This document shows positions 1 through 64,000 of a DNA stretch of 64,000 bases, in pieces (position 1 is the first letter of the stretch; each line of letters opens with the position of its first letter). Source of the stretch: Candidatus Altimarinota bacterium (lineage in GTDB: Bacteria; Patescibacteriota; Gracilibacteria; BD1-5; UBA6164). The translations under genes were made by a program, and so were the position numbers. The notes under the pieces were generated by a model that did no database searches, was not told the DNA's origin, and was given only the letters and a program-made list of their open reading frames with translations. The stretch covers positions 597,539-661,538 of the forward strand of contig JAQTWV010000001.1 of the NCBI GenBank assembly GCA_028689115.1. Direction: 5' to 3'.

Positions 1-20
1 TTTTAAAAAGGCGTAAAAAA

Positions 21-50
21 AACAATTCTCGAAGAGAATTGTTTTTTTTT
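21..50. terminator. Bidirectional hairpin terminator
   Basis: A 10-bp perfect stem (AACAATTCTC / GAGAATTGTT) with a 3-nt loop is flanked by an A-run on the left and a T-run on the right, so it can stop transcription in either direction. It sits directly after the last gene of the Bat operon. Confidence 0.85.
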
Positions 51-921
51 ACCAATCTTTTTTATTATCTTGATTTAATAAACTATTGTTAAAAAAAGCA
101 TCAAATAAATCAGACCTTCAATCTCACTCATAAACTTTATTAAATCACTCACTATTATAATCTTGTTGTTTTTGTAACATTTTTTTATAATCAGAAATTG
201 CTTTAAGTTCTTCTTGGCTTAGATTATTATCTCATCATTGATTTTGAGTTGAACTAGCATTTTTATCTTGTGAAGTACTTCAAGAATTTGATTGAGTTGA
301 ATTCTCTTTTGAACTATCACTATTTTGACTTCATGATCAAGATTTATTTTCACTTCAAGTTCATGAATTATCTTGACTGCCAGAACCAGAAGAGTTTTCA
401 GAACCTGTTCAAGAGTTATTTTCATCTCAATTTTTTTCTTGTTGTTCTGATTTATCATCTTTATTTTTTTTCTCTTCTTCCTCTAATTTTTTTAAAACAA
501 ATTCTAGATTTGCTCTTGTTTCTTTGTCTTCCCTTATATTTAAAGCACCGCTATAAAATAAAACAGCTTTTTCATAAGAAGCTTTTTTAATTGTATCATC
601 ACTTTTTTCTCACACTCTATAATAAGAATTTCATAGATTATGATTTATTCTAAATAATAAATCATTTGAATTTGTATTTAGAATTGATTCATAATTAATT
701 ATTGCTCATGAAAAATCACTATTTTTATAAGAAATATTTCACTCATTGTATTTTCAAAAATCATCTCACGCTTTTTTAAAATATTTTAAAGATTGTTCTA
801 AATCATCTTTTATAAAATATTTCTCTCAAATATTATTGTAATAATACGACCTTAAAGAGGAAAAATTTACAAAAAATAAAAGTAAAATAAAGAGTATGAT
901 TATAGTTATTTTTTTATGCAT
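49..921 (-). CDS. TPR protein of the Bat operon (BatC-like)
   Basis: 290 residues in code 25. An N-terminal hydrophobic segment (MHKKITIIILFILLLFF) is a signal anchor. Residues about 30-135 contain TPR-like helices (LEQSLKYFKKAGDDFGKYN, GAIINYESILNTNSNDLLF). A long low-complexity Ser/Gly/Asn/Glu linker follows (repeated GTGSEN and SGSGSQ units), then a short charged tail ending KKDW. It is the last gene of a VWA/MoxR operon, where a TPR protein (BatC or BatE) is usual in Bat systems. The start ATG overlaps the stop of the upstream VWA gene by 8 nt, so the two are probably translationally coupled. The function of Bat proteins is not settled; envelope integrity and stress tolerance have been proposed. 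Confidence 0.7.
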
Positions 922-1930
922 TTTTATTTTTTACAAAATAAAATCTATCTTCAAACATATAAAACACCAAGTATAAAATAAAGAAGAAAAAACTTATAAA
1001 ACTAAGAGTTCTAGAAAAATCTTGTTTTGTGGTAGATGCTTTGTTTTCTATAACCTTTGTTTCTATCTTTGATATATCGTTTTCAAATTTTTTTATGTCA
1101 GCCGAGCTTGAAAATGTCTCATATCTAGCATCAAAAATACTAGACAATAATTTCATATTATCACTATTGTATTTACTTACTACATAATCTCAAAGATAAG
1201 TTTGATATGAAACTCTTCCAAAAACATCAACTCAAGTTATGATTTTTCCACCTTTTTCAGTTCAAATTCATCACAAAAATACTTGTATTTTATCACTTTT
1301 AAGTTTAGATAAATAATCATTATCTATAGAATCAGTTCATTCTCAACCATCACTTAAAAAAATCAAAGCTCCAGATTTATCATCTGTGAAATTAAATCTA
1401 TCAAATCACAATTCAAATGCCTTAGTAAAATTTGTTCATTGAGAGATTAAGTTTCTATAATCTACGTTTTTTAGAACACTTGAAAATAGATTTAAATCAC
1501 TTGTAAGTGGTACACTTGAAACTGCATCTCAAGAAAAAATAACTAATCCATATCTATTATTTAAATTGTTTGTTATATAATCACTTATAGATTGTTTTGC
1601 AAAATCAAGTCTAGTGAAATTATCATTTCCTCAAATATCAGCAACCAACATAGACTTACTTACATCAAGTACAAAAACTATATCAATTCAGTTTTGTTTT
1701 AGAGAATTACTAACTCATGATTTTATACCAAAAATAGAAAAAAGAATAATTAAAAATGACAGGATTAAAAATATATATTTTACAAAAAAATACTTATGAA
1801 CTGATAGTTTTTTAAAGTTTAAATTAACAAATACTTGTTTTTTATATCAATTATAAGCAAGATAAAAAACTATAATTGAAATAATTATATAGAGAAAAAC
1901 TGACAGAAAATTTAGGTTTGTAATTTCCAT
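914..1930 (-). CDS. VWA-domain membrane protein (BatB-like)
   Basis: 338 residues. Two N-terminal hydrophobic segments (residues about 8-25 and 50-70) precede a von Willebrand factor A domain with the MIDAS motif DVSKS (IDIVFVLDVSKSMLVADI). The domain continues with SQGTNFTKAF (MIDAS threonine) and IFLSDGGEG (MIDAS aspartate). A C-terminal transmembrane helix lies near residues 315-335. The order TM-VWA-TM matches BatA/BatB of the Bacteroides aerotolerance operon. It lies 3 nt downstream of a second VWA gene and overlaps the TPR gene. Which of the two VWA genes is BatA and which BatB is assigned from gene order only. Confidence 0.85.
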
Positions 1931-1933
1931 TTT

Positions 1934-2962
1934 TTAATCAAAGTTATTTTTAATTTCTGGTTTTCTAAAAGTGTAAAACATAAATACAAAAAGTAATAAT
2001 CCTAAAATATAAACAAAATAAGTGTAATTACTATTATATATATTTTTTGTTTCTACTTCTATTTCTTTTTTATCAAGGGATTCTAATTTTTTAAATATTT
2101 CTTCAAAAACTCTATTATCAGTTGCTTTAAAAAATTCTCAAGAAGTTGTTTTTGAAATAGATTGTAAAGCTTCTCAATTTAGTGGTGGGACTTGAGACAC
2201 TTGTTGAAATGGTCAAGTATTATATACAATTGTTCATCACTCTGGACTTCAAATTCAAATTGTATATATTTTTATATTTTCTTCTTTTGAATTTTTTGCT
2301 GCAAGTTGTGGATCAACTCAAGTATTTGCATCTCAATCTGTAAGCAAAATAATTACCTTTTCCCTATCTTTTGTAGTATCTATATTTTTATCATCTTTAT
2401 TTTCAAAAAGCGTTTCTGACATCAAGATAGCATCTCAAATCGCTGTTCAAGCTAGACTTAAATTTTGATTTATATTATCTGTTTTTAAGTTTGAAATTGT
2501 TTCTTTTAATATATTGTAATCAAAAGTAAGTGGTATACTTGTAAATGGTTTTCAAGCAAAAACTACTAGTCAAACTCTATTTGTTTCTTGTTTTGAAATA
2601 AAATCTGTTATTACTTTTTTTGCAGCTTCAATCCTGTTTGGCGCTAAATCTGTTGCATTCATACTATATGATATATCCAAAGCCAAAACTATATCAATTC
2701 AAGATTTTTTAGTTTTTGTATCTGTAGAATCTATATTTGGATTAGCAAAAATAAGTATATATGAAAACAAGATCAAAGTTATAAAAAATAATTTAATATA
2801 TATTCAAAAATTATTTTTCTTAAAAATATTTTTTAAATCAATAAAAAACGAAAATAAAACTCCTTTTCTCTGTTTTCTATAATAAAAATAAATTATTACA
2901 GGAATAAAAAGTAAAAGGAAAAAATATTCACTATTCAAAAAATGTAAACCTAATAAATCCAT
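1934..2962 (-). CDS. VWA-domain membrane protein (BatA-like)
   Basis: 342 residues. An N-terminal membrane segment (EYFFLLLFIPVIIYFYY) and a second near residues 55-75 precede the VWA domain, with MIDAS LALDISYSMNATD, then NLSLAGTAIGDA and IILLTDGDANTG. A C-terminal helix (YFVYILGLLLFVFMFY) ends the protein. TGA supplies several of the glycines. Its ATG shares one base with the stop of the preceding small membrane gene (TAATG), which suggests translational coupling. VWA-TM proteins of this kind act with MoxR ATPases, probably as metal-dependent adaptors at the membrane. Confidence 0.87.
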
Positions 2963-3426
2963 TATTTAGAATTAGAAATTATTTTCACTAAATTATCAAA
3001 AATTATCTTTTTATTTGAATCGTATAAAACTTGTTCACTGTATTCTTTGTAGTACAAATCCTTTAAAAATACTATATAATTTTCTTCTAAATCAAAAGAC
3101 AAGATTTCTTCTAATGTAAGTTTTGAAAAAGCATTATATCATTTTTCTTGCTCTATAAATAATCTAAAAATATGATTAGTTTCTTTTAAAAAAACTGCTT
3201 GCTCGAGATTTAAATACCTTTCTTTAAATCAGTCTAAAATAGATTTAAAATCATAGATTTCAATTTGTTTTTTAGTGTATTCTTCAATTTTAACTTCTGT
3301 TTTTTTTCTATATCTTATAAAAAAATAAACTAAAATTGCTATAATTAATATTCATAAAATGAAAAAATTTAAAATAGAAAAGTTAAATCCAACTAAAATT
3401 CATTTTATATCAAAAATATCTGTCAT
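2962..3426 (-). CDS. Small single-pass membrane protein of the Bat operon
   Basis: 154 residues: one membrane helix near residues 15-40 (ILNFFILGILIIAILVYFF), then a basic stretch RYRKKTEVK and a mostly helical cytoplasmic domain with no motif I recognise. Position and shape resemble the DUF4381-like component found between DUF58 and BatA genes in MoxR/Bat operons, but I see no diagnostic residues. It sits 1 nt from the DUF58 gene and overlaps the next VWA gene by one base. Confidence 0.65.
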
Positions 3427-3427
3427 A

Positions 3428-4291
3428 TTATTTTCTTATCTTACTAAAAAATAAATAAAGTTCTCTAAAAATTTCATTTTTAGTGTCTAAAGCTTTGTAT
3501 GAAACACCATTTTTCACAAGCATATCATTGAATCTAGCTATTGCTAAACGTCTATTTTTTTTATAATCTTCTATTTTTTTATCATCTTTAAGTGAAATAT
3601 TTAAAAAATCATTTCAATTATTAAGTGATAAATCTATTCAAATATTTGATAGATTATTCTCAAAATGATCAAATATATTTAAGTAAATTACTTGATTACT
3701 ATATCAAAGTAATTTTATATTTTTTTCTATATCTAAGTTTAAATCATCACTTATAAAAAAAATAAGTGTGTTTTTTGTATTTATTTTATTTAAAAAAGTT
3801 AGAACTTCAGATGTCCTATTTACAACTAAATTTGAAAAATTACTCTTATTTTCTAACTCAGTTATAGTTTTAAATATATTTCAAAATCATTTTTTAAAAG
3901 GAAAGAAAATTTGTTTTTTACCATCATAAAGAAGTGTTGCAATACTATCACCTGACATATTTGAACTAGCCGCAATAGTAAAAAAAACTTCTTCTAATAT
4001 GTCTTTTTTCGTTTTTTCATAAACTCAAAAATCTATATTTTTATTTATATCTATAACAAATAATACCTTTAAATCTCTCTCTTCTTCAAAAACTTTTGTA
4101 TAAATCTTATCAGTTTTTGAGCTAGCTTTCCAGTCTATAGATTTAATAGGATCTGAAAAACTGTATTCTTTATGCTCAACAAAATCAATTCAACTTCATT
4201 TAAAATTACTCTTATATAATCAAAAAAAACTATTTCAAAGAGATTTAGTAAAAGCAAAATCAAGTAATTTTATTTTTTTTGAAGTATCCAT
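3428..4291 (-). CDS. DUF58 domain protein
   Basis: 287 residues. The family signature is clear near residues 45-70: the EY.FSDPIKSIDWKASSKTD block followed by YTKVFEEERDL. A VWA-like fold follows (LKVLFVIDINKNIDFG, SGDSIATLLYD, TLIFFISDDLN). DUF58 proteins nearly always accompany a MoxR ATPase, as here, where the MoxR gene ends 3 nt upstream. The usual N-terminal membrane segments of DUF58 proteins are absent, so this one is probably cytoplasmic. Confidence 0.88.
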
Positions 4292-4294
4292 AAT

Positions 4295-5293
4295 CTAAAC
4301 TACATTTATATTATCTATTATTTTTTTAATGATTTCTTTTTCGCTTATTTCATCAGCCATTGCTTCATAAGTCAAAACTATTCTATGAGAAAGTATATCA
4401 TTTGACACTTTTTTTATATCTTCAGGTATAACATAAGATCTATTTTCCATAAGTGCAACTACTTTTGCAGCGCTTATCATAGCTAATCAAGCTCTTGGAG
4501 AAACTCAATAACTTAAGTATTTTTTAATATTTGAAATATTATAATTATCTGGATTTCTAGTTGCATCAACTATATTCATAGTATAATCGTAAATACTATC
4601 TGAAACAAATATTTCTTTTACAGTATCTTGAATAGTAAAAATGTCTTTTTTTCACAAAACCTTATTTATTTGTTCATTTTTTCCATCTATATTTTTTTTA
4701 TACATAGATTTTTCCTCTTCATAACTAGGATAATCAACTCTAACTTTTAACATAAATCTATCTAATTGAGCTTCTGGTAATTTATAAGTTCCAGTTTGTT
4801 CAATAGGATTTTGTGTTGCCAAAACTAAAAATGGTCTATCTAAATCAAAAGTATGATTTCATATAGTTATGTGTTTTTCAGCCATAGCTTCAAGTAGAGC
4901 AGATTGCACTTTTGAAGGTGCTCTATTTATCTCATCAGCTAAAATAAAATTATTAAAAATTGGTCATTTTTTAATCTCAAAACTGCTTGTTTTTGAGTTA
5001 TAAATCTCTGTTCAAATTAAATCACTTGGCAATAAATCTGGAGTAAATTGAACTCTATTAAATCACAAATCAAGAGCTTTACTTAAACTATCAATTGTAA
5101 GAGTTTTAGCTAAACCTGGAACTCACTCTACCAATATGTGACCATTTGCAAAAAGTCATATAAGCAAACTATCAATTAAATTTTCTTGCCCAACTATTTT
5201 TTTCTTTAGTTCATTTTTTACTTCTTTTATTTTAGTTGAAGCAAACAATATATCTTTTTCAATTTTATTTTCTATATTTACATCATTTGTCAT
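4295..5293 (-). CDS. moxR: MoxR-family AAA+ ATPase
   Basis: 332 residues, the normal family length. Motifs in order: [20 protein letters not shown], Walker A-like [22 protein letters not shown], Walker [12 protein letters not shown], sensor [20 protein letters not shown] with LDRF, and sensor 2 region GVSPRALLAM. MoxR ATPases are chaperone-like machines that act on VWA-domain partners; here the partners are encoded just downstream. Second gene of the operon, 57 nt after the BatD-like gene. Confidence 0.95.
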
Positions 5294-5350
5294 ATTTTTA
5301 AAATTTAATATTTAAAATTATTTTTAATTATATATCTAACTAAGTAATAA

Positions 5351-6256
5351 CTAAATTTTTTTTACAAGTTCTAAAATTTCATTTTTTTCTAAATCTAGAT
5401 TTGAATATTTTAATTTATTTAGTGTATCAATTATATTTTTTAAGTTAGCTTTATCAGCTAAATCTTGAGGTAACAACTCATATATTTCATTATAAGATTT
5501 AGAATCTATGTTTTCTATATAATATTTATTTTTTAGTTTTTTTCTCAAAATTACATTTATTTTTTCAGCAAAATCTAAATCACTTATTTCAGGATAATTT
5601 ATCTCTGATAAATCTACTTCAATTTCATTTTTTTCATTTGTAGCATTTCAAGCATTAATTGAAAATATTGTATTAAATTTATTTTTTAATAGTTCATAAT
5701 ATTTATTAAATAAATCTGGATAAAACTTGTAAACTATTCATAAAAATAAAACAGTAATTAGTAAAAAAATAAATAAAATAATTCAAATTATAAAATCATC
5801 ATCTCATTTTTTTTCAAATTCTCTATTTAAATGAGAATTTGATTTAACTATTTTTTTACCATCAACTGAAATATTAAGAGAATTTGTTTCTTTAGTTATA
5901 TTTCAATCAGTTACAATTGCAGGTCATAAAATATAATTTCATGATTTTTTAGGACTAATAGTTAAATCTATATAGTTAACTGATTTAGTTTCAGTTTTGG
6001 CTTTTCAATCAATAATTACTACATTTGATGATGAGCTTGATCACTGACTATTTGATAATATATCAAAATTTTCAAGTCATTTTATTTCTTTTATTTCCAC
6101 ATTTTTTTCATCATTTAATTCAACCTGAATTCTAAGTTTTGTATAATCATTTAAATTTATCTTGTCACTTGTTGTACTAATTGTAGCATCAAATGCATAA
6201 GTACTTCATATATAAGTAAATAATAAAATACTTATAAATGATATTTTTTTTAGCAT
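5351..6256 (-). CDS. BatD-like secreted/membrane protein
   Basis: 301 residues. A signal peptide (MLKKISFISILLFTYIGSTY-A) is followed by beta-rich repeats (FDATISTTSDKINLNDYTKL; VNYIDLTISPKKSGNYILGP) typical of BatD, one transmembrane helix near residues 180-200 (FIIGIILFIFLLITVLFLGI), and a helical cytoplasmic tail of about 100 residues. First gene of the seven-gene Bat operon and probably read from a promoter in the AT-rich 150-bp gap shared with the divergent potassium-channel gene. Shorter than many BatD proteins. Confidence 0.75.
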
Positions 6257-6406
6257 AATTTTTAAATTAAAAATTAAATATAGATAAATAATAAAATTCT
6301 CATTTAAGAAATAATTAAGAAGTTACATATAATCTATCAATTTTTTGTAATAAATAAAGCTTTATAGTAAAATATAATTATTATAATATAAATAATTATA
6401 AAATAT
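6257..6406. promoter_or_regulatory. Divergent promoter region
   Basis: A 150-bp, almost pure A/T gap lies between the divergently transcribed BatD-like gene and the channel gene. It must hold promoters for both, but the composition yields many TATAAT-like matches and I cannot choose one. Confidence 0.5.
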
Positions 6407-7339
6407 ATGCTAATTAGCAATTTCATAAAATCAATTTTTATTAATAAAAATATAATTAAAAATAATAAAAATAATGAAGAGCATAAAAAAACTCTTAATA
6501 TTCTTGAAGATACAAATAATAAATTATGAGTGAAAATAAATATGTTTATTATATTTCTTATTTTATTTTCAGTATGAGTAATTATTTTTGAATCAATTTG
6601 AAATTATAAAGTAATATTTGCTGAAGAGTTATACAAAATAGATTGAGTGATATCTACAATTTTTGCAATAGAATATTTTTATCGCCTATTTAATGCTAGA
6701 GATAAAATAAAACATGCATTTAAAATAATGAATATTATAGATTTATTAGCATTTTTACCATTTTTCTTACAACTATTATTTGAATGATTAATTGGTTTAA
6801 GCATATTAAAAGCGTTGAGAATATTAAGAGTTTTTAGAATTTTTAAATTATTAAGACATTTTAAAAGTATTGTTCATATATTAAATTGATTAAAAACTTA
6901 TAAAACTGAATACCTAATTTGATTTGTACTTGTTTCAATAATCATAATTTTATCATCAATTTTGATGTATACAGTTGAGTGAACTAGTAATCCATGATTT
7001 GCATCAGTCCCATTAACAATTCGGTGGTGTATAGTAACTATGGCTACAGTATGATATGGAGATGTATACCCAATTACAACTCTTTGAAAAATACTTTGAT
7101 CATTAATTATATTAATTGGACCAATGTTCATTGCAATGATTTCATCAATAACAGTACTTGTATTTTTTGAAGTAGCAGAAAAAAATAAATTAGATAAGAT
7201 TCAATATAAAACAGAAACTTGTCCAAAATGTTTTACAAAATATCATCCTCATGATTCTAATTATTGTAAAAAATGTTGAAAATTATTAGTAAGTGAAAAA
7301 CCAAAAATTAAAAAAGAAAAAAATAAAACTCTAAATTAG
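6407..7339 (+). CDS. Voltage-gated potassium channel with zinc-ribbon tail
   Basis: 310 residues. Membrane helices S1-S3 lie at about 45-135. An S4 voltage sensor follows with arginine/lysine every third residue (ILKALRILRVFRIFKLLRHF). S5 is near residues 165-185; the pore loop carries the K+ selectivity filter TVGYGD; then comes S6. After S6 a cytoplasmic tail holds a four-cysteine zinc ribbon, CPKC-x10-CKKC, and a Lys-rich end. This is the KvAP-type six-helix layout. The zinc ribbon on a prokaryotic Kv channel is unusual. A hairpin terminator follows the stop. Confidence 0.93.
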
Positions 7340-7352
7340 AGTTTTATTTTTT
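7325..7352. terminator. Hairpin terminator between convergent genes
   Basis: A 10-bp stem (AAAACTCTAA / TTAGAGTTTT) is followed by a T-run. It overlaps the end of the channel gene and can also serve the convergent pilus ATPase gene on the minus strand. Confidence 0.8.
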
Positions 7353-8561
7353 TTATATAATAATTGCATCTCTTATATCAAGTTCTCAATTAATAGCTTT
7401 ATTCAATGCATCTATATAAGGAGGAATATATCATTTAGAAATCAATATTTCCTTCATCTCAACATCTCATTTTCATGAAAGTATCAATGTATAAATATCA
7501 TCATCATTTTCTATTATATCTGAAATAAGTGTATTTCAGATATATCATTTCATACAACTAGAACATCATTTTGAATTTACTCTAAAAACATTGTATATAT
7601 CTTTATTTAAATATTTATGAAATTTATCAGGAAAATCTACTTTTCTAAATTCTAATGATTCTCTACACTTTGGACATATTTTTCTAACTAATTTTTGATA
7701 AATTATATATTTAAGTGAACTCGCCAAAACATATGGTTCAACTCATAATTTTTTAAGTCTTGTTATAGCTCAAATTGAACTATTCGAATGTATACTTCAC
7801 ATAACAATATGACCAGTATTAGCAGCTTCCAAACAAATCGAAGCTTCTTCTTTTCTTCTTATTTCTCAAATCATTATAATATCTGGATCTTGTCTCAAAA
7901 TTCAAACTAATCATTCTTGAAAAGTATAATTTGTACTAGTATTTGATAATCTTTTTTCTTTTACTTCTGATTGAATATATCATTTTACTGTATATTCAAC
8001 AGGATCTTCAAGTGTAAATATAGAATTTGTAAATGGATCATATTTATTTAACAATGAATACAATGTTGTAGTTTTTCAAGATCCAGTTCAACCACAAAGC
8101 AAAACAAGTCATTCATCAATATCTTTTATTTTTGAAATTATTTTTTTATTATGTTCTGAAAATCAAAGATTATCCAAATTTAACATTTCACTATTTGATA
8201 ATAACAATCTCATTACTATATTTTCACCATAAATTGTAGGTAAAACTGAAACTCTAGCATTTACTCAAAAATCAACTCAATCTTTTTTAAAATTAAAAAT
8301 CATTTTTCAATCTTGAATATGATTATGTTCATCAATAGACATAAAAGAAGCTACTTTTATAGTATTAAGTAGTTTTTCATAATTTTCTAAACTAATTCAA
8401 TAAAAACTCTCGAGTTCTCATGATATTCTGTATCTAATATAAACTTGTTCTTTTCATGGAGTTATATGTATATCTGATGCATGATAATCAACTCCAATCT
8501 TTACTAATTTTTCAATAAATTCAGAAGAGTTTTCAAATCACATAAGTTTTGAAGTATCCAT
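7353..8561 (-). CDS. Type IV pilus / type II secretion ATPase (PilB/GspE family)
   Basis: 402 residues. Motifs: ASDIHITPG (N-terminal domain), Walker A CGGTGSGKTTT, ASP box TLEDPVEY, Walker B IIMIGEIRR, His box MCSIHSN, then a tetracysteine zinc motif (CPKC ... CSSC) as in PilB/GspE. Glycines of the P-loop are encoded by GGT, TGA, GGA and TGA. It is shorter than full PilB (about 560 residues) because the N1 domain is missing. It powers assembly of pilin polymers at the inner membrane. A gene for a pseudopilin-like protein occurs at 50777-52333, but no other pilus genes are nearby. Confidence 0.9.
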
Positions 8562-8664
8562 TAATAGTGATAATTATTATAATATATTAATTATTTTATC
8601 ATAAAAATATTAGTTTTACAAAAATTTTAAGTATAATGAAAAAAATAATTTTTAAATTAAGAAA

Positions 8665-10086
8665 ATGTCTTTATTAATATATATTATTTCATTCTTAGAA
8701 TGATTTACAACACTTTCTATTGAGATAATTGCGATAAGAAATTTTACACCTATAATTTGAACAAATTCTATTTCTACATCAATAATACTATGAGTAATAT
8801 TACTTGCATTATCATATGGTTATTATAGATGAGGAAAAAATAGCAAAATTAATGAACCTGAAAAAATTAAAGATAAGATAATTTTTAACTTATCAGTTGC
8901 TGCATTTTATTATTTATTTTTTACATTTACGCTTGATTATTTTACTCTATCAATCTTTATTGAAAAAACTTGAAGCTATTTTTGGTCTATTTTGATATCA
9001 TCATTTTTGTTATTTTTTATACCAGTTTTTTTAGCTAGTCAGACAATTCCATTATTATCAGAATTATTAAAATGAGATAATGTTTGAGAAAAAATGTGAA
9101 AATTATTATTTTTTTCAACAATTGGTTCATTTATGGGTTCAATTTTAACATCTATTTTCCTATTTTCTCAAATTTGAGTAGAAAAAACTGCAACTCTCAA
9201 TTCAATAATATTAACAATATTAGCATTAATTTTATCAATAAAATGATTTAAAAAATTAAATTTTATATATATTTTTAACATTATAATACTTATAATTTCT
9301 TTAAAAGTAATATTTACAAATGAAATACTAGATGAAAATATAATTTTTAAAAAAGCTAATTCTTATCACAATATAGTCATATACAATAATTTAGATAATG
9401 ATAAAAGAATATTTTCACAAAATTCAGGTTATTCATCAGGTATTGATTTAAATTCAAAAGAAAGTTTTTTTAAATATATAATTGAAATAAAAAATCAAAT
9501 TATAGAAAATAAATATGAAAATATAGCTATAATTTGAGCTGCAGGTTTCACACTTCCAAACGAATTAAGTCAATATGATTTTGTAAAAAATATAGATGTA
9601 GTTGATGTAGATTCTGAACTAAAAGACATATCAGAAAAATATTTTTTAGAAAAAAAATTAAGTAATAAAATAAATTTTATTACAAAACCATCTAGATATT
9701 TTTTAAATAATGCTATAAATGAAAATAAAAAATATGATGTAATTGTTATAGATGTATATGTTTGAAATAGTTTAGCTCCTCAAACACTAACACTAGAATT
9801 TTTTAAATCACTAACAGAAGTTTCTGATAATGTATTTATAAATATGATTACTGATAAAAAATTTGAAAGTAATTTTTCATTAAATCTTATGAAAACACTA
9901 AAAAATGCTTTTTGAAATGTATATTATAAAGATGTAAATCAATTATTTAATGATAATCCAAAAACAAATTTTGTAATCACAAATAAAAATATAAGTTGAT
10001 ATAAAGAATATTCTTCAAATAAAACTGCAAATATTTATTTAGATGATAAAAATACTATAGAACTTGACCTATTTAAAGCAAAATAA
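8665..10086 (+). CDS. Membrane-fused spermidine synthase-like protein
   Basis: 473 residues. The N-terminal half has about seven hydrophobic helices, including a conserved-looking SFLEGFTTLSIEIIAIRNF start and IPVFLASQTIPLLSELL. The C-terminal half (from about residue 250) is a spermidine-synthase-type Rossmann fold: IAIIGAAGFTLPNEL (motif I), NIDVVDVDSELKDISEKYF (acidic loop) and YDVIVIDVYVGN. Such fused membrane forms are widespread, but their substrate is uncertain; I would not assume polyamine synthesis. Single-gene unit with its own terminator. Confidence 0.8.
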
Positions 10087-10116
10087 AAACTATACTTCGT
10101 ATAGTTTTTATTTTTT
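10086..10116 (+). terminator. Hairpin terminator
   Basis: A 10-bp stem AAAACTATAC / GTATAGTTTT with a TTC loop and a following T-rich run lies right after the stop of the spermidine-synthase-like gene. Confidence 0.85.
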
Positions 10117-10828
10117 AAAGTGCAACTTCTATAAGCATAAAATCGCAATCCTCACTTGCTTCAAAATCATAAGTTCATTTTTTCATATATCTAAGTTGAT
10201 CACCTGGTAATAATGTTTCTTTTTTTCAATTATTGTCTAAAAAAACTTCAATTTTTCATTTATAAACATAGATAAAAAGTCATTTTTTCTTATCAATAAA
10301 ATAATTAAATTTATTACCTTTTTTAAAAATTCATCTATAAACTAAAACATTTGAATCCAAAAATCAAACCTTATCTTCTTTATTTCATGATGCTAATAGA
10401 TTTAACTTATTTTTTACTAAGAAAACTTTTTGATCCTTATAACTTGGCTTATTTCAACTACTATTTGGTAAAAACCATATTTGATAAAGATGAGTTTCTT
10501 TATTACTTAGATTTTCTTCACTATGAAGTATTCATGTTCAAGCTGACATTGTTTGAATTTCTCAAACAGAAATTGTTTCCTTATTTCATAAATTATCTCA
10601 ATGAGTTATTTCACCTTCTAAAATTACAGTTAAAATCTCCATATTAGAATGTGGATGAAATCAAAAACCAGTTTTAGCTCAAATAAAATCATCATTAAAA
10701 ACTCTCATATTTCAAAATCACATATTTTGAGGATCATAATAATCTGCAAATGAAAAAATATGACTTGTTTTTAACCAGCCATGATCTGCTCTATAAACTT
10801 GATTTGATGGAATAATTTTATTTTTCAT
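10115..10828 (-). CDS. Pirin-family bicupin protein
   Basis: 237 residues, the normal size of YhhW-type pirins. The N-terminal pirin signature is present: ADHGWLKTSHIFSFADYYDP, then FGFHPHSNMEILTVILEGE, with the metal-ligand histidines HPH and a later GTGILHSEEN (His, Glu). The C-terminal cupin is weaker. Family members bind iron, and some have quercetinase activity; the role here is unknown. It is the most downstream gene of the redox cluster but is separated from apbE by a strong hairpin, so it may be transcribed on its own. Confidence 0.85.
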
Positions 10829-10838
10829 ATTTAATTTT

Positions 10839-10875
10839 AAAAATATTTACTATAAAAAGTATAGTAAATATTTTT
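10839..10875. terminator. Strong inverted repeat after apbE
   Basis: A near-perfect 16-bp stem (AAAAATATTTACTATA with its complement) and a 5-nt loop lie between apbE and pirin on the minus strand. The flanking runs of A and T fit an intrinsic terminator. Confidence 0.7.
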
Positions 10876-10887
10876 AAAATTGCAAGT

Positions 10888-11781
10888 TTATATTATTTTC
10901 AGATTAAAATTTACCATATTTTTAGTTTGATAAATATTTCAATCACTTCAAATTATTAATGCATCTATATTTTCTTTTTCTAAAAAAATAAGTGATTTTT
11001 TTATTCACATAGCTATACATGCAGTAGCATAAGCATCAGTAATATAACATTTTGGTGAAATAAGTGTTATACTAATAATTTCACTATTGTTTGTATTTGT
11101 TTCTGGATTTAATATATGATTATAATTTTTTCAATCCAGTTCCCATTTTCTTTTATAAATTCAAGAAGTTGATACCGAAGAATTTTTTACTTCAAGAGTT
11201 GCAAAAATATCTGTTTTGTTAAATGGGCTATCTATTCAAACTACTGGTATTTTTCAAGAAGTATTATTTCAATATAAATATATATCTCATCAAGCATTTA
11301 CTATAAAATCAGTATATCCTCTACTCTTTAAAAAAGTAGAAACTAAATCAACTCAATATCATTTTACAATTCATCATAAATCTAAGTTTTGATTTTCTTT
11401 TAAAGTTACAAAGTTTCAAATAATTGCAACCTTATCAAAATCTAGATTTACATTTTCACAAATTTTTTCAAAAATAGAAAGAGCAAAATTATGAGAATAT
11501 CAAATATTTTTTACACTAACAAGTGGATTAAAATAAGTATTTGATAACTTATAAATTTCATAAGATTTATTTAAGATGTCTATAAATCTATCACTAACTT
11601 CTAAATTTTTTTTGTGATTCAATATACTTAAATCTGAAGTTTCTGAAAACCTAGAAAATTCTTTTTCTAGAGAATAAAAAATAGCAAAACCATCATAAAT
11701 ATCTTGAAGTGAATTATTAACAGATATTACAGTTATAGTTATATCTGTTCACATTAAAAAATTTGTCTTTTCATATTTCAT
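10888..11781 (-). CDS. apbE: FAD:protein FMN transferase (ApbE)
   Basis: 297 residues. ApbE signatures in order: N-terminal MGTDITITV; LEKEFSRFSETSDLSILN; YFNPLVSVKNIGY; LDLGGIVKGYGVDLVSTFLK; FIVNAGGDIYLYG (the NAGGD motif); HILNPETN; and the metal/active-site region CYITDAYATACIAMG. It attaches FMN covalently to Thr/Ser of exported redox proteins. No N-terminal signal peptide is evident. Its start is 1 nt from the upstream small gene, and it lies downstream of the ferric-reductase/rubredoxin fusion, consistent with a flavin-based electron-transfer operon. I do not see a classic FMN-binding target motif in the neighbouring proteins. Confidence 0.92.
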
Positions 11782-12138
11782 CTATCTTGTAAAATTAACG
11801 TCTATATTATCTCTACTTAAATCAAGTCAATCAATACTAACAGAATTTACCCAAGTTGCATCTTTTGATATTTTAACATTTAATTTACATGAAGAATAAT
11901 CCAATAAATAATCATTTTCTTCTTCTTTTATTTCTGGAACACAATATTTCAAAAATAAATCTCAGATTTTTCTTAATTCACTATTTTTATCTCATGTAAC
12001 CACTTTTACATTTTCTGATTTTTGGCAATCAAAAACTCTAACTCAAGAACAAGTATTTGAGTTGGATAAAATAGTCATTGCGTATAAAAAAACTACTACT
12101 ACTATGATTATACTTGAAATAATTCAAAATTTTTTCAT
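11782..12138 (-). CDS. Small membrane-anchored protein of the redox operon
   Basis: 118 residues. An N-terminal membrane anchor (IISSIIIVVVVFLYAMTIL) is followed by an extracytoplasmic domain with four cysteines (NTCSG, FDCQK, KYCVP, SSCKL), which could form two disulfides. No family recognised. It sits between the reductase fusion and apbE with almost no spacing on the apbE side, so it probably takes part in the same process. Confidence 0.7.
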
Positions 12139-12150
12139 AAGCTTAAATTA

Positions 12151-13833
12151 TTAATTAAATTTCTCAAAATACACATTTTTAAATCACTTTTGTTCCAAAT
12201 ATTCTCTTGTAGCATTTACAAGTAAAGGATTTCAACAAATATAAAATTCTGCATTATTATCAAATTCAAACTTACTTAAATCTATTCTTCAATAATTATA
12301 ATTTTCTATTTCTTCTCTTGATAAATAAATATTTGTTACTACATTTTTTATATTTGTTATTTTATCAATATAAAACAAATCATCTTTTGTTTGTACACCA
12401 AAAAATAAATAATTATTTTCTGACTTTAATTGAGAATTTACCATATTTACAATTGGAGAAAGTCATGTTCAAGTCGCTATAAATACTTTTTGATTTGTTG
12501 TATCTTGTAAAACAAACTCTCAATAAACTCATTTTATTTTTACGCTATCTCAAATCTTTAGATTTTTTAAAGCTCTTCATCATCTTCATGTATCTTTAAC
12601 TTTTATTCAAAAAGTAATGGTATTATCACTATAATCAACTATTGAGTATGCTCTATTAAATTCACTATCAAAATCTCTAAGAGTCAAAATTGCATATTGT
12701 CATTTTTTTACACTTAAATTATTTTCAACTTTTAACGATAATTCTAAAACGTCAGAAGTTAACATTTTATAATTAACAACTTGTCATAAATATCAACCAA
12801 AGATAGTTTGAGTTCAGTCTTCATAAGCTTCAAAATCTGCTTTAGAAACTCAACAAACAGGACAAACCCAATCATCAGGAATATCTTCAAATCTAGTACC
12901 AGGCTCTATTCAAGAATCTGGATCTCAAACTGTTTCATCGTAGATATAACCACAAGGAATACATATGTATTTTGTAGATTTTTTAGATTGGATATTTGAT
13001 TTTTTTTCTTTTGAAAAATAAGCTAGAGTTCTAGTAAAAATAACAAGCAAGAATAAAAATATATAAAAATTATCAAATCTAGAAGCAAAAGCAACATGAA
13101 TAACGCTTATTAAAAATCAAGGATAAACTAGTGTTTGAATAGTTTTCCACCATTTTCAAGATAAAACTTTAATTGAAAACTTATTTGATGTTATTCATAA
13201 TAATAACATCATAATTCAAGCAACAAATCCAGTTAAAGCATCCATCCTAACAAGCATATTTTCATAAACATATTGAAAATATGAAACATCTGGATGATAA
13301 GAAGCTTGAAAAATGTATTCAATTGCAAAATACTCAAAACCATGTTTTAAGAAGAAAACAAATGAAAGTATTCAAAATAATTTTCTAGATAATATTAATG
13401 TTTCTCTAGTTATTGAACTTTTTACAAATTTTAAAATTGGACTTATAGTTAATGCAAAAGCAAAAAACATAAAAGCAATTTTTCAATATGATCTTAAATA
13501 AAGATTTGATTCAGAAATATGTTCTAAGATAAAATAATGATTTATGAAAAAACTTGGTACAAGAAAAATACTTAAAAGCAAAATAGACCTAAAAGTATAA
13601 GACAATTCTTCTTTCAATGTATTATTTGAAATTTTTAACTTATTTAAAAATAAAACTCATAAAATTCAAACAAGAAAATACAAAAAATAAATAATTACAT
13701 AAATATTTGAAATATTTAACTGAAAAATATCTTCTATATTTACAAAAGAAATAGAAAATAATAATGGTAATATAGTTAAACCAAGAAAAATATTTATTAA
13801 AACAATGTAATGTTTTTTAAATAAATCAATCAT
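12151..13833 (-). CDS. Ferric-reductase-like membrane / rubredoxin / flavin reductase fusion
   Basis: 560 residues in three parts. Residues about 1-270 contain at least seven membrane helices with histidines in the ferric-reductase-like (FRD/MsrQ) pattern. Residues about 290-335 are a rubredoxin: CIPCGYIYDETVG, then PDSGIEPGTRFEDIP and DDWVCPVCGVSKADFEAYE, with both CxxC pairs. The remainder is an FNR-type FAD/NAD(P)H domain: FAD-binding NRAYSIVDY, GISKVKD-like core, nucleotide-binding IATGTGLSPI, and C-terminal FYICGNPLLVNATREYLE. The parts make an internal electron path from NAD(P)H through FAD and a Fe(Cys)4 site to membrane haem, or the reverse. I infer a single polypeptide because one frame is open throughout. 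Confidence 0.88.
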
Positions 13834-13860
13834 AATTCATAAAAAATAAATAATAAAAAA

Positions 13861-13886
13861 TTAAGCAAATTTTAAAATTTACTTAA
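13861..13886. repeat. Imperfect palindrome at the end of the small lipoprotein gene
   Basis: The sequence TTAAG-CAAATTTT-AAAATTTA-CTTAA forms a 13-bp stem with one G·T-type mismatch, overlapping the lipoprotein stop. It may attenuate transcription within the cluster; there is no T-run, so I do not call it a terminator. Confidence 0.4.
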
Positions 13887-14053
13887 CTTGCACGAGTATT
13901 TGTATCATATAATTCAATAGCTTTGTCTAATGATTGCTTTCAAACTTTATCAATTAAATTTATATCATCATTATCTACTTTTGTATCTGTAATTTCATCA
14001 GCATCACAAGATATTAAAAGAAATAAAAATAATATGGTAAGTAATTTTTTCAT
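13883..14053 (-). CDS. Small lipoprotein
   Basis: 56 residues. A signal peptide with lipobox (MKKLLTILFLFLLISC) places the lipidated cysteine at position 16; the mature part is an acidic 40-residue peptide (DADEITDTKVDNDDINLID) with no recognised domain. It lies 17 nt downstream of the AAAQQ-repeat protein gene and upstream of the reductase fusion, so it is probably part of the same transcript. Confidence 0.65.
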
Positions 14054-14070
14054 TGTAAAATAATTATTTA

Positions 14071-15039
14071 TTAACTAGCTTTAGTTTTAGTATTTACTCT
14101 TGCTGCGGCAGCTTGTTGTGCGGCAGCTTGTTGTGCGGCAGCTTGTTGTGCGGCAGCTTGTTGTGCGGCAGCTTGTTGTGCAGCAGCTTGTTGTGCAGCA
14201 GCTTGTTGTGCAGCAGCTTGTTGTGCAGCAGCTTGAGATGATTTTACTACTGTAGTTTTCATTTCTGCAACTTTTGCTTTTGCAGCTGCTTCTTGAGATG
14301 CTTTTAATGCTGCAGCTTTAACCTCTGCTGCTTTCATTAATGCAATTTGTTTATCTTTATTAATTTCTACAACCAAACTTTGATCAGTTGAATCAATATA
14401 AGATAATATTTGTGATTGTACATTTAAATTTACTTCCCTTAATAACAAAACATTTTTTTTGTATTTATCATACAAGTCTAGATTATCTGTATTTAACATA
14501 ACTTCATTTAAAGCAGAAATTTTTTCATTTATTGCTGTATTAGTTTTTCTTAAAAAATTTAATTTTTGAGTATCTGTAAATTTTTCATTAAGTAAATTAG
14601 ATTTAAAATTAGAAAATAATGATTTTATTTTTTCTCTCTCAAAAGAAGTGATAACAACATCTGCTCTCACTGAAGAATCTATTTTATTTGGAACTACAAC
14701 ATTTGAATTTACTGATGTAGTAGAATTACTATTTACTGAAATAACTTCTGGCACTACAATTGGAGTTACAACTGGTTGATTTTGTACTTGATTTATATAA
14801 TTTTTTCTATCATATTTATCGTCTTCATCTTCATATTCATTGTCTTCATCTTCATATTCATTGTCTTCATCTTCATCAGCATGAGTATTTCAAATAAATC
14901 AAAAATCAATTTTATTTACAGTCCAAAATCAATTTAAATTATTATTTTGTAAAGAAATAATTCATCAAAATGATAATGCCGTTATAACAAAAATACTTCA
15001 AACAGCTATTAACTTAACTATATTTTTTTTATTTTTCAT
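14071..15039 (-). CDS. Membrane-anchored repeat protein (EDEDNEY and AAAQQ repeats)
   Basis: 322 residues. An N-terminal anchor (KNIVKLIAVGSIFVITALSF) is followed by an acidic EDEDNEY-type repeat (residues about 55-75), a helical middle with coiled-coil character (KQIALMKAAEVKAAALKASQ), and eight tandem AAAQQ units before the Lys/Arg tail VNTKTKAS. The repeats are encoded by tandem 15-bp DNA units. No family recognised; the shape fits an extracytoplasmic stalk or spacer. It is encoded between the two-component system and a small lipoprotein. Confidence 0.75.
14101..14235. repeat. Tandem 15-bp coding repeats (AAAQQ)
   Basis: Nine near-identical 15-bp units (core GCGGCAGCTTGTTGT on the plus strand). 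The left five carry gcggca and the right four gcagca. This block structure indicates recent slippage or unequal exchange. Units are a multiple of three, so length changes keep the reading frame. Confidence 0.9.
14818..14878. repeat. Tandem coding repeat (EDEDNEY)
   Basis: A roughly 21-bp unit (tcttcatcttcatattcattg and variants) recurs about three times and encodes the acidic EDEDNEY segment of the membrane-anchored protein. Confidence 0.75.
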
Positions 15040-15090
15040 GAAATGTTTATTATGATATAATTTATTACTATTTATTCCTAAAAACTATAG

Positions 15091-15942
15091 TTAGTATAGT
15101 GATATTTTAATCAAAAAAAATCATTTTTCAACATTTAAATTAATATTTAATCAATGAAGAGTAACTATTTTTTTAACAATAGATAAACCTAATCAATATC
15201 ATTTTCAATTTCTAGAATTCTCTGCTTGATACATAGTATCAAAAAGTTTTTCTTTTTCATCACTTGATAAAATTAAACTAGTAGAATTTTTTATTTCAAA
15301 GTATTTTTTTGTTATATTTATATAAATTTTATTATTTCAAATATTATATTTTAAAGCATTTTCTATAAGATTTTTTATCATTCTATCAAGAAGGATTTTA
15401 TTTCATATAATAATAAAATCATCATTAATATTTACTTCAATTAATTCATTTTTATATTTTTGAACTAACTCAAAAACTGAAACTTCTTGTTTTTCAATTA
15501 TATTTGTTTTTTCACTCAAAAACAATAATCCATCAATTATATCTTGCATTATTTTTACTTCATCAGAGCTTGATTTTATCAAGTCTTTATCATATCACAT
15601 TTCTAATAATTCTAAATTTGATTTTATAACTGACAAAGGAGTTTTTATCTCATGAGCTAAATTATGATTATATTCTTTTAATTTTTTATTATTGTCTTCT
15701 ATTGGAGCAATAGTTACTTTTGCCAAAAAATATGCAAAAATATAAACTACAAAAGCAAGTAAAATAAATAAAACGTATCTAGAATTATAATTATTTCACA
15801 TCATTCAAGATCACATTCATACACCTGTATTTCAAGTCATAAAATGATTATAATATGGGAAAAAATATGCCAAAAAAAATGCGAAAAATAATAAAATTCC
15901 TGCTATTTTAAGAGCTAATTGATGTTCTTTTGATAAATTCAT
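15091..15942 (-). CDS. Sensor histidine kinase with Met/Gly-rich sensor loop
   Basis: 283 residues. Two membrane helices (about 10-30 and 60-80) flank a short extracytoplasmic loop of roughly 25 residues rich in Met and Gly (HFMTGNTGVGMGSGMMGNN). Cytoplasmic motifs follow: H box HNLAHEIKTPLSVI, N box NLIENALKYN, F/G region ENSRNGKGYGLGLSIVKKIV. No HAMP or PAS domain is visible. The loop resembles Met-rich metal-sensing loops and resembles the N-terminus of the DUF2202 protein two genes upstream. Stop and start spacing (11 nt) to the response regulator indicates one operon. Confidence 0.92.
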
Positions 15943-15953
15943 ATTTTTAAAAA

Positions 15954-16616
15954 TTATTCTATAATATAACCTGAACCTTTTATTGTTTTTATAAAATTTT
16001 TTCACAATTTTTTTCTCAAAACAGAAATATGAGCTTCTAGAGTAACTGAAGAAAGATTTAAATTTTGTTCTTGTTCTCACCAAACTTTTTCCAAAATTTG
16101 AATTTTACTCTTTGTATATCACTTATTTATTGCTAAAAATTCTATTATTAAGTACTCCTTATTTGATAAAATTATTTCTTCTCAATTTAAAAGTATTTTG
16201 TGTTTTGAAATATTTATACATATGTTTCAAACATTTATTCTTTCATCTATTTCTTTATCTTTTCTTTTTAAAATAGATTTAATTCTAAGTTCCAATTCTT
16301 TTAATTCAAATGGTTTAGTCAAATAATCATCTACTCATAAATTAAACATTTCAACTTTATCATCAAGCATGCTATTTGAAGTCAATGCAATAACTGGAAT
16401 AAAATTTGATTTTCACCTTAAAATAGACATAAACTCTCTTCCATTCATAATGGGCATATTTATATCTAAAATTAATAAATCATAATCTCAAATATTAATT
16501 TTTTCAATTGCATCTTGTCAATTTATTGCAATTTCAGCAAGATAACCAGAAATCTTTAAATATTTTGCTATATTTTCCCTTATTTTTGGATGGTCTTCAA
16601 TTATAAGTATTTTCAT
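15954..16616 (-). CDS. OmpR-family response regulator
   Basis: 220 residues. Receiver domain: IIEDHPKIREN (acidic pocket), phosphoacceptor Asp in LLILDINMPIMNG, IALTSN (Thr/Ser), and LTKPFELKELELR (Lys). The C-terminal winged helix follows: SNKEYLIIEFLAIN, WGEQEQNLNLSSVTLEAHIS, LRKKLGKNFIKTIKGSGYII. It is the partner of the adjacent histidine kinase and the likely regulator of this cluster, including the upstream DUF2202 gene, from which it is separated by a strong hairpin. Confidence 0.95.
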
Positions 16617-16626
16617 AATTATTTAT

Positions 16627-16661
16627 AAAAAGTTATTATACAAGAAGTATAATAACTTTTT
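16627..16661. terminator. Hairpin terminator between DUF2202 and regulator genes
   Basis: A perfect 15-bp stem (AAAAAGTTATTATAC with its complement) and an AAGAA loop, with T-runs on both strands. On the minus strand it follows the DUF2202 gene and precedes the response regulator, so it should separate or attenuate expression between them. Confidence 0.85.
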
Positions 16662-16691
16662 AGTTTAAGAGAAGTTTAAGAGTAATTTAAC

Positions 16692-17759
16692 TTATCTTGA
16701 TATTTTTCAATTTGCCATTTCCTTTAATATATCAAAAGTAGCAAAATAATTTTGTTTTGTATAAGAATTATAATTTTTATTTCTTATATTTAAAGCAATT
16801 TCATCTAGTTTCGTAACTAGAGTTTTTAATTGAGTTTGAGACATTTTTCAAATAGTAGAAGCATATTTTGTTTCTATTGAATTTCTATATTTATTTTTTA
16901 GTGAATTATAATTTGAATTAAGTGCTAAATTTAATCATGAATTATTTCACGTGTTAGAATTTAGATTTGTATTATCTTGATAATTTACACAATTTTGTTT
17001 TATTGAATTAGTATTTGTTTGTGTTGGTAAATCCACTCATTCTGCTTCCAGTTTTTCTGCTAATTTATATTTTAAACTTCAAGTAGAGTTAATTTCATCT
17101 TTAGGTAAATAATCACTATAATCAATATCAGTAGTTAATCAACTATATGATAATCATCTAGCAAATGCTCTTAAATGATTACACGATGCACCTCAAATAT
17201 TTGTGAAAACAATTTTTAGATCATCATTATCTGTATTTTTAATTGTTTTTGAAATATCATCTATATCAAGCATTTCTATTTTAATTCAAACTTCTAATGC
17301 TTTTTGTAAACTTATTTCTCATTCAGCTTTTAGTGCTGCATAAGTTTCATTTAATTCACCATAAGGTGCTCTAACTTCTAAATTATATCTATCAAGTAAA
17401 ACTTTTACTGCAGTTTGATGTTCTGCTTCTGAAGAAGCTATATTTGAAAATGTTTGAAAATTATATAATTCATAAAAATAAGTATATAAATCATGTGCTA
17501 GAGTTTCTTCATTGTATCCATACAATAATTCTTGCTTTTCTTCTGCACTTAACTCACTTGTTGGAACACCAATAAGTAAATCAGAAGTATTATGCATTCC
17601 AGATCAGCTTCACATTTTTTGAGAACTTGATCACATTCAATTATTATTTCACATATGACTTCAATTTCACATACCATTTCACATTGCATAAGTTCATGTA
17701 ATTCCAACTATTAATAATCAAATTGTAATTCATGATAATAAGATATTTTTTGTTTTCAT
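16692..17759 (-). CDS. Secreted Met-rich DUF2202 (ferritin-like) protein
   Basis: 355 residues. A signal peptide (NILLSGITIGLLIVGITGTY-A) is followed by about 35 residues almost wholly of Gly, Met, Asn, Ser and His (MGNGMGNGSHMGNN). The DUF2202 domain follows: GVPTSELSAEEKQELLYGYN, EETLAHDLYTYFYELYNFQT, IASSEAEHQTAVKVLLDRYN (metal-ligand-like E..EH), then CNHLRAFARWL. The C-terminal third is an unassigned Asn-rich helical region. DUF2202 domains have a ferritin-like four-helix fold with E/H ligands. The Met/His-rich leader suggests copper or iron handling outside the cell, and the adjacent two-component system carries a similar Met-rich loop. Confidence 0.85.
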
Positions 17760-17911
17760 AATAATATAGTTAAATGTTAAATTTTTTATATCTCTTCTTG
17801 AGATAAGCCAATAATAATAATTAACTTTAAATTAACTTTAAATTTTCCATTTTTTTGTAAATATTATTTTTTTATGATAAAATAAGCTAAGTTATAAGAT
17901 AATTTCCTTAT

Positions 17912-18559
17912 ATGACTCCTGATGACAAAAATAAATCACCTGATACTCATCTAGATTTCCCAGAATTATTTCCACTTGAATGAGAAAACGAAACGCCAGA
18001 TGAACTAAAAAATTTAGTTATAAACACAAAAGAAAAAGTATGAGAAACAACATATGTTCCTTTTAGTGATTTTGTAATAAATTATGATATAGATGATGGA
18101 AGTCAAAGAATACTAGAAAAAAGAGAAAAAGAAAGAATGTTAAAAGCAGAAAAAGAGAAAAAACTAACTCTACTTTTTAACCATTTTAATTTTCTAAGAG
18201 AAAGTTATACAAAACTAGTAAATAAATATCCAGAAAAAATAGGTATTTTACAAGATATTTTTGAAAATATATGAATAATTAAAACTTCAAAATTATACAC
18301 AAAAAGACAAATAGTAATGAATATAATAAAATACATAGAAACAGAAAATCTTGCATGATTAAATAAATATGTGAATGAATTATTATGAAATTGAGAATGA
18401 AAAGCATGATTTCCACGTGAAATATGATCTACTCTTTTTAATATTCAAACATTATGTACTAAGTTATTTCCACATTTAGATATAGAGCACAAATTTAATG
18501 CATACTGAGAGGATGTTTCTTGTAAGTTAACAAATGCATGATGAGGAAAAATAAGATAA
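17912..18559 (+). CDS. Hypothetical cytoplasmic protein
   Basis: 215 residues with no signal or membrane helix. The N-terminal third is acidic and probably disordered (MTPDDKNKSPDTHLDFPELF). A charged coiled-coil stretch follows near residues 70-90 (ILEKREKERMLKAEKEKKL), then a helical domain. I recognise no family. Single-gene unit with its own terminator. Confidence 0.7.
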
Positions 18560-18590
18560 AAAACACACCTTCGGTGTGTTTTTGTTTTTT
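18559..18590 (+). terminator. Hairpin terminator
   Basis: AAAACACACC, a TTC-type tight loop, and GGTGTGTTTT followed by T-rich sequence directly after the stop of the hypothetical gene. Confidence 0.88.
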
Positions 18591-18601
18591 TCTACTGCGA
18601 T

Positions 18602-20149
18602 TTAATTATCTATTTGTTCTATTTTTTCTTCTATGTCTTGCATATCTTGATTATCAATTTCATCTTCTAACTCCCCATCAATTTCATCTTGATTTGGAAT
18701 ACATACAAATCTAGATTCTTCTGCTTTGTAATACACTTCTCTATTTATACAATTAGTTCAAATTAAATTTTTATATTTTTCATAACCAGAATCAAGTTCT
18801 GCATTTTTGAAATAATAATAACCATCTAAACTAAATTTAATTCAGTTAGGAATAAAAAGTGTAATTTCCCTATCAAGCGGTGCAAAAGGTACTTTTTTAG
18901 AAAATAATTTATTATCATCAAAAGCTAATTTTATGTTATTATTTTCTTGAATTAAATTTAAATTTGAAAATCAAGAAATAGTTTTTACATAAACTTCACT
19001 ATTTGCATAAATTGTATTTTTTACTTCTATTTTTAAGGCACTTCAAGTGTAATTTACAAAATTTATATTTTTAGATCAAAAATCAATTTTTACAAAACTA
19101 TCATCAAAAACACTTAAATCAATTAAATATGAACCTGTATTTCATATTTCTAAACTTGCAGTTTGATTATAATTATTTTTTCATACATACTTTTGAAGTA
19201 AATCAAATCAAGTACTAAATCATAAAAATATTGAAATTAATATTGAAGTAAATCATGATATTAGCACATATTTATTGATTACTTTTTTATTTAATCAATA
19301 ATAAAATGAAGCAATTGCAAATATAAATAATGACAATATTCAAAATAAAATAGAATAAATAAAATAAGATGGAAACTCCATAAAGAAATCTACATTTTCT
19401 ATACTGAAATTAGAAAAATAAGAACTTCATAAGATAATTAATACAAATAATCAAATACTGAAAAATATACCAACAAAAGCAAATATAAAAAATCTAAAGA
19501 TTGGAAATATATTTTTTACAAAAAATGTAAATATAGATTTGAATATTTGAAATGAGTTTTTCGCCAAAAAATTGAAAATCCTCAAAAAACTCTTACTTAA
19601 ATTGAAAACTCAGTTTCTAATCATCAAAATAAGTTGAGTTTTTAGAAATCATACTACACTTTTTCAAGTATAATCTATTCATTTAACTGGAAGTAAAATT
19701 CACGCTAATAAATATAACCATAATCAAATTCAAACTGGAAAAGTCAAAATCAAGATTATAATTCTAATAGCTAATACACTTACTCATATTTTTTCTGAAA
19801 GTGTTTTTGATATTCAAAGAAAAATAGCATTTTCATTGTCTCTAATCCAAGAAGATTGAATCAATTTTTCATAAAATAACTCTTTTTCTTCTTTTGAATC
19901 AAGACCACTTACATAATCAGAAAATATAATCTCTGGCTCTCAAACTTCTTTTAAAATTCTAATTATTTTTAAATCTGTTGGCTTTTTTTCTATAGACAAT
20001 TTTTCAAAAACCATTTCTTCTATATCAAGATAAAGTTCATTTTCTATACTATGTTTTTCTACAAATTTTTTTATTTTTTTAAGATAAGTGTTTACTAAAT
20101 CTTTTTGTTTATCTGAAAGTTTCAGTTTATATTTTTCAAATTTATTCAT
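18602..20149 (-). CDS. PspC-domain membrane protein
   Basis: 515 residues. A helical N-terminal domain of about 75 residues (KYKLKLSDKQKDLVNTYLKK) is followed by the PspC core near residues 110-165 (AIFLGISKTLSEKIGVSVLA, then IIILILTFPVGIGLWLYLLA), and several further membrane helices. The C-terminal half is an extracytoplasmic domain with two or more cysteines, ending in an acidic tail (DEIDGELEDEIDNQDMQDIE). PspC-domain proteins respond to envelope stress. The padR gene lies 20 nt upstream; PadR+PspC pairs of this type are known. Confidence 0.82.
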
Positions 20150-20169
20150 ATTTTTTTATTTATTTTATA

Positions 20170-20490
20170 TTATTTAGAAAGGATTTTTTTTATAGAATTT
20201 TTCATATCTAACCAATTTTTCTCCATTAAAACCAGCATATCACTTCATTCTGAAGTTAGATTATAGTATTTTCTAGGATGACCAGAATCAGACTCTATCC
20301 AATAATAATTTATCAGATTATCTGTTTTGAGACGAGATAACAAAGGATAAATAGTTCATTCTGCGACTATCAAGTCTCATGATTTTAGTATGTTTATAAT
20401 TTCTGCACCATATATATCTCACTTAGAAATAATTCACAAGATTATGTATTCTAAAATCCCCTTCCTCATCTGAGTAGAAATTTTTTCCAT
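20170..20490 (-). CDS. PadR-family transcriptional regulator
   Basis: 106 residues, the normal length. Signature: QMRKGILEYIILGIISKGD, IYGAEIINILKSGDLIVAEG, TIYPLLSRLKTDNLINYYW, and GHPRKYYNLTSEG. PadR proteins are winged-helix repressors. An inverted repeat just upstream of the start (20497-20525) is a likely autoregulatory operator. It shares a transcript with the PspC gene. Confidence 0.94.
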
Positions 20491-20496
20491 TTTTTA

Positions 20497-20525
20497 AATA
20501 TTACTATGTATTACAAGGTAATATT
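20497..20525. promoter_or_regulatory. Candidate PadR operator
   Basis: Perfect 8-bp half-sites AATATTAC and GTAATATT are separated by 13 bp, ending 7 bp upstream of the padR start codon. The position suits autorepression and possibly control of the divergent gene at 20610. Confidence 0.5.
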
Positions 20526-20609
20526 ATTTTAAAAATATTTTTTGTCAATAAATTTAGTAAAAAATAAAAAAGTATTACAATTATATAAATTTAAAATTAA
20601 CTTATTATT

Positions 20610-20936
20610 ATGGAAAATTTAGAAAAACCAGAACTATCTCCTGAAGAGTTAGCTCAAAAAAAAGCGCTTATAAAAAAAATAGTTTTTATAACTATCTTGA
20701 TTGATATATTGATAGCTTATTTTGCATTTTACTTTTTTGTATTTAAAAAAGAAGATCCTTTAGAATCTCAAATAAATCAACAGTTAAACTATCAAGTAGT
20801 AGAAAAACTATGAACTAGTTGTGAAATTGATGATGATTGTGAAACTCCTATGGATTATCTTATCCGTTCTAATTGTCTTTATACATCAAAATGTTTAGAA
20901 AAACAATGTAGTGTGGTTTGTCCTGCAACAAGATAA
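20610..20936 (+). CDS. Small membrane-anchored cysteine-rich protein
   Basis: 108 residues. The first 30 residues are charged and helical (ENLEKPELSPEELAQKKALI), followed by a membrane helix (VFITILIDILIAYFAFYFFV). The extracytoplasmic tail contains six cysteines in about 40 residues (SCEIDDDCETP, SNCLY, KCLEKQCSVVC), which could form three disulfides. No family recognised; it is not a Kazal pattern. Divergent from padR and followed by a terminator. Confidence 0.75.
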
Positions 20937-20937
20937 T

Positions 20938-20964
20938 AAAAAAGATAGCTTTGCTATCTTTTTT
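20938..20964 (+). terminator. Hairpin terminator
   Basis: AAAAAAGATAGC, loop TTT, GCTATCTTTTTT immediately after the small cysteine-rich gene. Confidence 0.88.
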
Positions 20965-21086
20965 ATTATCTTGTTTTTTAGTTTTATTTATATAATCAAG
21001 AGCTATATTGTAGTAGATATTATCTATATTTATTGTCAATATATTTTATTTGACTTTATATATAAGTATAGATATAATAAATATAT

Positions 21087-21187
21087 AAATAAAGGCCATA
21101 AAACTAAAATATACTGTTTTTAGGAATTCCCTCCATCGGTCGGATTTGAACTAAAACGAAAAAGGTATAAAATGTAGGCCTTTATTT
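21087..21187. repeat. 11-bp inverted repeat enclosing a tRNA-3'-end-like sequence
   Basis: AAATAAAGGCC (21087-21097) and GGCCTTTATTT (21177-21187) are perfect inverse complements flanking 79 nt. Inside, 21131-21151 read on the minus strand begins with GTTCAAATC, a T-loop-like sequence, then CGACC (T-stem half), then GATGGAG, which could be the 3' acceptor strand of a tRNA. The rest of a tRNA is absent. It could be an attachment-site remnant next to the DUF3800/DUF4238 pair or a structured RNA end. No other gene is visible in 20965-21181. Confidence 0.45.
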
Positions 21188-21844
21188 TTTTGCCTTATCG
21201 TACCATAAATCATGATATTTAACTTTTTCACTAAATATATCAAACCAATCAGTTTTATTTTTATTATGTTTTTCATAGAATCAATAACAAAATACATCTG
21301 CAATCTGCAATTGTTTGTAAACTTCACTATTTTCATGAATTATATCAATATTAACTTCAAGAGGTAAAATTCACTCTATATTTCTAATTAAATAATCATT
21401 ACAATCTTTTATTTGTTCTTTATTTTTAGACTTATCTAAAACTATAGTAAGTTTTGTTTGTACTTCGGAAAAATCAACATTATCAATTAATTGCTTAACA
21501 AAATAGTTATAAAGTCTTGGTTTATTATTTTGTAAACTATCATAAACATTTCTCTTATTAAAAGAAATTGAATAAATATCAAAATTAAGATTTTTTACTC
21601 TATTATATAAATATTTTTTTATTTCTAGAGTTGTTTTACTTCATTTAATTTCCTTAATAATTCTTTTTGATTTTAACTTTGTATTAAGTTTTCTTTTTAG
21701 AACTACTTCAATTTCTTTTTTTAAAGCTTTATTTGATTCTATATCTTTTACAAGAATTATTGTAATAGTAAAAAAATCAGACGGTTTTTTATTTTCAAAG
21801 TCAAAACCTAAATCACCACTTTCATCTAAATAAATATATTTCAT
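21182..21844 (-). CDS. DUF3800 domain protein
   Basis: 220 residues. The family's N-terminal signature is clear: MKYIYLDESGDLGFDF, with the acidic residues D-E-D of an RNase H-like fold. It continues with FFTITIILV and a later LTIVLDKSKNKEQIKD (acidic) and IADVFCYGFYEKHN (second catalytic-like Asp). DUF3800 proteins are common in mobile and phage-linked regions; enzymatic activity is predicted but not established. It is encoded 147 nt downstream of the DUF4238 gene and borders the tRNA-like inverted repeat. Confidence 0.85.
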
Positions 21845-21991
21845 TTTTTATTTTTATTTTATATTTAAACTCTAAAATTATTTACCAAAAATACTTATTT
21901 TTCTTAGTATTCTCCAATAAAAACTTCTTTTTCTTTACAAATAAGGTCTAAAATTTCATTGTATGAATCTAATATATAATTAAACATTGTT

Positions 21992-22825
21992 TTATATAAT
22001 AGGATTAATTCAATAAACAAATTTATCACATTGGTTAAACATATTTTTATTATGTTTTTTTGCTTTTTCTCATTTTATATCACTACATATAGCTAAACTT
22101 GGAATATCTTCATAGTCAGTATTATCTATAATTTGTAAATGAATAAATGGACTTAATGCAACTCAATATGAAGTATCTGAAAATGTAGCTGTTCAAGGAA
22201 ATAATCAAGTTCAATTTGTATACCACTCTAAAACTGGATTATCTGATGTTAAAAACAAATCTTTTCAATTTGAAAGATAAAAAATAAATTTTTTTCTTGC
22301 TAAAATCTGATTTATAAAAATTTCATTAAATCATACTTTTATAATTGTTGGAAGTGATATTCTATTATATTCATCTAATTTTTTTAAACTTTCTTTTTTT
22401 TCATTTTCTGTTAAATCATGTAATTCAAGTTCTCTTTTCCACATATTATCAAAATCTTCATTTCTATTTTTATCATATTGTGATGGATTTCATAAACTTA
22501 ATCTTAAAACAAATAATAACAATGTTATTTGTTCTTCATTAGATAAGTTAAAATTATCAGGTTCTGATAATGAAAGTAATTTTTTTGACAACATTGAATA
22601 TTCACTTTCTAATTTTGAGAAGAAGTTTTCTATTTTGTTATCAGGTCTTTTTAAATTAAATTCATACAAAAGTTCTTTAAATCAGATACTTTTAGGTATA
22701 TATTTATTTTTTAAAAGTCCTCATTTTTTATTATAAACAAAAGTTTTTCAATCCATTTTTGTAGTAAATTCTTTTAAATAACATTGAGGTACAAAATGTT
22801 GATTAATAGTAATTTGTTTATTCAT
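21992..22825 (-). CDS. DUF4238 domain protein
   Basis: 277 residues. The family signature starts the protein (INQHFVPQCYLKEFT); further features are LLLFVLRLSLGNPSQ and DLFLTSDNPVLEW (conserved SDNPV) followed by ALSPFIHLQI. DUF4238 proteins occur in genomic islands and near defence genes; function unknown. Together with the DUF3800 gene it forms a two-gene accessory block. Confidence 0.85.
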
Positions 22826-23122
22826 AATTTTTATTTAAAAACTAAACTATTTCAAACTCTACTACACTACTCTCACTTCCTCCTCATTCAAGTCATAAAT
22901 TCATAAATCTAATTTTCTTTATTCTCTAAATGATATATTTCAATAAATCATTTTTCTATTCAAAACTATTATTCTTTTGTTAATTCAATTTTATTTTTTT
23001 AAAATTACTAAATTACCTACAATATAACTCTTTCCTCAAAAAAGTCTATTTTTTTCTCTATAAATTCAGAGAAAATAAGCAAAATTTAATATAAATTTAA
23101 TATGGAAATATATAAGTATTTC
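22826..23122. other. Intergenic region with short ORF remnant
   Basis: About 300 nt without a convincing gene. On the minus strand a GA-rich stretch (22852-22915) could encode a short peptide (MNLGLEGGSESSVVEFEIV) before a TAG, with a stop upstream of it. It may be the end of a decayed gene. Near 23050-23080 TTTTCTCT and AGAGAAAA form a weak hairpin. Nothing else is seen. Confidence 0.35.
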
Positions 23123-23150
23123 TTGACACAATACTTTTTTACTACATAAT
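23123..23150 (+). promoter_or_regulatory. Sigma70-like promoter for the gene at 23180
   Basis: TTGACA at 23123-23128 and CATAAT at 23145-23150, with 16 bp between. The start codon lies 30 bp beyond the -10 box. Confidence 0.55.
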
Positions 23151-23179
23151 AAACTAAATTTTAAAAATAATATAAATAA

Positions 23180-23767
23180 ATGAGTATTGTAAATCAAGCA
23201 CGTATGGTTAGTTGTGATGTTTGAGAATCAAGTGTTATTCATATACTTGGATGTGAAAAAAAACAAGAAACAAAATGAGCAGATTTATATCTTGATGATG
23301 CAACAGATATAGAAGTAAAATGCAGACAATTTGGGCAACCTGTAAATGTTTTGATAGACCAATTATTGGAGTTAAGAGATAGTGATATCTATGCTCTAGT
23401 TTACTACAAGATGATAAACTGACATCGTCCAGTAAAAACAATAAAAATGAGTTGAAGAAATAGATCTAAATGATTAAATCACTTAAGAAAAATGATGCAA
23501 GTTTCTCAAATTTTTTTATTTCCTCAACCTCAAATGATAGATTTTTATAACAATTCCAAAGTAAAAGAAGCAACTATAAGTTCATCAGGATTAAGACATA
23601 AATGACTTTCTGTGACTAGAGCAACTGAAATGTTTCAAAACACAAAAAAAGATAAAGCAGTTTTTCAAACTCCACTAGATTTTCAAGATAGTCCAGATGC
23701 AATCACATATGTAATATGAGAAAAAGTAGTAGAAATACTTTGAAATAGATGATATGAAAAAAAATAA
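23180..23767 (+). CDS. Hypothetical protein with possible PD-(D/E)XK motif
   Basis: 195 residues, no signal or membrane helix. Near residues 33-52 the run ADLYLDDATDIEVKCRQ has the D-x(10-12)-E-x-K spacing of PD-(D/E)XK nucleases, followed by a hydrophobic strand (SDIYALVYYKM). A basic region follows (IKMSGRNRSKGLNHLRKMM). This suggests a nuclease or DNA-binding role, but from one short motif only. It has a clear promoter and terminator and stands alone. Confidence 0.7.
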
Positions 23768-23803
23768 TAACAAGTCTCTAAAGAGACTTGTTATTATTTT
23801 TTT
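23768..23803. terminator. Hairpin terminator between convergent genes
   Basis: AACAAGTCTCT / AGAGACTTGTT stem with a short loop followed by a T-run. It overlaps the 3' end of the convergent DUF4105 gene. Confidence 0.88.
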
Positions 23804-24645
23804 TCTTTTCTAATGAGCTCTGAATATTTTTCATCATTTCAATATTTTTCTGATAATTCATTTATCTTGTAATACTCTCTTGCCTCTTCTAAACTAAGTT
23901 TAGTATTTATAAGTCATAAATCATAAGCTATTTTATCACTATGCGAAGGTAACAAAGCTTCTTTTGACCAAGAGATTTGATTTTCATTGTTTCATTGTCT
24001 CAAAATATTTACATGTTGCAGAATACTAGTCGTACAATTATTTGTAATAGTGTTGTAAAATTCAGGTTTTTCTGCCAATTTATTTGCTCTTTCTAACATA
24101 GAAACAAACAAAGTTTTCATCTTTTCTTTTGATGTATTTACAGGATACATTATAACATCATCTTTTCTATAATTAGCTCTAAGTTTGATTAAATCATTTT
24201 CATCACCAATTATATAAACCATTTCATACTTATTCAAAATTCACCAAAATGCGCTAAAACTTTCTCAAACTTCTTTTCTTATTTCAGCAGAAATAGTTAA
24301 ATAATCTCAATTAGAAAAACCAAAAGTTAACATAGTATGAGCTGGTCAATCATAATCAGAAAATGGCTCTATTATATAATAAACAGACGATATTTCATCT
24401 AGATTATATGATTTATCATAATATGAAACTTCATATTTATCAGATGTTTCATATGAAAAATCTCTTATGTTTTTTATAGAAACTATATTTCCAGAAAAAC
24501 TAGATTGAGCCAATATCTTTTGATCAAGAGACCAATTCCTATCTAAACTTGGTTTTTGAAAAAAAATAAAAACTAAAAAAACTATGATTAAAAACAAAAA
24601 TAGATACAAAAAATAAACAAATTTTAAGTGGTGATTTTTAAACAT
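23794..24645 (-). CDS. DUF4105 membrane-anchored protein
   Basis: 283 residues. One N-terminal helix ([20 protein letters not shown]) anchors the protein. The DUF4105 domain follows: [60 protein letters not shown] and a conserved NNCTT cysteine block ([14 protein letters not shown]). The NxCxT block with an upstream H resembles a papain-like NlpC/P60-type active site, which has been suggested for this family. It probably acts on the cell surface. It lies downstream of the protein at 24687. Confidence 0.82.
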
Positions 24646-24686
24646 ATTAAATTTTTAACTATATATTAAAATTATAATAACCATTT

Positions 24687-25724
24687 TTAAGTAAAAACAA
24701 TTATTTTTATGATATCTTTTTTTCTTCTATAATTATTTGATGAGACGATATCTTTGTGACTATACGGATCAACCACATACCAAACTCAATTTTCTCTAAA
24801 AGCAAAAGCTCTATGTCAAAAAAAAGGATTTTTTCTAGAATTCATAAAAACATCCGCTATATTATAATTTTCTGGTATACTATCAAAAGTTTCATATTTT
24901 GGTACTTTTTTATACATACTAAGTGAATTTAAAGCTGATTTTCATTGTAAAAATGGTCTTCACAATTTTTGTCATAACTCACGTGCAACTTGAGAACATT
25001 GAGGCATATCATCTTTTACTATAGAACTTGGAAAGCGAAAATCACTTGGCAAAATTGTTTTTCAAAAATCAATTTCCTTTGAATTTTCTATTGGCAACAT
25101 TTCAACAAAATCTCCATGATTTATTTTTAAAAATCTAGAAGTTGGTTTTCCATCAAAAGTATATTCCCTACATAACTCATCTTCATAAACTCAATATGAG
25201 CCATTTATAACAATAGCTCAATTTTCAGGAGAAATAATATCAAATGGTTCAAGAGCTTTTTTATTATTTTTTGGAAGTATAACTCTAAATGTTTTATTTA
25301 TAAGCAATATTGGTTCTCTAAATGGTGTTTTTGTTTGAAAAAAAATATCTTTTCAAGTTATAGAACTCAAATTTGAACTATGACTCGGTATTTGTAACTT
25401 ATAATGAATATACAAATGATAATAACCTATACGAAGTAAATGTGATTCAAAAGGAGTATTTATAAAATACTTATAAGCATCTGGTAATATTTGTTTTATA
25501 AGTGATAATAATTCATTTTTTTGCTTTTCTGGGAGATTTGATAAAATCATTTCTTGATACTCTTCTGTTTTTTTTATAAAATCTGGTTCTATTTCTGGTA
25601 AATCTAAAAAATTTTGTGTTTTTGCTTTTACATTTTCACAAACAAGTCAAAAAAACGCTCACAAAATTAAAGAGCGTCTTTTTTTATCAACTTCATTATC
25701 TATTGTAAAAATATCTTTTCACAT
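24687..25724 (-). CDS. Hypothetical protein, possible cysteine peptidase
   Basis: 345 residues. The N-terminal segment after a basic start (KKRRSLILGAFFGLVCENVK-A) looks like a signal peptide. The middle is beta-rich (RFLKINHGDFVEMLP). The C-terminal third has a Cys/His/Asp pattern: MPQCSQVARELGQ, NPFFGHRAFAF, VWYVVDPYS, which resembles NlpC/CHAP-type triads. No family recognised with certainty. The gene at 25726 ends 1 nt before this start, so they share an operon with the DUF4105 gene. Confidence 0.65.
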
Positions 25725-25725
25725 C

Positions 25726-26148
25726 TTAGTATTCTTCTATTATATTTACAAGCATCTTAATAAATGCTTTTACAATCTTTTCATGTTCAGTTATTGGAAA
25801 TTTTCACAAATTATGAACCTTTGTTTTCTTAGACATTTCAGCACTAAGAAATTGTGGATCTATATAACCATATCTTTCATCTACATTGTTGTATGCAAAA
25901 TTACAAGTAATAAGTTTTTCTATTAATTGTGTTTTGTCATTTATCTTGATTTTTATGCTAGTATTTCCAAAATTTAAATACTCTAAACCATAATTTGGAG
26001 CTATTTCTTTTTCAACTGCAATCTCTATTTTTTCTATAAGTTTTTCCATTTCTCACAAAAAATCTCAGTTAAACATAACCTTTGATTTGATTGGTTTAAC
26101 TTGACTTTCTCTTAGTTTTTTAACTTGTTCTTCTATAAATTTACTCAT
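25726..26148 (-). CDS. Hypothetical small cytoplasmic protein
   Basis: 140 residues, no signal or membrane helix. The fold looks mixed alpha/beta (EKLIEKIEIAVEKEIAPNYG; IKIKINDKTQLIEKLITCNF). No family recognised. First gene of a three-gene minus-strand unit with the possible peptidase and the DUF4105 protein; the stop is 1 nt from the next start. Confidence 0.65.
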
Positions 26149-26211
26149 TTTTTTTATTTATTTATAATTTATGATGGGATTATATAAATTTTTGGCTTAT
26201 TTAAAAGTTTT

Positions 26212-26895
26212 TTAAATATTTTTATACCTTATTTTTATATAAATTCAAATAAGTGGAAACACAATTTTAGTAATAATCTTAGGAAGCCATGTCGCATCAT
26301 AATGATGAATAATAAAAGTATTTTTTGTTATCTTCATATATTTTTTATTTTCAAAATATGCAAATGGGTAGAAATAATCTTTTGGATAAATAGTGAAATC
26401 ATTTGTTTTAATTATCACGTTTGAATACGAAATTACTCAATATTTTTTAAAAATCCTATTTAATAAATTTGGTATAACTATCCTAGTTTTCTTAGTTTTA
26501 TAAACATCTAGAATTTCTCATATTATAGGATTATTTTTCTCACATCAAATAACTGATCATCATATACTAAAAACATCTTGAAAACCAATAAATAATTTAT
26601 TATCTAAAAATCAATCCAAATTCTTTAATATCTCAATATCTGTATCAAGATAAATTCATCATTCATTATAAAGTATATCAATTCTAGCATAATCTGAAGC
26701 AAAAGCCCATTTTTTCTTATCATAAAATTTTTTACAATAACTATTTTTGTTTATATCAAAATTATTTTCATTCCATTCTATTATTTCATAATCAGGACAA
26801 TATTTTTTCCATGATTCTAAATATTTTTCAAATTCACTACTTTTTTTTCATCTTCAAAACCAAATATAATGTAATTTTTTAGGTATTTTACTCAT
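26212..26895 (-). CDS. GT32-type glycosyltransferase (DXD sugar-binding)
   Basis: 227 residues. Signature of the Gly_transf_sug/OCH1 family: KKLHYIWFGRGKK, WKKYCPDYEIIEWNENNFD, AFASDYARIDILYNEGGIYL directly followed by DTDIEI, which is the metal-binding DXD motif. The glycines of NEGGIY are TGA-TGA. It transfers a sugar to a surface glycan, acceptor unknown. The start overlaps the DedA stop by 8 nt, so it belongs to the three-gene unit with the GT at 27464. Confidence 0.9.
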
Positions 26896-27457
26896 AGATT
26901 TTTTTGATTAAATATTTAGTAAAAAGTTTCAATAAAAAATAAAAAACTGCAAATGATAAGAACAATCATATTAAAAGATAGGTAAAATCATTTTTATCTT
27001 TAAATAAATATCAAAAATTGTATCAAATACTTGTTATAAAAATAGCTGAAAAAGCTGATAAAATAGCTCAATTTTTTGAATAACTAATAAAATTAGTCTT
27101 TATATATCATAGATATAATAATCACAAACTAGTTATTGGTGGAGTGTATTTTATAACTATGAGTTTATCCATTAAACTATGTCATATTAGTTTTTCTTCT
27201 ACTTTTTTTACTATTGAAAAATCTCTTTTTATCAATTTATTTTTAAAAAATCTTCAAACAAAATAATGAAGTAAATCTCAAAAGAAATCTCAAATAAAAG
27301 CAAAAATTAAAATAGTAAAAAATCATATTTCTAAACTAGAAGAAATCAAGCTAAGAGCTAGTATAGTTATAGGTCACTCTATAATTACTGTTATAACTAA
27401 GATAAAATAAAATAAAAATGTATTATTATTATAAAACTCAATTGCATATTCTAGCAT
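26888..27457 (-). CDS. DedA/VTT-family membrane protein
   Basis: 189 residues with about five hydrophobic segments. DedA features: EGPITILALSLISS near the start, then FIGDFFGDLLHYFVGRFFKN (G-x3-G...Y.VGR) and RDFSIVKKVEEKLIGHS. DedA proteins are thought to recycle polyprenyl phosphate or other lipids across the membrane, which fits the glycosyltransferases on both sides. Confidence 0.8.
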
Positions 27458-27463
27458 AATTTT

Positions 27464-28528
27464 TTAAATTTTGGAAATAAGTTTTTTTAGATCAAAGTCA
27501 TTTTCTCATCAATTTACAAAAAATCCTTTTTCACCTAAATAATCAGCTAAATACTCTTGTTCTGTTTGATTTTTAGTTGGAAAAAGCACAGCTTTTTTAT
27601 TATTTGCAACTAAATCCATAATAGTTGTATAACCTGCTCTAGATATGATGATTTTTGCTCTATTAAAAAAATCTAATCTTTGATTTGATGATACATTTGA
27701 ATAAATAATTATATCATATTCTGGCATTTCTATTACATCATTTTTTGATGTATCTCAAAGTACAAAAACTTTTTTTCAATCTAGTTTTTTTGCTTCATCT
27801 ATAAGTTTATTTATAAAACTTTGTTTATGCTCCTGTAAATATCAACTAATTATAAAATAATAATCTATATCTTGAGTAACTTCTTTTAAATTAGAATAAG
27901 AAGTAAGTGGTCAAATATAATGATGATTTAAATCTTTTAAAAATTTAGTATGTGACAATTTTCAAGCAAGTGACTTTTTTTTATCTTTATAATCTGGAAT
28001 TATAATTGCACTAAATTTTTTGAAATATCTGTAATTAAAATAATTTATTATATCACTAAAAACTACTAATTTTTTTGGTAAAATAAAAGCAATTTGATGA
28101 GTAAGTAAAAAACTTGGTACATTTTTACTATAAACTCAATATTTTCAATCAGAAAAAATAAAATCAAAATTATCTCACATATTTTTAACAAACTTATATT
28201 CTTTTCAAATCAATATATCAATTGCTAATAAGTCAGTTACCAAATATCAATAAAATTTAACTCAAGTTCATCTTTCTATTGCTGGATAATCCTCTAGTTC
28301 TATAAAAGTTATATTTGTATTTTCTTGAAGTTCTTTTTTTAAAAAAGATAATGCATTTCCATAAGAAATAATAGTAATAGAAAATCCTAATTCTGTATAA
28401 TAATCAATAACTGCAAGAGTTCTAGTTGCATGTCATAATCACAATGAACTAATAGCAAATAAGGCTCTATTATATTTAAAATCATTTCATATGATTTTTG
28501 ATATATTTTTTATTGATTCTTGATACAT
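27464..28528 (-). CDS. MurG-like (GT-B) glycosyltransferase
   Basis: 354 residues. The N-terminal acceptor domain carries the glycine-rich loop SSLGLGHATRTLAVIDYY. The C-terminal donor domain has IIISRAGYTTIMDLVANNKK, AVLFPTKNQTEQEYLADYLG, typical of the MurG/GT28 fold (GxxT and Q/E nucleotide-sugar site). It probably glycosylates a lipid or surface acceptor. It lies 6 nt upstream of the DedA gene. Confidence 0.87.
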
Positions 28529-28602
28529 TTTTTTATATATTATTCTATATATTTTAGTAAAAATAATATATAATAATTACTACAAAGCAATTTTATATTA
28601 AC

Positions 28603-28636
28603 AAAAAACTCTAAAAATAATTCTTAGAGTTTTTTT
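28603..28636. terminator. Hairpin terminator
   Basis: AAAAAACTCTAA / TTAGAGTTTTTT with a 9-nt loop, located downstream of the MATE gene on the minus strand and upstream of the glycosyltransferase start region. Confidence 0.8.
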
Positions 28637-28638
28637 AT

Positions 28639-30063
28639 TTATCATTTAATTCATTCTTCAATTGCAACATTTTCAAATACATCTTCTTGCATTTTTTCTT
28701 CTTTTGTTATATTTGTCTTTTTCCAATCTCATTTTATAAATAATGATATATTTATAAAAACCATAATTAAGTTTGTTATAACAATTGCATACCATAAACC
28801 ATCTACTCCTAAAGAAGTATATTTAGAGAGAATAAAAGCAATTGGTAATTGAAAAATCCATTGAGAAACAAGAGTTAAAACTAAAGTAGTTACCATATTT
28901 CAAGTTGCACGAAAAACTCAGTTTATAGACATTTGTAATCATATAAGTCAAAATGATAGTGAAACTATATGTAAAAATCTAGTTCAACCAGCTAAAATTT
29001 CATTATCTCAATGAATAAAAAAACTGATAAGATATGGTGCAAAAATAAATGATATTATTCATATAAAAGTTAAAACTAAAAATGATATAATAGAACTTAC
29101 TTTTGCTATTTCTGTAGCTCTAGCTATATTTTTAGCTCAAACATTTTGTCAAACTAAAACTGCAGTAGACATAGATAATCATAAACCAAATATCATAACT
29201 AATTGAATAATATTTGATCAAGCTCAATAAGAAGCAACTGCATGTGTACCGAAACTAGTAATTAAAAATGTCATAGCAACAAGTCACAAACTACGAGCTG
29301 ACATTTCAATAGATGAAGGTAAACCTAAGAAAAAAGCTTTTTTAATATACGAGTAATCAGGTTTAAAATCAGAAATTTTTAAATGAATTCCATATTTTCA
29401 TTTTAGTAAAACAATCATTCAAATAATACTTGCAATTGCTTGAGTAATCAAAGTAGCCATAGCTGCTCAAGCAACTCACATAGCTGGAAAAATTCCATAC
29501 CCAAAAATAAATAGTGGATCTATAATTAGATTTAATAAAACAGTTCATAAAACTATTTTCATAGGCATATTTACTTCTCATAATCATCTCATTATTGATT
29601 GAAACATAGAAAATCCAAATACAAAGATCATTCAAATAAAAGATAATCTTAAAAAACTAAGTGCATCAGAAAAAACTGAATCACTAACTCACATTAGATT
29701 TAAAAGTAATGGTGCAATTGCATATCAAATTATTCAGATTATTATAGAAACAACTGTAACCATAAGCATAGTTTGAGCAGCTACATGATCTACCATTTTT
29801 TGATTTTTAGCTCAAACATATTGAGCAATAAGAGTAGTTCATGCAATTGCAAAACCACTACCAAGAGAAATCATTAAAAAAGTAATTGGAAAAGAAACTG
29901 AAACTGCAGCAACAGCATCTCATCACAATCTTCATACCCAAAATGCATCTGTCAATTGATAAGCACTTTGAAGTAAATTTGAAAGTAAAATAGGTATTGC
30001 TAGAGTAATAATTGAGCTTACAATAGGTCACTCTAGTGATTTTTTTATATTTTTATTTTGCAT
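28639..30063 (-). CDS. MATE-family efflux transporter
   Basis: 474 residues with twelve membrane helices. Family motifs: SLEGPIVSSIITLAIPILLS, LLQSAYQLTDAFWVGRLGGD, AAVSVSFPITFLMISLGSGF, AIAGTTLIAQYVGAKNQ, and in the second half GTHAVASYGAGSNIIQL and VLVGQNVGAKNIARA. It exports drugs or toxic metabolites by Na+ or H+ antiport. The marR gene 33 nt upstream probably controls it. Confidence 0.95.
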
Positions 30064-30096
30064 ATATGTTTTATTTTTAATAATTTAATACAATTT

Positions 30097-30519
30097 TTAC
30101 ATTTTAATTTTTTCTACAATTTCATCTATAAATAATTTTGTAGCTAAAACTTTTTCATTTGAATCTGAAGAAATAACTTCTTCATTAAATATTTCAAATC
30201 TTTCCAATGCTTCTGTAAATTTAGTTTTTCCACCTGGTGCAAGAATTACATAAGAAACCCTAGCATCGTTTGGATTTGATTCCTTGTTAACAAGACCAAT
30301 TTTTTCCATTGGTAACAATAGTCTAGTAACACCTGATGCGGATAATCAAACCATTTCAGCTAAATCAATCCTTCTCAATTTATTTTCTGGTGCTTTATTT
30401 AGATGATACAATACTATAAAATCATTAAATCAAATTCATCATAATTTTCAATCAAGTGTTTTTGATAATATATAAGATAATTTAGCTATATTTATAAATA
30501 AATCTATTTTTTTAGTCAT
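30097..30519 (-). CDS. MarR-family transcriptional regulator
   Basis: 140 residues. Winged-helix signature: FNDFIVLYHLNKAPENKLRR, IDLAEMVGLSASGVTRLLLP, MEKIGLVNKESNPNDARVSY (wing with D-x-R). It likely represses itself and the MATE exporter downstream in response to a ligand. An exact 13-bp inverted repeat lies just upstream of the start. Confidence 0.93.
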
Positions 30520-30531
30520 ATTTAAATAATT

Positions 30532-30561
30532 AAAATATATTTGAGTAGTCAAATATATTTT
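30532..30561. promoter_or_regulatory. Candidate MarR operator
   Basis: Perfect 13-bp half-sites AAAATATATTTGA and TCAAATATATTTT with a 4-bp spacer, 13 bp upstream of the marR start. It could also act as a weak terminator for the upstream glycosylase gene, but it lacks a proper T-run. Confidence 0.5.
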
Positions 30562-30620
30562 ATTTATTTTTAAAAGCAAATTATTTTATTATTAAATAAT
30601 TTTGATAAATAATTTAAAGA

Positions 30621-31007
30621 CTATTTAATTTCTCAATAATATCTATAAAAATTTGGTTTATATTTTTCTGTTAACCTTTTTTTATTTAGTTCTATATCTT
30701 CAGATTTTGGTTCATAATCGTTGTATAATTCAGCTGGTAAATTAAAAAATGATTCTTCATAATTTTCTACTTTGAAACTTCTATTTAAACATTCTTTATA
30801 TAATGAAACATATCTATTATGCAAAAATTTTAACTTATCATAAAAAAATTTAACATGTCATTTTCACAAAATATATTTACTAGGAATATCTTTATAAACA
30901 TATTTTCATGACTTTATAACATTTGGAATTCTCTTTATTTCTCTATGTTCTGACAAAAGATGTTGGTCATACAAATCTTTTGGATTTACAAGATTTACTC
31001 TAGTCAT
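30621..31007 (-). CDS. Pyrimidine-dimer DNA glycosylase (T4 endonuclease V-like)
   Basis: 128 residues, close to the 138 of T4 DenV. The N-terminus matches the family: TRVNLVNPKDLYDQHLLSEH with REIKRIP, including the conserved Thr2 nucleophile, Arg and the H/E pair; later YILGKGHVKFFYDKLKFLHN and a terminal YKPNFYRYYGEIK. It cuts at UV dimers by a glycosylase/AP-lyase reaction. The small size and phage-like family suggest acquisition by transfer at some time. Confidence 0.88.
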
Positions 31008-31143
31008 AATTTTTTTAAATTAATGTAACAAAATATACAAAAAATTGGTTAGAAAATAATAATATTTAATATTATTAAAAATACTATTTTTTTTACATTT
31101 TTCATATATAATGTTTTAAAATAATATATTATATGAGAATAAA

Positions 31144-32154
31144 ATGTCTAATAAAAATAATTTTAAGTTTAGTGCCATACTATGATTTACTCATTTTTTA
31201 ACTGATGCAATTGCCGCATTTGCATTAGCAACTATTGCGATAAAAAACATAAGTGATAATAATTTTATAATCGATAAGATAGTATGATTTGAGATTTTAT
31301 GATATTTTATATTTTATAATTTTTTAGCATTTTTTCTTCAAATTTTTTTATGATATTTTCTAGATAAGATTAAAACTAATTTAGAACTTTTTAACACATC
31401 AAAAAAAATATTACTTAGCAGTATTGTACTTTATATAATTTGAAGTATATTTTTAAATATAAGTTATGTTGTATCTATATTATTAATTTGAATTTGATCA
31501 TGTTTGTTCCATATTTCAAGTTGAAATATAACAATGTTAGCTAATAAAAATAAAGCAATAAATTTATGAATATTTGCTTCGTGATGAGTTATTTGATTGA
31601 GTTTTTGATTATTTAGCGCCACATATTTACCATATGCTTTAATAATTATTAACTTAATTTTGTTGGCAATAATTAGATTAATATATTCTTACGATAAATA
31701 CAAGATTAGTAATCATATTTATAAAAAATATTATAAATTTAAAAGTTCACATATCTTTTATATAGTTTCATTTTTATGAATATTATTGATAATAAGGTCT
31801 GCAGTTTGGACAAATTTTCAAATAGATTTTTCAAATAATCAAACAATGCTTTTTTACTTAGCAATTACAGCATTTTTATGAAAAATTACATGATGAATAT
31901 TAGAAGATATAAAGTACTTTAATAATAAATATTTTATAATAATCTGATTAACTAGCTTAATGTCAATAGTCACATATTTTTCTCATTTTAAAAATTTATT
32001 TTTCCTATTATTATCTGTTTTTACAATTCAAATTTTTATAAGTCCACTTACAGTAATGCTTTATAGAATAATTCCACAACATAGAAGTAAAATAATTTGA
32101 TTTACTTTTTGATTAAGTTTAATTTTATGATTTCTTTTATTGAAAATTATATAA
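31144..32154 (+). CDS. MFS-like membrane transporter
   Basis: 336 residues with about ten hydrophobic helices. The first helix region (FKFSAILGFTHFLTDAIAAF) and the GNITMLANKNKAINLGIFAS segment followed by GGVIGLSFG resemble major-facilitator proteins. No substrate can be inferred. The loop FFLQIFLGYFLDKIKTN is in the position of the G-x3-D-(R/K) motif A. Read from the AT-rich gap shared with the divergent glycosylase gene. Confidence 0.65.
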
Positions 32155-32246
32155 AAAATCTAAAACAATATTATTATAATTTTTACATTCTCCATTTTTA
32201 GTATATATTAAATTAAATATAAATAAACTCTATAAGGAATTAAATC

Positions 32247-32822
32247 ATGAATACAACAACTGATTCAAAAAATCTATTAGCACTAAATAAACCAAAGGGT
32301 TATGTAGTCACTAGATCAGATGAACTTGGAAGAAAAACTGTTTATAATCTTTTACCAGATTGGGTTTTTGATGAACAATGGATGCCAATTTGAAGACTTG
32401 ATTTAGAATCTAAAGGTCTTTTATTATTCACAAGAGATGGTAAAATAGGTAATCTATTAACAACACCTGGAAATTGTATTAAAATATATGAAATATGGGT
32501 TAGAGGTCATGTAACTCAGGAACATATTGAAATTGCTTTAAAATGAGTTGAAAGCACAGAAGGTTTACTCAAAGCATTAAGCATAGAAAAAATAGGAAAT
32601 GGTGGAGCAAAAACAAAATTAAGAGTACAAATTGATGAAGGAAAAAATAGACATATTCGTCGCCTATTTGGAGCAATGAAAGACCCAAAATTTGGTACTC
32701 CATTAAAAGTATTAAGTCTAAGTAGAGTTAGTATTGGAAAATTAAAACTAGATATAGAAAGTGGAAAATGGCGTTATCTTTCTGAAGAAGAAGAAAATAT
32801 GTTATTAAAAGATTTGATTTAA
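32247..32822 (+). CDS. rRNA pseudouridine synthase (RsuA/RluE family)
   Basis: 191 residues. Family motifs: ALNKPKGYVVTRSDELGRKT, catalytic aspartate in GRLDLESKGLLLFTRDG, KIYEIWVRG, and NRHIRRLFGAMK. The S4 domain of RsuA is absent, as in RluE/RluB-short forms. A clear AAGGAA ribosome-binding site precedes the ATG. It uses GGT/GGA for most glycines and contains CGT/CGC codons, unlike many neighbours, which fits higher expression. Confidence 0.93.
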
Positions 32823-33007
32823 AAATATATTTTCTACTTTTTTATATCTGATCCTATATCTTGTATTTCTATTGTAATTATTTTTTTATCTAAATATTTT
32901 AATTTATTTCAACATTATTAGATTTTTAGCAAAATTAAAAATTTTGTCACTTTTTTTAAACCTCACGTTGTAATAATTACAAATAACTTATTTTTAACTA
33001 TAATACT

Positions 33008-33847
33008 ATGAAAACATTATTTACTTTTTTAATTATTTTTTTAAGTTCTAGTTTTACTTATGCTAATGAAGATATTTCTATCCTATCAAATGAAGTAAAA
33101 ATGTGTACTATGGACTATACTCCTGTTTGCTGAATAAATTGAACAACTTACTGAAATGCTTGTTCCGCTTGAGAAAATAAAATAGCTTATAAATGAGAAT
33201 GTAATAATTATGTAAACAATTCTTACTATACTATATTGCAAAATAAATATTCACCATCTATTAAAAAAAATATTTTAAATTATGATAGTGACAAATTAAT
33301 ACAAGTTCTTGAAAAAATAGATATAGCAATAGAAAACGTAAAAAAATCTAAGATATCTCTAGAAATGCAAAAAAATAAAATAACAACTTATATTTTTTTA
33401 AAAAATATAATTCCAGAGATTGTAGAATTTAAATCAAATAGTATAAAAGATATAACTTTTAGTATTGAATGAGAAAAAATTACATTAAATAATTGAATAT
33501 CAAAAATAAACCAAAGTACAACAAGATATTTTTGAAATGAAGTTTTTGGTGATTTTAATAATGATGAAATGATTGATACAGCTTTTTTAGTTACTCAAGA
33601 TAATTGATGAAGTGAAACATTTTATTATGTTGTAGCATTATTAAAAACACAAAATTGATATGTTTGAACAAATGCTATTTTACTTTGAGACAGAATTGCT
33701 CCTCAAACAAGTAACTATATGGACTGAAAAATTATTGTAAATTATGCTACAAGAAAAGATAGTGAACCTATGACTACTTCTCCTAGTATTTGAGTATCAA
33801 AATATTTTAAAATAACTAATGACAAATTAGTTGAAATAAATAACTAA
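33008..33847 (+). CDS. Secreted protein with Kazal-type protease-inhibitor domain
   Basis: 279 residues. A signal peptide (MKTLFTFLIIFLSSSFTY-A) is followed by a compact Kazal domain at residues about 32-67: YTPVCGINGTTYGNACSAG, with the cysteine spacing C...C-G...Y-x3-C...C of the family. A coiled helical region (QVLEKIDIAIENVKKSKISL) and a C-terminal beta domain (EVFGDFNNDEMIDTAFLVTQ) follow; the DFNNDEMID segment looks like a calcium-binding FG-GAP/dockerin-type loop. Kazal domains inhibit serine proteases; here it would act outside the cell, possibly against host enzymes. Confidence 0.85.
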
Positions 33848-33868
33848 AAAAATTAGATAAAACTATTC

Positions 33869-33926
33869 AAAACTAAACACAAAAAATCTCCTAAATTTTT
33901 AGGAGATTTTTTGTGTTTAGTTTTTT
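33869..33926 (+). terminator. Long perfect hairpin terminator after the Kazal-protein gene
   Basis: A 27-bp perfect stem (from AAAACTAAACAC to its complement GTGTTTAGTTTT) followed by a T-run. Its inner part and right arm recur as a 52-bp exact copy beside tRNA-Cys. Confidence 0.88.
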
Positions 33927-33932
33927 TTGGAG
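33881..33932. repeat. 52-bp direct repeat, left copy
   Basis: Exact copy of 35379-35430. It begins in a run of six A, includes the hairpin core TCTCCTAAATTTTTAGGAGA, and ends TTTTGGAG. The last five bases (TGGAG) equal the complement of the tRNA-Cys 3' end (C, U discriminator, CCA). Sequence diverges immediately outside. Confidence 0.9.
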
Positions 33933-34035
33933 CCTCACACTAATTTATTCTAACTTTTTGAGAATATAAATATGTTTAATTTAGATGAATTAAAATATTT
34001 TTTTCATAAATATATTTATATTTAAAATATTGAAA

Positions 34036-35298
34036 TTATTTACTTTTTTTAATATTACTATTTTTACTTTTATTTATTATTTTTTTCAACATTTTCTCAG
34101 GTAATTTAACGTTTTTATAACTTTCTCAAAATATTTCCTCATATGTTTTTCTGAATTCCTTTTCTTTTTTTATATCATTAAAAAGGGGCCACTCAATATA
34201 TGCATTTTTATCTATGTCTCAATTTAATCATATTTTTTTCATTAAATTATAAGATTCATTATAATTTTCCTTTATAATTGAAACTGCTAACTTAAAATCA
34301 TCTCAAAATGCTGACCAATCAGTACATCATATAATACTATTTGCTGCTTCTTTATCTCATTGTAAATACTTCGATAATGATTTATTAATAATATAAATAT
34401 ATTTATTTTCATTATTAGAAAATTTTTTTTGTGAACAAGCAAAATCTAACAATTTATCTGCCAATTTGTATTCCTTTAAATTCAATAAGTCAAAACATAT
34501 ATTGTTTAACTCTTTATCAATTTCTTCTAATTTTCAAGGAATAAGTTTACGCCATATCGTGATTGTTAATTTAACAGTAAGTTCATATAAAACATAATAA
34601 CATTCATTAAAATATGAAATATCTATTTTTATTTTATCTCAAACCTTATTAATATTTCATGGATTATTATTTTCACAACAAACTGAAAAATATTGATTAT
34701 TAATTATTCAATTATTATGAACAATTAAATTCCTTCTTTCAGTTAACTCTATAAATTTTCACCATATATCTAAATTTTCTCTTAATTTCATTCAAAGTTT
34801 AGTTTCTAAATACTTGAAATGTTCTTCATGACTATCTCTTAAAACTCATTCCACCTCCTTTTCAATTATATATTTTTTTGCCAAATCTATATTTTCCATT
34901 GAATAAAAATCTGAAAAAGATATTTTTTTATCAGAACTATTTATTATTTCAGGTTTAATATTATATAAGCTAATAAGCAAATTATTTAAGAATGCATCAT
35001 ATTTTGAAATTAATGAAACAAATAATGACTCTGAAATAATATCAAATGATAATCAAGAAATATCCGCATCTTTCTTTAATTGTTCAAAAATTCTAACTTC
35101 TCATTCTTTCACAAAAGGTACTTTTTTTCAATCAATTTCTTCATAATTTATTTTTTTATTTATAAATTTAGTGATTTTTTCAAAAGATTCTATTCTATGA
35201 GGATTAAGTAATAAAAAAGTCATTGGTAAAGTTTCTTTTATTGTTTCAATATTAAGCAAAAAATCTTTTAATATTTCTCATAAATTATTTCATTTCAT
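34036..35298 (-). CDS. HEPN-motif protein (predicted RNase/abortive-infection type)
   Basis: 420 residues, cytoplasmic. Residues about 185-205 carry ELTERRNLIVHNNGIINNQY, which has the R-x4-H motif of HEPN RNases in the usual context (E.RN.ivHn.g). The surrounding region is all-helical (SLFVSLISKYDAFLNNLLIS; LRENLDIWGKFI). The C-terminal half is helical and TPR/SEL1-like (YKLADKLLDFACSQKKFSNN). HEPN proteins of this type are frequent in defence and toxin systems. It is the only gene between two exact 52-bp repeats at tRNA-Cys. No antitoxin or integrase partner is visible. Confidence 0.78.
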
Positions 35299-35378
35299 TT
35301 TACTTTTTATTAAATTTTAAATCTATTTTTTAATATAACCTTTTAACACTAAAAATCAATATCTTTAATTTAAAAACA

Positions 35379-35425
35379 AAAAAATCTCCTAAATTTTTAG
35401 GAGATTTTTTGTGTTTAGTTTTTTT
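35379..35425 (-). terminator. tRNA-Cys terminator
   Basis: Hairpin TCTCCTAAA / TTTAGGAGA followed on the minus strand by a T-run, 20-30 nt beyond the tRNA 3' end. Confidence 0.75.
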
Positions 35426-35430
35426 TGGAG
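35379..35430. repeat. 52-bp direct repeat, right copy
   Basis: Exact copy of 33881-33932. It covers the terminator hairpin of tRNA-Cys and the last five nucleotides of the tRNA. Its left flank no longer pairs with the GTGTTTAGTTTT arm, unlike the left copy, where the whole stem is perfect. Confidence 0.9.
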
Positions 35431-35500
35431 GTGCCATCGGGGTTCGAACCCGAGTACACGGTGTTGCAGACCGTTGTATGAACCACTCTACCATGGCACC
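35426..35500 (-). tRNA. tRNA-Cys (GCA anticodon)
   Basis: 75 nt on the minus strand. Acceptor GGTGCCA pairs with TGGCACC, followed by discriminator T and an encoded CCA. The anticodon arm reads CGGTCTGCAACACCG with loop CTGCAAC, anticodon GCA; the T-arm is CTCGGGTTCGAACCCCGA-like. The D-arm contains GAGTGGTTCATAC. It is followed by a hairpin terminator that overlaps the 52-bp direct repeat. Confidence 0.95.
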
Positions 35501-35531
35501 AAAAATATTTAAGCTAAGAGATTATAACAAA

Positions 35532-35565
35532 AAAAACAAAATTTCAAATGAAATTTTGTTTTTTC
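35532..35565. terminator. Hairpin terminator
   Basis: AAAAACAAAATTTC / GAAATTTTGTTTTT with an AAAT loop, A-run on one side and T-run on the other; serves the lipoprotein gene on the minus strand. Confidence 0.85.
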
Positions 35566-35566
35566 T

Positions 35567-36124
35567 TTATTTACATGAAAAAGTTGCTAATAATTCCCTA
35601 TATTTTGAAGTATCAGTTATAGTTGTTGGAAGTGCAATTGTGATAAAATATCATTTTGTTTTATTACAAATATGAGCTGTTTGTAAAAATCTAAGTTTTG
35701 GAGTATCTACATTGTATTTTGCTTCAAATTCATAAACTATTGATGTATCTTTATCAGCAAAAGTTATGTCATTTGATGATATTTTTTTATAACCTAAATA
35801 ATCAGTTTCAGCTCAAATATTATTTAAGATAGAATAATCTTTTGAAGTAGTAATTTTATTTAAATCATCTGACAAAATAAGTAAATTATTTGCAAAACCA
35901 GATACTACATTTATAGAACTAGCAGCAAGTTCTATATTTCACTCTTTTGCTTTTGGTAATATATTTTCCTTATCTTTTATGATTTCCCAATTTGAAGGAA
36001 TACTAAATGCAAAATTTGCATTATCTACATCAATTAAAGAATTGTCTGTAACCGTAGTAGTAGATGATCCACAAGACATTAATAAAAAAGTTGATAAAAC
36101 TGAAATTAATATTTTTTTTAACAT
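35567..36124 (-). CDS. Lipoprotein
   Basis: 185 residues. A signal peptide with lipobox (ILISVLSTFLLMSC-GSS) is followed by a domain resembling PsbP/DUF-type lipoproteins of CPR bacteria: the ANFAFSIPSNWEIIKDKENI start is typical of small proteins that begin with a F.i.iP..W. motif. Function unknown. It lies 23 nt downstream of a small membrane gene. Confidence 0.78.
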
Positions 36125-36147
36125 ATTAAAATATTTATAAAATAAAA

Positions 36148-36504
36148 TTATTTATTAAGTAATCACATAATTCATCACTCAAATATAATTGGTAATACCA
36201 AAACTAAAAATACAATAACAATTCAAAATAATCATAAGATTAATGAATATCAAGTCGGATTTTGTTTGAAAGTTTTTCTAAAAAAGAAATAACTATAAAT
36301 AAATATAGTAAAAACAAATAATACATAGATTATGCTTATATATTTACTGAAAAAATCTCTATAAAATCAAGCTCAAATAAAATAAAAACTACAAAAAAAC
36401 AATAAAATCATAAGTACAAGGATTGCTTTTGCAGATTTATATCTCAAGATTACTTTATTATCACTTTCAAAAAATTCTTTTTTTAGTACTTCTTTAAATC
36501 ACAT
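36148..36504 (-). CDS. Small integral membrane protein
   Basis: 118 residues with three hydrophobic helices (AILVLMILLFFCSFYFIGAG; IIYVLFVFTIFIYSYFF; SLILGLFGIVIVFLVLVLP). No family recognised. Transcribed divergently from gatC and followed by the lipoprotein gene. Confidence 0.7.
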
Positions 36505-36565
36505 AACTTGATTTTTTTTAAATAAATAATATATTTAAACCATATTACATTAATAATATTAATAA

Positions 36566-36850
36566 ATGAGTTTAACACAAGAGCAAATTGAAAAATTATC
36601 AAAAAATCTAAGTAAGATTAAACTAGATAACGAAAAATTAGGTCAAGATATTAATGGTATATTAAAATATATTGATTTACTAAATGAAGTTGATACTACT
36701 TGAATAAAGCCAACTATAAGCGTAGTTGAAAAAGAAAATATTCTAAGAGATGATGTAGAAATAAGAACAATTAATCCAAAAGATTTACTAGCTTGTTCTA
36801 ATCAAAAAGTTATAGCAAATCAAATAGCAGTTTCAAATATAATGAAATAA
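36566..36850 (+). CDS. gatC: Asp/Glu-tRNA amidotransferase subunit C
   Basis: 94 residues, the family length. Characteristic pattern: LTQEQIEKLSKNLSKIKL, DINGILKYIDLLNEVDTTGI, PTISVVEKENILRDDV. GatC holds GatA and GatB together to amidate Glu-tRNA(Gln) or Asp-tRNA(Asn). GatA and GatB are not in the window. It lies 2 nt upstream of recF, probably one transcript. Confidence 0.9.
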
Positions 36851-36852
36851 TT

Positions 36853-37890
36853 ATGATAAAAGAGCTAAAACTAGTAAATTTTAGAAATTTTCAAGAAAAA
36901 ATTATACATAATTTTGAAAGAGAAAATTTCATAATTTGAGAAAATTGAAAATGAAAAACTAATATCCTAGAAGCACTAAGTCAACTTTGAAATAATTCTG
37001 TCACTAAATTAAATCTAGATGATTTAGTAAAAACGTGAGAGGATTATTTTTTTATAGAAATAAAAGATGAACTAGAAAATAAATATAGTTTTTATTATTC
37101 TAAAAAAGATAAAAAGAAAAATTTTCTCATAAATAACAAAAAATCTACTAAAAAAGAATTCAATGAAAGCACTCATTCTTGTGTTATATTCTCCCCTATA
37201 ATGATGAATATGATCTACCTTTCTCCAAGTTTAAGAAGGGATTTTTTGGATGATACGTTGAAGAGTAGTTATAGCGAATATGAAAATTTATTAAAAAATT
37301 ATAGAAAAATACTTAAATCAAGAAATTCTACACTAAAAGCAATTCATGAAAAAAGAGTTTGAGAAGATGAAATCAAATTTTGGGATAAAAAATTTATAGA
37401 TACTGCAAGTGAAATATACAAATACAGATTTAAATTTATAAATTTCTTACAAGAATCAATAGTAAATACAAAAGAATATTTTTCATGAAAAATCGAAAAT
37501 ATAGAATTTGAATACAAAACAAAAATAGATAAAGATGATATAAATAATAGTATAAAAAATTATTTAGATAAAAACTTTAAAAGAGACATTATTTTATGAA
37601 AAACACATATTTGACCTCATGTAGATGATTTTGAAATAAAAACTGATAAAATAAGTCTAATTCATTTTGCATCAAGATGAGAAACTAAAAGTATAATCAT
37701 TTATTTAAAACTTTTAGAGTGAATTTTTATAGAGAAAAAAACTAAGAAAAAACCAATTTTAATTATAGACGATTTACTAAGTGAACTTGATGAAAATCAC
37801 AAAGATATGCTATTAAACAAGATAAATTATTATCAAACTTTCATTTCAAATATCTACAAACAAGAGAATACTTTTTATATTACATTATAA
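36853..37890 (+). CDS. recF: DNA replication/repair ATPase RecF
   Basis: 345 residues. Walker A IIGENGKGKTNILEALSQL has its three glycines all as TGA, which is the clearest evidence for code 25 in the window. Further: YLSPSLRRDFLDDTL, signature-like region ILGKTHIGPHVDDFEI, LIHFASRGETKSIIIYLKLL and Walker B PILIIDDLLSELDENHKDML. RecF loads RecA at gaps with RecO and RecR. The gene follows gatC directly. Confidence 0.96.
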
Positions 37891-37986
37891 AAAATAATTT
37901 TGTAAAGCCAATATTTACAAATTTTGTTTTAAAAAAGCGAAAAATTATTAAGATATTAACAATATTTTAACAATTATTTTTCACAT

Positions 37987-39354
37987 ATGGAATTTGGAAA
38001 AAAAGTATTATTAGCAACAATCACATATATTATATGATTTGGGTCTGTTTTAGCTTGAAATGTTGACCATTTTCAAGTAACATTATCTCCAGATACTGCA
38101 AAAGTTTGAGAAGCACTGGATTTAACAATTGAAGCTGTTGATAAAAATAATAAAACAGTTAGTGATTATAATGGTATGATTTTAATTTTTTCAGAGTCAG
38201 ATCCAGAAGCAGAATTACCTATAACACTTGAAGACAATACTTATACTTACAAATCAACAGATCAATGAAAAATTCTTTTTGAAAATGCAATTAAATTTTC
38301 AAAAGAATGAACTCAAAATATAAATGTTTATGATTTCAATGATGATACTATTTTTGGTATATGAGAAGCAACTATAACTAAAGGTACAGATTCTGTTACT
38401 TCTAATATAGAAATTGTATCTCCTGAAAATGGATTAACAATATGAGTTAACAAAATCAAAGTTTCAGGTACAACTGAAAAAAATCATCAAGTACAAATAA
38501 TTGTAAATTGAAAAAATACACTAAATGCTGCATCAAATAGTGAATGAGTATATGAAAAAGAAGTTACAGGTTTAGTTGATTGAGAAAATATATTTTTAGC
38601 TAAAGTTCTTGATGCTGATGGAAAAATAATTTGAGAATCAAAAGAAGTAAAAATTAAAGTTGAAAAAAATTCTATAAGCTTAACAAATGTAAAAGTTACT
38701 CCTGAAGAAGTTGATAGTGAATGACAATTTGAAATTGAAGTGTTAACAACACCTGCACTAAGAGAAGTAAATGTTACAATAAATGATATAGTAACAAAAT
38801 TAGAAGAAACTAAAGAATGAACTTACACTGCAAAAATATTTGCTCCAAAAGATGAATGAACTTATAAAATTGATATTATAATGAAAGATGAGCTTGGTCA
38901 TGAACAAAAAGAATTATGAGCTGCAAGTATAAAAGTAAATAAAGTTGAGTTAAAATCAGCAGATCCTACTTTGGTTCCTGAAGTAAAAAGTGATAAAAAA
39001 GATTTAAAAATAACTTGATTAAAATTAGTTGAATTAAAAACTAAATCAATTCTAACTTGGGACAAAGTTGATTGAGCTGAAAGTTATAATGTTTATAAAA
39101 AAATGGAAGATAATAATTTAGAATTAATAACTAATGTTTTAGAACCTAAATTTGAATTAGAAATAACTTGAGATGAAGTTAAATATGAATATTTCGCAGT
39201 TAAAGCAATGGCTAAGACTGGATCATGAGAAGTATATGAATGAGATTTATCAGAAGCAACTAAGATAAAAACTGGTCCTGAAATGCTTATATTATTACTT
39301 ATTTCTATATTTTCTGCTTGATTATATCTAGTATCAAAACAAAAAAGAGCTTAA
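37987..39354 (+). CDS. Surface protein with Ig-like repeats and wall/membrane sorting signal
   Basis: 455 residues. A signal peptide (KKVLLATITYIIGFGSVLAG) is followed by beta-sandwich repeats: a big-type domain (SNIEIVSPENGLTIGVNKIK), related repeats (NVKVTPEEVDSEGQFEIEVL), and a fibronectin-III-like domain (SILTWDKVDGAESYNVYKKM). The end is TGPEMLILLLISIFSAGLYL plus VSKQKRA: a TGPE box, hydrophobic helix and basic tail, like a sorting signal without the LP. It is likely displayed on the surface. Followed by a terminator. Confidence 0.8.
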
Positions 39355-39368
39355 AAGCTCTTTTTTTA
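39342..39368 (+). terminator. Hairpin terminator
   Basis: AAAAAGAGCTT, loop AAA, AGCTCTTTTTTT overlapping the stop of the surface-protein gene. Confidence 0.88.
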
Positions 39369-39439
39369 TCAAGTCTATTAATTTGACTTTTTATATTTTT
39401 ATTTTATTATACAAAAAATATAATTAATAATTATTATAA

Positions 39440-41302
39440 ATGAAAAGTTCTAGTCCAAATTATGAGCTACCTAATCAATATTTTTTTCATGTACAATCAG
39501 TTTTATGATATTATAAACCATTTAGTGATTGAGGTGAAACTTTTATTATAGAAACTTGAAATACAGCATCAGAAACTATCATGAATTATGTCATTGAAAA
39601 TGCTAGAGATGAAAATTCAAAAAAAATACTTTGAGTTATAGAGTGATTTAATAAGATTATTCTGGATAAAAATAAAATAAGTATAAATCCTGAATCTACT
39701 TTTGAACAATATGAAAAATCTTTAGAGCAACTACTTGAATATACAAATAGTGAAAATAGAACTTTAATTCTTGGTTTTTCATCTATGTGATGATATGAAT
39801 TATTACCTAGACTTTCAAAGATAATCAAAAAATTAAAAGAAAAAAATCCTAACATTATTTTTATAATGTGAGGAGCTGATTTCAATGCTATACCAGATAA
39901 AAAATTCCTTGATCAAGTATTTGATGAATATGGTATTGATATAGTAAATATATGATGAGCAAAAGAATTTAGTGAATTTTTATGATGAATAAATGAGAGC
40001 GATTTATTTTTTCGTGATGAAAATTGAAATATATGAGTAAAAAGTGATAGAGAAATACCTAAAAGTTTAATTTTTAAAAGCAAAAAAGATAATACAAATG
40101 AGATAAAAGCATGAACAAAATTAAATTCAAAAGACTATTATAATCCACTTACTAGGATGCTTTATTTTACTATTCCAAATAATCCATGTTTAAATAATTG
40201 TTCTTATTGTGCAAACTTTATTCACTCAAATACACCATTAAAAGATCATGATATAGAAACTGCAATAAAAGAATATGAAATTGCAATAAGTAAAATAGAA
40301 GAAGATAAATTTTGAATTGAACTATGAAATCCAAATCCTATGCAATACATAGATAAATTTGAAAATTTTATACAAAATATCGATTTAAGCAGAGTTATAG
40401 AATTTTGATTTTTTGGAGATTTTATGTGAATATCAAATGATAAATTACTTGAAAAAACTTGTAATATAATTGATTATTTAAACAAAAAATATCCTGAATT
40501 AAAAATAACAATACATTTTTGAGTAGACGCATTACATCATAAATGAGATTGAGAATTTTTATGAAGAAGCCAATGACATAAAATAATTGAAGAACCAAAA
40601 TATATAGCTTCTCTTAAAAATTTTGATAAATTATTTGAAAGATACAAAAATAATCCAAATATTTGAATTCCATTTAATTTAATATTTCATCCAAATTTAG
40701 AAATAAATTGATATAAAGATAGATTTGAGTTTACGCAAAAGTATGTAAGAAATAAAACTTGAGCATGATTATTCCCTCTTGTTCCTCATCCAAATAGTAA
40801 AATAGAACAAGATCATAAATGATACTATATTCCTGAATATGAAGCAATTAATGGTATAGATTTAACAAAATATGCAAATATTAATTACTGGTGATATTTT
40901 TACTTAAATTCAAAATTACTTGATATATTTACTTTTTTAAGAACTGCATGAATAATAGATATATTTTATCAATTTATTTTTAGTAAATCTGAAAAAAATG
41001 AAGAAGTTGAAATAGATGATTTTGAAAAAATAATAACTATTGTTTGAAAAAAAATAGAACAAAATTTAGATAAATTAAATTCATTTAGATCTAAAATATT
41101 ATTTATAAGAAGAAAAAAACAATTAAAAAATTTAGAAATAACTATTGATAAAATAATAGATTATTTAAATTTTATCATATATAGAGAAAATTATATCAAA
41201 GAAATAAATCCATCTTATAATTCAGAAGAATCAGTTAATTTTATAGAATCAATAAGTTGGTTAAAAAACAAATTCGAAGAAATAAAAAAAGATAAGTTTT
41301 AA
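39440..41302 (+). CDS. Radical SAM protein with B12-binding-like N-terminus
   Basis: 620 residues. Residues about 1-200 look like a cobalamin-binding-type Rossmann domain (NRTLILGFSSMGGYELLPRL; NIIFIMGGADFNAIPDKKFL). The radical SAM core starts at about residue 240: NNPCLNNCSYCANF with the Cx3Cx2C cluster motif. GIELGNPNP and LFPLVPHPNSK follow. The C-terminal 120 residues are helical and charged. The SAM cluster and architecture are clear; the substrate is not. The domain order resembles B12-dependent methyltransferases or elongator-like proteins, but no DXH cobalamin motif is evident, so cofactor B12 is uncertain. Confidence 0.8.
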
Positions 41303-41319
41303 AAAACTTATCTTTTTTT
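41284..41319. terminator. Hairpin terminator between convergent genes
   Basis: AAAAAAGATAAGTTTT / AAAACTTATCTTTTTT stem spanning the radical SAM stop and ending at the stop of the M23 gene on the minus strand. Confidence 0.88.
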
Positions 41320-43375
41320 ATTTTATCAACCTAAAATTATAATCATCAGGTACATAAACTCATTTTAGGTGAGTTAAACATCTTTTTACATTATTATGCC
41401 AATGGTCTTCATCAGTTGCATAACATGGTCATCAAACTCAACATTTTTGTAATCAAACTTCTTTTCTTCAAGCTCATGATAATTCTGCTAAACTATTATA
41501 TTTTCACAAATATTTACCATTTAATGTATAAATAATTGAATAAACTCATTGTCTTGCATTATCAAATCATTTTCTATCTCATCTATCATTATTTCAAACA
41601 TTTCAAATATTATAAGCAGTAGTTAAATTTTTACCAAGTCAACTTTCAGCTAATCATATACACATAACAAGTGAAGGATCTACATTTCAATCTAAAGCTT
41701 CATCAATCCACATTTGCCAATTATTAAATGTTCAAACTGCATAATGAGAAATCAAATATTGTTGTCTTTCAACTTCATTATCTCACTCTAATTTAAATAA
41801 TTTAGAATTTTCTGATTGTTCACTATAATTATAACCATTTTTAGATTCAAAATCTGAGTTATATTTTTCTCTATACTTAGAAGGAAGTTCTTGATATTTA
41901 ATATATGATAAATCCAGAACAGATAAAGGATCTAAATATTGTTTATCTTTAAATACTTCAAAATGTAGATGTGGTCAAGTTGTTACATATCAAGCTCACA
42001 TTGTACCATACTCTCATCAAGATTTAGCAATTATTTGTCATTTTTCTACATATTCATATTGTTCAACCAATATTTCACTTAAATGCCCATAAACAGTTAA
42101 ATATCAATCTGCATGTTTAACAGCTAAATAAGAATAATCTTGTGTAGTTGGTGGATTTAAATATACAACATATCAATCCATTGGAGATTCTATAGAAGTT
42201 CATTGTGGAACTTTTATATCAATTGCATTATGTTCAGCTCAAAATAATTCTTTATATTCTTCATCATGGTAATATGTAGAAAGTCATTGTATTGGATTAA
42301 CTGGCCATCTCATAGGGTTTACAGTAGTATCTTTGTCAGTTGAACCATTTTTACTTAATTGACTTTCACTATAAATCATAGTATTTATAGAAAAACATCT
42401 TGGATTATTTTTTTCAAGTACTCTTACCTCAGAAGTATTTTGGCTTACATCTACATAATCACAATTATATTTTTCAAGTATTTTTGTTCTTGCAACATTT
42501 AATTTTATTTGTTCTTTTAATGCTTTTAACCTAACTTCATTTTCAAGTTTTACTTTTTCCTTTAAATATTGTTCGTAAAATGATTGTTTTCATTTAGATG
42601 CATCAAGTATACTTTGTTTAAAGTCTTTCTTATCTTGCAATATTTTTTGTTCAATTACTCATTGTTTTCTAAGAGTTTTTAAATTTTGTTCTTGTTTTTC
42701 TAAAGTAACTTTTTTTAAATATAGTTCTCATACATATAATCTATGATTATCTATAAGTTTCTTTCAAGTTACTTGAATAATTCACTTAAAATACAAATCA
42801 TTTATTAAGTCTCAAACTGGCTCATTATTTAACAATATACTTTTTAAATTATCTATTTCTGATCATTCATATGCAGTATTTGTTTTTTTATAAATATAAA
42901 CTAAATACTCTAGTAATATCTCAGTATTTTCATCTATTTTTTTCTTTAATAATTCAATAGTCTTTGTATTAGTTTCTATTTCATTTTTTGTTTTAATTAC
43001 ATCTATATTTATTTGATCTATTTTTTGTGAAGTCTTTTCTATATCTTTATCAATAAGTGCAATTGAATCTTCAAGAGATGAAATGGTTGAAACAAGTTGT
43101 TGTTTTTTTTCTTCTGCCAATTTTTTATCACTAGTAATATCATCACTCATAGAATTATAAACGTCTATTTTTTTAGATATACTAAAAATATCTGAATATT
43201 CTGAAGAAAAGCTTCATAAATCAGATTCAAATAATAAATCATACTGTTTTGCCTGAAAGTTTTTAAGAACAGCTCCTACTTGATCATTAGATAAAGCATT
43301 TACGTTTACATTTACATTAACAACTCAAAAAATTGTTAAAAATAAAAAGAATAATGATAGATAAAATTTATTCAA
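41318..43375 (-). CDS. M23 murein endopeptidase with coiled coil and lysozyme-like C-terminus
   Basis: 685 residues. The only usable start is TTG, just after an in-frame TAA. The signal peptide (FYLSLFFLFLTIFGVVNVNV) is followed by a long coiled coil (about residues 75-330; EEKKQQLVSTISSLEDSIAL). The LytM/M23 domain has AEHNAIDIKVPQGTSIESP, then VKHADGYLTVYGHLS and the zinc motif TGPHLHFEVF. The last 150 residues resemble a lysozyme/glucosaminidase-type domain: SLVMCIGLAESGLGKNLTTA with YNIGNVGNNDRGD, where the E and the N/D contexts match SLT-like enzymes. It probably cuts peptidoglycan at division or of host cells. Confidence 0.87.
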
Positions 43376-43476
43376 AACTCTAAATTAAAAAATAATTCAT
43401 ATATGTAATTATATTACATTATACTTAAAAAACAAAACAAAATAACTTGACATTTATATAATAATTAATTGGTTAA

Positions 43477-43848
43477 TTATTCTTGATTTTTTATAAATAA
43501 TTCTAAAAAGAATAAAATTATAAAAGATAAAATAGATGTTAAAATTAAAGATGCTCAATAATAGTTAAAAAAAACTAATATAAGAAAAAATACACTTATA
43601 AAAAAAGATTGTCTAAAACTTACAAGGATATGATATATAGTTATATTTCACCTAAAATAGATTTTTTTTATAAAATACAAAAAAATAGTAAGTATACTTG
43701 ATAATCAAAATAAATATGAAAATATAAGTGAAAAAACTCCTAAATTTGTATAAGTATATGGATCCAAATATTTTAATATCATTATAAAGATTGAAAGACA
43801 AATCAAAAATATAATAAATATTAACAACAACAAAAACCTTTTTTTCAT
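43477..43848 (-). CDS. Small integral membrane protein
   Basis: 123 residues, four hydrophobic helices (FLLLLIFIIFLICLSIFIMI; VFSLIFSYLFGLSSILTIFL). The layout of short helices around a GNITIYHILVSFRQSFFISV loop is known from uncharacterised CPR proteins; I cannot name a family. It sits upstream of the M23 gene on the same strand. Confidence 0.7.
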
Positions 43849-43931
43849 GATTTTTTATAATAAATTAATTTGTTATATACTACTCATTTTTGGTATTTTT
43901 AAAAGAGTTTTTATAAAAAATATAACTATAG

Positions 43932-43958
43932 AAAAAAGGACTTAAAAGTCCTTTTTTC
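43932..43958. terminator. Hairpin terminator
   Basis: AAAAAAGGACTT / AAGTCCTTTTTT stem with a short loop, directly after the RND transporter gene on the minus strand. Confidence 0.85.
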
Positions 43959-46900
43959 TTAACAATTTTTTTCTAGTTTTCAAGCACATTTTTCCCACTC
44001 ATTTTTTTGACTATCATAGTAAAATATAGGTATTGCTATTAGTGTCAAAATAGCACTTGAAGATAATCACCAAACTATACTCCGTGCAAGTCAGCTCCAA
44101 ACAGGATCTGAAGTTATTTTAATTGCTCAAAATATAGCAGAAATACTTGTAAGCATTATTGGCATAAATCTGATATAACCAGCATTTATAATAGCTTTTT
44201 CTATAGTCCAACCTTTTCTTTTCAATATATCAATATAATCAACAAGCAATATTGCATTTCAAACTACAATTCAAGCTAAACTTATAACTCAAATCATTCA
44301 AGTTGCATTAAAATACTCATTTTTTAATAAATACAATATTGAAAATCCTGGAAATATTCCAAAAAATCAAAGTAAAAATGGAAGCATAATTATTCAAGCA
44401 ACTCCAAAACTTCTAAATTGTCATACTATTAAAAAATATATTGCTATTAGTGCCAAAATCATAGCAGTTCATAAATCTCTAAAAGTATCCATTGTAAGTT
44501 TCCATTCTCAATCCCATTCTAGTTTATATATTTTTCAATCTTCTATTCATCTGTATTCTATTCCATAAAATCATGATTTTATAACTTCATATTTTTGGTC
44601 AAGAAATTCGCTTGATTTAAGTATAGACATCAACTTAACAATTGGATAAACTACTGAATTATCTCACATTTCTGAATAAATAAAATTTGTTTTTTCTCTA
44701 GAGTCAGTATTTATTTCTGGATTTACAAATTCATAATTAATATCTGCAATACTAGAAAGTGGAATTTTAATTCAATCTTTATTTGTAAATCTTATATTTT
44801 CAAGAAGACTTAGTGTTTCACTTTGTTCATTTTTAACTCATAAGATTATATTTGTTGGTTCAAGTGATGAACTATCTTTTATAAGACTTATATTTACGCT
44901 ATTTTTAGCAATTGCAAGAGTATTAGCAATTTGTTCCACATCAAGTCAAGCAAGTGCAATTGCTTCATGATCAAGTTTTACATTTATTTTTCTATAAGTT
45001 GTTGAAAGTGATGTATTTAAATCTGCTAGACGTTCTGAAACTTCTAGTTTTTTTACTTCATCAAATACTTTTTTTGTAAAAATATCTAAATTTTCAGCTT
45101 CATCACCTCACTTCAATTTCATCATAAAAGTAGCTCTAACTGGAGGTCCTGGAGGATCTTCTAAAAGTCTAAGTTTAACATCTGGATATTTTTCAAGTAA
45201 ATATGCAGTTAAAAGTGGTCTTATACTAAAAGTATAATTTTCAGATTTAATTCTGTTTTCATTTTCCTCCTTTGGAATTAGATTAATTCTTGAAGAAATT
45301 TGATACTCTTCTACCCTATTTAATCATCATCTAAAAAGATTGGCAAAATCTCACATAAATGGCGTTCAAATAGTAGAAACTACACTATCAGCTATATCTA
45401 AATTAGCTGGAAGATTATAATTATTTAAAAAGAAATTTTCTATATCTTTTTCTATATTAAACATTTCACTTACACTTGTTCATCTAATTCAATCAACCCA
45501 TAAATATACTTGATCCTTATCAGATTTTGGAAGCATACGAGCTTTAAATATTCAAAAATATATTGGTAAAATCATAACCAAAACAAGTGAAACCCAAAAT
45601 GTAGATTTAAATATTTTTCTGTTTCTAATTGCTTTTTTATCATCTCTAATAAAAAAGTTCATAAATCTTAGATATAGTTTTCTTATATCAAACCTAGATT
45701 CTTTTTTTACATGATGAGGCTCATTTGTATCTATATTTTTTGTAGTGATGTATGAAACCCATGGATTTATTGAAAATGCTACAATTATAGAAAAAAGTAA
45801 TGCAACAATTGCAAATTTAGGAATTGGTCACATATATTCTCACATCATCCCAGTTACTGCAAACATTCAAGCAAATGAAAGTACTTTTGTAATCGTAGAT
45901 AAGATAACTCCACTTCAAACTTCATTTACTGATTCCAAAATTGCTTCCAATTTATTTTTTCAAGTATGTATTCTCTCTTCTAAGTGTCTATGAATATTTT
46001 CTACAACTACAATTGAGTCATCAACAAGCATTCAAATTACTAAAATCAATGCAAAAAGTGAAATCCTATTTATGTTATATCAAACTATATAAGAATACAA
46101 AAAAACCAATGACAATATTATAGGAATTGAAGTTGCTGTATTTAAAGCATCTTTCCATCAAAGAAATAAAACTAAGATAACAACTACTATGATTATAGAT
46201 TCAATTAAATCTGTAATAAGATGACTTGTTGCTAACTGAGCTTCTGCTCATTCATCTTGAATTATTTCTACTTTTACATCTTTTGGAAGTTCTTTTATTA
46301 TCTCAATCATGCTTGATTTGATATCATTTGTAACAAAAACTCCATTAGTTCAAACTTGCTTTCAAATTCAAAGTAAAACACTATTATTTCAAATACTTTC
46401 TTTCTTTGAAAAAAGACTGTATTTTGAAATTTTTTTATCTCAAATACTTATTTCAGAGACATCTCAAAGATATAAAAGATTTCAATTATTATTTGATATA
46501 ACTATTTTTTTAAGTGATTCTATATCTTCTACTTTTCAAGTAGTTTCCAAAAAAACTCTATCCTTATCATTAAGAGTAAAACTTCCATTTGGTAAGTTTA
46601 GATTATTTTTTTGAAGCACTGAATATATTTGCATAACATCAGTATTTCTTGCTTCAACTTTTCCTAAATCTAAATTAATAACTATATTTTTATTCATTCA
46701 TCAAACTATATCCAAAGTTGTTACATTTTTTATAGTTTTTAATTTATTTTTTATTATATTTGCTATTTGACGAAGATAGATTTGTTCTTCACTTGTGGAA
46801 AGAGTAGAAACATTAGTATTATCCTTGTTATCATAATAAATAGCATAAGTTATTTGTGGTAATTCTTCTGGATTTATAGTTGTAACAACTGGATTTCAAA

Positions 46901-47273
46901 CTCATAATGGTTTTAAATCTAAATTATCATTTATTTTTTGATTAAGTCTAATCTTTGCTTTTTCTGAATCTTCTCAAACTTTAAATTTAGCCATAAGTCA
47001 GGCATAATTATCTCAAGCAATAGAATAAACTTCATCAATTCATTCTATTTCCATCAATTTATTTTCAAATGGAGCAACAATATATTTAGAAATCTCATCG
47101 TTACTTAATCCATTTGCTGGAACAAATATATTAAATGCTGGAACAATAATAGTAGGATTATACTGTTTTGGAAGTATTATATAACTTCATATTCCAGAAA
47201 TAAGTATCACAATAATCAAAACAACTGTAAGTTTTGAGTTTTGTATAAAAAATTTAGCTATATTACTAAACAT
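43959..47273 (-). CDS. RND-family efflux transporter (AcrB/MexB-like)
   Basis: 1104 residues, slightly longer than AcrB (1049). N-terminal helix KLTVVLIIVILISGIGSYII, porter domains (ANGLSNDEISKYIVAPFENK), RND helices with the proton-relay motif LILVIGMLVDDSIVVVENIH (acidic pair DD) and in the second half LAGIVVGNAILLVDYID. It exports toxic compounds by proton antiport together with the fusion protein upstream. Patescibacteria lack a typical outer membrane and no TolC is in view, so the tripartite architecture is an open question. The GC-rich mini-gene lies in the 258-nt gap to the upstream fusion-protein gene. Confidence 0.95.
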
Positions 47274-47300
47274 TATTTTAAATTAATTTATAAAATATAC

Positions 47301-47327
47301 TTGACAATTATTTTTTTTATTTATAAT
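47301..47327 (+). promoter_or_regulatory. Sigma70-like promoter of the GC-rich mini-gene
   Basis: TTGACA at 47301-47306 and TATAAT at 47322-47327 with 15 bp between (short of the usual 17). Expected start near 47334, at the small palindrome GTCAATTTTGAC. It reads against the efflux operon. Confidence 0.6.
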
Positions 47328-47347
47328 GAAAAAGTCAATTTTGACAT

Positions 47348-47364
47348 GTTTGGGAGACCAAAAA
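47348..47364 (+). other. GNRA-type hairpin in the leader of the mini-gene
   Basis: TTTGG, loop GAGA, CCAAA lies in the short leader 1-2 nt upstream of the A-run preceding the ATG, so it could cover the ribosome-binding region. No Shine-Dalgarno sequence is visible outside it. Confidence 0.5.
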
Positions 47365-47365
47365 A

Positions 47366-47485
47366 ATGGCTGCATACAAAAGTGGTAAGATGAAGAAGGC
47401 TGAAATCAAAGCTGCTCGTGAAGCAAAGCGTAAACAAAAACAAAATGGGGGAACCCCCAGTCATTGCCGTTATCGTTACGGATAA
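47366..47485 (+). CDS. GC-rich mini-gene: 39-residue basic peptide
   Basis: 39 residues: MAAYKSGKMKKAEIKAAREA, then KRKQKQNGGTPSHCRYRYG. Counted by hand the ORF is 43% GC, far above the surroundings. It has no TGA, four CGT arginines and GGT/GGG/GGA glycines, unlike nearly every neighbour. It forms an amphipathic, strongly basic helix, then a turn, then SHCRYRYG. A hairpin GGGGGAACCCCC lies at codons 27-31, and CCGT...ACGG near the stop. Own promoter, leader hairpin and terminator. It lies antisense in the gap between the fusion-protein and RND genes. I recognise no family; an RNA element with incidental coding is possible. Confidence 0.6.
   Translation: MAAYKSGKMKKAEIKAAREAKRKQKQNGGTPSHCRYRYG
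47445..47458 (+). other. Hairpin GGGGG-AA-CCCCC inside the mini-gene
   Basis: Five G, AA, five C is the strongest GC hairpin in the window, at codons 27-31 of the basic peptide. It could pause a ribosome or RNA polymerase, or protect mRNA ends, as hairpins do in some small-peptide mRNAs. Confidence 0.5.
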
Positions 47486-47500
47486 AAAGGAGGAAAGAGA

Positions 47501-47527
47501 AAAAGGTTGCTACGGCGACCTTTTTTG
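47501..47527 (+). terminator. Hairpin terminator of the mini-gene
   Basis: AAAAGGTTGC, loop TACG, GCGACCTTTTTT (one G·U pair). The UACG tetraloop is of the stable UNCG class. This separates the mini-gene from the end of the fusion-protein gene. Confidence 0.88.
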
Positions 47528-47530
47528 CTT

Positions 47531-49378
47531 TTATTCTACCTTTTCACCATCATAAAAATTATCTTTTCATTCTGTTATAACTATATCTCATGATTTTAAT
47601 CATATTATTTCAGAAAATCTATCATTTGATTTAACTATATCTACCTTTTTAAAAATAAGTGTATTATCCTGATTTAAAACATAAACTCAAGGAATCATAT
47701 ATTTAGAAACAATTGCAGAATTTGGAACAAGAATACTATCAAAATCTCATATATTACTCAAAAAAACTTTTGTATAAGTTCATATTTTTAAATTATAATT
47801 ATTTTTGAAACTTATCTCTACCTTTGTTTTTTTAGTAATAAAATCCTTACTTGGATAAATCATACTAATTTTAGCTTTTACTTGTTTATCATATCAATCA
47901 ACATCAAGTAATATATCTTGTCATAAAACCAAGTTTTGCAAAACTTCATCTCAAACTAATATATTTAATTTCAAATTTTTTTCATCAGATATAGTAAAAA
48001 CTGGCATTCATCATCAAATAACTTGTCATAATTCTACATTTTTTGAAACAATTACTCCAGAAATAGGACTTCTAATTTCTCAAGAATTTATCATAACAGA
48101 AGAATTATTTTGTTGTCCTAAAGCTTCTTTTATTTTTAAATTTATTTCATCAATTTGTGCTTGTTTTTGTTTTTTTAATGATTCAATTCAAATGGCAACT
48201 TCATTAATTTGAGAATTTGCAATCTCTGTTTTGGTTTGAGTTTCATTTATTTTTGCATCATTACTCACCTTGTATTGATCATATGTTTTTTGAGCTAATT
48301 CAACTTGTTTTTCAAGTAACTCTAATTGTAATTTCTTTTGATCATAAAAATTTGAAAGTGATTGTTTACTTCATTTTAATCATAAAAAATATTCTCAAGA
48401 AACTGTAATTAAACTTGATTCTATATTAGTTCAAAAAGTTGCTATAGTATTTTTATATCAATCAAGTGTTTCTTTTGATAAATATGTATTTTCAACCGTG
48501 TTATCTAAAACATCATAAGTTATACTCAACAATACTTTTATACTTTCAGCAATTTGTTCTCATAAATCAAGAGTTTCAAGTAATACTTCATTACTAGGAT
48601 TTTTATCTTCTATATTTTCATCATACATTTTTTTATACTTTTTGTATAATTCATTTGTTTTAGAAAATTGTATTTTTGAATCATTGTAAAATCATGATTT
48701 TTTTGCACTTAAATATATTTCATAATCATTGTTCTTGTTTTTATTTGCTTCTGTTACTCATAAAATATTATCTATAAAATTTATAATATTAGTATCCAAA
48801 ATAACTGAAGAAACAATTGCATTTCTTGAATTATCATAAATATTTTTTTCTTTTGTATCAAAAATAATTTTTGTATTTTCTAGATTTAATTTTGCAGTTT
48901 CAAGTCAAGTAAGCGCAGTATTTAGATTACTAGAAGCTATATTTTTTACATCTTCAAGTCAAGTAAAAATTCAAGTTTTTCAAATATTAGCTTGATTTTT
49001 TTTCTCTTCCATAGCTTTTATTTGCTCATCAAACATAGAAGCAGTAGAATTTTTTAAATCTTCTAATCAAGAAACTATACTTGATGAAGTACTATACCCT
49101 ACTTTTGCTTCCATAGAATCAAGAGATAAAAGTAAATCTCAAGCTTTTACATAATCTCATTCTTTTGCGTAAATACCAACTACTTCTCATCACAATTTAG
49201 TTGAAAGATTTGTGGTATTTTCTCACTCTAAATATCAAACATATGTACTAAAATTATCAACACTACCTGTAAATACACTTCAAGTTTGAAAATATTTTTG
49301 TGGTGTTATAACATTATTTTCATTTGAACAAGAAAATAATGTTAAGCTAAAAAAAATTATTGTTATTAGTTTTTTCAT
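47531..49378 (-). CDS. RND membrane-fusion protein (HlyD-like lipoprotein)
   Basis: 615 residues. Lipoprotein signal (MKKLITIIFFSLTLFSC). Then EGENTTNLSTKLGGEVVGIY and AKEGDYVKAGDLLLSLDSME, the biotinyl-lipoyl-like half. A very long helical hairpin (about 150-370) follows, then GEIRSPISGVIVSKNVELGQ, the second lipoyl half, and a beta-barrel. The adaptor between RND pump and an outer channel. It is unusually long because of the extended coiled hairpin. Encoded 3 nt downstream of an ArsR-type regulator and upstream of the RND gene. Confidence 0.92.
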
Positions 49379-49381
49379 TTT

Positions 49382-49672
49382 TTATTTATCATTAAATATT
49401 ATCTTCATTGCAGAAATTAATTCTAAAATCTTATTATCAGAAATCTTATAAAAAACCTCCTTTCATTTTTTTTCTGAATCAAGAATTCATTCTAGTTTCA
49501 TTTTTCATAAATACTGAGAAATTTGTGATTGTGAAATAGATGAACACTTCATAATCTCACTAACATTTTTTTCTTCATTTCATAAAAAACATAAGATTGC
49601 TAATTTATCTTTATTTGAAAAACTTTTCATAAGTTCAGAAATATCTGAAACTCTTTTAATCATTTCATTCAT
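49382..49672 (-). CDS. ArsR-family transcriptional regulator
   Basis: 96 residues. Winged-helix pattern: ELMKSFSNKDKLAILCFLGN, EEKNVSEIMKCSSISQSQIS (recognition helix), QYLGKMKLEGILDSEKKGKE with VFYKI. One Cys in EIMKCSSIS lies near the metal-box position of ArsR proteins, but the full CxCxxC box is not present. It heads the efflux operon and probably represses it. Three ATG codons are available at the start (49672, 49668, 49663); I chose the first. Confidence 0.87.
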
Positions 49673-49678
49673 TTTTAT

Positions 49679-49716
49679 ATATTATTATATTATAATATGT
49701 TAATATATATTATACA
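49679..49716. promoter_or_regulatory. Operator/promoter region of the efflux operon
   Basis: AT-only tract upstream of arsR that contains the self-complementary TATTATAATA and related repeats; it must hold the promoter and could bind the regulator. The composition prevents a firm call. Confidence 0.3.
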
Positions 49717-49816
49717 AAATTTTTAAATTGCAAATTATTTTTTATTGATTTTAATAATATTGACTTATTGAGTATTTAATATACTATATAAATATATAAT
49801 ATATAATCGTATATAT

Positions 49817-50641
49817 ATGAGTAAATTTTATGAACTAAGTCATATTTTGGATGCTTTTTCTACTCTTAAAAAAGAAAAATGAATAGAAAAAATACTTAAA
49901 TCAGTAAAAAATAAAATATTTTGAGATCATATAAATAGTGAAAATATAGAAGAATTTAAAGAATTTGTTAGAGATTTCAATTCTCTTTATTATTTAATGA
50001 AGAAAAAATTTGAAAATAAATATAGAACTTCATGAGAAAGATACTTTGAACATCTAAGAGAAGTTGTAAATCAAGTTCTAAAACTACCAAATCCAAACAC
50101 AAATAAAGTTTTAATAGCAATAGCTCACGATTCAATTGAAGATACAAACAAAACTTTTGAATGATTAAACGAAGATTATGGTTATCATGTAGCACTAGCG
50201 GTTCAAGCTATAAGTAAAGAGAAATGGCAAGATTATACAGATGAAAATATAGATAATGATGATGAAAAAGAAAAAGATGCAAAAGAAAAGAGAAATAAAA
50301 AATATTTTTCACATCTAAAATCATTTAAAACTATGTCAAAGCACATAATTAGTATAGCCAAAAATAAATGAATTAAATTAACAAAAAAAGAATTAGAAGA
50401 AATAACAAGAGATGCTCTAGATGTAAAATTTGCAGATAGAATTCACAATCTATCAACTCAATGGGATCCAACTGATTTAGAACAAGTAAGAAAAAAAGTA
50501 GAAGAAACAAAAATATATTTTTTAGAAATATCAAAAGAAACTAATATTGAATCATACCATATAATAAAAGCATTGATATTAAATCTAGAAATTCAAATAT
50601 TTAACACACAATGAAAAGTTGAAAAGGTTGTTAAAAAATAA
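49817..50641 (+). CDS. HD-domain hydrolase, SpoT/MESH1-like
   Basis: 274 residues. Residues about 75-125 carry the RelA/SpoT hydrolase signature: RTSGERYFEHLREVVNQVL, then VLIAIAHDSIEDTNKTFEGL (HD pair with the ED motif) and later VKFADRIHNLST (the conserved D-R-x-H-N). No synthetase or TGS domain follows, so it resembles single-domain ppGpp hydrolases. An N-terminal 70-residue helical domain is additional. The substrate is inferred from the family and not proven. Confidence 0.8.
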
Positions 50642-50660
50642 TAAGAAAAAGCTTTTGAAT

Positions 50661-50718
50661 AAAACTCAAAAAAATAGATATAAAACATAGTTTTATATCT
50701 ATTTTTTTGAGTTTTATT
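50661..50718. terminator. Long perfect hairpin terminator
   Basis: A 26-bp perfect stem (from AAAACTCAAAAAAATAGATA to its complement) with an ATA loop and T-run, after the HD gene and before the convergent pilin-FGE gene. Confidence 0.9.
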
Positions 50719-50776
50719 TTCCCTTAAGCGGAAATTAAAATAATTGTAAAATAATAAAATATCACATATAAAAATT

Positions 50777-50890
50777 TTAATTCGTATAAGCACAACGAAA
50801 GCCAATAGATGCAAATGCATTAGTCGAATTATTATCAAGTGCCAATGCATACACACTAGCATATACATTACCATCCCAAGAACTTCCACG
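50777..50890 (-). other. Candidate DGR variable region (C-terminal FGE segment)
   Basis: The final 37 codons (RGSSWDGNVYASVYALALDN onward to GFRCAY) match the place and pattern of variable regions in FGE/C-lectin targets of diversity-generating retroelements (RGGSW...GFR). The segment is A-poor compared with the rest of the gene and uses CGT, GGC and TCG codons. No reverse transcriptase or template repeat is in the window. Confidence 0.4.
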
Positions 50891-52333
50891 AATAAAAACA
50901 ATATTTGAAGTCGTTGATGAATATATTCTTCAAATTCAATTACTAACATTATAATCTCAATTTGGTCAATGATTTGCTTTTGAATAAAATGTAGGAGTTG
51001 TATTTGTAAAAGTACATGAAGTAAATCAATCATTAACATTATTCCATGAATGCCGAGCTGTATTTCAACATGCGTTTCAATTTGTAACTTCTCAAGTAGT
51101 CGAAGATATATTATTTGTTCCATTTACATGCTCCCATACATTTCATGATATATCCCAAATTTCATTTCCATTTGAAAGTATATGCATTCTTTTATTTCTA
51201 CTACCAACTACACAATTAGTTCAAGCAGTAACTCAATCTAAAACTGTGTTTATTCAACAACTAGCAGAATCATTTAGAGTTACATTTCATCTATATAATC
51301 ATCATCAAGCTGAAACCAGAGATCATACAATTCAGTTAGCCCAGTTTACACTATTTGCTTCTATATTTCTAGCTATTGTCATCCATTCATTATTTGTAAT
51401 TAGATGATATCATGCTCATAGGTTATTACATGCAATTATTGAATTTGGTTGATTTATAGATGTCCATGGAGTTGATGCAGCTTGTGAAGTTGCTACTCAT
51501 CATACATTTTTCATTTCATATTGCGCTACACAAAAATCACTTGTACTAAAAGTAGGACTTCACGGTACAAGTATAAATCAAGTAGGACAAGATAAAGGAG
51601 GAGGTGTACCACAATCACTTCATGTATATCAATTTGTACATTCATAATAACATGGATTTGCATTGTTTGTATCTTGCCAAATTTGATTTTCACTTGTTGG
51701 TATTCAAGTAATAAAACTTGCATTTGTATAATTTGGTTGTGTATCACAACTATTTACTACTGGTGGTGGAGTTGTTCACTCTACTATCTCATAAGGTAAA
51801 TCTACTCATTCATCTACTACATAATAATCAGTACTTCATACACTTTTTATTGTTATACTTGGACTATCTCAAACTTGCATTAAGTAATAATTTCATTTTA
51901 CTACTGCTTGATTTAATTCTTCATTTACTGTTGATGCTTGTGTGAATTTATAGGCTCATGTTCATGTTCATCATACACTATATGATAACACATAATCTCA
52001 GTTTGTTATTGGATCTTTAAAACTATTTCCATCTTCTTTTAAAGTTTGAAAATTTGCTATTCATTGGATTGATATTGATGTATTATTTCAATCTATTGTT
52101 AATCATGTATTTGTTTTTGTTGTAGTTATTAAACTTGATAGACTTGTTCATTTTGAACTCTCTATTCATATTTTTTTCATGATATTGTTTATATCACTTA
52201 TTCTTTTTCAGTCTCTTGCAGAAGTACTATATCATTGCAAATTTATAAATGCTATTGTTCATAGTATAGCTAATATTGTTATTACTACTATTAGTTCTAC
52301 TAGTGTAAAGGCTTTTATTTTGTTTATTTCCAT
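50777..52333 (-). CDS. Pseudopilin fused to an FGE-sulfatase/C-lectin-like domain
   Basis: 518 residues. The N-terminus is a type IV pilin signal: KIKAFTLVELIVVITILAIL, with E5-type glutamate after cleavage. A linker with a Cys-rich EGF-like stretch (NPCYYECTNGYTGSDCG) follows. From about residue 230 the protein is FGE-like: GFILVPGSPTFSTSDFCVAQ, GAGYHLITNNEWMTIARNIE, NGNEIWDISGNVWEHVNGTN, FIRGSSWDGN and GFRCAY. FGE-type folds here usually act as ligand-binding modules. Such pilin-tethered domains could display an adhesin at the surface. Confidence 0.85.
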
Positions 52334-52429
52334 AGGTTTTTATAAAAAATAAATACTAATAAGTGAATTATTAGTATTTATTTAGATTTTCAAAGTATTT
52401 TTTAGTTTTTAGATTGACAGAGATATTTT

Positions 52430-53227
52430 TTATTTTTTTATTATCCTAATTTTTTCTATCTTTTCACATTTTCTATCATTTCAAATCTCAACATAAACTC
52501 ATGAAACAAGATATGTGTCATCAAGTGATTGTTCGATTTTTCATTTATTAATACCACTTAAAAATCTAGGTTTTACACTTTCAAAATCTGCTCAAATTAC
52601 AGAATAAAATGGTCAATTCATACCAACATCACTTATAAATCAAGTTCATTTTTTAAGTATCATATCATCATTTGTTTGAACGTGGGTATGTGTTCCAAAC
52701 ATAAAACTTATTTCTCAATCTAGATAATTAACTAATCAATAAGCTTCTGCACTTGCTTCATTATGAAAATCAAGAACTATTCAATCAAGATTTTCATCTT
52801 TATATAATTCCAAAATTTCTTTAGCTTTTAAAAATGGATTTGTTACTTTGTGATTCATAAAAACTTCTCATTGAAGATGAATAACAAGCAGTTTTTTACC
52901 ATTTTTTTCAAATACTTTAAATCATTTTCAAGCTAAATCCTCTTCATAAAAATTTGCACATCTCAAAAGACGAGAATCTTTTCTAGCTAAATAATCTTTG
53001 ATTTTCTCAAAATTATCAAAGATATGATCTCATGAGGTCATTATGTCTACTCACATTCTTTCAAGTTCCAAAATATGCTTTTCAATAGCTCATCTTCAAG
53101 AACTTACATTATCCACATTTGCAATTACAAAGTCAGGATTATATTTTTCTATTAGTTTTGGTAATTCCCTTTTTAATCATTCTCTACCAACTCTACCAAA
53201 AACATCTCAAAATATTAATAATTTCAT
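52430..53227 (-). CDS. ymdB: YmdB-type metallophosphoesterase
   Basis: 265 residues, the family length (TIGR00282). Signature: KLLIFGDVFGRVGREGLKRE, FVIANVDNVSSGRGAIEKHI, VDIMTSGDHIFDN, LLVIHLQGEVFMN, IVLDFHNEASAEAY, FMFGTHTHVQTND, ISDVGMNGP. The Asp, His and Asn metal ligands are all present. Known members hydrolyse 2',3'-cyclic nucleotides and influence motility or biofilm in Bacillus. Confidence 0.95.
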
Positions 53228-53244
53228 TTATTTTTTTATAAATA

Positions 53245-54309
53245 TTAAAGTTCTTTTTTTTCTTCAATTTTTTCTACAACTCAATCCAAAATAACTCTTC
53301 TATAAACTGAATTTAATACCATTGTAAAAACTCAAAATATAAATATAAATTCAAAAATAGAATATAATTTTAAATAAATATAATATCTAGTTTGCATTGA
53401 TTCGATAACTAATAAATCTTTTCACTCATATTTTACTTCTAATCATTCATATAAATAAGGATTCAAAGATTTTAAATAATCTTTGTCTTCATCTTTTAAG
53501 TCTAAGTATTTAGCATAATCATTTAAGTCAGTATAATTACCTGAAATATATGTTGAAATTACTGCAAATGGAGCATATATTGTTAAAACTACTAAAAATA
53601 TAAGTGTAGTTTTTAAAAATTTTTTATATCATTTTGTTATGTTAAATGATTTTTTCAATATAGTTATAATTCACATTTTTTCTTCACTGTTTTCAAGTAA
53701 AATAAAATATGAAAAAACAAATCTAAAAAATAGATAATACAATTTAACAAGTAAAAGTATAAATATAATCAGTGAAATAATTGAAAAAGCATTATTTGAT
53801 TGTGATAAAACCATAGCAGTTGATGATTCTAATCATCAAAAAGCAATTACCATAATAAATAAAATTATTACAAAAAAGAAGATTGGTATAAATAAAATTA
53901 AAATTCAAGCTAAACTTAATAAAAAATATCTTAAATATAATTTATAATCAAAATATGCATTTTTAAAATATGCTAATTTATCTCAATTTAAATATGAATT
54001 ATATAACTTGATAAATAATAAAAATCAAAATAAATAACTAATTGTATATGATAATAGTGCTATCAAATATATAATATTTCAAGTTAAACTTGTCATAAAT
54101 ACATTATTAACAATTGAATTAATAAAATCTGAAAATGGAACTCATGAAATAAGTGAGTATGCAAAAAAGATAATTGCAAATGGTATAACTGCAATAAAAG
54201 CCAAAACAGTTGACCAAATAAAGATTAAAATTTTAGAAATATTCCAGTGAAGTAGATTTTTATAAACTAGAGTTGTATCGTTGAAAATGCTTTTAAAAAT
54301 AGTTTTCAT
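53245..54309 (-). CDS. Multi-pass membrane protein
   Basis: 354 residues with about six to seven membrane helices (ILIFIWSTVLAFIAVIPFAI; SLAGILILFIPIFFFVIILF). It contains a soluble-looking loop near residues 270-310 (YAKYLDLKDEDKDYLKSLNP). No family recognised. It lies upstream of ymdB by 17 nt, so they share a transcript. Confidence 0.7.
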
Positions 54310-54414
54310 AATTAATTTTTAATATATAATTGGCTTCTATTTTAATAAAATAGATACAATTTGCAAAATAAAAACAAAAATGTAGAATATAGAAAAATAT
54401 TTTTTATTATATTT

Positions 54415-55890
54415 ATGAAAAAACACGATATCATCTTTTGAATCATCAGATTACCACTTGATTTTTTTATCATATTTTCAAGTTTTTTTCTATCAAGACA
54501 ATTAAGACTTGTTCCAAATTTATTACCAAATTGGCTAGATTTACCAATTCAAACAATAAATAATGAAAGCTTATTTCTATTTGCTATATTTTGAAGTTTT
54601 TTATATATATTTATTTTGGCTATTCATTCGCTTTATCTTATAAAAATAACTTCTTCTAAAATAAATGAATTTCTTCAAATTATAAGATATTCATTTTACT
54701 GGATGATATTTTTCTCATTTTTTGTTTATCTATGAAAATGATTAGTTTATCAAACAGATATACCTAGACTTATTATATTTTTTACATTTATAAGCTGAAC
54801 ATTTTGAGTTATTTTGGGTAGAATCTTACTAAATAATTTTGAATATTATTTACTTAGAAAATGAGTTTTATCAAAAAGAAAAATCCTTCTTATATCAAAT
54901 AAAATACCTGAAAAAATAAGTGAAATTATAGAAGATATAAATGAATCAAAAATTTACAAGATAATCGGATATAGTAACAAAGAAAAAATAATTAGTAGTG
55001 ATTTAAAATATAAGTGAAATATAGAAAAAATTAAAGTACTTTTTGAAAGAAAAAGATGTGATGAAATACTATATATTGACAGTGATTTTAATAAAAAAGA
55101 ACTTCATGAATTATGGGAATTAACAAGGATTTTTTGAGTTAGATACAGATACATAACAAATTCATTTGACGTAACAAAAACAAACACAACGCTAACTCTT
55201 ATAAATAATATTCCAGTAATAGAAATAAGAAATACATCTCTAGATAATTGGGCAAAGGTATTTAAAAGAATGTTTGATTTACTTGCTTGAATTATTTGAA
55301 TAACTATTTTTTCTCCACTTATAATTATAGTTTGAATATTAATCAAAATAGAAGATCCAAAATGACCAATTTTTTATAAAAATACTAGGATTTGAAAATC
55401 TGGAAAAAAATTCAATCTATATAAATTTAGATATATGAAATGGGAATATTGCATAAAAGATGCCTACTCAAAAATACATAAAAATGATGAAGCACTACTT
55501 TTTGAAAAAGAATTAATTGAAAAAAGCTCGACTAGAAACTGACCACTTTACAAGATTAAAAATGATCCTAGAAAAACCAAGATTTGAAATTTTATAGAAA
55601 GATATTCTATAGATGAAATACCTCAATTTTTTAATTTAATTATTTGAAATATGAGTCTTGTTTGACCAAGACCACATCAACCAAGAGAAGTAGAAAAATA
55701 CTCTATTGACCAAAAAAGACTACTAACTATAAAACCATGAATTACTTGAATGGCTCAAGTAAATGGTAGAGAAACAAATGATTTTAAAAAAGAAGCTGAA
55801 CTTGATATATTTTATATCGAAAATTGGAATATGCTCCTTGATTTAAAAATCATACTAAAAACTTTTAGTGTTGTGTTGACAAGAAAATAA
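54415..55890 (+). CDS. Polyprenyl-phosphate sugar-1-phosphate transferase (WcaJ/WbaP type)
   Basis: 491 residues. Five N-terminal membrane helices and a nucleotide-binding-like loop (KRKILLISNKIPEKISEII) precede the catalytic domain from about residue 285: AKVFKRMFDLLAGIIGITIF, VGILIKIEDPKGPIFYKNTR, FNLYKFRYMKWE, and SIDEIPQFFNLIIGNMSLVG followed by PRPHQPREVEKY. It starts glycan assembly by adding a phosphosugar to undecaprenyl phosphate. Its terminator follows the stop. Confidence 0.94.
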
Positions 55891-55920
55891 AAAGAATGTT
55901 TTTAAAAAACATTCTTTTTA
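55888..55920. terminator. Hairpin terminator between convergent genes
   Basis: AAAAAGAATGTTTT / AAAACATTCTTTTT stem shared with the convergent tsaE gene. Confidence 0.88.
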
Positions 55921-56313
55921 TTTTCTTATCACCTCTATTTCCCTTTCATCTTCATTTTCAGTTTTAACTAAATTTATAACTATATCTGCCTTATAATAAG
56001 GTTCTATTAATTCTGGCCATTCAACCAATATTACTCAAGTATTATTATCAAATATATCCTCTCAACCTATTGCAAAAAATTCATCATAATTTGTGAGTCT
56101 ATATAAATCAAAATGATAATTATCATCATATTTATTATAATATGTATAAGTTGGAGAAATGATATCTGCTTTTATTCAAAGTAAATCATTTAAAATATGT
56201 TTAGAAAGTGTAGTTTTACCTGCTCATAAATCTCATTTTAAAAAAATAACACTAGGCTTTTTTATGTTAAAATCTAATGATTTAATATTATCTATGGTAT
56301 ATTTTTTAATCAT
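55918..56313 (-). CDS. tsaE: tRNA threonylcarbamoyladenosine ATPase TsaE
   Basis: 131 residues. Walker A VIFLKGDLGAGKTTLSKHIL, switch I-like SPTYTYYNKYDDNYHFDLYR, Walker B VILVEWPELIEPY. Required with TsaB, TsaC and TsaD for t6A37 in tRNAs reading ANN codons. The P-loop glycines are TGA, TGA and GGT. Partners are not in the window. Confidence 0.95.
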
Positions 56314-56404
56314 ATCAAGGAAAAAATGTGTTAAAATTTGATTTAAATAATCTTTTGATATATAATAAAGTTATAAATTTAATAAAATAACTTTAAAACA
56401 TTTT

Positions 56405-56755
56405 ATGGAAACATTAATAGAAGTAAATAAAAAAGAAGTAAATAGTATTATAATCTTTGAATTCACTTGAGAATTAGATGAAACAAATGCAGATAAAACA
56501 TTTAAAACTATATATGATTCAATTGGTGATTTCGCATGAAAAAAAATCATTTTAAATATGTCAGGTTTAAAATACTTAAACTCTAAATCAATTGGTTATA
56601 TAGCCGATGTATTTTCAAATATAGAAGATAATGACGGGCAAATGCAAATTTCAAATTGTTCAGAATGAGTAAAAGATATATTAGAACTTGTAGGTATTAC
56701 AACTATTGTTCCTACAGTTAATGATGAAAAAGATGCTATTGCAGCTATGAGTTAA
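56405..56755 (+). CDS. STAS-domain protein (anti-sigma-factor antagonist-like)
   Basis: 116 residues. STAS fold: SIIIFEFTGELDETNADKTF, then KKIILNMSGLKYLNSKSIGY (the conserved N/D-S-x-G phosphoserine region), GQMQISNCSEGVKDILELVG and ITTIVPTVNDEKDAIAAM. No sigma factor or kinase is adjacent. Terminator follows. Confidence 0.88.
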
Positions 56756-56798
56756 AATAAAAAATCAGTCTATTTAAAAATAGACTGATTTTTTATTT
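56756..56798. terminator. Hairpin terminator between convergent genes
   Basis: AAAAAATCAGTCTATTT / AAATAGACTGATTTTTT stem, downstream of the STAS gene and the convergent glycosyltransferase. Confidence 0.9.
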
Positions 56799-57884
56799 TA
56801 CAATTTCTTTTAACATTTTTTCAAATTTATTAAGAGAAAAATCATTTGCTCTCTCTATGCAATCAGCTTTCATTTCTAAGCATTTTTCAGTAGTAAGTTT
56901 ATTAACTGCATCAATTATATCTTCTATTTTTGCTTCTTTTTCTATCAAATATCAAGTTTTAGCATCAATTATAGTTTCCTTTAATCATCAGTCATCAACT
57001 CATAAAACTGGTTTTCAAGCAGCCATACTTTCTACTGGACTCATACCAAAATCTTCATCAATTGGTATATAAATAGTAGCAATACAATTCCCTACATAAT
57101 CAGTAAAACCTACATTTCAAGGTAATGTTACAAAAGATATATTTTCACTTCACTTAGCAAGTGAAAATATCTTTTGTTTTTGAGGATCATTTTCTCCATA
57201 TATAACAACTAACTTTTTTTCAGGCATTTGCTTAAAAGCTAGAACTATACTATCTACTCTTTTTGCATCTGATAATCTAGCAAAACTTAGATAATAATCT
57301 CAAGTACTGATGTATTTAAATTCTTTTAAATTAACTGGTGGATACAAAACTATAGAATCAATTCAAAGAAATTTTTTAATTCTTTTTTGTGTGTTTATTG
57401 AGTTTGTTAAAATTAAATCCATTTTTGTTACATCTCTTTCATAGCTTTTTTTAAAAACATAACAAAATAATTTAAAAGCTGGTTTTATAAAAAATGGAAC
57501 TTTTTGTAAATATAAATGGTGTAAATCATAAATGTATCTAGGTGGAGTATGACAATAATATATTTTTTTAGAGTTTTTTCTACAATTTCTAACAGAACTT
57601 ATACTATCTCAAGAAAAAATAATAGTGTCATATTCACTTAAAAATTTAGTATTAAACAAAAAAGCCCATTTAAGTTTTAAGTGTCTAAATCATTTTTTAA
57701 ATATTTCGCTTGATACTGAAATCATTTTCCCAGTAAATCACTCTTTTCTTAAATCAAAACTTCCCTCACTAAAAAAACCAGATGCCAAATCTGCATCTAG
57801 TGCTTTTGCCATCATAAGGATAAGTCTTTCTCATCCTCATTTATACAAAAAAGTATCATGCATTATTATTGTTTTATTTTTCAT
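56793..57884 (-). CDS. GT4-family glycosyltransferase
   Basis: 363 residues. N-terminal MHDTFLYKGGGERLILMMAK (G-G-x-E-R acceptor loop); then YYCHTPPRYIYDL; DLILTNSINTQKRIKKFLGI; donor domain DYYLSFARLSDAKRVDSIVL, LVVIYGENDP and the E-x7-E signature PIDEDFGMSPVESMAAGKPV. It probably builds a surface glycan. The start overlaps the end of the MutS-like gene by 19 nt. Confidence 0.92.
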
Positions 57885-59254
57885 TTCAATTCATTTAATT
57901 TACCTAAAGCTTCAAGTGGAGTTAGATTATTAACATCTATTTTCTTTAATTCTTGTTCTACTTCACTTATACAAAAAACCTCTTTTTCTACTATTTCAAC
58001 AATTGGATTAGATCAAATAGTTAATTGATTTCAAAATACTCATGAATGCTCTAATTCTAGTTTTTTAAGCATTTTCTTTGCTTCTGTTAAAGTTGACTTA
58101 GACAATCAAGCTATTTTTGCTACTTCTAATCAAAATGATTTTTTAATTCATCCTGGAATTATCTTTCTAAGAAAAACTAAATTTTCTTCATTTTCTCAAA
58201 CTGCAACAGAATAATTTGAAACTCATTTTAAGTTTTTTGATTCATCAATTAATTCATGATAATGCGTTGCAAATAGAGTTTTTGCTTTTATATTATCGTG
58301 ATTTTCTTTTAAAATGGCCCAAGCTAAACTCATACCATCATAAGTACTTGTTCATCTACCAACTTCATCAATTATGACAAAACTATTTTTTGTAGAATTA
58401 TTTAATATATTTGCTACTTCTTGCATCTCAACCATAAAAGTTGATTGTCCTAAAAATAAATTATCACTTGCTCAAATCCTAGAAAAAATCTTGTCAGTTA
58501 CCTGTATATTAGCTTCTTTAGCTGGAACAAAACTACCAATATGTGACATAAGTATAATAAGAGCATTTTGTCTCAAAAAAGTAGATTTACCTCACATATT
58601 TGGACCAGTAATTATATGTATATAATCACTATTATTTAACTCTAAATTATTACTTATAAAGTCACTTACATTTTTTTCAATTATAGGATGTCTTCATGAA
58701 AAAATACTTAAATTAGAATTATTATTTATTTTTGGTCTTGTATAATTACTTTCGTAAGCTACTTGTGAAAGTGAAGCTACAAAATCTATATTAGCTGAAA
58801 CTTCTGAAACTTCTTTTATACTTTTATAACTGTCTAATATTTTTTCTCTTATATCTAAAAATATTTCATATTCTCTTGATGCTTTTTCATTTTGAGCTTC
58901 TAAAAATTTTTCTTCAAATTGCTTTAATTCTAAAGTAACATATCTAGAAGCATTTACTAGAGTTTGTTTGTGAATAAATGAATCTGGAATTTTTGAAGTT
59001 TGGCTTTTTGGTATTTCTATAAAATAACCTGAAATATTTGTATATTTGATTTTTAGATTTGATATATTAGTAAATCTTACTAATTCATTTTGATAATTAG
59101 TTAGCCAATCCTTAGAAGTATTTATTACTTCTCTAAATTGATCTACTTTAAAATCATAACCATCTGCAATTATTTCTCCTGAAGTGAGTGAATTTTCTGG
59201 ATTTTCTTTAATTGATGATTCAAGTAACTCGATGATTTTTTCTATTTCTATCAA
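57866..59254 (-). CDS. mutS: N-terminally truncated MutS (clamp, core and ATPase)
   Basis: 462 residues against about 850 in MutS. The only plausible start is TTG (59254); an in-frame TAA lies about 90 nt upstream with no ATG between. The protein begins in the clamp/core region ([40 protein letters not shown]) and keeps the ATPase: [47 protein letters not shown] and HTH end. The mismatch-binding (domain I) and connector (II) domains are absent. A MutS split elsewhere or a MutS-like ATPase of other use is possible. Confidence 0.9.
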
Positions 59255-59384
59255 AACTATAAATTTATATTTTAAATATAGTTCAATTTTAGTTATAATA
59301 AAACTTTTGTAAAGAAAATATTTACTTGAAAAATAATGTTATTTATATAAACTTTTAAACAGTTAAAAATAAAAACGAAAAACA

Positions 59385-60992
59385 ATGATAAAAGTACATA
59401 AAAATGATTCGATTGTAGATATAATTATAAAAATTAAAAATAACAATGAAAAAGAACTTATAATTGAGTTTCCTTTTTGACATGCGGTTTTACATAATTA
59501 TACTTCATTAAAAATAATAAAAACCAAAGCAGCAAAAAGAGAATTAATTATTATAACAAATGATAAAACAGCAAAAAAAATCTGAAAAAATTTATGAATA
59601 AAATATTCTATAACTGATAATCCTGACTTAATAGAACATAATTATACTTTTTTTGAATATTTTCTATATACATTTAAAAGTTATTTTAGAGAAATAAAAG
59701 ATGTGTTCTTACAAAGAAATCATGATTCTGTTTTATGAAAATATAATAAAAAATATGGTAATTGAAAAATATGATTTTTTATAAGCTTTATATTTATATC
59801 ATTATTTTTACTATTATTTATATTTTATTTTGCAGTAAATAAAACATATATCTATATAACTCCAGAAATAGAAGTAAAAACTAAAGCTAAAAATTTTGTT
59901 TTTACAGAAATGAAAGATGATGAATTTGTACTTGATGAAAATACAATAAAATTAAAAAAAATACAAAAAATTGTTTCATTAACAGATAAATTTTGAAGTT
60001 CTTGAATCTCAGAAAAAACTGTCTCAAATTCTAGATGAAAAGTAACTCTTTATAACTATTTTGGTGATCAAATAGATTTGATAGCAAATACTAGAATAGA
60101 AACTATGTCTTGAGTTACATTTTTGTTAGAATGAAGTGTAAGTGTACCAGCTAGCTCTATAAGTTGAAGTTGACAAGTTATTCCTTGAAAAATTGATGCT
60201 TATGCTGTTTCTAGAAATCATGATAGTGAATGAAAAATATCTGGGTTAAGAGCTAATATACCTAATTGAACTAAATTAGAATTGCCTTGATTGAAAACTG
60301 ACAAAGATAAATTATCTGCAATTGCAATAAGTGACTTTAAATGAGCAAATGATAATTATACAAAAGTAATCACAAAAGAAGATATAGAAAATGCTAAATT
60401 GTTATTAAGATGAAAAATAGAAGCAGAAGCGCTAAAACAATTAAAAGATGAAATTACAGAAACAAATAAAACAAATAATGTAGAATTTGAAATATTATGA
60501 ATTGATAATGTAATCAAATATAGTGATTTTGAAATATTTTGAATAGAAAATTTAAAAGTTTGAGATGAAGTAGAAGCTTTTGAATTATGATGAACTATAA
60601 AGATATCAACTTATTCTTACAATAAAGATCTACTTATAAGCAAGATGAGAAATGATATTAAAAATAGTATTCTTTCTGATGTAGAAGAAATATTAGAAAT
60701 AAATTCAAATTCTCTAAGAATTGTAAATATTTTATGGACTGAAAATAATCCTTATTCAATAAAAGCTACTGCTCAAGTAGAAGTATCATTTATACATAAC
60801 TTTTTAAGTAAAAGTAATAATTATATTGATAGATTAAAATCAGTTGTAGCATGATTAGATAAAGATGAAGCTATTAAAATACTATTAAACAATAGTAAAA
60901 TAAGCAACGCAAAAATAGATACTAAACCATTTTTTATAAAAAATGTTTCTAAAATACAAGATAATATCATATTTAAAGTAAACAAAAACTAA
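59385..60992 (+). CDS. Baseplate J/gp47-like membrane protein of CPR type
   Basis: 535 residues. A cytoplasmic N-terminal domain of about 120 residues (KEPL-like LIIEFPFGHAVLHNYTSLKI) precedes a membrane helix (FFISFIFISLFLLLFIFYFA). The extracellular part has ITPEIEVKTKAKNFVFTEMK, RGKVTLYNYFGDQIDLIANT, RIETMSGVTFLLEGSVSVPA, and ISGLRANIPNGTKLELPGLK, features of the baseplate-J-like family found in many CPR genomes. Its function is unknown; an envelope scaffold is likely. Confidence 0.8.
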
Positions 60993-61019
60993 AAAAAGAT
61001 TGCTACGCAATCTTTTTTT
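60991..61019. terminator. Hairpin terminator between convergent genes
   Basis: AAAAAAAGATTGC / GCAATCTTTTTTT stem with a TAC loop after the baseplate-J-like gene. Confidence 0.9.
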
Positions 61020-61033
61020 AGTTTTTGTTATTT

Positions 61034-62827
<1,794 letters not shown>

Positions 62828-62831
62828 TTTT

Positions 62832-62876
62832 TTATAAATAAAAAATTAAAACAATTAAAAAAAGAACCGCAAACAT
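62832..62876 (-). CDS. 14-residue hydrophobic leader ORF of the helicase
   Basis: ATG at 62876 is preceded by AAGGACTTGCT, a good ribosome-binding site, and encodes MFAVLFLIVLIFYL before TAA. The helicase ATG lies 4 nt beyond the stop and has no Shine-Dalgarno of its own, so re-initiation after this ORF is plausible. It could be a cold-responsive or regulatory leader. Small hydrophobic peptides arise easily in AT-rich DNA, so this is only moderately supported. Confidence 0.45.
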   Translation of the reverse strand: MFAVLFLIVLIFYL

Positions 62877-63062
62877 AGCAAGTCCTTCTTTTATAAAGAG
62901 AGAACTTCCAATAAAAAACAAATAATAATATAATTAATTTTTTCTCGCGTAATTTCACTAACCCAAATTAATTATATCCCATTATATTGAGTTTTTTGGA
63001 AATCTTTTTTTTAATCAACGGGAGTATAGTTGATTTTTGTAATAATGCAAGTTTAAATTTAA
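62877..63062 (-). promoter_or_regulatory. Leader and promoter region of the helicase
   Basis: 186 nt without a longer gene. On the minus strand there are TATAAT-like boxes (TATAATGGG near 62977-62985 and ATATAAT near 62968) upstream of the leader ORF. Long 5' leaders are common on cold-shock DEAD-box genes. Confidence 0.4.
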
Positions 63063-63065
63063 AAC

Positions 63066-63101
63066 AAAAAAAAGATTAAAACTAGTTTTAATCTTTTTTT
63101 T
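63066..63101. terminator. Hairpin terminator
   Basis: AAAAAAAAGATTAAAAC / GTTTTAATCTTTTTTTT stem with a TA centre, overlapping the stop of the CYTH gene on the minus strand. Confidence 0.85.
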
Positions 63102-63927
63102 GTAATTCAGGTTTAATAATCTTTGGCTTAGATGGTGTACTTTTTTCAACTTTAGGTTTCGGAAAAGTTTTATATGGAACATTATACAGTTCAAATAATC
63201 ACCTAGAACCATTGTTTGATTTTTTATTATCTGTTAATCATAATGCATTTATATAAAATTCTGCAATTTCTTTTGTTTCTGCTTCTATTTCAAGTAAAGT
63301 AGGAATTCAAGAATAATCATCTATATCAAATTTTATTTTTCACAAAGCATATGAAATTCTTTGTTTTTTCTTTGCTCTTGCTTTATAAAATCCTAAATAA
63401 TTTAATAATTCTGTAAAAATTATTATACTATTTATTTTAAACTCTTTTTCATAACATACTCTCATAACTTCCGAATCCTCATCTTCTGGTTCTTTTCTTT
63501 TTATAGTATAGTAAAAAGTAGAATGCCCCTCTAAATCTCTTTTTTCTCTTATTCTAAAACTAACTTTTCAATCAAGGGATTCAATATGTCAATTATTAAA
63601 ATCATAATATGTATCTATAATAAGTCATTCAAAAACTTTTTCAGCTCCTGCCTGATTTTCCAAAGTAGATACTAATTTTTCTTTATTTACATCTAGAATT
63701 TTTAATTCTCTTTCTTGCTCAAATAAATTTATAATATTATCACTAAGTTTTATTAATCCATACTCATGAGCTTTAATAAGTAATTGCGATAATACACTTC
63801 TTCAAAGTATATTTTCTATCTCTTTTTTTGTAAAATGTTGTACTTCTACAACTTTTTTAGGTAGCTCAATTAAATGAGCATTTAGAAATTCATCAAATTT
63901 TTTAACATCTAGATTTTTAGGAGCCAT
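63088..63927 (-). CDS. CYTH-domain protein
   Basis: 279 residues. A helical N-terminal region of about 90 residues precedes the CYTH core: LIIDTYYDFNNGHIESLDGK, VSFRIREKRD, STFYYTIKRKEP, EKEFKINSIIIFTELLNYLG, FYKARAKKKQRISYAL, KIKFDIDDYSGIPTLLEIEA. The E-x-E motif is replaced by EVQH at the N-terminus in part; R, K and D/E residues of the triphosphate tunnel are largely present. The family includes thiamine-triphosphatases, polyphosphatases and class IV adenylate cyclases, so the substrate is not fixed. C-terminal Lys/Pro tail. Confidence 0.82.
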
Positions 63928-64000
63928 ATAACTAATTAAGATAATATTAATTTAAATATAAATAAAAAACACAATAAATCAAGAGTAAAATATAATTAAT

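What the first reader, a model, noticed from the sequence alone, without database searches (positions are those of the whole stretch)
33881..35430. Single-gene HEPN island inserted at the tRNA-Cys terminator, bounded by exact 52-bp direct repeats
The sequence shows a 52-bp exact duplication (33881-33932 and 35379-35430) around one gene with an RNLIVH HEPN-RNase motif. The repeat ends within the last five bases of tRNA-Cys (discriminator and CCA). The left copy keeps a perfect 27-bp stem while the right copy's left flank no longer pairs, as expected if a recombination joined an ancestral terminator with incoming DNA. No integrase lies inside. It looks like a minimal satellite cargo, moved in trans, carrying a predicted abortive-infection or toxin gene. 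HEPN RNases as defence effectors are established knowledge; mobility and function here are inference.
Basis: partly seen in the sequence, partly recalled or inferred. Interest (0 to 1): 0.78.

Follow-up and report, generated by a model that had tools for sequence, protein, structure and literature searches.

The report
Integrase-less defence-gene cassette at tRNA-Cys
A single gene that looks like an RNA-cutting defence gene sits just behind a tRNA gene, in what appears to be the stripped-down remains of a mobile DNA element, and related bacteria keep other small defence or toxin cassettes at the same spot.

Summary
The 52-bp exact repeat is real and occurs only twice in this genome. It encloses one intact 420-aa gene written in genetic code 25 (TGA=Gly), which has an invariant RxxxxH HEPN motif. 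The gene is absent from the other 352 genomes of its class. Homologs sit inside restriction operons on Nostoc plasmids and beside type I R-M and McrBC-like genes.

The key finding lies just inside the left repeat. Window 33927-34025 encodes a decayed C-terminal tail of a large serine recombinase (LSR). A profile of such tails built without this window finds this junction as its only hit in the 1.23-Mb genome. In relatives, LSR elements insert into the 3' end of this same tRNA-Cys through the core TGGAGGTGCC, which severs the tail from the recombinase gene. Similar units without an LSR, carrying toxin-like, kinase-like or unknown cargo, occur there in other genera.

The unit is best read as a decayed, integrase-less LSR-element derivative (CIME-like), not a typical tyrosine-integrase island. 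A live satellite moved in trans is possible but disfavoured: a 3-bp core deletion, a stop in the tail, no P arm and no matching LSR in the genome. The RNase and defence function is inferred.

The parts
33008..33847 (+). Left flanking gene: Kazal-domain protein with a probable signal peptide, 279 aa in code 25
   Evidence: PF00050 E 1.3e-6
33869..33924 (.). Left terminator hairpin, perfect 27-bp stem; bidirectional between the convergent Kazal and HEPN genes
   Evidence: MFE -34.3, z -12.7 on the 70 bp before the core
33881..33932 (.). Left copy of the exact 52-bp repeat (terminator plus start of tRNA-Cys end core TGGAG)
33928..33934 (+). Residual attachment core TGGAG-CC (TGGAGGTGCC with GTG deleted)
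   Evidence: in-frame loss of the Val codon relative to LEV/MEV in the other distal sites
33927..34025 (+). Element arm (P' arm) encoding a decayed LSR C-terminal tail: LEPHTNLF*LFENINMFNLDELKYFFHKYIYI*
   Evidence: E 1.7e-4, only hit in G000; above all shuffles
34036..35298 (-). Cargo gene: 420-aa HEPN-like protein, RxxxxH at R189/H194; all 18 Gly codons are TGA
35379..35430 (.). Right copy of the exact 52-bp repeat: tRNA-Cys terminator plus last 5 bases of the tRNA gene
35426..35500 (-). tRNA-Cys (GCA): target gene; its 3' end TGGAGGTGCC (plus-strand reading) is the LSR core

Best explanation
The HEPN unit is an integrase-less derivative of an element that a large serine recombinase (LSR) once inserted at the tRNA-Cys 3' end (core TGGAGGTGCC). 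In such elements the attachment site lies inside the recombinase gene, so integration severs the gene's C-terminal tail. The tail stays at the far end while the body abuts the tRNA. Here the tail is still readable but decayed, the recombinase body is gone, and a copy of the host terminator again sits directly behind the tRNA. This leaves [terminator-core]-tail-HEPN gene-[terminator-core]-tRNA. That class is a cis-mobilizable-element-like relic retained for its cargo. The cargo is most likely an RNase of the HEPN superfamily that acts as an abortive-infection or toxin-type defence gene. Shown by sequence: repeats, tail homology, recurrent LSR use of this site, LSR-less relatives, motif conservation and defence neighbourhoods of homologs. 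Inferred: order of events, terminator restoration by recombination with an empty copy of the locus, RNase activity and defence role.
For: Exact repeat unique in the genome. Tail profile built without the window hits G000 only at window 33936-34001, E 1.7e-4; 17.7 bits in the whole window against at most 9.1 in 60 shuffles, and 23.4 bits locally against at most 11.2 in 3000 shuffles. The arm is 79% identical over 89 bp to the arm in G117, another genus. LSR genes run into tRNA-Cys in G004, G090, G115 and G121, with C-terminal remnants in G108 and G089. Joining the G115 element ends across the core gives one continuous ~509-aa recombinase frame ending in this tail. LSR-less units of the same layout occur in G086 (two) and G117, with a weaker one in G098. 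The gene is absent from 5 congeners and 352 class genomes. Homologs lie in a type IIG R-M / PLD-SNF2 helicase operon, beside type I R-M and beside McrBC-like genes.
Against: No same-species empty site or free circle was available. No recombinase P arm remains at the tRNA-proximal end, so restoration of the terminator there is inferred. The HEPN assignment rests on a motif and one sub-threshold Pfam match in a homolog (PF18735, E 1.4e-4); the predicted structure is poor (mean pLDDT 52).
Confidence: 0.72

Rival explanations
1. Live minimal satellite: the unit circularises and integrates as a 1.5-kb cassette through an LSR supplied in trans, as one of a pool of single-cargo cassettes with a shared arm and their own terminator.
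For: The same architecture (terminator-core, tail arm, cargo, terminator-core) recurs with different cargo in G086 (two in tandem), G117, weakly G098 and the distal unit of G089. The two repeat copies are 52/52 identical, so the duplication is recent or homogenised.
Against: Core deletion and stop in the tail; no P arm; no matching LSR found in G000. The two sites have attR and attB geometry, a pairing serine integrases are reported not to use (PMC3783163).
Confidence: 0.15
2. Classical tyrosine-integrase island: the 52 bp are attL/attR that restored the tRNA end.
For: A repeat of a tRNA 3' end at the island boundary is the usual signature of such islands (PMC4383910).
Against: G000 has one tyrosine recombinase, and every congener has an equally strong hit, so it is probably a housekeeping Xer-type enzyme. 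The repeat enters only 5 bp of the tRNA. The distal end carries an LSR tail instead.
Confidence: 0.05
3. Simple terminator duplication by homologous or template-switch events, unrelated to mobile DNA.
For: The perfect palindrome in the left copy suggests fold-back templating. AT-rich terminators differ widely at this site between genomes.
Against: Does not explain the LSR tail arm exactly at the left copy or the matching units in other genera.
Confidence: 0.05

Closest known systems
Cis-mobilizable elements (CIMEs), decayed ICE/IMEs that keep attL/attR (PMC5704250)
   Same: No recombination genes, attachment-site remnants at both ends, tandem accretion at one tRNA 3' end.
   Different: Single gene, 1.5 kb; tRNA-proximal side carries a duplicated host terminator rather than a recombinase arm; distal arm encodes a severed recombinase tail; host uses code 25.
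Dehalococcoides ssrA islands, serine recombinase DsiB (PMC3146451)
   Same: Serine recombinase at the 3' end of a tRNA-like gene, tandem islands, 15 of 31 lack the integration module, and a direct repeat is embedded in a recombinase gene.
   Different: Target is tmRNA and cargo is mostly reductive dehalogenases; a terminator carried in each unit is not described in the passages read.
HEPN superfamily RNases (PMC3710099), nearest Pfam hint PF18735 HEPN_RiboL-PSP
   Same: RxxxxH with a polar residue after R; helical prediction; neighbourhoods with restriction systems.
   Different: No Pfam, PADLOC or NCBIfam family covers this 420-aa protein.

Membership tests
Cis-mobilizable element (CIME) | Bounded by attachment-site sequences on both sides | tested here: met
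   52-bp repeat with core at both ends; distal tail arm. The tRNA-proximal side is attB-like, without a recombinase arm
Cis-mobilizable element (CIME) | Lacks integration and transfer genes | tested here: met
   Only one gene between the repeats
Cis-mobilizable element (CIME) | Shares attachment sequences with a complete element of the same site | tested here: met
   G115 LSR element at tRNA-Cys has a homologous distal arm
Cis-mobilizable element (CIME) | Can be mobilised in cis by an accreted element | not testable with these tools
   Needs an experiment
Autonomous LSR element | Encodes its own serine recombinase | tested here: not met
   No LSR within the unit; only LSR in G000 is at tRNA-Glu
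Integron cassette array | IntI tyrosine integrase and attC sites | tested here: not met
   One tyrosine recombinase in G000 with an equally strong hit in every congener; boundaries are tRNA-end cores, not attC (attC itself not searched with a model)
HEPN superfamily | Conserved Rx4-6H motif with a polar residue after R | tested here: met
   R189 and H194 invariant in 10 diverse homologs; N, H or D after R
HEPN superfamily | Match to a HEPN profile above threshold | tested here: not met
   None for the protein; homolog G460 hits PF18735 at E 1.4e-4, below the curated cut-off
HEPN superfamily | HEPN four-helix fold | tested here: inconclusive
   Model pLDDT 52; only weak TPR-like matches, all E > 0.2
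Anti-phage defence gene | Protects against phage or arrests growth | not testable with these tools
   Only guilt by association

The most novel reading that the evidence does not exclude
The tRNA-Cys site in this code-25 family hosts an integron-like cassette system without integrons: tiny single-cargo units, each with a tail arm, a terminator and a TGGAGGTGCC core, are shuffled in trans by LSRs and stack in tandem. The HEPN unit would be one defence cassette of that pool.
Probability: 0.2. Interest if true: 0.8.

Novelty: new variant of a known kind. Interest (0 to 1): 0.55.

Why it matters
It shows how very small, streamlined bacteria of the candidate phyla radiation can hold defence and toxin-type genes: in minimal units at one tRNA gene, derived from serine-recombinase elements whose recombinase gene is cut by its own integration. 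The severed tail gives a searchable signature for finding further small cassettes without an integrase, and it makes their mobility directly testable. It also points to an uncharacterised HEPN-like family that sits in a multi-gene restriction operon on Nostoc plasmids.

Tried and rejected
(1) The 33993-34040 block shared with G002 was first read as the promoter of a truncated gene (MKKIF...); it is the 3' part of the tail arm, with a relic in G002. (2) Generic terminator family: rejected, two copies only. (3) Own-genome mover: only an LSR at tRNA-Glu and one Xer-type tyrosine recombinase. (4) Viral contigs and phage records for the HEPN gene, and viral contigs for the G115 LSR: nothing. (5) Structure model from two sequences is too poor for a fold call. 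(6) Flanking repeats around the homologs in G687 and G478: none convincing, so the cassette form is not tied to this gene.

Full report
Check of the observation. The window lies in a 1.23-Mb assembly (G000, contig C3: 597539-661538). The 52-bp repeat at 33881-33932 and 35379-35430 is exact, and its palindromic core occurs nowhere else in the genome within 3 mismatches. The tRNA-Cys is at 35426-35500 on the minus strand. Under the standard code the enclosed gene is broken. With TGA read as Gly (code 25) it is one 420-aa frame, 34036-35298 minus. Glycines invariant in homologs with the standard code (G197, G220, G357) are encoded by TGA here, which supports that code. All 18 of its Gly codons are TGA, so the gene has probably been in code-25 bacteria for a long time and was not recently taken from a standard-code donor.

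The cargo. No Pfam, PADLOC, NCBIfam or PHROG family covers the protein. Full-length homologs at 30-37% identity exist in two Nostoc plasmids, a Crinalium plasmid, a Maribacter MAG and a distant Patescibacterium, with shorter relatives elsewhere. R189 and H194 are invariant in ten diverse members, with a polar residue after R as in HEPN RNases (PMC3710099). One relative matches PF18735 (HEPN_RiboL-PSP) at E 1.4e-4, below threshold. On both Nostoc plasmids the homolog lies between a type IIG restriction-methyltransferase and a PLD-SNF2 helicase, in what looks like one operon. In Crinalium it is next to type I R-M genes. In G460 a shorter relative is next to an AAA gene and a partner that look like McrBC (my reading of the translations). 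In its own class the gene is present in 1 of 353 genomes. This is good circumstantial evidence for a defence gene; RNase activity is not shown. The AlphaFold2 model from two sequences is poor, and its C-terminal TPR-like matches are all insignificant.

What the site is. The 3' side of tRNA-Cys differs between all congeners whose flank could be read. In G004 an LSR gene reads straight into the tRNA, and another contig holds terminator + TGGAGGTGCC + foreign DNA next to the ancestral neighbour gene, as expected for the other half of the split site. Across the family, LSR genes end in tRNA-Cys in G004, G090, G115 and G121, and LSR C-terminal remnants abut it in G108 and G089 (the two remnants are my reading of the translations). 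Related LSRs do the same at tRNA-Glu in G000, G001 and G002. So the tRNA-Cys 3' end is a recurrent LSR attachment site.

The decisive detail. G086, of another genus, has two tandem units without an LSR behind tRNA-Cys, 659 and 866 bp long. Each starts with the core and a shared ~95-bp arm encoding LEVP/MEVP-xSRLIEIFxRINxFxLDDLKGFLxxLK, followed by cargo (a ParE-like toxin plus a small partner; a 162-aa protein) and a terminator. The window carries the same arm immediately right of its left repeat: LEPHTNLF*LFENINMFNLDELKYFF. A profile made from four other arms, without the window, finds exactly this place as the single hit in G000 (E 1.7e-4). Whole-window and local shuffles never reach its score. 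The arm is 79% identical over 89 bp to that of G117. Relative to the others it has lost the Val codon GTG in the core and gained one stop, which is why the visible repeat ended at GGAG.

What the arm encodes. In the complete G115 element (5.05 kb, LSR against the tRNA, arm at the far end), joining the two ends across the core gives a single recombinase frame of about 509 aa whose last residues are this arm's peptide. A tRNA-Glu-type LSR copy in G110 likewise continues through its core into a tail, though that copy has an internal stop. The arm is therefore read as the C-terminal tail of the LSR, severed by integration.

Relatives of the unit. Tail arms occur next to tRNA-Cys in G000, G086 (two), G089 (two), G115 and G117, weakly in G098, and in G107 on a short contig whose position relative to tRNA-Cys was not established. 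Joining G089 contigs C19 and C8 rests on my reading of their identical ends. Cargo includes CBASS (CD-NTase plus Cap15) in G089 with an LSR remnant, a kinase-like two-gene set in G117 with a similar set in G107, and small proteins of unknown function. In G000, G086, G117 and G098 the tRNA-proximal boundary is a terminator hairpin and not an LSR end.

Mechanism. The simplest history is: an LSR element with HEPN cargo entered; its recombinase end was lost; and the tRNA regained a terminator by recombination with an empty copy of the locus from the same species, which explains the 52/52 identity. The steps after entry are inferred. A live cassette moved in trans remains possible because the same layout recurs. 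Against it stand the damaged core and tail, the missing P arm, the missing cognate LSR in this 80%-complete genome, and the attR-attB geometry (PMC3783163). The perfect 27-bp stem of the left copy may be a later fold-back templating event.

Comparison with what is known. Integrase-less islands with attachment remnants are known as CIMEs (PMC5704250). Serine-recombinase islands at tmRNA in Dehalococcoides, about half of them without the integration module, are the nearest documented parallel (PMC3146451). What appears new here is the host group, the single-gene size, the terminator bounding each unit, and the severed recombinase tail as signature. My literature searches were limited. Hence: new variant of a known kind.

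Noticed in passing
L168:4057-5600 and L170 (G089, same family): CBASS pair (CD-NTase and Cap15 effector) plus a DUF2726 nuclease-like gene beside an LSR remnant at tRNA-Cys.
   Followed up: partly
L076:3214-10574; L077:2132-10565: Nostoc plasmids: apparent operon of type IIG restriction-methyltransferase, 183-aa protein, HEPN-like protein and PLD-SNF2 helicase; possibly an undescribed defence system.
   Followed up: partly
L071:4576-6078, L072, L074, L107, L113, L130: LSR genes in these bacteria read antisense into the target tRNA (Glu or Cys), so integration swaps the recombinase's C-terminal tail; this might control excision.
   Followed up: partly
G004:C80 (L069, L070, L042): Two LSR copies 96.6% identical over 1281 bp and several TGGAGGTGCC/TGGAGGTACC cores, suggesting stacked elements behind tRNA-Cys.
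   Followed up: partly
window 33008-33847: Kazal-type protease-inhibitor domain in a probably secreted protein of a very small bacterium.
   Followed up: no
window 32247-32822 and 61034-62827: Genes with unusually low TGA use for glycine (0.11 and 0.32, against 0.5-1.0 for the other 27 genes counted).
   Followed up: no
L088:5715-6641: A distant HEPN-like relative lies directly 3' of tRNA-Gln in another Patescibacterium, without convincing flanking repeats.
   Followed up: partly

Follow-up and report, generated by a model that had tools for sequence, protein, structure and literature searches.

The genome studied here reads UGA as glycine and, as we are confident in stating, also contains a class of genes written in the standard code. 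A 39-codon mini-gene located between the two genes of an efflux operon, which itself ends in TAA, probably belongs to this class, as judged from its codon style and architecture and from counterparts in other genera that end in TGA. Taking the sequence comparisons together, we lean toward a reading in which the mini-gene is a standard-code expression cassette, one of about 20, that would work in the cytoplasm of a partner or prey cell. An earlier sequence-only reading of the window (the whole 64,000-nucleotide stretch of DNA that was analysed) was borne out in part: the promoter, the ORF, the terminator and the codon use stood, and the RNA loops it described were not conserved.

Layout and conservation of the mini-gene

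The unit spans positions 47301-47526 on the plus strand of the window and is present as a single copy in the genome. It lies between two genes on the minus strand, an RND efflux pump gene (43959-47273) and an HlyD-like MFP gene (47531-49378), the latter ending just past the mini-gene terminator. These flanking genes are rich in in-frame TGA codons (54 and 35, respectively) and are therefore read with code 25. The proposed promoter is real in that the -35 hexamer TTGACA (47301-47306) and the -10 hexamer TATAAT (47322-47327) are both exact, though the spacer is only 15 nt. The former is found as the same TTGACAATT throughout the genus members, and the latter is kept in all six. A hairpin, GUCA-AUUU-UGAC (47334-47345), is expected at the start of the transcript and contains a covarying pair, U-A in this species and in a second species, G004, and C-G in four relatives. 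The Shine-Dalgarno sequence is GGGAG (47352-47356), as it is in G004; four relatives have GGAGG or GGAGAC in this position. The ORF itself (47366-47485) runs from ATG to TAA and encodes the 39-aa peptide MAAYKSGKMKKAEIKAAREAKRKQKQNGGTPSHCRYRYG; all six genus members end it in TAA. Between the stop codon and the terminator there is a GGAGG motif (47489-47493), found in 6/6 genus members, as against none of the 57 ordinary genes with terminators. The intrinsic terminator AAAAAGGTTGCTACGGCGACCTTTTTT (47500-47526), with the stem-loop GGUUGC-UACG-GCGACC, follows at a stop-to-hairpin gap of about 14-20 nt (21 in the G004 ortholog).

Each of the other five genomes of the genus has an ortholog, in the same MFP-RND slot and in the same antisense orientation. 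In the close pair G005/G003, 11 changes are synonymous and 7 non-synonymous (pS 0.47, pN 0.08), and this predominance of synonymous changes indicates that the mini-gene encodes a peptide. Taken together with the orthologs at the same place in five genomes, it also excludes a chance ORF. The 39-codon ORF for a basic peptide is thus real, as the orthologs and the third-codon changes attest. Between this species and its relatives the synonymous sites are nearly saturated (pS 0.74-0.78), and the codon style of the mini-gene has been kept nonetheless. Four close orthologs share the C-terminal consensus NNGGLTPSH[CS]RRYR, and the G004 version is shortened (MAKYNPNKQKRVDKKDARNKRRQK). The peptide is basic, and its close forms have the motif G-x-x-P-S/P-H; a guess from composition is that it probably binds nucleic acid or the ribosome.

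Conservation of the RNA structure is more selective. The 5'-end hairpin, the terminator stem and the GGAGG after the stop are conserved in the genus, whereas this species alone has the hairpin in the ORF and the GNRA and UNCG loops. Thus, the GNRA leader hairpin UUUGG-GAGA-CCAAA does exist (47349-47362) without being shared, and the UNCG-type terminator holds as a terminator whose stem is kept in the relatives while its sequence changes. The supposed GGGGG-AA-CCCCC hairpin is present as a sequence, GGGGGAACCCCC (47447-47458, codons GG-TP). A 2-nt loop is sterically impossible, and the hairpin could at most be GGGG-GAAC-CCCC; at this site the relatives carry GGTGGAYTGACNCC, which does not form such a hairpin, and the element is absent from G004. 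The proposed check of codon against base-pair conservation accordingly upheld the coding pattern and did not uphold the pairing of the ORF hairpin. A structured RNA is not indicated, as the unit had no Rfam match at the gathering score and the ORF hairpin is not conserved; a riboswitch was rejected on the same grounds. The comparison with arfA also fails, because the hairpin before the stop is missing from all relatives and a stop codon is present; unlike genes of the ArfA type, which yield truncated peptides, the mini-gene has no conserved hairpin before its stop.

Searches of Pfam and NCBIfam profiles with the peptide gave no match, and the best PDB match was not significant (E 6.1), by which a known small or ribosomal protein was rejected. 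In PHROGs the best match had an E value of 0.0074 over 17 residues and involved one member only. A phage gene was rejected as well: the peptide and two sister cassettes had no relatives in viral contigs, and two cassette proteins had none in phage records. No peptide homologs were found by sequence outside the genus, whose named members are Candidatus Gracilibacteria and not the Absconditabacteria that had been assumed as relatives. Weak matches within the phylum were inspected and judged to be due to chance, except for L013. This locus (genome G063, C63:14839-14946, minus strand) is an orphan gene for a 36-aa basic peptide similar to that of the mini-gene, and it ends in TGA followed by GGGAGGA. 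A structured-looking region lies downstream of it, and no clear relative of L013 was seen in 77 genomes of the order.

Codon style and the cassette class

In the long ORFs of the genome, glycine is encoded by TGA in 72% of cases and arginine by AGA/AGG in 95%. In the genes for EF-Tu, EF-G and 11 ribosomal proteins, arginine is AGA/AGG in 143 of 143 cases and never CGN, and 43 of 197 glycines are TGA. The mini-gene, pooled over five species, has CGN for all 24 arginines, GGN for all 13 glycines and no TGA, at a GC content of 0.43-0.44 in genomes of 23% GC; throughout the genus its arginines are CGN and its glycines GGN. In the present species the ORF contains no TGA, every arginine is CGT, and the measured GC content of 44% (genome 23.3%) agrees with the 43% counted by hand earlier. 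The codon style of the mini-gene is therefore neither that of the genome nor that of its highly expressed genes. The suggestion that the ORF is very highly expressed does not hold, because the elongation factor and ribosomal protein genes, with AGA/AGG at 143/143 arginines, indicate that CGT is not a high-expression codon of this cell.

The same counts bear on the idea that the mini-gene encodes an ordinary, highly expressed small protein of Gracilibacteria that acts on ribosomes or nucleic acids, or else a dual-function RNA, with GC-rich codons serving mRNA structure. The strong promoter hexamers, the conserved 5' hairpin and the basic composition would suit it. However, CGN is used by none of the high-expression genes checked, the structure in the ORF is not conserved, and the gene is confined by sequence to one genus, which makes this explanation very improbable.

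It should be noted that the arginine tRNAs found in the genome have the anticodons TCT, CCT and CCG, plus an unusual GCG in place of ACG, and that a tRNA(UCA), which ARAGORN labels SeC, is presumably the tRNA-Gly that reads UGA. An island of GC 0.58 at positions 14046-14336 of the window is made up of repeats rich in Ala and Gln and lies within a longer ORF (C3:611612-612622).

The whole genome was scanned for units made of promoter, SD, ORF and terminator, as well as for genes that precede a strong terminator. This gave about 20 monocistronic, GC-rich cassettes, the mini-gene probably among them. They have their own promoter and SD, a TGA-free ORF with GGN glycines and many CGN arginines, an end in TAA, TAG or TGA, and a terminator 6-33 nt past the stop. 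In about half of them a TGA end stands shortly before the hairpin, with no in-frame TAA or TAG between. CGN makes up 47 of the 110 arginine codons of the class (43%), compared with 498 of 9370 in the genome (p 8e-30) and 0 of 143 in the high-expression genes (p 9e-21), and the spacing from stop to hairpin also differs between the class and ordinary genes (p 9e-7). The cassettes are scattered over the chromosome with no tie to efflux genes. Contamination was rejected, since they are embedded in long AT-rich contigs in two independent assemblies.

The list was partly selected for lack of internal TGA, and the genome's own highly expressed genes (S-layer, L7/L12) likewise avoid TGA; zero internal TGA was therefore rejected as the sole mark of the class. 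The interchange of end codons, the CGN usage and the family-wide results for the PgsA-like gene are independent of this selection, or depend on it only in part. In some of the cassettes on the list, C3:870873 for example, the codons used are rich in AGA or in AT.

Among the cassettes with an assignable product is an acyl carrier protein gene (ACP; C3:787485-787736, minus strand; TIGR00517, 89 bits; GC 0.44), with an ortholog in L185; of 48 genomes of the family, only 3 yielded an ACP. A second is a PgsA-like CDP-alcohol phosphatidyltransferase gene (C1:56280-57026, minus strand; loci L260-L272), whose TIGR00560 score of 78.7 bits is below the model cut-off. Here and in the genus-mates L261 and L263, its stop codon is followed, ahead of the terminator, by the same GGAGG as in the mini-gene. 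The other members include an antiporter of the NhaD family, a protein of 282 aa that is hydrophobic over a stretch near its N-terminus, and small orphans. A 66-aa cassette protein would end in KGLIK if TGA is a stop and would continue as KGLIKGFFDYEK if TGA is read through; for ACP the corresponding sequences are KPKLA and KPKLAGKK. Two tandem TGA-ended cassettes on the plus strand at C3:460787-461318 have an identical terminator sequence and are perhaps duplicated. Also, a GC-rich intergenic region at C3:724838-725226 contains short ORFs that recur (MKIIALAAYA, MRHIAFA), along with repeats of the unit "ACTTGTGAAAACAAGTTTTTCTAACC", and has no Rfam match.

TGA at the ends of cassettes

The genome of the second species, G004, was taken in stretches and compared with the present one. 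Nine ortholog pairs had a terminal TGA in at least one species. Four of these have TGA in both (ACP and the 66-aa, 40-aa and 282-aa proteins), and in five TGA is paired with TAA or TAG: the 101-aa protein (TAG here, TGA in G004), the 76-aa protein and the CDP-alcohol phosphatidyltransferase (TAA here, TGA in G004), and the 62-aa and 120-aa proteins (TGA here, TAA in G004). The ACP gene is syntenic in G004, downstream of glutamate dehydrogenase, and 67% identical; its TGA occupies the identical position in both species, and after it come differing sequence and a terminator whose stem has changed in a compensatory way. Because TGA is swapped with TAA or TAG between orthologs, and unconserved sequence and a terminator follow, it acts as a stop in the class. 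Judging from these comparisons, TGA is a stop codon within the class and a glycine codon outside it. As a control, 712 ordinary genes were considered, of which 3 had a TGA at a displaced end and none had a TGA-plus-terminator end; the 12,475 in-frame TGAs of ordinary genes align with TGA (80%), GGN (10%) or other codons (9%). Ordinary genes with a terminator close behind end in TAA or TAG in 57 cases and in TGA in none. RF2 was not found in the present genome or in G004, and in each of them RF1 alone carried the release-factor GGQ motif. As neither assembly is complete, an RF2 gene could have been overlooked, although this is unlikely for both.

The main rival to expression in a partner is that the cassettes are expressed at home and that UGA near the 3' end terminates translation in a position-dependent manner, through tmRNA, a rescue factor, or RF1 acting at the end of the transcript. 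Stop codons behave in this position-dependent way in ciliates whose codes are ambiguous. Every TGA end of the class is near a terminator, and tmRNA is present in the genome. However, the control genes with terminators are never TGA-ended, and this mechanism leaves unexplained why CGN arginines and GC-rich codons have been kept over a dS of about 1. We consider it unlikely.

The rates of change are relevant to the origin of the class. Its dS values are 0.66-1.5, compared with a median of 0.62 for ordinary genes, and dN/dS is 0.13-0.32 in 6 of the 8 pairs scored (0.13 for ACP), with 0.77 for the 76-aa orphan and one pair saturated. By these values most cassettes are old and under purifying selection. 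A foreign nature of the mini-gene, one of two options in the earlier reading, is apt only for its code and codon style; the unit evolves under constraint and goes back at least to the origin of the genus. An alternative is that the cassettes are horizontally acquired or mobile genes from prey, phages or plasmids, still with the code and codon use of their donors. Their GC content and codon style are indeed donor-like, differing cassettes occupy the same MFP-RND slot across genera, and phages of Gracilibacteria compatible with code 11 are known (PMC10746230). The GC-rich NhaD also fits, being 90-98% identical between species and limited to three genus members. On the other side, ACP is syntenic in both species, with a dS at least that of vertical genes and a dN/dS of 0.13, and the mini-gene orthologs of six species keep CGN and GC-rich codons in 23% GC genomes; nor were relatives found in viral contigs (peptide and two sister cassettes) or in phage records (two cassette proteins). 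Acquisition is thus slightly less likely still than termination at home.

Beyond the two genomes compared, a search of the family for the PgsA-like gene gave 13 genomes, from 6 genera, in which the gene lacks internal TGA, and in 5 of them it ends in TGA; the single TGA-containing match, from a seventh genus, is a distant homolog (29% identity). The NhaD family occurs in two styles, with 0 TGA or with 19-28 TGA. In other genera of the family, MFP and RND are often separated by no more than 12-80 nt, with no antisense ORF between them. In the genera g10, g5, g4 and g20 the gap holds an antisense ORF of different sequence. Such ORFs are TGA-free and TGA-ended in two of three genomes of g10, in one of two of g5 and in g4, with no TAA or TAG before the terminator, and the RND genes of these genomes use TGA as glycine. 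These TGA-ended ORFs beside RND genes with TGA as glycine were the first sign of TGA as a stop in such units.

The reuse of the slot in four other genera and the conserved location in the genus would also agree with an antisense element of a noncontiguous MFP-RND operon, in which base pairing between the mini-gene mRNA and the operon transcript would set the level of RND relative to MFP. Noncontiguous operons are a known architecture, and the menE-menC-MW1733-ytkD operon of S. aureus likewise has a gene opposite to, and between, operon genes (PMC7154746). In contrast to the latter, sister cassettes are found here at many other chromosomal sites unrelated to the MFP-RND operon. Many relatives have MFP and RND at the short distance given above and no mini-gene, and the codon style is left unexplained. 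Antisense regulation is possible as a secondary reading; as an explanation of the unit it is improbable.

Possible expression in a partner cell and known systems

Returning to the standard-code reading, genes that have remained functional for this long with UGA as their sole stop have to be translated in a setting where UGA terminates. The simplest setting of this kind would be the cytoplasm of a bacterium, partner or prey, that uses the standard code, into which the cassette DNA (or mRNA) would be delivered, and the peptide of the mini-gene would act inside that cell. We give roughly even weight to expression of the cassettes in a standard-code partner, which the end codons and codon style suggest. 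Relatives of this bacterium live on and consume other bacteria (PMC8080830, PMC13059738).

The candidate delivery route is the conjugation-type (type IV) secretion apparatus of Patescibacteria. This T4SS is derived from conjugation, its cargo is unknown, a relaxase is usually absent, and its co-option for non-conjugative roles has been proposed (PMC12102498). The present case is similar in belonging to the same phylum and in having a VirD4-like protein encoded in the genome. A VirD4/TraG-type DNA-transfer ATPase was detected (PF02534, 45 bits), and VirD4/TraG/HerA-like ATPases, candidate T4SS coupling proteins, are encoded at C4:54959-57757 (minus strand), C3:727952-730384 (plus strand) and C3:75261-77738 (plus strand). 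A shallow look for a relaxase or a delivery signal found none.

The T-DNA of Agrobacterium is carried by one cell, has the expression signals of another and is delivered by a conjugation-type system. The cassettes are similar in that their code and codon style (interchange of TGA, TAA and TAG; CGN) are those of a standard-code recipient and not of the carrier. Unlike T-DNA, they are dispersed, the recipient would be bacterial, and neither borders nor a relaxase were seen. The code-11-compatible phages of Gracilibacteria resemble the cassettes in their code-25 setting, in having no in-frame TGA and in being readable in a standard-code cell. Those phages are viral genomes with stacked stop codons at gene ends, whereas the cassettes are chromosomal, scattered and shared between species, and many of them have TGA as the only stop before the terminator (PMC10746230). 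In the literature searched, phages of these bacteria were the only case noted in which a code-25 setting has genes that the standard code can read.

Should the cassettes be read at home, the meaning of UGA would have to depend on its place, glycine within a gene and stop where a transcript ends, a kind of code that would be new for bacteria. We propose, somewhat more tentatively than expression in a partner as such, that this recoded bacterium may keep a second, standard-code gene set for transfer to and expression in a partner, the code marking the partner-directed genes, among them those for small basic peptides, ACP, a phosphatidyltransferase and an antiporter. If the cassettes are read in the partner, the difference in code would be a natural tag that lists the partner-directed genes of a predator or epibiont from sequence alone, and the orphan conjugation-derived secretion system of Patescibacteria would gain a concrete candidate cargo.
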